In this document: positions 1 to 35,927 of the stretch, piece by piece
Numbering within the stretch: position 1 is the stretch's first letter
How the letters are laid out: each line of letters starts with the position of its first letter
Assembly: GCF_017163755.1 (NCBI RefSeq)
Contig: NZ_JAFIWC010000038.1
Location: 1 to 35,927, forward strand
Reading direction: 5' to 3'
Length of the DNA: 35,927 bases
Source: Xanthomonas sp.
GTDB lineage: Bacteria; Pseudomonadota; Gammaproteobacteria; Xanthomonadales; Xanthomonadaceae
The notes under the pieces: generated by a model
Databases searched by the model: none
Seen by the model: the letters and a program-made list of their open reading frames with translations, nothing else
What the model was told of the DNA's origin: nothing
Translations under genes and position numbers: made by a program

Positions 1-28
1 GCCGCCAAGCAGGGCCGGGCAACGAAAG

Positions 29-154
29 CCCCTCTCCCACCGGGAGAGGGGTTGGGGTGAGGGTACGGAGCGAAGCCTCGTGGATCGGGCGCACGAGGCT
101 TCGCTCCGCACCCTCATCCGGCCCTTCGGGCCACCTTCTCCCGATGGGAGAAGG
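29..154. repeat. Composite intergenic palindromic element (four hairpins)
   Basis: Four nested or consecutive hairpins are visible. The first is a 10-bp stem at 29-38/42-51. The second is a long stem at 59-82/92-115 with one mismatch in 24. The third is GGCCC/GGGCC at 120-124/128-132, and the fourth is a 9-bp stem at 134-142/146-154. The stretch lies just downstream of the minus-strand gene ending at 213, so it may also terminate or protect that transcript. Dispersed palindromic units of this kind are common between genes of xanthomonads. No transposase is attached. No copy of this exact type was seen elsewhere in the window. Confidence 0.75.
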
Positions 155-212
155 GATGTCGGCTTCGGTGGCGTGGCTGGGGCGTGGGCCTAGCGCCCCC
201 GGTGCAGCGCGC

Positions 213-932
213 TCAGTCGAACGCGAACGGGTCCGGATGCCCGGCGAACAGGCGCCGCGACACCTCGCGCTCGGTGGTTTCGATGTCGCCGATGAAGCCC
301 TCGGCGTCGCCCAGCTTGGAGAACGCCTCGAAACCGCGCTCGAGGAAACCCTGCAGCTCCGACAGGCCGGCCGCCTTGGCCGGGCCGCGCGCGAAACGCA
401 ACAGCATGCGCACGCCCGGGGTATGCACCGCCTGCGCCAGGCCCAGGCCGACGCTGGCGATCAGGTCGATCTGATGCAGGCGCAGGCGGCGCAGGCCGGT
501 CTGCCGGTAGGCCTGCGCGTACAGCGCGTCGTCCAGGCGCCGGCGCCGCGGCGCCAGCGCGTGCAGCGCCTCGGCCATGCGCAGGTCCAGCACGTGGGTC
601 AGCGCGCCCAGTTCGATGCCGTCGGCGACCGTGTCCAGCAGCGACGCCGGCATCAGCCGCTGCATCATCGGCAGCACCTTGACGATGTCCGCGTCGCGGC
701 GGCTGAAGTCGCGGTCGCCGTAGACGTCGGTGAGGAAGAACATCGCCGCCGGACGCCGTTGCGGATCCTCCAGGAAGTGCTCGAAGCTGCGCTCCAGCCG
801 CTGCGACTGCCAGCGCCGCAGCTCCTGCAGCCAGCGCAGCGCGTTGCGCGGTTCGTGGGCCGGATCGTGCACGGCCTGGTGCCAGGCCAGGCGGCGGCCG
901 AGGCGTTCGAGGACGGGATTGTGGCGCGGCAT
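213..932 (-). CDS. FFLEELY-motif family protein, function unknown
   Basis: This is a 239-residue protein with no signal peptide or membrane segment. It is rich in Arg, Leu and aromatic residues and probably all helical. Around residue 60 it carries AAMFFLTDVYG followed by DRDFSRRD, which matches the pattern of a conserved proteobacterial family named after its FFLEELY motif; here the motif reads FFLTDVY. The later segment LRRLRLHQIDLI and the C-terminal acidic stretch also fit a single-domain family member. The ATG at 932 was chosen because homology-like sequence begins there; the open frame continues upstream only as an antisense shadow of the patatin gene. It diverges from the patatin gene with an 87-base spacer. 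The function is not known for the family, and I infer none. Confidence 0.8.
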   Translation of the reverse strand: MPRHNPVLERLGRRLAWHQAVHDPAHEPRNALRWLQELRRWQSQRLERSFEHFLEDPQRRPAAMFFLTDVYGDRDFSRRDADIVKVLPMMQRLMPASLLDTVADGIELGALTHVLDLRMAEALHALAPRRRRLDDALYAQAYRQTGLRRLRLHQIDLIASVGLGLAQAVHTPGVRMLLRFARGPAKAAGLSELQGFLERGFEAFSKLGDAEGFIGDIETTEREVSRRLFAGHPDPFAFD

Positions 933-1019
933 GAGCGTCGATGATGGTGGCAGCGGGGAGGGACCGCAAGCGTAGCCGCGCTCGGCTACACTCGCGACAA
1001 CGTCTGCCGCGGACCGCGC

Positions 1020-2294
1020 ATGCTCTCCCTCCACAGCGCCTCGCCCCGCCCCCGCTCGCACGGCCGCATCGGCCTGGCCATCGCCGGCGGCGGCCCGATC
1101 GGCGGCATGTACGGACTGGGCGCGCTGCGCGCGCTCGACGAGGCGCTGGACGGGCTGGACCTGACCCGACTGGACTGCTACGTCGGGGTCAGTTCCGGCG
1201 CATTCCTGGCCGCGGGCCTGGCCAACCGCATCAGCAGCGCCGAGATCTGCCGGATCTTCGTCACCGGCAACAGCGACGATGCGCATTTCCGTCCCGAGGA
1301 TTTCCTGCGTCCCAACGTCTACGAATACCTGCGCCGCGCCTCGACCCTGCCGAAGCTGGCCTACGGCTGGTGGCACGACCTGCTGACCGAGCCGCGCAAG
1401 ACCCGCTGGTCGGACCTGATCACCCGCTTCGGCGGGCTGGTGCCCAGCGGACTGTTCGACAACGCCGGGGTCGAGCGCTTCATGCAGGACGTGTTCAGCC
1501 GCCGCGGGCGCAGCAACGACTTCCGCACGCTCGGCGCCGATCTGTTCGTGGTGGCGGTGGACCTGGACAGCGGCGGCACGGTGCGCTTCGGCGAACCGGG
1601 CTTCGAGCAGGTGCCGATCTCGCTGGCGGTGCAGGCCAGCGCGGCGCTGCCGGGCCTGTACCCGCCGGTGGAGATCGGCGGGCGCCACTACGTCGACGGC
1701 GCCCTGCGGCGCACGATGCACGCCTCCACGCTGCTGGAGCGCGGCATCGACCTGATGATCGGCATCAATCCGCTGGTGCCCTACGACGCCACCCACGCGC
1801 CGCGCCGCGGCGGCCAGGTGGACCGCACCCGCCTGCTCAGCGGTGGCCTGCCGGCAGTGCTGTCGCAGACCTTCCGCACCCTGCTGCAGTCGCGCATGCA
1901 GGTCGGGCTGGAGAAGTACGCGCGCCAATACCCGCACGTGGACCAGCTGGTGTTCGAACCCAATGCCGACGACAGCGAGCTGTTCTTCACCAACCTCTTC
2001 AGCTATTCGGCGCGCCACCGCGTCTGCCAGCTCGCCTACCGCAACACCCTGGCCGACCTGCGCCGCAACGCCGCCGCGCTGGAACCGCTGCTGGCCGCGC
2101 ACGGCATCGGGCTGCGCCGCGAGATCCTCGACGACCGCCACCGCACCTTCCTCGACGGCGTCGACGTGCAGCCGCGGCGCATGACCGAGACCACCGCGCG
2201 CCTGCGCCGCGCGCTGGACGACGTCGAACAGATCGTCGCGCGCCGCGGCGGCACGCGCGCACCCCATTCGCGGCGCGCCCGCTCCACCCGATGA
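1020..2294 (+). CDS. Patatin-like phospholipase
   Basis: A 424-residue patatin-family lipid acyl hydrolase. The oxyanion-hole loop GGGPIGG is at about residues 23-29. The nucleophile elbow GVSSG at 56-60 (GxSxG) puts the catalytic Ser at 58. The catalytic Asp lies in YVDGALRR at about residue 225, so the Ser-Asp dyad is complete. There is no signal peptide, which suggests a cytoplasmic enzyme or one exported by another route. The family hydrolyses acyl chains from phospholipids or related lipids; the substrate cannot be read from sequence. A possible -10 (TACACT, near 987-992) lies shortly upstream. A phasin-like gene follows 85 bases downstream on the same strand, a pairing compatible with lipid or storage-granule turnover, but that link is inference. 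Confidence 0.9.
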   Translation: MLSLHSASPRPRSHGRIGLAIAGGGPIGGMYGLGALRALDEALDGLDLTRLDCYVGVSSGAFLAAGLANRISSAEICRIFVTGNSDDAHFRPEDFLRPNVYEYLRRASTLPKLAYGWWHDLLTEPRKTRWSDLITRFGGLVPSGLFDNAGVERFMQDVFSRRGRSNDFRTLGADLFVVAVDLDSGGTVRFGEPGFEQVPISLAVQASAALPGLYPPVEIGGRHYVDGALRRTMHASTLLERGIDLMIGINPLVPYDATHAPRRGGQVDRTRLLSGGLPAVLSQTFRTLLQSRMQVGLEKYARQYPHVDQLVFEPNADDSELFFTNLFSYSARHRVCQLAYRNTLADLRRNAAALEPLLAAHGIGLRREILDDRHRTFLDGVDVQPRRMTETTARLRRALDDVEQIVARRGGTRAPHSRRARSTR

Positions 2295-2379
2295 GATCGC
2301 CGCGCTGGTGTGATTGCTCTAGCCAACGCCGTGAGTCTGGATCCAGCCACCACCCACCCGCTGAAGGAACCGCAACGCC

Positions 2380-2994
2380 ATGGCCACCCTGAAGAAATCC
2401 GCACGCAAGAAGAAGAGTTCCGCCGGCGCCGCCGAGAGCGTGCAGTCGCAGGCGGAAAAACTGTCCAAGCGGCTGGGCGAATCGGCGCAGCAGGTATGGC
2501 TGGCCGGCGTCGGCGCCTTCGGCCGCGCCCAGGCCGAAGGCGGCAAGCTGTTCGAGACCCTGGTGAAGGAGGGCCTGTCGCTGGAGCAGAGCACGCGCAA
2601 GCTCGCCGGCGGCGGCGTGGAGGCGGTCCGCGACGCGATGGAGAGTCGGGTCGGCCAGGCGCGCGAGCGCGCGGTGGACACCTGGGACCGGCTGGAAAAG
2701 GTGTTCGAGGACCGGGTGCAGCGCGCGTTGCGCCGCCTGGAGGTGCCCAGCCGCGAGGATCTGGGCAGCCTGATAGAACGCGTGGACGCGCTGAACGCGC
2801 AACTGCGCAATCTGAACGGCGCGCCGAAACGCGCCGCGCGCAAGACCCCCAAGACCGCCGCGCCAGCGCCGGCGCCACGCAAGCAGGCGCCGAAGAAGAC
2901 CGCCGCGAAGAAGGCCGCTGCCGCCAGGACCGCCACGCCGGCGCCGAAACGCAAGCCAGGCAAGCGCGCCACGCCTGCAGGCGGCGCCGAATAG
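2380..2994 (+). CDS. Phasin family protein with Lys/Ala/Pro-rich tail
   Basis: This 204-residue protein resembles PhaI/PhaF-type phasins, which coat polyhydroxyalkanoate granules. A basic N-terminus is followed by the segment VWLAGVGAFGRAQAEGGKLFETLVKEG (about residues 38-64), the usual phasin signature. A long amphipathic helix runs to about residue 145. The C-terminal 60 residues are a histone H1-like tail of repeated Lys-Ala-Pro (KKTAAKKAAAA type), which in PhaF binds DNA and helps partition granules. The ATG at 2380 follows a weak purine-rich stretch. A hairpin with a T-run comes directly after the stop. No PHA synthase is in the window, so a PHA role is family-based inference. A second small protein with the same WLAG motif is encoded at 21407-21823. 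Confidence 0.85.
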   Translation: MATLKKSARKKKSSAGAAESVQSQAEKLSKRLGESAQQVWLAGVGAFGRAQAEGGKLFETLVKEGLSLEQSTRKLAGGGVEAVRDAMESRVGQARERAVDTWDRLEKVFEDRVQRALRRLEVPSREDLGSLIERVDALNAQLRNLNGAPKRAARKTPKTAAPAPAPRKQAPKKTAAKKAAAARTATPAPKRKPGKRATPAGGAE

Positions 2995-2995
2995 G

Positions 2996-3020
2996 CTTTG
3001 TTGCAAAGCAGCAAGTTTTT
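2996..3020 (+). terminator. Intrinsic terminator after the phasin gene
   Basis: A stem of eight pairs with one bulged T and one G-T pair (2996-3004 with 3008-3015), loop AAA, is followed at once by TTTTT at 3016-3020. It starts two bases after the phasin stop codon. Stem, short loop and T-run make this a regular rho-independent terminator. Confidence 0.7.
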
Positions 3021-3036
3021 ATCGACAATCGAGCCG

Positions 3037-3098
3037 GACCCGCCAGTCCATCGAAGACCGTTTGCTCCCCTCCCCTCTCGGCTTCGGACTGGCGGGTC
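3037..3098. repeat. Long imperfect inverted repeat downstream of phasin gene
   Basis: GACCCGCCAGTCC at 3037-3049 pairs perfectly with 3086-3098. Four further GAAG/CTTC pairs sit inside across a bulge, and the loop is C/T-rich. It is followed by TTCTTGT. It may be a backup terminator or a small palindromic repeat; nothing in the sequence separates the two. Confidence 0.5.
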
Positions 3099-3196
3099 TT
3101 CTTGTGTCCGTCGTTCCCGCGGCAACGATCCTAGCGCCGCCGTGACGCGCCGACGATAAACTGCGGTCATTGAAAGCGTACGGCGCGGGTGTGAGC

Positions 3197-4237
3197 ATGT
3201 TTTCCTGGATAGCGGCAACGGTAGTGGCCGTCGTGGCGTGGCTTGCGGCCACCCTCTACCTGTGGCTGGTGCGCCGCCGCGTCAACGAGACCCAGGCCGG
3301 CCTGCAGGCGCTGGCCGGGATGCACTGGCGCGATTTCTCGCGCATGGTCAAGCGCGCGATGCGCGAGCAGCGGCAGATGCAGGACGTGGACCTGGCCGAG
3401 GACGCCGCGCAGGAGCCGCAGAGCGACTTCGTGATGACCCGCGGCGATGCGCGCTGGCTGCTGTCGTGCAAGCACGGCCGCGCCTACCGGATCGGCTCGG
3501 CCGCGGTGAACGAGCTGGGCGCCGCCGCGCGGCTGGCCGGCGCGCAGGGCGGCATCTTGGTCACCGAGGGCAAGGTGCAGCGCGACGGCGTCGTGGCCGC
3601 GGAGAAGCAGTCGATCGAGATCCTCGACGGGCCGCGCATCTGGCCGCTGCTCAAGCCCTACCTGCCGAGCGAAGTGGAAGACGCGATCGTAGGCGCGGCC
3701 CGCAACCGCGCGCGGCGGCACACCGCGATCGCCGCGCTGGCGGCGTTCGCGCTGGCGCTGCTCGGCGCGCTGGGCAGCCTGGCGCTGCGCGACCACGCCG
3801 ACGGCGCCGTAGCGACGGCCGCGACGCCGGCACCCGCGGCCGCTGTCGACACGGCCGAGCCGGCCACACCGGCGGCCGCGCCGGATCCGGGGGCAAATGC
3901 CGCTGCTTCCGCTCCACAGTCGCCGCCGCCTGTGTCCGCCTCGGCGCAGACGCCAGCGGCCGGCGGCGAGCCGCCCGGCGAACCGGACGAGGCCACGCTG
4001 CAGCGCGATCAGCAGTCCGTGTCCAGGGCGCTGGCCGCGACCCCGGGCGTGATCCGCGGCATCTGGCAGACGCGCATGACCCTGGTGGTGGACCGTGCCG
4101 GCGACGACGCCGCGGTATGGCCGCTGATCTGCAAGCAGGTGGAGCGCTACCCGATGCTGCGCACCGCGCGCATCCAGCTCAATCCGCGCCCCGGCCACGA
4201 CGAGCCGGTGCGCTGGCGCCAGTGTCGAACGATGTGA
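3197..4237 (+). CDS. Membrane-anchored Mrr-like (restriction endonuclease fold) protein
   Basis: A 346-residue protein with a hydrophobic segment at residues 2-24, an Mrr-cat-like domain at about 40-140, a second membrane segment at about 176-196, an Ala/Pro-rich linker to about 275, and a C-terminal domain ending in RWRQCRTM. The Mrr-like core shows SDFVMTRGDARWLLSCKHG, then AVNELGAAARLAGAQGGILVTEG, which is the fold signature for this nuclease superfamily. Where active enzymes have (Q/E)xK, this protein has Ser90-Cys-Lys92, so catalytic activity is uncertain. The ATG at 3197 is preferred because the membrane segment starts there; GTG at 3191 and TTG at 3170 are in frame upstream. The middle domain is probably cytoplasmic and the C-terminal part periplasmic. 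No methyltransferase neighbour exists, so it is unlikely to be a classical restriction enzyme. Confidence 0.75.
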   Translation: MFSWIAATVVAVVAWLAATLYLWLVRRRVNETQAGLQALAGMHWRDFSRMVKRAMREQRQMQDVDLAEDAAQEPQSDFVMTRGDARWLLSCKHGRAYRIGSAAVNELGAAARLAGAQGGILVTEGKVQRDGVVAAEKQSIEILDGPRIWPLLKPYLPSEVEDAIVGAARNRARRHTAIAALAAFALALLGALGSLALRDHADGAVATAATPAPAAAVDTAEPATPAAAPDPGANAAASAPQSPPPVSASAQTPAAGGEPPGEPDEATLQRDQQSVSRALAATPGVIRGIWQTRMTLVVDRAGDDAAVWPLICKQVERYPMLRTARIQLNPRPGHDEPVRWRQCRTM

Positions 4238-4244
4238 GGGGGGG

Positions 4245-4355
4245 CGGGACTCGGGACTCGGGACTCGGGACTCGTAAAAGCGGATTGGCCGCCGACTGCC
4301 GAAAACCAGGCCAGCGAGTCGCAGGTGCTAACGCTTTTACGAGTCCCGAGTCCCG
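4245..4355. repeat. Inverted-repeat element with CGGGACT heptamer arms
   Basis: Four exact tandem copies of CGGGACT occupy 4245-4272 and run into CGTAAAAGCG. The 24 bases at 4259-4282 are repeated as a perfect inverted copy at 4332-4355, flanking a 49-base core. It lies between two convergent genes, so it could act as a bidirectional transcript end. A related element is at 18920-19051, and a pure heptamer array closes the window. Confidence 0.85.
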
Positions 4356-4359
4356 CGCT

Positions 4360-6348
4360 TCACCAATGCACCCCACGCATCAACGCGGCGAACGCGATCT
4401 GCTCCTGGCTGGGCTTGGCTTCGCGTAGCGCCTTGCGGTCGCCCTTGGCTGCGGCCGAGTCCGGGAACAGCTCGAAGGCGGTGTTCATCACCACCTCGTA
4501 GGCCTTCGGCGCCACCGCGTTGACCAGCGCGGCGAAGATGCCCAGCCGCGTCGCCACCCGGCTCGGGCGCTCGATGATCGCCTTGACCATCAGGTCGGCG
4601 GCCTCCTCCACGCTCAGCGTCGGCACGCTGTCGTACATCTTGGTCGGCGCGATCATCGGCGTCTTCACCAGCGGCATGTTGACCGTGGTGAAGCTGATGC
4701 CCTTGCCGGACAGTTCGCCCTGCGCGCAGCGGCTCCACGCGTCCAGCGCGGCCTTCGAGGCCACGTACGCGGAGAAGCGCGGCGAATTGGCCAGCACCCC
4801 GATCGAGCTGACGTTGATGATGTGGCCCTTGCGCCGCGCGGTCATGCCCGGCAACACGCCCATGATCAGGCGCAGGCTGCCGAAGTAGTTCAGCTGCATG
4901 GTGCGCTCGAAGTCGTGGAAGCGGTCGTAGCTTAGCTCGATCGAGCGGCGGATCGAGCGCCCGGCGTTGTTGATCAGCACGTCGACGTGGCCGTGCGCCT
5001 CGAGCACGGTCTTGAGCAGCGCATCGCAGCCGGCCAGGTCGGACAGGTCGGCGGTGTAGGCGAAGACCTTGCCGCCGTTGGCGTTCATCGCATCGCGCGC
5101 GGCATGCAGTTCCTGTTCGCCGCGGGCGACGATGATGGTGGTGGCGCCGGCCTCGGCCACGCGCCTGGCGGTGGCCAGGCCGATGCCCGACGAGCCGCCG
5201 GTGATCAGCACTACCTTGCCGCGCACCTTGCCCTTCAGGCTGCGATCGACGAACAGCTCCGGATCCAGGTGCCGTTCCCAGTGGTCCCACAGGCGCCAGG
5301 CGTAGTCCTCCAGCCGCGGCACGGCGATGCCGCTGCCCTTGAGCGCGCGTTCGGTTTCGCGGCTGTCGAAGCGCGTGGGATAGGTGATGAACTTCAGCAC
5401 TTCGCGCGGGATGCGGAAATCGCGCAGCAGCATGCCGACGAAGCGGCGCACCGGCGGCAGGCTGCCGACCGCGGCGCGGATCCCCGACGGCACGAACGCG
5501 AACATGCGCGCGTCCACGCGCAGGGTCATCTCCGGCGCGTGCCCGGCGCGGCAGAACACGTTGAGCACTTCGCCCACGCGCAGCGGCTCCGGATCGGTCA
5601 GGTGGAAGGTGTGGCCGTCCAGCTTGGGCTTGTGCGCGATGTGGTCCATCGCATCGGCGACGAAATCCACCGGCACGATGTTGATGCGCCCGCCTTCGAT
5701 GCCCAGCATCGGCGCCCACGGCGGCAGCAGCTGGCGCAGCTTCTTGATCAGCGGGAAGAAATAGTACGGCCCGTCGATCTTGTCGATGACGCCGCTGCGC
5801 GAATCGCCGACCACCATGCCCGGGCGGTAGATGCGCCACTTGATCCGCGTTTGCGCGCGCACCAGCGCCTCGGCGTCGTGCTTGGTGCGCAGGTAGGGGT
5901 CGTCCAGGCCTTCGGCTTCTTCGAACATGTCCTCGCGGAAGATGCCCGGGTACAGCCCGGCCGCGGCGATCGAACTGGTGTGGTGGAACACCCCGGCGTG
6001 GATCTGCGCGGCCAGCTCCAGCGCGTGGCGGGTGCCGTCGAGGTTGGCCGCGCGCTGCGCCTCGGCCTTGGCGGTGAGGTCGTACAGCGCGGCGAGATGG
6101 AAGAAGTGCTTGACCTTGCTAGCCAAGGCGCGCACCTGCGCGGCGCTCAATCCGCAGTTTTCCGCGGTCATGTCGCCCTGCAGGATCACCAGGCGCTTGG
6201 CGTCCCAGCCCTGTTCGCGCACCAGCGCATCGAACCTGCGCCGCGAGTCGGCGCGCACCAGCACATGGACCAGGCCTTTGCGGCGCAGCAGGTTGGCCAC
6301 GAGGTGGCGCCCGATGAAGCCGCTGGCGCCGGTAACGAAATACGTCAT
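4360..6348 (-). CDS. Double-SDR protein, probable alcohol-forming fatty acyl-CoA reductase
   Basis: A 662-residue fusion of two Rossmann reductase domains. The N-terminal half is an extended SDR: TGASGFIG at 6-13 and YLRTK (Tyr152, Lys156). A helical linker spans about 290-370. The C-terminal half is a classical SDR: TGGSSGIG at 383-390, NNAG at 460-463, and YVASK (Tyr528, Lys532). Length and domain order match the Marinobacter-type fatty acyl-CoA reductase, about 660 residues, which reduces acyl-CoA or acyl-ACP to aldehyde and then to fatty alcohol; mycobacterial AcrA1 is similar. Both active sites look intact. The ATG at 6348 places the glycine motif right at the N-terminus; the open frame upstream lacks homology-like sequence. 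It is a single gene converging on the Mrr-like gene. The reductase assignment is inference from architecture; other substrates are possible. Confidence 0.8.
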   Translation of the reverse strand: MTYFVTGASGFIGRHLVANLLRRKGLVHVLVRADSRRRFDALVREQGWDAKRLVILQGDMTAENCGLSAAQVRALASKVKHFFHLAALYDLTAKAEAQRAANLDGTRHALELAAQIHAGVFHHTSSIAAAGLYPGIFREDMFEEAEGLDDPYLRTKHDAEALVRAQTRIKWRIYRPGMVVGDSRSGVIDKIDGPYYFFPLIKKLRQLLPPWAPMLGIEGGRINIVPVDFVADAMDHIAHKPKLDGHTFHLTDPEPLRVGEVLNVFCRAGHAPEMTLRVDARMFAFVPSGIRAAVGSLPPVRRFVGMLLRDFRIPREVLKFITYPTRFDSRETERALKGSGIAVPRLEDYAWRLWDHWERHLDPELFVDRSLKGKVRGKVVLITGGSSGIGLATARRVAEAGATTIIVARGEQELHAARDAMNANGGKVFAYTADLSDLAGCDALLKTVLEAHGHVDVLINNAGRSIRRSIELSYDRFHDFERTMQLNYFGSLRLIMGVLPGMTARRKGHIINVSSIGVLANSPRFSAYVASKAALDAWSRCAQGELSGKGISFTTVNMPLVKTPMIAPTKMYDSVPTLSVEEAADLMVKAIIERPSRVATRLGIFAALVNAVAPKAYEVVMNTAFELFPDSAAAKGDRKALREAKPSQEQIAFAALMRGVHW

Positions 6349-6489
6349 GCCGAACCATCCTTCGTTCTGCGGCCGCGGCCCCTCGCCCCGTCCTGGCGCT
6401 AACTTGCCAGAGACCGGCGGGTAGGACAAACGTACGCCGCAGTGCGGCGCGCGCGTCACCCGTGCGGCGGCGCGTCAATTGCGCTGGAT

Positions 6490-6509
6490 GCGTCGCGGCT
6501 GCGCGACGC
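6490..6509. repeat. GC-rich hairpin downstream of hutC
   Basis: GCGTCGCG at 6490-6497 pairs perfectly with 6502-6509 around a four-base loop, 21 bases past the hutC stop. There is no T-run, so if it ends the hutFC transcript it does so weakly or with help. Confidence 0.4.
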
Positions 6510-6530
6510 GCCGACGCCTGCCGGCGACGC

Positions 6531-7262
6531 TCATCGGCCGCCCGGCGAGAAGCGCGCGATCAGGTCGTAGGTGTCGCCCAGGAACACCTGCCGCACGTAG
6601 GTGATGGCCTGCTCGCCGCGCCAGGTCTGGCGGTCGATCACCAGGCAGGCGGTGCCGGCCGGCACCTGCAGCCGCTGCGCCTGGGCGGCATCGGCGCCGA
6701 TCGCGCTGATGCGGTGCTGCGCGCGCGTCCACGGCACATGCTGCAACAGCCAGCTGCCGGGCACGGTGACCGCGAAATCCATCTCCAGCGCCTCCGGCAC
6801 CGCCGCCGGATTGATCACCCGCTCCTCCAGCGCGAACGGGCGCCCGTCGGCCAGGTGCAGGCTGCGCAGCGCCAGCACGCTGCCGGCGGCGGCGACCTCG
6901 GCCTCCTGCGGCACGCCAGCGCGCGGCTTGCGCCGGCACTGGTCGAGCAGCTCGAAGCGGTAGGCGTGGCCGCGCGCGGCGACCTCGACCGGGATGTCAG
7001 GGATGTCCAGCGCCACCTGCTCCATGTGCGGATGCGGCCGCGCGACGAACGAGCCGGCGCGGCGGCGGCGCTCGATCATGCCGGCATCGGCGAGCATCGC
7101 CAGCACCTTGTTGACGGTCATGCGCGAACAGCCGTACTGGGCCATCAGCTCGTGCTCGAACGGGATGCGATGGCCTGGCGGCCATTCGCCGCTGCGGATG
7201 CGGCCTTCGATTTCGCTGCGGATGCGCTGGTTGAGCGGCGCCGGCGGTGGGGTCTGCGTCAT
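6531..7262 (-). CDS. hutC: Histidine utilization repressor HutC (GntR family)
   Basis: A 243-residue GntR/HutC-subfamily regulator. A winged-helix DNA-binding domain occupies about residues 10-75, with HELMAQYGCSRMTVNKVLAMLADAGMIERRRRAGSFVA as helix-turn-helix and wing. It is followed by a UTRA effector domain (about 95-235) with the typical RxRxxSxxxADG-like LALRSLHLADGRPFALEERVINP. In known systems HutC binds urocanate and releases its operator, which derepresses hut genes. The ATG at 7262 begins the normal MTQTPPPAPLNQRIRSEIE start. It lies 64 bases downstream of hutF on the same strand, so it is probably cotranscribed and autoregulated. The identity is supported by its place inside a complete hut cluster. 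Confidence 0.93.
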   Translation of the reverse strand: MTQTPPPAPLNQRIRSEIEGRIRSGEWPPGHRIPFEHELMAQYGCSRMTVNKVLAMLADAGMIERRRRAGSFVARPHPHMEQVALDIPDIPVEVAARGHAYRFELLDQCRRKPRAGVPQEAEVAAAGSVLALRSLHLADGRPFALEERVINPAAVPEALEMDFAVTVPGSWLLQHVPWTRAQHRISAIGADAAQAQRLQVPAGTACLVIDRQTWRGEQAITYVRQVFLGDTYDLIARFSPGGR

Positions 7263-7326
7263 GCAGCACCTGCGCAGGGCGGCGATGCGCGGCGACACGG
7301 GCCGCATAGACGGGCGGAAAGGGCGA

Positions 7327-8706
7327 TCATCCTTGCAACAGCGAGGCCAGCGCACGCGCGTAGGCGGCGGCGGTCGCATCGCGGCGGCGATGCCGGCCCT
7401 GGCTGACCAGCTCGCGGCCATTGCGCCATACCGAACGGACTGCGCCATTGCGCGCAGCGAACACCCAGCTGTCGAGCCAGGCATCGCCCTCGCGCGCGGC
7501 CAGCGCCGGATGCGCCGGGTCCAGCTCGACCAGGTCCGCGGGCGCGTCCACCTGCAAGCCGCACGCCACGCCTAGCGCCTGCGCCGCGCCGCACAGCGCC
7601 GACTGGAACAGGTAGCGGCCGCTGGACAGCGCCGGGTCGGCGGCCAGCACGTTGCGGCCGCGCAACTGCAGGCGCTGGCCGTATTCGAGCAGGCGCAGTT
7701 CCTCGGCCGCGTCGATCAGCACATTGGAATCGGAGCCGACGCCGAAGCGGCCGCCGGCGCGGGCGAAATCGCGCATCGGGAACACGCCGTCGCCGAGGTT
7801 GGCCTCGGTGATCGGGCACAGGCCGACCACCGCGCCGCTGCCGACGATCGCCTGCAGTTCGGCCGCATCGATGTGCGTGGCGTGCACCAGGCACCAGCGC
7901 GCATCGACCGGCGCGTGCGCGTACAGCCACTGCACCGGGCGCTGTCCGCTCCACGCCAGGCAGGCGTCCACTTCGCGGGTCTGCTCGGCGACATGGATGT
8001 GCACCGGCCCGTCGCACAGCGGCAGCAGCCGCTCCAGTTCGTCCGGGGTCACCGCGCGCAGGCTGTGCGGCGCGATCCCCAGCACCGCATCGTCCATCGC
8101 CAGCAGCGCATCGCGGCAGCCGTGCAGCAGGTCGGCATAGCCGTCGACGTCGTGGATCAGCCGGCGCTGCGCCGGGTTCGGCGCCGCGCCGCCGAAATCG
8201 GCGTGCGCGTAGAACACCGGCAGCAGGGTCAGGCCGATGCCGCTGGCGTAGGCGGCGGCGGCGATGCGGCGCGACATTTCCGCGCGGTCGGCATAGGCGC
8301 TGCCGTCCACGTCGTGGTGCAGGTAGTGGAATTCGCCGACCCGGGTGAAGCCGGCTTCGAGCATCTCCACGTAGGCCTGCTCGGCGATGGCCTGGAAGCT
8401 GTCCGGGTCCAGCCGCTGCAGGAAGCGGTACATCAGTTCGCGCCAGCTCCAGAAGCTGTCGCCGCTGGCGCCGCCGACCTCGGCCAGGCCGGCCATGCCG
8501 CGCTGGAACGCGTGGCTGTGCAGGTTGCCCAGCCCCGGCACCGCGATCACCAGGCGCTGGTCGCCCAGCGCGGCGGGCACGCCGCTTTCCACGTAGCCGA
8601 TGCGCCCGCCGCGCACGCCGATGCGCACGTCTCGCGCCCACCCCTGCGGCAGCAGCGCGTGCGCGCACCAGAAATTGACCCACTCCGCCTGCGCCTGTGG
8701 CTGCAC
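7327..8706 (-). CDS. hutF: Formimidoylglutamate deiminase HutF
   Basis: A 459-residue amidohydrolase-superfamily enzyme converting N-formimidoyl-glutamate to N-formyl-glutamate plus ammonia. Metal and active-site motifs in order are NLHSHAFQRGMAG (HxH), HVAEQTREV, HATHID and GSDSNV, all typical of HutF. The reading frame has no ATG at the expected N-terminus. The best start is GTG at 8706, with GGAGG seven bases upstream, giving VQPQAQAEWVNFWCAHALLPQGW. It is first in the minus-strand hutF-hutC unit and faces hutI across a 57-base operator/promoter region. HutF together with HutG marks the five-step route rather than the formamide-releasing HutE/formiminoglutamase route. Confidence 0.94.
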   Translation of the reverse strand: MQPQAQAEWVNFWCAHALLPQGWARDVRIGVRGGRIGYVESGVPAALGDQRLVIAVPGLGNLHSHAFQRGMAGLAEVGGASGDSFWSWRELMYRFLQRLDPDSFQAIAEQAYVEMLEAGFTRVGEFHYLHHDVDGSAYADRAEMSRRIAAAAYASGIGLTLLPVFYAHADFGGAAPNPAQRRLIHDVDGYADLLHGCRDALLAMDDAVLGIAPHSLRAVTPDELERLLPLCDGPVHIHVAEQTREVDACLAWSGQRPVQWLYAHAPVDARWCLVHATHIDAAELQAIVGSGAVVGLCPITEANLGDGVFPMRDFARAGGRFGVGSDSNVLIDAAEELRLLEYGQRLQLRGRNVLAADPALSSGRYLFQSALCGAAQALGVACGLQVDAPADLVELDPAHPALAAREGDAWLDSWVFAARNGAVRSVWRNGRELVSQGRHRRRDATAAAYARALASLLQG

Positions 8707-8735
8707 TGGACACCCTCCGCTACCGGCAATATTGT
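8707..8735 (+). promoter_or_regulatory. Possible sigma70 promoter for hutIHGU
   Basis: TGGACA at 8707-8712 (five of six matches to the -35 consensus) is separated by 17 bases from TATTGT at 8730-8735. Transcription would start near 8742, inside the palindrome taken to be the HutC site, which fits repression by steric block. Assigned by eye only. Confidence 0.4.
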
Positions 8736-8743
8736 ATATACAA
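8732..8743. promoter_or_regulatory. Probable HutC operator (TTGTATATACAA)
   Basis: A perfect 12-base palindrome, TTGTATATACAA, sits in the 57-base gap between divergent hutF and hutI. It stands out as AT-rich in a very GC-rich window. Characterised HutC proteins recognise TGTA-N2-TACA type sites, which this matches exactly. On the minus strand its right part also reads TACAAT, a usable -10 for hutF, so one bound repressor could shut both directions. Confidence 0.75.
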
Positions 8744-8763
8744 AATAACCGACGAGCCCGCCC

Positions 8764-9972
8764 GTGACCATGCCCTGCGACACGCTCTGGCACAACGCCC
8801 ACCTGATGACGCTCGACGCCGATGACGGCGGCCTGGGCGTGGTCCGCGACGGCGTAGTCGCCAGCCGCGACGGCCGCATCGTCTACGCCGGGGCCGCCGA
8901 TGCGCTGCCCGGGGCGCTGGCGTCGCGGCGCAGCGTCGATTGCGGCGGGCGCTGGATCGGTCCGGGCCTGATCGACTGCCACACCCACCTCGTCTACGCC
9001 GGCAACCGCGCCGGCGAGTTCGAGCAGCGCCTGCAAGGCGTCAGCTACGCCGACATCGCGCGCGCCGGCGGCGGCATCGTCTCCACCGTGCGCGCCACCC
9101 GCGCCGCCGACGAAGCTGCGCTGCTCGCCGCGAGCCTGCCGCGGCTGGACGCGCTGCTGGGGGAAGGCGTGACCACGGTGGAGATCAAGTCCGGCTACGG
9201 GCTGACCCTGGACGACGAGCTGCGCCTGCTGCGCGTGGCGCGGCGCCTGGGCGAACTGCGCGCGGTCGCGGTGTCGCCGACCTTCCTCGGCGCGCATGCG
9301 GTGCCGCCCGGCGCCGACGCGCAGGCCTATATCGACGAGGTGTGCGAGCGCATGATCCCGGCGGTGGCCGCGCAAGGGCTGGCCGAAGCGGTGGACGTGT
9401 TCTGCGAGCATATCGCCTTCACCTTGGCGCAGACCGAGCAGGTGTTCCAGGCCGCGCAACGCCACGGCCTGGCGCTGAAGATCCATGCCGAGCAGCTGTC
9501 CAACCAGGGCGGCGCTGCGCTGGCGGCGCGCTACGGCGCGCGCTCGGCCGACCACGTGGAATACCTCGACGCCGACGGCATCGCCGCGATGGCCGCGGCT
9601 GGCACCGTGGCCGTGCTGCTGCCGGGCGCGTTCTATTTCACCCGCGACACCCAGCTGCCGCCGATCGCGGCGTTGCGCGCGGCCGGCGTGCCGCGCGCGC
9701 TGGCCACCGACTGCAATCCCGGCACCTCGCCACTGACCAGCCCGCTGCTGGCGATGAACCTGGCGGCGACGCTGTTCCGCATGACCGTGGACGAGTGCAT
9801 CGCCGGCTTCACCCGCGAGGCGGCGCGCGCGTTGGGCCGCCTCGCGCAGGTCGGCCGGCTGCGCGCGGGCCTGTCCTGCGACTTGGCGATCTGGGACATC
9901 GAGGAGCCGGCCGAACTGGTCTATCGCATGGGCTTCAATCCGCTGCATGCGCGTATCTGGAGGGGACAATGA
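8764..9972 (+). CDS. hutI: Imidazolonepropionase HutI
   Basis: A 402-residue zinc/iron amidohydrolase that opens imidazolone-5-propionate to N-formimidoyl-L-glutamate. Visible motifs are [25 protein letters not shown] (HxH metal ligands and substrate Arg/Tyr), [45 protein letters not shown] and [12 protein letters not shown]. Length is normal for the family. GTG at 8764 is preferred over ATG at 8770 because GACGAG at 8751-8756 sits seven bases before it; the difference is two residues. Its stop overlaps the hutH start in ATGA (9969-9972), indicating translational coupling. It is the first gene of hutIHGU. Confidence 0.94.
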
Positions 9973-11513
9973 GCAACGACGAAATCCTGCTGCGCCCCGG
10001 CGCGGTGAGCCTGACGCAGTGGCGCGGCGTGTACCGCGGCGCGCGCGTGCGGCTGGACCCGGCCTGCGCCGAGGCGGTGCTGCGCAGCGCGCGGACGGTG
10101 GACGCGATCGTCGCCCGCGGCGAGCCGGTGTACGGCATCAACACCGGCTTCGGCAAGCTGGCCAGCGTACGCATCGAGCGCGACGACCTGGACGCGCTGC
10201 AGCGCAATATCGTGCTGTCGCATGCGGCCGGGGTCGGCGAGCCGATGCCGGCGGCGGTGGTGCGGCTGATGATGGCGCTGAAGCTGGCCAGCCTGGCGCA
10301 GGGCGCGTCCGGCATCCGCCCGTCCACGCTGGCGCTGCTGGAGGCGTTGCTGCGCCACGACGTGATACCGGTGGTGCCGTGCCAGGGTTCGGTCGGCGCG
10401 TCCGGCGACCTGGCGCCGCTGGCGCACCTGGCCACGGTGATGATCGGCGTCGGCGAGGCCTTCGTCGGCGGCCAGCGCCTGCCGGCGCGCGAGGCGCTGG
10501 CGAAGGCCGGCCTGCAGCCGCTCGCGCTCGGCGCCAAGGAAGGCCTGGCGCTGCTCAACGGCACCCAGTACTCCACCGCCTACGCGCTGGCCGGCCTGTT
10601 CGAGATCGAGACCGTGTTCCAGGCCGCGCTGGTCGCCGGCGCGCTGTCCACCGAGGCGGCGAAAGGCTCCGATACGCCGTTCGATCCGCGCATCCACGCG
10701 CTGCGCGGCCAGCCGGGGCAGATCGCCAGCGCCGCGGCGCTGCGCGGACTGATGCACGGCTCGACGATCCGCGATTCGCACCGCGACAACGACGTGCGCG
10801 TGCAGGATCCCTACTGCCTGCGCTGCCAGCCGCAGGTGATGGGCGCGGCGCTGGACGTGATGCGCCAGGCGGCGACCACGCTGGCGATCGAGGCCAACGG
10901 CGTGTCCGACAATCCGCTGGTGTTCAGCGACACCGGCGAGGCGCTGTCCGGCGGCAACTTCCACGCCGAGCCGGTCGCCTTCGCCGCCGACATGCTGGCG
11001 CTGGCGGTGTGCGAGATCGGCTCGATCAGCGAACGCCGCACCGCGATGCTGGTGGACCCGGCGCTGTCCGGGTTGCCGGCGTTCCTGACCCCGAAGCCGG
11101 GGCTCAATTCCGGCTTCATGATCCCGCAGGTCACCGCCGCGGCGCTGGTCTCGGAGAACAAGCAGCGCGCCTACCCGGCCAGCGTCGATTCGATCCCGAC
11201 CTCGGCCAACCAGGAAGACCACGTGTCGATGGCCGCGCACGGCGCACGGCGCCTGCTGGCGATGGCCGAAAACGCGGCCAACGTGGTCGGCATCGAGTTG
11301 CTCGCCGCCGCGCAGGGCTGCGACTTCCACGCGCCGCTCCGCTCCAGCGAGGCGCTGGAGAACGTGCGTGCGCGCCTGCGCGCGCAGGTGCCGACCCTGC
11401 AGGACGACCGCTACTTCCATCCGGACATGGTGGCCGCCACCGCGCTGGTGCGCGATGGCGCGCTGGCGGGCGCAGTCGATGTGTCCCTGCCCGACGCAAC
11501 GTCCAGCTCATGA
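9969..11513 (+). CDS. hutH: Histidine ammonia-lyase HutH
   Basis: A 514-residue ammonia-lyase that removes ammonia from L-histidine to give trans-urocanate. The cofactor-forming triad Ala144-Ser145-Gly146 lies in [15 protein letters not shown] and cyclises to MIO. The catalytic Tyr lies in [10 protein letters not shown] (residues 55-64). Other signatures are [55 protein letters not shown] and [14 protein letters not shown]. No substitution was seen in active-site segments. It overlaps hutI by four bases; hutG follows after a 112-base gap filled by a REP-like palindrome, so downstream expression may be modulated there. Confidence 0.96.
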
Positions 11514-11517
11514 CCCC

Positions 11518-11608
11518 TTGTAGGAGCGGCTTCAGCCGTGACCGGGACTTACCGGTAACGCCCCGGTCGCGGCTGATCCCGAAAAGGGGACAAGAGCCGC
11601 TCCTACAA
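11518..11608. repeat. REP-like palindrome with GTAG foot, between hutH and hutG
   Basis: TTGTAGGAGCGGCT at 11518-11531 is inverted perfectly at 11595-11608. Inner arms at about 11533-11546 and 11560-11573 also pair. The GTAG plus GAGCGGCT arrangement resembles REP/SMAG repeats of xanthomonads. Related units are at 21245-21312, 22862-22929 and 23064-23131. Confidence 0.8.
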
Positions 11609-11625
11609 AAAAAGCGAGGCCCTGC

Positions 11626-12474
11626 ATGACCGCCCTCCCCGATTGGCTCACCCTCCACCGCGGCGATGCGCCGCTGATCGTCAGTTTCCCGCATACCGGC
11701 ACCGACCTGCCGCAAGCGCTGGCCGATCGCTTCGTATCCCCCTGGCTGGCCCGCCGCGATGCGGACTGGTGGGTGCACGAGCTGTACGCGTTCGCCCACG
11801 ACATGGGCGCCACCACGCTGCGCTCGGCGGTGTCGCGTTCGGTGATCGATCTCAACCGCGATCCGAGCGGCGTCTCCCTGTACCCGGGCCAGAACACCAC
11901 CGGCCTGTGTCCGCTGACCACCTTCGACAACCAGCCGCTGTACCGCGACGGACACAGCCCGGACGCAGCCGAGATCGCCCGCCGCCGCGACACCTGGTTC
12001 GCGCCCTACCACGCCGCGCTGGCCGCGGAGATCGCCCGACTGCGCGCGATCCACGGCACCGTGGTGGTGTACGACGCGCATTCGATCCGCTCGCATATCC
12101 CGCACCTGTTCGAAGGCGAGCTGCCGCAGTTCAACATCGGCAGCGCCGGCCCGTCCGGTACGCCCGATACCAGCTGCGACCCTGCGCTCGCCGATGCGGT
12201 CGAGCAGTTGTGCGCGGCCAGCGGCATGCGCCATGTGCGCAACGGACGTTTCAAGGGCGGCTACATCACCCGCCACTACAGCGACATCCCGGGCGGCGTG
12301 CACACGCTGCAGATGGAACTGGCCTGCCGCGGCTACATGCACGAACCCGAGTGCGTGGACGAACGCAACTGGCCCACGCCGCTGGACCCCGACCACGCCG
12401 CGCCGCTGCGCCGCACGCTGCAGCAGGTGCTCGCATCCTGTCTCCAATTCGCCCACTCCCGGAGCGCCGCATGA
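11626..12474 (+). CDS. hutG: N-formylglutamate deformylase HutG
   Basis: A 282-residue member of the N-formylglutamate amidohydrolase family, releasing formate and L-glutamate in the last hut step. Visible motifs are [84 protein letters not shown] and [13 protein letters not shown], which include the expected metal ligands. Start ATG at 11626; the segment just upstream is the REP-like repeat. Its stop overlaps the hutU ATG (ATGA, 12471-12474). The presence of HutF in the same cluster confirms that the substrate is formylglutamate, not formiminoglutamate. Confidence 0.94.
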
Positions 12475-14138
12475 CCCGCCTCGACACCAGCCGCACGATC
12501 CACGCGCCCACCGGCAGCACCCTGACCTGCAAGAGCTGGCTCACCGAGGCGCCGCTGCGGATGCTGATGAACAACCTGCATCCGGACGTGGCCGAGCGCC
12601 CGCAGGAACTGGTGGTGTACGGCGGCATCGGCCGCGCCGCGCGCGATTGGCAGAGCTACGACACCATCGTCGAAACGCTCAGGCGCCTGGACGACGACCA
12701 GACCCTGCTGGTGCAGTCCGGCAAGCCGGTCGGGGTGTTCCGCACCCACGTGGACGCGCCGCGCGTGCTGATCGCCAACTCCAACCTGGTACCGCGCTGG
12801 GCCACCTGGGACCACTTCAACGAACTGGACAGGAAGGGCCTGGCCATGTACGGCCAGATGACCGCCGGCAGCTGGATCTACATCGGCGCGCAGGGCATCG
12901 TCCAGGGCACCTACGAAACCTTCGTCGAGATGGGCCGCCAGCACTACAACGGCAGCCTGGCCGGCAAGTGGCTGTTCACCGGTGGGCTGGGCGGCATGGG
13001 CGGCGCGCAGCCGCTGGCCGCGGTGATGGCCGGCGCCTCGTGCCTGGCGGTGGAATGCCGCAGGAGCAGCATCGAGATGCGCCTGCGCACCGGCTATCTC
13101 GACACCTGGACCGACGACCTGGACGAAGCGCTGCGCCTGATCGAGGCATCGTGCACGGCGAAGAAGCCGCTGTCGGTCGGCCTGCTCGGCAATGTCGCAG
13201 ACGTGCTGGACGAACTGTTGATGCGCGGGGTCAAGCCGGACCTGCTGACCGACCAGACCTCCGCGCACGACCCGGTCAACGGCTACCTGCCGCAGGGCTG
13301 GACGGTGGAAGAATGGGACGAAAAGCGCGTGTCCGCGCCGAAGCAGGTGGAGCAGGCCGCGCGCGCGTCGATGGCCAACCACATCCGCGCCATGCTCGCC
13401 TTCCACGCGCTGGGCGTGCCGACCGTGGACTACGGCAACAACCTGCGGCAGATGGCGCTGGAGGAAGGCGTGGCCGACGCGTTCGATTTCCCCGGCTTCG
13501 TGCCCGCCTACATCCGCCCGCTGTTCTGCCGCGGCATCGGCCCGTTCCGCTGGGCGGCGCTGAGTGGCGATCCGCAGGACATCGCCAGGACCGACGCCAA
13601 GGTCAAGGAACTGATCCCGGACAACCCGCACCTGCACCGCTGGCTGGACATGGCCGCCGAGAAGATCAAGTTCCAGGGCCTGCCCGCGCGGATCTGCTGG
13701 GTCGGCCTGGGCGACCGCGACCGGCTGGGCCTGGCGTTCAACGAGATGGTCGCCAGCGGCGAGCTGAAGGCGCCGGTGGTGATCGGCCGCGACCACCTGG
13801 ACAGCGGCAGCGTGGCCTCGCCGAACCGCGAGACCGAGGCCATGGCCGACGGCTCCGACGCCGTCTCCGACTGGCCCTTGCTCAACGCCCTGCTCAACAC
13901 CGCCAGCGGCGCCACCTGGGTGTCGCTGCACCACGGCGGCGGCGTCGGCATGGGCTTCTCCCAGCACGCCGGCATGGTCATCGTCTGCGACGGCACCGAA
14001 GCGGCGGCCAAGCGCATCGCGCGCGTGCTGTGGAACGACCCGGCCAGCGGCGTGATGCGGCATGCGGATGCGGGATACCCCGTCGCCATCGACTGCGCGA
14101 AGGAGAAGGGACTGGATCTGCCGGGCATCCTGGGCTGA
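12471..14138 (+). CDS. hutU: Urocanate hydratase HutU
   Basis: A 555-residue NAD-dependent urocanase converting urocanate to imidazolone propionate. The NAD-binding stretch is [21 protein letters not shown] at about residues 168-188. Other signatures are [17 protein letters not shown], the active-site Cys in [19 protein letters not shown], and [18 protein letters not shown] followed by [19 protein letters not shown]. Length is typical (about 555). The true start is ATG 12471, overlapping the hutG stop by four bases; the longer frame to 11643 is a shadow of hutG. Last gene of hutIHGU, followed by GC-rich hairpins rather than a classic terminator. Confidence 0.96.
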
Positions 14139-14451
14139 GTCACGCCTAGGCCACTCGCACCGGTCGGGACCAAGCACCGCCTGTCCCGGTCGCGCCATCG
14201 ATCGCCCGTCCGGCGCGCGCCGGAACGGGCGCCGGCCCCGAAGCGCGACTGCGGTTGCTTCCCGTTACGTCTGGATCCCCTACAATCGGGCCACGATGTA
14301 GCGGGTCTGCGTTGGCCCGGTATGCGCCAACGCATCGATGTTGATCTACTCATGAAGTAACGCCATGCCTTCTGGCCGCGCGCCGCTCGAGGCAGCGCGC
14401 GGGCACGGGGCAGGATGCGATTGACTCGCCATTGTCACGGAGATGCCCTCG
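14139..14451. other. Spacer after hutU with GC hairpin and possible -10
   Basis: No gene is supported here. A strong GC hairpin with a one-base bulge at 14205-14229 (arms about 11 bp) could stall transcription after hutU, although no T-run follows. TACAAT at 14281-14286 is a good -10 sequence for the acyltransferase gene, but the nearest -35-like TTGCTT (14255-14260) is 20 bases away, which is too far for an ordinary sigma70 site. Confidence 0.4.
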
Positions 14452-15555
14452 ATGGGTCAGGAACAACGGATCGATTCGCTCACCGGCATCCGCGGCATGG
14501 CCGCGCTGCTGGTGGTCTACGCGCACCTGGCGGAGGAGCATTTCTTCGCGATCAGCGCGCTGCATCCCGGCGAGATGGGGGTCATGGTGTTCTTCACCCT
14601 CAGCGGCTTCCTGATGGCGTTTCTCTACGGCGACAAGCCGTTCGACTACAACGCGGTGGCGCGCTACGGTATCTCCCGCTTCTCGCGCATCGCCCCCGCC
14701 TACCTCACGGTGGTGATCGCGTCGTACCTGATCTACAACCTGGTCGACTCCAACTTCGTCTACGCGATCACCCATCGCAACCTCGCCCGCCACCTGCTGT
14801 TCTCCGGCAATGTCTCGGCGCTGTGGAGCATTCCGCCCGAAGTGCAGTTCTACGTGGTCTTCGTCGGCTTGTGGGCGGCGCTGTGGTCGCTCGGCAGCCG
14901 CGGCAATGCGGCGCTGCTGATCGTGGCGCTGGTCGCCGTGTTCGCGCTCATGGCCCATCGCGCGGCGCTGCCGGGCACCTTCGTCGGCTCCAAGATCCAT
15001 TACTTCTTCACCGGCGTGCTGTTCGGCCTGCTGCGCAGCCGGGTCGCCGCCGGCGTCGGCCTGAGATCCCTCGGCGCGCTGCAGGCGGTGGCGCTGGTGG
15101 CGATCGGCCTGGTCGTGACCGGCATGGTCGCCATCGACCTGGGCTCCAAGCGCGAGCTGTACCTGAACCTCGAACCGGCGCTGTTCGCCGGCGTCTTCGT
15201 GTTCCTGTTCTCGTTCGACACCGGCCTGAGCACGCGCCTGTTCGGCAACCGGTTCATCACCCTGTGCGGCGAGTGCAGCTTCTCCATGTACCTGCTGAAC
15301 ATCCCGCTGATCTACGCCGCGATGAAACTGCTTGGCGACGATGTCCGCCCCACTCCATGGCTGGCGGTGCCGGTCACCGCGGCGATCCTGGTGGCGGCCT
15401 GGGCGATGTACCGGCTGGTCGAGATGCCGGGCAACACGCTGCTGCGCGCACTCGGGACGCGACTGCTGCTGCGCAAGCGCGCTGCGCCCGTCGCCGCGCC
15501 CGCCGTCGCGGTTCCGCTGGCGACGGATACGCCCCGTGCCGAGCAAGCCGGCTGA
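14452..15555 (+). CDS. Acyltransferase-3 family membrane protein
   Basis: About 367 residues with roughly ten hydrophobic membrane segments. The N-terminal signature RIDSLTGIRGMAALLVVYAHLAEEHF carries the family's catalytic His. FFTLSGFLMAFLY, then SRFSRIAPAYL and WSIPPEVQFYVVF (the Glu pattern of the family) follow. These enzymes O-acetylate or O-acylate sugars of LPS, exopolysaccharide or other glycans in the inner membrane; the target is not evident. ATG 14452 is preferred because GGAG (14439-14442) is nine bases upstream; in-frame ATG 14443 would touch that sequence. No glycan-biosynthesis neighbours were found, so the acceptor remains open. The C-terminal tail is Ala/Pro-rich and cytoplasmic. 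Confidence 0.88.
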   Translation: MGQEQRIDSLTGIRGMAALLVVYAHLAEEHFFAISALHPGEMGVMVFFTLSGFLMAFLYGDKPFDYNAVARYGISRFSRIAPAYLTVVIASYLIYNLVDSNFVYAITHRNLARHLLFSGNVSALWSIPPEVQFYVVFVGLWAALWSLGSRGNAALLIVALVAVFALMAHRAALPGTFVGSKIHYFFTGVLFGLLRSRVAAGVGLRSLGALQAVALVAIGLVVTGMVAIDLGSKRELYLNLEPALFAGVFVFLFSFDTGLSTRLFGNRFITLCGECSFSMYLLNIPLIYAAMKLLGDDVRPTPWLAVPVTAAILVAAWAMYRLVEMPGNTLLRALGTRLLLRKRAAPVAAPAVAVPLATDTPRAEQAG

Positions 15556-15912
15556 GGCCCGACCGCGCTTCCGCGGGCACTGGTCCGCGCCTGCTTCGCC
15601 GGAAGGCATGTCAGGTGCCGCGATTGCCCGGGCTTTTCATCGTGCCTCCGATCCCGCTTCTGCCAGGCCAGGGACGGCCGCCGCATCCGCTTCGGAGGCA
15701 TCTGTGTACGCCAGGGCGATGAGTTGATCATTCGCCGCATGCGTACCGGGGTGCGTCGCGCGCCTGCTGACGTCCGCACCACTGCCAGGCGAACCCGCGC
15801 CGCGTTCGCCACCCATTCCCTCCCGTCCCAGCCCAGCCCTGCTCCGCCGTCGAAACGGGATCTGCGCTGTTGTCCGCCCGGGCGAGCCTCCACCGTCAGA
15901 TATCGCCAGCCT
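15556..15912. other. Spacer before the TonB-dependent receptor
   Basis: No coding region is supported. The receptor's frame stays open back to 15724, but the translated stretch lacks any signal-peptide or receptor-like sequence and is Arg/Pro-rich, as expected for random reading of GC-rich DNA. TTGATCATTC at 15724-15733 is only a weak resemblance to a Fur half site; no clear Fur box or terminator was seen. Confidence 0.4.
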
Positions 15913-18048
15913 ATGTTCGTTCTGCTGTCCCGCCGCCTTGCCGCCGTCTCGGCCCGCCTGGCCCTGCTCTCCGTCGCGCTGCTGAACGGGCTCGCCGTCA
16001 CCGCACACGCCGCCGCGCCCGCGCGTGCGGTCACCCTGGACGCGGTCGAGGTCACCGCCGCCGACGCCAGCGACGACGCACGCAAGGCGTTGCAGCGGAT
16101 CCCCGGCGCCGGCAACGTGGTCGACATGAGCGGGGCGGGACAGGGCCGCGCCGCCGGCACGCCCGACGTGCTGGCCTACCAGCCGGGCATCCACGCGCAG
16201 TCGCCGGGCAATGAGGGCGCCAAGGTGTCGATCCGCGGCTCGGGCATCAACCGCGGCCCCGGCGCGCATGCCTCCGGCCTGTCGGTGTCGCTGGACGGAC
16301 TGCCGCTCACCGGACCCGGCGGCACGCCGTACGAGCTGCTGGAGCCGCTGTGGCTGAGCCGTGTGGAGGTGCTGCGCGGGGCGAACGGATCGGAGCGCGG
16401 CGCACTGGCGCTGGGCGGCGCGATCGACTACGTCACCCGCAGCGGCCGCGACGCGCCGGGGCTGGAACTGCACTACCAGGCCGGCAGCCGCGGCTACCGC
16501 AAGCGCGGCGCCGGCTACGGCGGCGTGCGCGGCGAAGTCGACTACTACCTCGCCTACACCGACACCGCGTTCGACGGCTACCAGCGGCATGCGGCCGGCG
16601 ACGGCAAGGGCGCGATGGCCAATGTCGGGTGGCAGGTCACGCCGCGGCTGCATACCCGCCTGCTGCTACGCTATCGCCAAACCGGGCACGAAACCCCCGG
16701 CCGGCTGACCCGCGCGCAGATCCGCCAGCACCCGCGCCAGGCCAATCCCGCCAACCTGGCGATCGACGCGCGCCGCCCGCAGCCGGGCAGCACCTGGATC
16801 GGCAACGTCACCACGCTGCGGATCGACGAGGACGCCACGCTGCGGGCCGGACTGGTCTACCACCGCTACCCGATGGACTTGAACGAGAGCCTGTACCGGC
16901 AGCAGCTGGACTACGCCGACCTCAACGGCACGCTCGACTATCGCCGCCGCCACGCCCTATTCGGCCGCGACAGCGTCACCACGCTCGGCCTGCGCGTCGT
17001 CCACGACCTGGACGCCGACGCGCGCGAGACGCTGCGCTTCGCCGGCAACGGCTACCCGGCCGGCACCCACACCCGCGACTTCGTCCACCGCGGCAGCGAC
17101 AGCGTGCTGCACCTGGGCAACGACCTGACGCTGAGCCAGGCGCTGCGCCTGCAGACCGGGCTGGCCCTGGTGCATACGCGACGCGAGGTCCGGGTCACCT
17201 GGCCGGGCGCCGGCGAGAACCTGTCCGAACGCGACTGGGACTACGCCCCGCGCATCGGCCTCACCTGGCAGGCGGCGCCGCGGACGCAATGGTTCGGCAA
17301 CCTGAGCCGTTCGGTGGAGCCGGCGCATCCGTGGTCGATGCTCTGGGGTTCCAACAAGTACTTCGCCTCCGGCAATGGCGCATCCAGCGGCCGCCAACGC
17401 GCCGCCGTGCCGCTGCGCAACCAGACCGCGGCCACGCTGGAAGTGGGCGCGCGCGGCGACGGCGCGATCGGCCACTGGGAGCTGACCGGCTACCACGCGC
17501 GGGTGCGCCACGAGCTGCTGAGCGTGGAGATCCAGCCCGCGCCCAACCTGCTCGTCGCCGAATCCAACGCCAGCCCCACCGTGCACCGCGGCATCGAGGC
17601 CGGCCTGGACAGCACGCTGCGGCAGGACGCTGCCGGCCGCCTGTCGCTGCGCCAGGCCTACACCTTCAGCGACTTCCGCTACCGCCACGACGCGCGCTTC
17701 GGCGGCAACCGCCTGCCCGGCCTGCCGCGCCACTACTACCAGGCCGAGCTGCGCTACGACCACCGCAGCGGCTTGTACGCCGCGCTCGACACCGAGTACG
17801 CATCGAAGATGGCGGTGGACTACGCCAACAGCGCCCACGCCGACGGCCACCTGATCTTCGGCACCCGCCTGGGCTTCGATGCTCCCGGCGGCCGCTGGCA
17901 AGGCTGGCTGGAGCTGCGCAACCTCGGCGATCGCCACTACGCGGCGACGGTGACCCCCGGCTACGACGACGCGGGCAAGGATGTCGCCCGCGCCACGCCC
18001 GGCGAGGGCTTCGGCGTCTATGCGGGAGCGCGCCTGCGCTTCGAGTGA
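15913..18048 (+). CDS. TonB-dependent outer-membrane receptor
   Basis: A 711-residue receptor. A signal peptide spans residues 1 to about 33 (RR, hydrophobic core, AHA/AAP). A TonB-box-like VTLDAVEVTA lies at about 40-49. The plug domain has VLAYQPGIHAQSPGNEGAKVSIRGSGINRGPG, LSVSLDGLPLT and VEVLRGANGSERGALALGGAIDYVTRSG. A 22-strand barrel ends with the aromatic YAGARLRFE. The length and plug fit siderophore or metal-chelate receptors, but the ligand cannot be read. ATG 15913 is chosen because the signal peptide begins there; no good Shine-Dalgarno sequence is visible. There is no adjacent sigma/anti-sigma pair or siderophore gene, and no convincing Fur box. Confidence 0.9.
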   Translation: MFVLLSRRLAAVSARLALLSVALLNGLAVTAHAAAPARAVTLDAVEVTAADASDDARKALQRIPGAGNVVDMSGAGQGRAAGTPDVLAYQPGIHAQSPGNEGAKVSIRGSGINRGPGAHASGLSVSLDGLPLTGPGGTPYELLEPLWLSRVEVLRGANGSERGALALGGAIDYVTRSGRDAPGLELHYQAGSRGYRKRGAGYGGVRGEVDYYLAYTDTAFDGYQRHAAGDGKGAMANVGWQVTPRLHTRLLLRYRQTGHETPGRLTRAQIRQHPRQANPANLAIDARRPQPGSTWIGNVTTLRIDEDATLRAGLVYHRYPMDLNESLYRQQLDYADLNGTLDYRRRHALFGRDSVTTLGLRVVHDLDADARETLRFAGNGYPAGTHTRDFVHRGSDSVLHLGNDLTLSQALRLQTGLALVHTRREVRVTWPGAGENLSERDWDYAPRIGLTWQAAPRTQWFGNLSRSVEPAHPWSMLWGSNKYFASGNGASSGRQRAAVPLRNQTAATLEVGARGDGAIGHWELTGYHARVRHELLSVEIQPAPNLLVAESNASPTVHRGIEAGLDSTLRQDAAGRLSLRQAYTFSDFRYRHDARFGGNRLPGLPRHYYQAELRYDHRSGLYAALDTEYASKMAVDYANSAHADGHLIFGTRLGFDAPGGRWQGWLELRNLGDRHYAATVTPGYDDAGKDVARATPGEGFGVYAGARLRFE

Positions 18049-18174
18049 AGCCGAACCGGGCCGCCAGGCAGGCATAGGCCGCACACGGACGGAACGCGGT
18101 CACGGCTTGCGACGGCCGGACTCAAGATCGCCGCGGACGCGCCGACAAGGAATGCAACGTTTCGAGGAGCCTTC

Positions 18175-18906
18175 ATGGGCATCCTGATCTACCTGACTCC
18201 CGCCGTCGCGCTCTGGGCGCTCACCGCCACCATCCTGGCCTGGGTGTTCTTCGCGCGCCTGCGCCGCGAGCAGGACCAGCAGGCCAGCGCGCAGGACACC
18301 ATCGCGCGGCACCAGGCCGCGCTGACGCAGCTGAAGGCGCGCGCAGCGGCCAGCGCGCGGGAGTTGGAGGCGCTGCAGCAGGCCTACGCCAGCGCGAGGC
18401 GGACGCTGGAAGAACTGCAGGCGCAAGGACAGGCACCGGCGCCGGCGCCGGAGACCGCGGAGCCGCCGCCGGCGCCGATCCTGGTGATGGAACGGCTGGA
18501 CATCGCCGGCGAAGTCGGCACGCTGCTGGCGCACGTGGCGCGCGTGGCCAGGAGCATCCGCCGCTACAGCGCCTACAGCCGCGGGCACAACGCGCCGGAG
18601 CTGAGCTCGGCGCGCTACGACCTGCACTGGCTCTCCGACTGCCTGCACAGCTTCGACCAGGTCGGCCACGCCCTGGCGCGGGGCAACGTGGACACGCTGA
18701 CCGCCGCCTGCACCGAACTGCTGTCGATGTACGAGCAGTACCTCAAGGACGGCTCCGGCTACAACAGCCGCGATACGTTCCAACGCCTGAGCAGCCACGT
18801 CCCGCTCGGCGACGTGACCGACGCCATCCGCTCGATCGCGGCCAAGGCGTCGCTGGCCAGGCAGGCGCAGGCCAGCGGGCAGGCGCAGCCGGCTCTGGCG
18901 GTCTGA
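18175..18906 (+). CDS. Membrane-anchored coiled-coil protein, unknown function
   Basis: A 243-residue protein I do not recognise. Residues 3-25 form a single membrane segment (LIYLTPAVALWALTATILAWVFF). A charged, Gln/Ala-rich coiled coil follows at about 28-85, then an Ala/Pro linker (about 86-103), then a globular helical domain containing RRYSAYSRGHNAPELSSARYDLHWLSDCLHSFDQVGHALARGN and ending near LARQAQASGQAQPALAV. The ATG at 18175 has AGGAG six bases upstream. The N-in topology with a large soluble tail suggests a cytoplasmic-facing scaffold or stress protein, but that is only an impression. It is followed by a heptamer-armed repeat element, so it is probably the end of its transcript. 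Confidence 0.75.
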   Translation: MGILIYLTPAVALWALTATILAWVFFARLRREQDQQASAQDTIARHQAALTQLKARAAASARELEALQQAYASARRTLEELQAQGQAPAPAPETAEPPPAPILVMERLDIAGEVGTLLAHVARVARSIRRYSAYSRGHNAPELSSARYDLHWLSDCLHSFDQVGHALARGNVDTLTAACTELLSMYEQYLKDGSGYNSRDTFQRLSSHVPLGDVTDAIRSIAAKASLARQAQASGQAQPALAV

Positions 18907-18919
18907 CGTCGTCGCAGAC

Positions 18920-19051
18920 CGGGACTGGGGACTCGGGACTGGGGACTCGTGGACGCCGCGAGTGCAAAGATCGTGCGAGGCGCGAGCCGATGGCGCTTCC
19001 GCGCAGTGACCCGACGCTCTTCGAGTCCCGAGTCCCCAGTCCCGAGTCCCG
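18920..19051. repeat. Second heptamer-armed inverted-repeat element
   Basis: The left arm, about 18920-18949, is made of four GGGACT units separated alternately by G and C. The right arm at 19022-19051 is its near-complete inverted copy. The core is about 72 bases and shows no clear match to the core of the 4245-4355 element. It lies between the coiled-coil gene and the acyl-CoA-binding protein gene and carries no reading frame of its own. Confidence 0.8.
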
Positions 19052-19130
19052 GCCCCCCGGTCGCCGCCGCGCGCGTTGACCGTGCCGGTCGCCCGTGCTG
19101 TGATGCTCGCCGGTTCCAGGGAGCACTCCG

Positions 19131-19388
19131 ATGGCGGACATCAAGGCGGCCTTCGAAAAGGCGGCCAATGACATCAAGCAGCGCGCCGAACGCCCCGACA
19201 ACGACACCCTGCTGCGCCTGTACGCGCTGTACAAACAGGGCTCGGAAGGCGATGTGTCCGGCAACAAGCCCGGCTTCTTCGATTTCGTCGGCACCGCCAA
19301 ATACGAGGCCTGGGCCAAGCTCAAGGGCATGCCGCAGGCCGAGGCGCAGAAGAAATACGTGGACCTGGTGAAGAAGCTGCTGGCCTGA
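19131..19388 (+). CDS. Acyl-CoA-binding protein (ACBP)
   Basis: An 85-residue four-helix ACBP, the usual length. Signature residues include LLRLYALYKQGSEGDVSG, then KPGFFDFVGTAKYEAWAKLKGM with the Lys and Tyr that contact the acyl-CoA adenine and phosphate, and the final KYVDLVKKLLA. It binds medium to long-chain acyl-CoA in the cytoplasm and serves as a carrier or pool former. ACBPs are patchily distributed in bacteria. The ATG at 19131 follows AGGGAGCACTCCG, a good ribosome site. The stop shares one base with the start of the TetR gene, so the two are cotranscribed. Confidence 0.95.
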   Translation: MADIKAAFEKAANDIKQRAERPDNDTLLRLYALYKQGSEGDVSGNKPGFFDFVGTAKYEAWAKLKGMPQAEAQKKYVDLVKKLLA

Positions 19389-20014
19389 TGGCGCGCGACA
19401 CCCGCCAGCGCATCCTCGACGCGTCGCTGGCGATGTTCAATGCCCAGGGCGAGCCGCACGTCACCACCAACCACATCGCCGACGAACTGGAGATCAGCCC
19501 GGGCAATCTGTACTACCACTTCCGCAACAAGGACGACATCATCGAGCACCTGTTCGCGCGCTACGAGGAGCGCATGGACGCGGCGCTGGAGTTGCCGGGC
19601 GCGCGCCTGCCCGGGCTGGAGGACATCTGGCTGCAGTTGCACCTGGTGTTCGAGTGCATCTGGGACTACCGCTTCCTGTATCGCGACCTGATCGAGATCC
19701 TCAGCCGCAGCCGGCGCCTGCGCCTGCGCTTCGCGCGCATCCTGCGCCGCGCCGACGACAGCGCGCAGGCGGTGTTCCTGGGCCTGGCCCAGGCCGGGGT
19801 GATGCGCGCCAGCAAGCAGGAACTGGACGGGCTGGCCACCAACGTGCTGGTGATCGCCACGTTCTGGCTCAACTACGCCGCCGCGCGCGGCGAGAAGGAC
19901 GAGCAGCTGGCGATCCGCCAGGGCATCGTGCAGGTGATGCTGCTGATCGGCCCGTTCCTGCGCGAGGCCGAACGCGCCCACCTGGCCACGCTGATGCGCG
20001 CCTACCTGGACTGA
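19388..20014 (+). CDS. TetR/AcrR family transcriptional regulator
   Basis: A 208-residue TetR-family regulator. The helix-turn-helix covers about residues 20-55 (VTTNHIADELEISPGNLYYHFRNKDDIIEHLF). The C-terminal ligand domain is Leu/Arg-rich with FRDLIEILSRSRRLRLRFARI-like helices and a late hydrophobic segment. It overlaps the acyl-CoA-binding protein gene by one base (TGATG), so its effector may be an acyl-CoA or related lipid; this is inference from context. No operator was identified upstream of 19131, apart from the flanking heptamer repeats, which I do not take as operators. Confidence 0.9.
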   Translation: MARDTRQRILDASLAMFNAQGEPHVTTNHIADELEISPGNLYYHFRNKDDIIEHLFARYEERMDAALELPGARLPGLEDIWLQLHLVFECIWDYRFLYRDLIEILSRSRRLRLRFARILRRADDSAQAVFLGLAQAGVMRASKQELDGLATNVLVIATFWLNYAAARGEKDEQLAIRQGIVQVMLLIGPFLREAERAHLATLMRAYLD

Positions 20015-20072
20015 TTGGCCAGCGCGCGCGGCAACCGCTAGGCTTGCCGCCCCGGCCTTCCGAACGACGCAC

Positions 20073-20849
20073 GTGAGAACCGTCACCGCCACCCGCTACG
20101 TCACCCCGCTGCGCGAAGGCGGCTCGCTGCCTGCCGTGATCGAGGCCGACGACGACGGCCTGTACGTGTTGAAGTTCCGCGGCGCCGGGCAAGGCCCCAA
20201 GGCGCTGATCGCCGAGCTGCTCGCCGGCGAACTGGCGCGTGCGCTGGGCCTGCCGATGCCGGAACTGGTGTTCGCGCTGCTCGACCGCGAGTTCGCGCGC
20301 ACCGAGCCCGACCCGGAGATCCAGGACCTGATCCGCGCCAGCGAAGGCCTGAACCTGGCGCTGGACTACCTGCCCGGCGCGATCAACTACGATCCGGCCG
20401 CACTGCGCCCGGCGCCGGCGCTGGCCTCGGCGATCGTCTGGTTCGATGCCTATGTCACCAACGTCGACCGCACCGCGCGCAACACCAACCTGATGGTGTG
20501 GCACGGCCGCCTGACCCTGATCGACCATGGCGCGGCGCTGTACTTCCACCACGACTGGGAACACGCCGGCGCCGCCTGCGCCTCGCCGTTCGCGCGCATC
20601 CGCGACCACGTGCTGCTGCCGTTCGCCAGCGGCATCGCCCAGGCCGATGCCGAACTGGCGCCGCGCCTGGACGACGCGGTCATCGACGCGATCGTGGCGC
20701 AGATCCCGGACGCATGGCTGCAGGCCGAGGCCAGTTTCGACAGCGTCCAGGCGCATCGCCAGGCCTATGCCGATTACCTGAAGCAGCGCCTGGCGCTGCG
20801 CGCCGCGTTCGTCGAGGAGGCGCTCCGTGCCCACGCCGCACACGTATGA
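20073..20849 (+). CDS. HipA-like kinase domain protein (HipA_2 type)
   Basis: A 258-residue stand-alone kinase-fold protein related to HipA but lacking the HipA N-terminal subdomain. Lys34 in LYVLKFRG could be the ATP lysine. GQGPKALIAELLAGELARALGLPMPELVF matches the N-lobe of HipA-type kinases. The catalytic loop reads FDAYVTNVDRTARNTNLM (Asp132, Asn137), and the metal Asp is in LTLIDHGAALYFHH (Asp151), so the catalytic set looks complete. GTG at 20073 is the only early start. It overlaps the DUF3037 gene by 23 bases. There is no HipB-like antitoxin upstream, so this is not a normal hipBA module; the substrate is unknown. Confidence 0.85.
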   Translation: MRTVTATRYVTPLREGGSLPAVIEADDDGLYVLKFRGAGQGPKALIAELLAGELARALGLPMPELVFALLDREFARTEPDPEIQDLIRASEGLNLALDYLPGAINYDPAALRPAPALASAIVWFDAYVTNVDRTARNTNLMVWHGRLTLIDHGAALYFHHDWEHAGAACASPFARIRDHVLLPFASGIAQADAELAPRLDDAVIDAIVAQIPDAWLQAEASFDSVQAHRQAYADYLKQRLALRAAFVEEALRAHAAHV

Positions 20850-21219
20850 CTATGCGGTCATCCGCGTGGTGCCGCGGGTGGAACGCGAGGAATTCGTCAA
20901 CGTCGGGGTGATCGTCTCCTGCCCGACGTCGCGGCTGCTCGAAGCGGTGATCGAACTGGACGCGGCGCGGCTGCGGGCGCTGGACCCGACGCTGGACGTG
21001 GAACGGCTGCGCCCCTACCTGGACGCCATCCCGGCCATCTGCCGCGGCGAGCCGGACGCAGGACCGATCGCGCTGTTGCCGCCACGCGCGCGCTTCCACT
21101 GGCTGACCGCGCGGCGCAGCTCGGTCATCCAGATGTCGTCGGCCCACGTGGGCCGCACCACGCAACCCGAGCGCGTGGTCGAGCACCTGCTCGAACGCAT
21201 GGTGCGGACGCCGCGCTAG
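20827..21219 (+). CDS. DUF3037 domain protein
   Basis: A 130-residue protein covering the whole DUF3037 family. The N-terminal core is YDYAVIRVVPRVEREEFVNVGVIVSCPTSRLLEA, typical of this domain, and the C-terminal part has IQMSSAHVGRTTQPERVVEHLLERMV. No membrane segment or signal peptide is present. GTG 20827 has GGAGG (20815-20820 region) upstream inside the kinase gene. The 23-base overlap means the two proteins are made together. Family knowledge: DUF3037 genes often lie next to HipA-like kinase genes, but the biochemical role is undescribed. A REP-like palindrome follows 25 bases after the stop. Confidence 0.88.
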   Translation: MPTPHTYDYAVIRVVPRVEREEFVNVGVIVSCPTSRLLEAVIELDAARLRALDPTLDVERLRPYLDAIPAICRGEPDAGPIALLPPRARFHWLTARRSSVIQMSSAHVGRTTQPERVVEHLLERMVRTPR

Positions 21220-21244
21220 GACGTCCGGGCAGGTTGCTGTTTGC

Positions 21245-21312
21245 TGTAGGAGCGGCTTCAGCCGCGACGGGGTTTCCCGGTACCGCCCGTCGCGACTGAA
21301 GTCGCTCCCACA
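21245..21312. repeat. REP-like palindrome (GTAG type)
   Basis: TGTAGGAGCGGCTTCAGCC opens the unit at 21245, and its imperfect inverted copy ends in GCTCCCACA at 21312. Each arm has its own small hairpin, for example GCGGCT/AGCCGC. It is the same family as the unit in the hut operon, placed between the convergent DUF3037 and phasin-like genes. Confidence 0.8.
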
Positions 21313-21406
21313 GGGATATCCAGCGGTTCCACAGCGTGCTTTGCCACTAACGCCACGAACGCCACCAGGGAACGCCACGCGCCACCCGCTGCCGCCGCTG
21401 CCGCCG

Positions 21407-21823
21407 TTACTGCGAACGCGCGCTGCGCTGGGCGGCGGCGCCGCGCGGACGTCGCGCAACAGCGGGCTTCTTCGCCGCCCGCCCGGCCTTGGTCGAGGCC
21501 GCACGCTTGCGCGGCGCAGCACCCGGCGCGGGTTGCAGGCCGAGCTTGGCCAGGATCGGCTGCAGGCGCGCCTCGACCTCGGCGCTCAGCGGCCGTACCT
21601 GCCCGCGCAGCGCGGCGGCGCCTTCGCGCACGCCGGCTTCGGCGCCATCGGCCAGCAGCGCCGCGCGCGCCTTCAGTGCTGCGGCGCCGGCAGCGGCCTC
21701 GGCCGCCGCCGCGAGCGCGCGCTTGCGGGTCAGCGACAGCACGCCCAGCCCGGCCAGCCACAGGTGCCGCGGCGCCAGCGCTTCGGGCGCGCGCGCGGAA
21801 GTGGAACGCTTGTTCGTCGCCAT
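21407..21823 (-). CDS. Small phasin-like protein with basic tail
   Basis: A 138-residue protein. A basic N-terminus leads into PRHLWLAGLGVLSLTRKRALAAAAEAAAGAAALKARAALLADGAEAG, carrying the WLAGLG signature shared with phasins, and an Ala-rich amphipathic helix. RPLSAEVEARLQPILAKLGLQP resembles the end of the phasin helix. The tail (about residues 105-138) is Arg/Lys/Ala-rich and DNA-binding-like. ATG 21823 is backed by GGAG six bases upstream; the frame reaches 21964 without any likely start. It diverges from the 21963 gene. Whether it coats PHA granules is inference; a histone-like protein with coincidental WLAG motif is the alternative. Confidence 0.72.
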   Translation of the reverse strand: MATNKRSTSARAPEALAPRHLWLAGLGVLSLTRKRALAAAAEAAAGAAALKARAALLADGAEAGVREGAAALRGQVRPLSAEVEARLQPILAKLGLQPAPGAAPRKRAASTKAGRAAKKPAVARRPRGAAAQRSARSQ

Positions 21824-21962
21824 CGTGATCTCCTCGGTGCCGGAAGCGGTACCGGCTCGCGGCATGCTGGCGCCGCCGGCTCGAGCAAACACACTATCGC
21901 CGCGGCGCTTGCCAGGCGGCGGCCGCGGCGCCATGCTCGGCGCGAACTTCAGGGAGGCCGGC

Positions 21963-22817
21963 ATGGCAGCGAAACCGAGCGCATGGGCACCGTTTCCGTA
22001 CGACGCCGACGCGTACGCCTACCCCGGCGACGCATTGAAGAAGGCCTGGCCCAAGCTGCACGCCGGCGACCGCGAGCCGTACCCGGATCCGGCACGCGCG
22101 CAGGCGCTGCTGGACGCGGCCGGCAAGGCCGGCAAGGGACGCGATGCGGCCGGCGTGTCGGCGGCGCTGGTCGATGCGTGGCGCGCGTTCCACCAGGGCC
22201 GGTTCCAGCAGGCCTACGACGCCGGCATCGCGCTTGGCGCGCTCGGCGCATCGGTCGCGGTGAAGGCGCTCGGCATCCATGCCAGCTACCTGGTCGAGGA
22301 CGACAAGGAAAAACTGCAGCGCCTGCAGCAGGCCGCGACGCTGGCCGAAGCGGCGATCGACGCCCTGCCCGGCGAGGCCAACAGCCACTACCGGCACGCG
22401 TTCGCGCTGGGCCGCTACAGCCAGGGACTGAGCATCGTCAAGGCGCTCAAGCAGGGCATCGCCGGCAAGGTCCGGCAGTCGCTGGAAGCGGCGCTGGAGC
22501 GCGAGCCCAAGCACGCCGAGGCGCACATGGCGCTGGCGCTGTACCACGCCGAGATCATCGGCAAGGTCGGCGCGATGATCGGCGGGATCACCTACGGCGC
22601 CAAGGCCGCCACCGCCGAACGCCATATCGCCCAGGCACTGAAGCTGGCGCCGGATTCGCCGATCGCGCACGTCGAGCACGCCAACGTGCTGTTGCTGCTG
22701 CACGGCGACAAACGCGAGGACGCCGCGGCCGGCGCATTCGAGAAAGCGTCCAAGCTCAAGCCGCGCGATGCGATGGAAGCGCTGGACGCGGCATTCGCGC
22801 GCGAGCAGTTGGAGTAG
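21963..22817 (+). CDS. TPR-like helical-repeat protein, unknown function
   Basis: A 284-residue soluble protein. A N-terminal segment WAPFPYDADAYAYPGDALKKAWPKLHAGD precedes helical pairs of TPR type, such as ALVDAWRAFHQGRFQQAYDAGIALG, AEAAIDALPGEANSHYRHAFALGRYSQGL, VRQSLEAALEREPKHAEAHMALALYHAEII, and AERHIAQALKLAPDSPIAHVEHANVLLLLHGDK. No signal peptide is seen. The ATG at 21963 has GGAGG five bases upstream. The last repeats (PKHAEAHMALALYHAEI and the following one) resemble the tail of mitochondrial regulator-of-microtubule-dynamics proteins and related bacterial proteins, but I cannot name the gene. The stop codon region is duplicated 202 bases downstream. Confidence 0.78.
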   Translation: MAAKPSAWAPFPYDADAYAYPGDALKKAWPKLHAGDREPYPDPARAQALLDAAGKAGKGRDAAGVSAALVDAWRAFHQGRFQQAYDAGIALGALGASVAVKALGIHASYLVEDDKEKLQRLQQAATLAEAAIDALPGEANSHYRHAFALGRYSQGLSIVKALKQGIAGKVRQSLEAALEREPKHAEAHMALALYHAEIIGKVGAMIGGITYGAKAATAERHIAQALKLAPDSPIAHVEHANVLLLLHGDKREDAAAGAFEKASKLKPRDAMEALDAAFAREQLE

Positions 22818-22861
22818 CGCGGCGCCGGAGACGGGCCGCCGCAGTGCGCAGGCGGTACACC

Positions 22862-22929
22862 TGTGGGAGCGACTTCAGTCGCGACAGGCTTTGCCGGTAG
22901 AGCCCGTCGCGACTGAAGTCGCTCCCACA
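22862..22929. repeat. REP-like palindrome, first tandem copy
   Basis: TGTGGGAGCGACTTCAGTC at 22862 is inverted at the end of the unit (to 22929), with the spacer AGGCTTTGCCGGTAGAGC between the arms. The variant GTGG replaces the GTAG seen in two other copies. Confidence 0.8.
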
Positions 22930-23063
22930 ACGCTGGCGCTTACCGTGAGTATCCGATCGGAACGCTGCAACGGTGCAGGCCGACTCGCGCTTTCCAGCCG
23001 CGTCGATACAGCGGAGTAGCGCGGTGCCGGGCCAGCCGCCGGCAGTGCGCGTGCGGGCACGCC

Positions 23064-23131
23064 TGTGGGAGCGACTTCAGTCGCGACGAGCTTTGCCGGT
23101 AGAGCCCGTCGCGACTGAAGTCGCTCCCACA
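23064..23131. repeat. REP-like palindrome, second tandem copy
   Basis: Nearly identical to the unit 202 bases upstream, with GAG for AGG at the inner edge of the left arm. The arms pair almost perfectly. Confidence 0.8.
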
Positions 23132-23366
23132 CCGCTATCGCTTACCGTGAGTACCTGATCGGAACGCTGCAACGGCGCACGCCGACTCGCGCTTTCCTGG
23201 GGCGTTGACACGGTTTTGCCGCCCCGCCGTTTCGCCGCGTCCCGCATGCGCCGCGCGCCATGCGCGGCAACTTCCTGCCGTACATGGCATACCGCGCATC
23301 GCCGCACGAACTGCGCGACGGCGGGATGCATCCCGCACGCCGCGCACGCGCCGGCGTTCCCGGTGG

Positions 23367-25841
23367 TCACGACGTCGGCAGCGCGTAGGCGATCACGTAG
23401 TCGCCGGCCTTGGTCTCCATGAAGTGATGGCCGCCGGCCATGATCACCAGGTACTCGCGGCCGCCGGCCTCGTAGACCATCGGCGTGGCCTGGCCGCCGG
23501 CCGGCAGCTTGGCCTGCCATACGTTCTTGCCGGTGCGGATGTCGATGGCGCGGATCAGGTCGTCGGTGGCCGCGGCGATGAAGATCAGGCCGCTGGCGGT
23601 GACCACCGCGCCGCCGTTGTTCGGCGTGCCGATCTCGATCGGCAGGCCGGAGTGGATGCCGAACGGGCCGTTGCCGCGCGCGCTGCCGAACGGACGGTCC
23701 CACAAGGTCTTGCCGCTGGCCAGGTCGATGGCGCGGATGCCGCCGTACGGCGGCTGCTTGCATAGCAGGCCGGTGAACGGCAGCCGCCAGCCGGCGTTGA
23801 CGTTGATCGCGTACGGCGTGCCCACCTGCGGATCGCCTGCGCCCTCGGCGCCGCCGGCATCGCCGCGCACGTCATCGCGCGGCGCCCAGCCCATCCTGTC
23901 GGCCTGGGCGCGCGGCACCAGCCGGTTGTAGTTCGGCATGTCGTTGTAGTTGGCCACGATCACCCCGCGGCGCGGGTCGATCGCCACGCTGCCCCAGTCC
24001 GAACCGCCGTTGTAGCCGGGATACTCGATCGAATGGCGATCGGCCTCCGGCGGGGTGTAGAGGCCCTTGTAGCTGGCGCTGCGGAACTGGATGCGGCACA
24101 CCAGCTGGTCGATCGGGGTGAGGCCCCACATGTCGCGCTCGGTCAGGTCCGGCTTGCGCAGCGAGTGGTACAGCGAGAACGGCTGGGTCTTGGCGCGCAT
24201 CTGCGGCTCGACGCCGCCGCCGGGCACCGGGCGCTCCTCGACGCCGACCAGCGGCTGGCCGGTGCGCCGGTCGAGCACGTAGATCTCGCCCTGCTTGCTC
24301 GGCAGCACCACCGCCGGCACCGTGCCGCCGGGCTGGGGGAAATCCAGCAAGGTCGGCTGCGAGCCCAGGTCGTAGTCCCACACGTCGATGTGCGTGGTCT
24401 GGAAATTCCACACCGGCTTGCCGCTGGTCACGTCCAGCGCCACCAGCGAGGTGGCGTATTTGCTCTCCGCCGCGGTGCGCGAGCTGCTCCAGTAGTCGGC
24501 GCTGGCGTTGCCCATCGGCAGGTAGACGTAGCCCAGTTGCTCGTCGCCGGCGGCGGAGGTCCACATGTTCGGCGTGCCGCGGGTCCAGGTCCGGCCGGGC
24601 GGCGGTGCGCCGTTCCATTCCGGGTGGGTCATGTCCCAGGCCCAGCGCAGCTGCCCGGTGACCGCGTCGAAGCCCTGGATCACGCCCGACGGCTCATAGC
24701 GCTTCTGCCCGTCCAGGACCTGGTGGCCGGTGACGATGACGCCGCGGACGATGGTCGGCGGCGAATTGATCGACACGTAGCCCGGCGGGGTGTCGCCCAT
24801 GCCGACGGTGATGTCGACCTGCCCATGCTTGCCGAAGCCTTCGCAGGGCTTGCCGCTGGCGGCATCGACCGCGATCAGGCGCCCGTCCAGCGTGCCCTCG
24901 ATGATCCGCGTGCGGCAGGCGGCCTCGGGCGCGGCGGCGGCAGCGACGGAGCCAGTGCCCTGCGCTGCCGCTTCGGCCGCGTTCGCCGCCTCGGGCACCT
25001 GGTAGTAGGTGACCCCGCGGCAAGCGGCGGTATACGGAATCGCCTGGTCGGGCACCTTGGGATCGTAGCGCCAGCGCTGGCGGCCGGTGCCGGCGTCCAA
25101 CGCCACCAGCTGGTTGCGCGCGGTGCACAGGTACAGGCTGTCGCCGATCTTGATCGGCGTGGTTTCCGCGCCCCAGCGCTTGCCCGGCAAGTCGCCGGTG
25201 CGGAAGGTCCACGCGGTCTGCAGCGTGGCCACGTTGCCGGGGGTGATCTGCCGCAGCGGCGTGTAGCGGCTGCCGGCGTTGTCGCGTCCATAGGCGGCCC
25301 AGTCGGCGTCGGCCGGCGCATCCGCCGGTTGCGCGCCGGTGCGCGGCGCGGCGACCGCCGCGGCCATGCTGGCGACGTGAGCCAGCGCGCCGTCGGCCTC
25401 GATCACCCCGTGCGGCACGAACGCCAGCGCGAAGGCGACCACGAACACCAGCGCCAACGCGCCGGCGACGCCGCGCGACATGCCGCGCGACACCGGCCGG
25501 TCCAGGCGCGGCAGCAGCAGCGCCAGCACCAGGCCGAGGAACACCATCAGGCCCATGCGCGGCACCCAGCGCCAGTAGTCGGCGCCCGATTCCCACCACG
25601 CCCAGCCCAGCGACAGCGCGAACGTGGCCGCGAACCACAACGCGCCGGCATAGCGTCCACGCGCCAGCAGCACGCCGGACACCAGCAGGCCCAGTCCCGC
25701 CACCAGGTAATACCAGGAACCGCCCAGCGCCAGCAGCCAACCGCCGCCGCCGGCCAAGGCCAGGCCGATCAGTGCGCAGGCCACGCCAAACAGCGACAAC
25801 GGCCAACCGCCACGGCGGCCCGTCTCATAGGATTTGTTCAT
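23367..25841 (-). CDS. gcd: Membrane-bound PQQ-dependent glucose dehydrogenase
   Basis: An 824-residue quinoprotein. Five hydrophobic segments occupy about residues 14-150. An eight-bladed periplasmic propeller follows, starting with DWAAYGRDNAGSRYTPLRQITPGNV. Typical mGDH motifs are AETTPIKIGDSLYLCTARNQLVALDAGTG, VTGHQVLDGQKRYEPSGVIQGFDAVTG, MTHPEWNGAPPPGRTWTRGTPNMW, THIDVWDYDLGSQPTL and PYGGIRAIDLASGKTLWDRPFG. It oxidises glucose to gluconolactone at the outer face of the inner membrane and passes electrons to ubiquinone. ATG 25841 has GAGG nine bases upstream; an in-frame start 48 bases earlier is less likely. The length is close to E. coli Gcd (796), with a slightly longer linker. No pqq genes are nearby. 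Confidence 0.95.
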   Translation of the reverse strand: MNKSYETGRRGGWPLSLFGVACALIGLALAGGGGWLLALGGSWYYLVAGLGLLVSGVLLARGRYAGALWFAATFALSLGWAWWESGADYWRWVPRMGLMVFLGLVLALLLPRLDRPVSRGMSRGVAGALALVFVVAFALAFVPHGVIEADGALAHVASMAAAVAAPRTGAQPADAPADADWAAYGRDNAGSRYTPLRQITPGNVATLQTAWTFRTGDLPGKRWGAETTPIKIGDSLYLCTARNQLVALDAGTGRQRWRYDPKVPDQAIPYTAACRGVTYYQVPEAANAAEAAAQGTGSVAAAAAPEAACRTRIIEGTLDGRLIAVDAASGKPCEGFGKHGQVDITVGMGDTPPGYVSINSPPTIVRGVIVTGHQVLDGQKRYEPSGVIQGFDAVTGQLRWAWDMTHPEWNGAPPPGRTWTRGTPNMWTSAAGDEQLGYVYLPMGNASADYWSSSRTAAESKYATSLVALDVTSGKPVWNFQTTHIDVWDYDLGSQPTLLDFPQPGGTVPAVVLPSKQGEIYVLDRRTGQPLVGVEERPVPGGGVEPQMRAKTQPFSLYHSLRKPDLTERDMWGLTPIDQLVCRIQFRSASYKGLYTPPEADRHSIEYPGYNGGSDWGSVAIDPRRGVIVANYNDMPNYNRLVPRAQADRMGWAPRDDVRGDAGGAEGAGDPQVGTPYAINVNAGWRLPFTGLLCKQPPYGGIRAIDLASGKTLWDRPFGSARGNGPFGIHSGLPIEIGTPNNGGAVVTASGLIFIAAATDDLIRAIDIRTGKNVWQAKLPAGGQATPMVYEAGGREYLVIMAGGHHFMETKAGDYVIAYALPTS

Positions 25842-26149
25842 CGCATCAGTCCTCGCAAGAACGCCGCGCGGAACATCCGCTGCGGCCACGACGCTTCGGC
25901 GCCGACGGGTTTTATCGCAGGCCGGCGGTGAACATCGCGCGTTCTATCGCGCGTTGCATTCCATATGCAGCGTTCCATCAAGCGCGCATCACGCAGCAGC
26001 AGCGATGCACGCTTCGGCACCATGCAGAAAACGTCGACACGGGCATTCAGCCGGCGTTTTTTGTGGCGTCCGTTCCTCGCGCGTTGCCGCGCGGCAGCCG
26101 CGTCCGGCACGTGGCGGCAACGCCATTTACGCCGATGCGCCACGCAGAA
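25842..26149. other. Spacer between gcd and the gyrA terminator
   Basis: No gene is supported. The open frames in this stretch have Arg/Ser/Ala-rich translations with no ribosome site. A GCCGGCGTTTTTTG motif near 26059 looks like half of the gyrA terminator hairpin but has no partner arm. Confidence 0.4.
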
Positions 26150-26182
26150 ACGACGACGCCGGCGTTGAGCCGGCGTCGTCGT
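26150..26182 (-). terminator. gyrA transcription terminator
   Basis: A perfect 14-bp stem (26150-26163 with 26169-26182) with a five-base loop lies 17 bases beyond the gyrA stop. On the minus strand it is followed by TTTCTG. The very stable stem with a short T-run fits an intrinsic terminator. Confidence 0.75.
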
Positions 26183-26198
26183 GGACTGGCGCTTGCGA

Positions 26199-28910
<2,712 letters not shown>

Positions 28911-29017
28911 TCGGGTTCCGTAGTCTGGTGGCTAATCGACCAGGACGCGAGCCCGCGGGCAGCGGGCCTGCCGGCACCTGAGAATCCGGGGCGCCAGGCG
29001 GTCGATCGAACCGCCGA

Positions 29018-29023
29018 ATTCTA
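29018..29023 (-). promoter_or_regulatory. Possible -10 for gyrA
   Basis: TAGAAT on the minus strand, one mismatch from consensus, lies about 108 bases before the gyrA ATG. The -35 region (17 bases upstream) is poor, so support is limited. Confidence 0.3.
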
Positions 29024-29120
29024 CCACGACAGGCGCTGCGTTGCCCGGTTTTTGCCGGCCCGAACAAGCACTTGCGTCCCCGGCGGGGCCGGCGGAAGCG
29101 GCGCGCGGCGCCGCCGCCGA

Positions 29121-30188
29121 TCAGCCGGCGAACGCGGCGCGCATGCGTTCGGCATCCGGCCGCTCGATCACCCCGCGCTCGGTGACGATCGCATCGATCA
29201 GTTCGGCCGGGGTCACGTCGAATACCGGGTTCCACGCGGCGACGCCGTCGGCGACGGTACGCACCCCGCCGACCCCGAACAGCTCGCCCGGATCGCGCTG
29301 TTCGATCTCGATCTGCGCGCCGTCGGCGGTGTCCATGTCCACGGTGGACGACGGCGCCACCACCATGAACCCGACGCCGTGGTGGCGCGCGGCGATCGCC
29401 AGCTGGTAGGTGCCGATCTTGTTGGCGGTGTCGCCGTTGGCGCAGATGCGGTCGGCACCGACGATCACCCACTGCACCGCGCCGGTCTTCATCAGGTGCG
29501 AGGCGGCCGAATCGGCGATCAGGGTCGCGTCGATGCCGTCCTGCTGCAGCTCCCACACGGTCAGCCGCGCGCCCTGCAGCCACGGCCGGGTCTCGCCGGC
29601 GAACACGCGCGCGATGCGCCCCTGCGCCATGCCGGCGCGGATCACCCCCAGCGCGGTGCCGAAACCGGCGGTGGCCAGCGAACCGGTATTGCAATGGGTC
29701 AGCACGCCGCTGCCGGCGCCGATCAGGCCGGCGCCGAGCTCGCCCATGTGGCGGTTGGCGGCCAGGTCCTCGTCGGCGATCGCCTGCGCCTGGCGCGCGA
29801 GCGCCTGGCGCCAGTGGGCGCCGGCGCCCTGCAACACCTTGCGCATGCGCATCAGCGCCCAGGCCAGGTTGACCGCGGTCGGGCGCGCCGCGTTGAGCCG
29901 CTGCAGCGCCGGCTCCAGCTTCACCAGCGCCTGCGCGCCGTCGTCGGCGTCGATCGCGTGCGCGGCCAGCACCACGCCCCAGCCGGCGGCGATGCCGATC
30001 GCCGGCGCGCCGCGCACCGCCAGCGTGCGGATCGCCTCGGCGACCTGATCGCTGTCGGTGCAGTGCACGTGCTCGACCACGAACGGCAGCTTGCGCTGGT
30101 CGAGCAATTCCAGCGCGTCGCCAGTCCACAGGATCGGGCGGATGTGGTCGTAGCGGGCGTAGTCGATATCGGCAGCGGTGGCGTTCAT
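29121..30188 (-). CDS. mtnA: S-methyl-5-thioribose-1-phosphate isomerase
   Basis: A 355-residue MtnA of the eIF2B-like fold, converting methylthioribose-1-phosphate to methylthioribulose-1-phosphate in methionine salvage. Signatures are [20 protein letters not shown], the catalytic-Cys segment [36 protein letters not shown], and the catalytic-Asp segment [27 protein letters not shown] 30188 gives [19 protein letters not shown]. No Shine-Dalgarno sequence is seen; instead TACAAT ends six bases before the ATG, suggesting a leaderless mRNA or a start fed from the upstream DUF3011 gene 47 bases away. No other mtn genes are in the window. Confidence 0.95.
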
Positions 30189-30194
30189 GCGCCC

Positions 30195-30200
30195 ATTGTA
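30195..30200 (-). promoter_or_regulatory. Possible -10 directly before mtnA (leaderless start)
   Basis: On the minus strand TTTACAAT is followed by GGGCGC and then the mtnA ATG. Transcription would begin at or next to the start codon. The -35 is unremarkable, so support rests on the -10 and the lack of a ribosome site. Confidence 0.35.
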
Positions 30201-30235
30201 AACGCCCGGCGCGGGCGCGGCATTTGGCGCGGCGC

Positions 30236-30949
30236 TCAGTTGACGCTGAACTCGGCGCGGCAACCCTTGTCCACCCACACGCCGTCGCGGTCCCAGCCCC
30301 AGCTTTCGTCCTGCACGCAGGCGGTGCCGGACAGCTGCCGGCGGATCTGCACGTCCTGGTGGATGCTGATGCCGCAGCGGCGCTTGGAACGGCCCTTGGA
30401 TTCGCACAGCAGGAAGCGCGAGCCGACCGGGAATCCGGAGCCGTCGTTGGCGCCGATTTCGAATTCGCCGCGACAGCCGCGCGACACCCAGATCTCGTTG
30501 CGGCGCACGCCCCAGCTGCGCTCCTCGCGGCACGGCACCGACGACAGTTGCCGCATCAGCCGCACCGGCGCGCCGCGCAGCATCACCGGACAACTTTGTA
30601 CGCGGCCGTCGGACTCGCAGCGCAGCACGCGCCGCATGGTGCCGCGCGGCAGGTCCGGCTGGTTGGGCCGGAATTCGGCGCGGCAGCCCAGGGTCACCCA
30701 CACGCCGGTGCCGTCCGAGCCCCACTCGCTGCCGCGCACGCAGTCGTTGTCCGACAGCTGCCGCACCAGCTCCACGCCCTGATCGGTCGGCATCGGGCAA
30801 TGTACCCAGCTCATGTCGCGCGACTCGCAGCGCACGACCGCCGCGGCATAGCCGCCTGCGGGGCCGTCGGCGGCCTGCAGCGCCATCGGCCAGACCGACA
30901 CCGCCAATCCCAGCCAACACCACCCGCCGAGCCCATACGACCACTTCAT
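30236..30949 (-). CDS. Secreted DUF3011 protein with three repeats
   Basis: A 237-residue exported protein. A signal peptide spans residues 1-26 (hydrophobic core, cleavage after ALQA). Three DUF3011 repeats of about 65 residues follow, each of the form CESxxxxxxxC, then VxLxRQLSxxxC, a Trp-Gly, then VWVxxGCRAEF. Examples are [14 protein letters not shown] with [14 protein letters not shown], and [14 protein letters not shown] with [14 protein letters not shown]. Each repeat keeps four Cys, probably two disulfides, so the protein is likely periplasmic or surface-exposed. ATG 30949 starts the signal peptide. It sits 47 bases upstream of mtnA on the same strand. The family's function is undescribed; some members in plant-associated xanthomonads are secreted, but I cannot assign a role. 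Confidence 0.88.
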
Positions 30950-31084
30950 GCTTGGCTCTGCCCCCTTGCGTAGAACCTGAACGACGAAGACGACGGAAAT
31001 CCCTACACCGATGTCGTGCGTGGCCCGATCAAACCATCATCGGCAACGAGAAAGCAAGCCAATGGTTCATGAACGCTGCGGCGT

Positions 31085-32044
31085 TCATGCGCGCGCGAAA
31101 TCGTAGGCGAGCACATCCGCGATGCGCGGCGTGCCGCGCATCGCCATCAGCAGCCGGTCCACGCCTACCGCCACGCCGGCGCAATCGGGCAGCGCCGGCA
31201 ACGCGCGCAGCAGGCGCTCGTCCAGCGGCGGCAGCACCGCGCCGCGCGCCGCGCGCCGCGCGTGGTCGTGCAGGAAACGCCGGCGCTGCTCGGCAGCGTC
31301 GTTGAGCTCGTGATAGCCGTTGGCCACTTCGTACGCGCCCAGGTACAGCTCGAAGCGCTCGGCCAGCGGCGGCCGCCCGTCGCGAATGCGCGCCAGCGCG
31401 CACTGCGTGGCCGGCCAGTCGTGGACCACGGTGATGCGATCGTCGGGGAACGAGGGCTGGATGCGATGGGTCAGCAGCAGGTCCAGCCAGTCGTCGCGCT
31501 GCAGGCCGTCGCCGTCGATGCGGATGCCATGCAGCGCATGCTGCAGTTCGGCTACGGCCGCGACGAACGGATCGATGCCCAGCGTATCGACGAACAGTTG
31601 CCGGTAGGTGACGACCCGCAGCGCGGGCTCGCGCGCGACCAGCGCCAGTGCGGCGCGCACCAGTTCCACCGTTTCGTCGACCAGCTGCAGGTGGTTCCAG
31701 CCGACCCGGTACCACTCCAGCAGGGTGAACTCGGGATTGTGGCGGCCACCGGCCTCGCCGTTGCGGAACACGCGGCCCAGTTCGTAGCAGTCGCCGACGC
31801 CGGCGGCGAGCAGGCGCTTCAACGGGTATTCGGGCGAGGTGCGCAGCCAGCGCAGCGCGCTGCCGGCGTCGACATGGCCGCTGAATCGGGTCTGGAAGCT
31901 GTCGATGTTCGGCTCGGTGTTGCCCGCCTCCGACAGCATCGGCGTCTCCACCTCCAGCACCTGGCGCGCGGCGAAGAAGGCGCGGATCCGCGCGTTGAGC
32001 GCCGCGCGCAGGCGCAGCGCGGCGATGTCCACGGTCTCGTTCAC
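31085..32044 (-). CDS. epmA: EF-P--(R)-beta-lysine ligase EpmA (PoxA/GenX)
   Basis: A 319-residue class II lysyl-tRNA synthetase paralogue without the anticodon-binding domain. Motif 1 is VLEVETPMLSEAGNTEPNIDSFQTRF, motif 2 YELGRVFRNGEAGGRHNPEFTLLEWYR, and motif 3 DCAGVAVGVDRLLMAMRG, which are standard for EpmA. It attaches beta-lysine to a conserved Lys of elongation factor P, helping ribosomes through polyproline. No ATG exists near the expected N-terminus; GTG 32044 (VNETVDIAALRLRAALNARI) is the best start, with a second GTG five codons later. It lies 43 bases downstream of ligA on the same strand. The partner epmB and efp genes are outside the window. Confidence 0.92.
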   Translation of the reverse strand: MNETVDIAALRLRAALNARIRAFFAARQVLEVETPMLSEAGNTEPNIDSFQTRFSGHVDAGSALRWLRTSPEYPLKRLLAAGVGDCYELGRVFRNGEAGGRHNPEFTLLEWYRVGWNHLQLVDETVELVRAALALVAREPALRVVTYRQLFVDTLGIDPFVAAVAELQHALHGIRIDGDGLQRDDWLDLLLTHRIQPSFPDDRITVVHDWPATQCALARIRDGRPPLAERFELYLGAYEVANGYHELNDAAEQRRRFLHDHARRAARGAVLPPLDERLLRALPALPDCAGVAVGVDRLLMAMRGTPRIADVLAYDFARA

Positions 32045-32087
32045 CGGCTGCGCGCCCGGCCGCTGGCGCCCGCGCGGCGGTGCCGGT

Positions 32088-34661
<2,574 letters not shown>

Positions 34662-34730
34662 TCAAGGCCTTGCCCATGGCCTGGCGTGCGGCTAGCGTTC
34701 GCCTTCTCACCCGCGCCTGTGGAGCTTCCC

Positions 34731-35846
34731 GTGTCGATGCCCGTCTCGCGTCGTTCGTTCCTGCAACTGGCCTCCTCGGGGCTGGCCGTCGGCGCGCTGG
34801 GCCTGGCCCCCGCGGCCGAGGCCGCGCGCCGCGCCGCGGCCGCGCCGGTGACCGCACCGGCGATCGGCCCGGTCTACCTCAACTTCAACGAATGCCCGCA
34901 CGGCCCGTCGCCGGCCGCGCAGCTGGCCGCCAGCACCCTGATCACGCGGTCCGGACGCTATCTGTTCGGCCTGTCGGACGAACTGACCGAGCTGTTCGCC
35001 AGCCAGAACGGGCTGCCGCCGGACCACGTCGGCGCCTACGCCGGCTCCAGCGACCCGCTCAACCGCGCCGCGCGCGCGTTCACCTCATCCGGCGCGGCGG
35101 TGGTGATGGCCGACCCGACCTTCGAGGCAGTGGCCGACGTCGCCGCCGCCAACGGCGCGCCGGTACGCAAGGTGCCCCTGCGCAGCGACGGCGCGCACGA
35201 CGTCAAGCGCATGGCCGGCATCGACCCGAACGCCGGCCTGATCTACCTGTGCAACCCCAACAATCCCACCGGCTCGGTCACCGCGCGCAAGCAGATCGAA
35301 TGGCTGCTGGCGAACAAGCCCGTCGGCGCGATCCTGCTGGTCGACGAGGCCTATATCCACTACAGCGAACAGCCGTCGGTGATCGACCTGGTCGCGCGCC
35401 ACCCCGACCTGCTGGTGCTGCGCACCTTCTCCAAGCTGTACGGCATGGCCGGGCTGCGCCTGGGCCTGGCGATCGCCGCGCCGCCGCTGCTGGCCAGGTT
35501 GAACGCACTCGGCGACAACCCGCTGCCGATCACCGCGCTGGCCGCGGGCATCGCCAGCCTGCGCGACCCGCAACTGGTGCCGACGCGGCGCGCGCAGAAC
35601 GCGCGGATCCGCAACGACACCGTGCAGTGGCTGCGCCGCCAGGGCTACAGTTGCCTGCCCTCGCAGGCCAACTGCTTCATGGTCGACGTCAAGCGCGATG
35701 GCCAGGACTTCGCCGCCGCGATGGCCGAGCAGAAGGTGATGGTCGGCCGCAGCTGGCCGATCTGGCCCCGGCGCATCCGCGTCACCGTCGGCACCGAGGC
35801 GGAGATGCTGCGGTTTCGCGAGGCGTTTTTGGTGGCGCGCAAGTAA
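34731..35846 (+). CDS. Tat-exported PLP aminotransferase related to HisC
   Basis: A 371-residue class I/II aminotransferase. The N-terminus has a twin-arginine leader, SRRSFLQLASSG at residues 6-17, followed by a hydrophobic stretch and AEAA cleavage-like residues near 32. The enzyme core follows: VYLNFNECPHGPSP, CNPNNPTGSV (residues 174-183), ILLVDEAYIHY with PLP Asp205, and the Schiff-base Lys235 in RTFSKLYGMAGLRLG. GTG 34731 has GGAG six bases upstream and is better than ATG 34737. Family members such as histidinol-phosphate aminotransferase are cytoplasmic, so export of a folded, PLP-loaded enzyme would be unusual. No histidine-biosynthesis genes are next to it, so hisC is unlikely. Substrate unknown. 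Confidence 0.87.
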   Translation: MSMPVSRRSFLQLASSGLAVGALGLAPAAEAARRAAAAPVTAPAIGPVYLNFNECPHGPSPAAQLAASTLITRSGRYLFGLSDELTELFASQNGLPPDHVGAYAGSSDPLNRAARAFTSSGAAVVMADPTFEAVADVAAANGAPVRKVPLRSDGAHDVKRMAGIDPNAGLIYLCNPNNPTGSVTARKQIEWLLANKPVGAILLVDEAYIHYSEQPSVIDLVARHPDLLVLRTFSKLYGMAGLRLGLAIAAPPLLARLNALGDNPLPITALAAGIASLRDPQLVPTRRAQNARIRNDTVQWLRRQGYSCLPSQANCFMVDVKRDGQDFAAAMAEQKVMVGRSWPIWPRRIRVTVGTEAEMLRFREAFLVARK

Positions 35847-35850
35847 GTAG

Positions 35851-35927
35851 CGGGACTCGGGACTCGGGACTCGGGACTCGGGACTCGGGACTCGGGACTC
35901 GGGACTCGGGACTCGGGACTCGGGACT
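35851..35927. repeat. Tandem array of CGGGACT, 11 copies to the window end
   Basis: Exactly eleven perfect copies of the 7-base unit CGGGACT (77 bases) begin four bases after the aminotransferase stop and run off the window. Perfect identity between copies suggests recent slippage. By analogy with 4245-4355 this may be the left arm of a third inverted-repeat element. Confidence 0.9.

What the first reader, a model, noticed from the sequence alone, without database searches (positions are those of the whole stretch)
20073..21219. HipA-like kinase overlapping a DUF3037 gene: a two-protein unit of unknown function
The kinase keeps its ATP lysine, catalytic Asp132/Asn137 and metal Asp151, but lacks both the HipA N-terminal subdomain and a HipB-like antitoxin. 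Instead its last 23 bases encode the start of a DUF3037 protein, so the two are made together. Family knowledge says such pairs recur, yet no role is described. A kinase with a dedicated small partner could be a toxin, a defence module or a signalling pair; sequence alone cannot choose.
Basis: partly seen in the sequence, partly recalled or inferred. Interest (0 to 1): 0.72.

Follow-up and report, generated by a model that had tools for sequence, protein, structure and literature searches.

The report
Short-partner branch of HipAD kinase pair
Two overlapping bacterial genes encode a kinase and a small partner related to a known phage-defence toxin-antitoxin pair called HipAD, but they belong to a separate, more conserved, chromosome-borne branch that we found no test of.

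Summary
In detail: a 258-aa HipA_2 kinase (20073-20849) and a 130-aa DUF3037 protein (20827-21219) overlap by 23 bases. Its claim that no role is described is out of date. The same two domains make up HipAD/DS-6 and PDC-M66, and the effector pair of Retron-Sda1, where the kinase is needed for phage defence and loss of DUF3037 is toxic.

The window pair is not that form. HipD-type partners are about 275-290 aa; this one is the DUF3037 half only. Short- and long-partner kinases fall into two separate groups (100/100, 28 and 10 rows). Short pairs sit at one site near gyrA in Xanthomonas-type and Stenotrophomonas genomes, with losses. None was found in the viral contigs or phage records scanned. 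They are mostly single-copy, nearly always beside the kinase, and the window kinase is about 56% identical to Bacteroidota ones. The 23-base overlap recurs in Cyanobacteria and Bacteroidota.

Best reading: a translation-coupled kinase held in check by its DUF3037 partner, working like HipAD but kept as a chromosomal module rather than a mobile defence cassette. Restraint, substrate and trigger are inferred. The kinase model resembles CtkA and PI4K-II more than HipT or HipA. New variant of a known kind.

The parts
20073..20849 (+). HipA_2-family kinase gene (GTG start, 258 aa); K34, E48, D132/R133, N137, D151; invariant R14-E15-G16-G17-S18 loop
   Evidence: AlphaFold2 model mean pLDDT 91.3
20827..21219 (+). 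Short DUF3037 partner gene (GTG start, 130 aa), no C-terminal half of the HipD type
   Evidence: AlphaFold2 model mean pLDDT 93.5
20827..20849 (+). 23-base overlap of kinase 3' end and partner 5' end, in the +1 frame
   Evidence: read from the sequence; same register in 46 of 78 measured loci and 20 of 30 Bacteroidota loci
19388..20014 (+). TetR-family regulator, conserved upstream neighbour in the genus (context, not part of the pair)
26202..28931 (-). gyrA (DNA gyrase/topoisomerase subunit A), linkage marker for the site (context)

Best explanation
The pair is a chromosomal, mainly vertically inherited branch of the HipAD kinase/partner family. The kinase is catalytically intact. DUF3037 is its dedicated inhibitor or regulator, made in fixed proportion because its start codon lies inside the kinase gene (translational coupling). 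When restraint is lifted the kinase phosphorylates a cellular target and slows growth. Without the C-terminal half of HipD, which is predicted in print to contact DNA, the partner should not repress its own promoter; coupling replaces that control. Shown here: homology, gene order, overlap, active-site conservation, obligate pairing, purifying selection, inheritance pattern. Inferred: binding and restraint (from HipAD and Sda1), target, trigger, growth effect.
Confidence: 0.5

Rival explanations
1. It is an ordinary anti-phage toxin-antitoxin system, functionally the same as HipAD, that happens to sit on the chromosome.
For: Both genes match the PADLOC candidate PDC-M66 (86.8 and 38.9 bits). 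HipAD and Sda1 pairs defend. Presence is patchy: 110 of 297 genomes in the family, 23 of 398 in the phylum. Neighbours of one short-form locus match DRT defence models.
Against: 0 confirmed hits in IMG/VR and 0 of 50,697 phage records; fixed site with gyrA; no shared third gene and no integrase or phage structural family among the PHROG matches listed for neighbours (30 families matched, 25 shown), against integrases, head and portal proteins near long-form loci (93 families, 25 shown); slow evolution.
Confidence: 0.3
2. A signalling pair: the kinase phosphorylates its own partner at Ser98, and the phosphorylated partner is the output. Long-form HipD carries Glu there, as if fixed in the phosphorylated state.
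For: Ser98 is identical in 86 of 86 short rows and is Glu in 11 of 15 long rows. Single copy in 108 of 110 family genomes. High conservation of both proteins.
Against: Depends on one alignment; a structural role for Ser98 is as likely; nothing shows that the kinase reaches it.
Confidence: 0.12
3. The kinase acts on a lipid or small molecule rather than a protein, as PI4K-II does.
Against: CtkA, described in its PDB title as a proinflammatory kinase, scores higher; HipT and HipA share the fold; no membrane feature was looked for.
Confidence: 0.08

Closest known systems
HipAD (= DS-6; E. coli prophage HipA toxin + HipD antitoxin, record PV340545.1)
   Same: HipA_2 kinase followed by an overlapping DUF3037 gene; same catalytic residues; homologous over the kinase and the DUF3037 half
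   Different: HipD is 275 aa with a C-terminal half that is missing here; overlap 4 bp there, 23 here; kinase 29% identical; phage-borne there, chromosomal here
PDC-M66 (PADLOC phage-defence candidate)
   Same: Window kinase matches the M66A model nearly end to end (86.8 bits)
   Different: Window partner matches only positions 2-129 of the 281-position M66B model (38.9 bits)
Retron-Sda1 HipA/DUF3037 effector pair
   Same: Same two domains; kinase needed for defence, DUF3037 loss toxic (paper)
   Different: Partner has a C-terminal region like a retron DNA-binding protein (paper); beside a retron; the window has no such neighbour that we identified
HipBA / HipBST
   Different: Other partners (HipB, HipS); no detectable sequence-profile match to a canonical HipA
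CtkA (Helicobacter pylori kinase)
   Different: 15% identity; not found by sequence search

Membership tests
HipA_2 kinases (PF20613) | Score above the curated cut-off and intact catalytic residues | tested here: met
   72.5 bits against 27; residues
DUF3037 (PF11236) | Full-length match above the cut-off | tested here: met
   142.7 bits, profile positions 1-118 of 118
HipAD | HipA_2 kinase gene directly followed by a DUF3037 gene | tested here: met
HipAD | HipD-type partner with a C-terminal half after DUF3037 | tested here: not met
   partner is 130 aa against 275 for HipD
HipAD | Kinase groups with known HipAD kinases | tested here: not met
   separate group, 100/100, in a tree of 28 short and 10 long rows
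HipAD | Kinase toxicity neutralised by the partner; phage defence | not testable with these tools
   needs experiment
PDC-M66 | Both proteins match over most of their models | tested here: not met
   M66A positions 11-252 of 270; M66B only 2-129 of 281
HipBA (canonical HipA) | Couple_hipA N-terminal domain plus HipA_C | tested here: not met
   no match to PF13657 or PF07804; hhalign to a canonical HipA of the genus 0.4% probability
HipBA / HipBST | HipB or HipS partner gene | tested here: not met
   partner is DUF3037; no PF13657 in the genome
HipS-like fold for DUF3037 | Structural match to a HipA N-terminal subdomain or HipS | tested here: inconclusive

The most novel reading that the evidence does not exclude
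The short pair is an old chromosomal kinase/receiver module, spread over several phyla, in which the kinase signals by phosphorylating invariant Ser98 of DUF3037. The phage-borne HipAD toxin-antitoxin would then be a fast-evolving sister in which that serine became glutamate and a C-terminal half was added. Which form came first is not shown, since the tree is unrooted.
Probability: 0.12. Interest if true: 0.7.

Novelty: new variant of a known kind. Interest (0 to 1): 0.48.

Why it matters
HipAD is a recently recognised phage-defence toxin-antitoxin pair. If its widespread chromosomal sister does something other than defence, it offers a way to see how a cellular kinase module and a phage weapon diverge. 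It also gives a clean test of what the DUF3037 domain does alone. Tools that label every HipA_2/DUF3037 pair as defence could mislabel the short branch, which makes up 10 of 23 DUF3037 genomes in the Pseudomonadota sample and about 37 of 50 in the Bacteroidota sample.

Tried and rejected
The two proteins were folded separately instead.

Sequence search for a solved relative of either protein gave only noise, also for phage HipA.

A conserved third gene: no family outside the pair recurred in all lineages; families seen in 3-5 of 8 groups were scattered over the flanks, and were not identified.

Comparison of viral contigs is lopsided: the short query was an alignment and the long query was itself a phage protein, so 0 against 36 loci overstates the contrast. 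The phage collection (0 against 3 records) and plasmids (6 against 22) used a chromosomal long-form query.

Neighbour scans used longest-ORF picks, at most 11 per locus, with ORFs over 900 aa dropped and only 25 families shown; counts of families are inflated by redundant models. They are supporting evidence only.

Rows dropped: from the tree, L090 (extreme branch), L079 (157 aa) and L088, L089, L091 (no kinase found), and the short set was subsampled to 28 rows; from the 37 high-scoring Bacteroidota loci only the 30 held were measured; L188 and L224 were left out; two of 80 loci lacked the motif used.

Identity of the best 80 scan loci is biased upward, since the scan kept the best matches to the query; the Bacteroidota figures come from a family-profile search, but from its 30 best of 50.

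A note in the notebook says 21 of 30 loci have the 23-base overlap; the recount is 20 of 30 in that register, 19 with a start codon giving exactly 23.

Full report
What is there. The kinase gene (20073-20849) and the DUF3037 gene (20827-21219) are real, intact and overlap by 23 bases. The window lies on contig 31 of a 5.07 Mb genome that has one DUF3037 gene and one HipA_2 gene.

What is known. Three held papers mention DUF3037. PMC12548924 (passages only) describes Retron-Sda1, whose HipA/DUF3037 pair defends against phage Bas51 without the retron; kinase deletion abolishes defence and DUF3037 deletion is toxic. PMC13092281 (passages and part of the reference list) describes DS-6, renamed HipAD, with a partner bearing DUF3037 and DUF1829, a predicted kinase-partner contact, and loss of defence in a kinase mutant. 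It cites Brenes and Laub 2025, which is not held. A phage record annotates the long pair as HipA toxin and HipD antitoxin. No paper found describes the half-length partner as a separate branch (searches).

Two branches. DUF3037 genes fall into two score classes. In 398 Pseudomonadota genomes 23 have a match: 10 at 134.9 bits or more and 13 at 97.2 or less, the latter in open frames of 268 aa or longer. In 247 Bacteroidota genomes (centre chosen because it has the pair) 50 have a match: 37 at 126 bits or more, 13 at 91.4 or less, of which 11 lie in frames of 288 aa or longer and two do not. In 194 cyanobacterial genomes (same caveat) 7 match. HipD is 275 aa and only its first half matches DUF3037. 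A tree of 38 kinases puts 28 short-partner and 10 long-partner rows in two groups with 100/100 support; an earlier tree of 46 agrees at 99/98. Branches between the groups are long and the tree is unrooted. One genome of the same genus, G007, has a long pair and no short one.

Inheritance. In the genus 9 of 20 genomes have the short pair, all between the TetR gene and the following downstream genes. One genome without it, G004, keeps a short stretch like DUF3037 at that site (76 bases, 82%, E 6e-15), which points to loss. The other pair-less sites gave no convincing remnant. In 24 of 29 loci L092-L120, mostly Stenotrophomonas, gyrA lies within the held flank, as in the window, and in two more the gene between does; none of the other 51 loci shows this. 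So the site is old in this group, and the pair sits elsewhere in other lineages. dN/dS is about 0.19 for the kinase and 0.15 for the partner, against 0.24 and 0.16 for two neighbours (8 comparisons each).

Pairing. In 297 family genomes, 110 have DUF3037 and 111 have HipA_2; the lists agree except for one kinase fragment in G077. DUF3037 is single in 108 of the 110. All 38 short loci L041-L078 have the kinase. Kinase stop and partner start keep one register in 46 of 78 loci and a second, 9 bases away, in 23 of 78; the first also appears in 20 of 30 Bacteroidota loci, while 9 of 30 have an 11-base overlap. An overlap kept across phyla suggests selection for coupled synthesis. One exception is a Leptolyngbya plasmid with a truncated kinase. 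Distances of kinase and partner correlate at r 0.90 over 38 pairs, as expected for co-inherited genes.

Conservation. The window kinase is 50-63% identical (mean 56) to 30 Bacteroidota kinases, and the partner 36-55% (mean 43). Eleven long-partner kinases average 30% among themselves. Catalytic residues are shared by both groups; other positions are invariant only in the short group: in the partner R20, R89, S98, Q102, H107 and G109 are identical in 86 of 86 rows, and at S98 11 of 15 long rows have Glu.

Mobility. Short form: 0 confirmed loci in IMG/VR (32 pattern matches, none confirmed), 0 of 50,697 phage records, 6 of 72,556 plasmids. Long form: 36 viral loci with a phage query, 3 phage records, 22 plasmids. 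Neighbours of 13 long loci include integrase, head and portal families and restriction-modification; those of 14 short loci mostly do not, though single short-form neighbours match DRT and DpdF models (lists capped).

Conclusion. The unit works most likely like HipAD, a kinase held by a DUF3037 partner, but it is a distinct branch with a half-length partner and a housekeeping-like pattern of inheritance. Defence, signalling and lipid-kinase readings remain open.

Noticed in passing
11520-11542, 21246-21311, 22863-22928, 23065-23130: Repeated 23-base element, mostly as facing pairs; 7 matches with up to 3 mismatches, 0 expected from shuffles. Looks like a REP-type palindromic repeat.
   Followed up: partly
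L186:5225-6366: A Streptomyces globosus plasmid carries a short pair between polyketide genes and near an elfamycin efflux gene (facT).
   Followed up: no
L188:5757-6429: Leptolyngbya boryana plasmid p1 has an intact DUF3037 gene but a kinase annotated at only 267 bp, with transposase genes nearby.
   Followed up: no
L129: The myxobacterium Enhygromyxa salina has a pair nearest to Pseudoxanthomonas and shares flanking genes with it: recent transfer or contamination.
   Followed up: no
L104: A contig titled Bacillus subtilis carries a pair and gyrA flank of the Stenotrophomonas type; probably a contaminant.
   Followed up: no
L030: G004 keeps a DUF3037-like stretch right after the TetR gene although the pair is absent.
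   Followed up: partly
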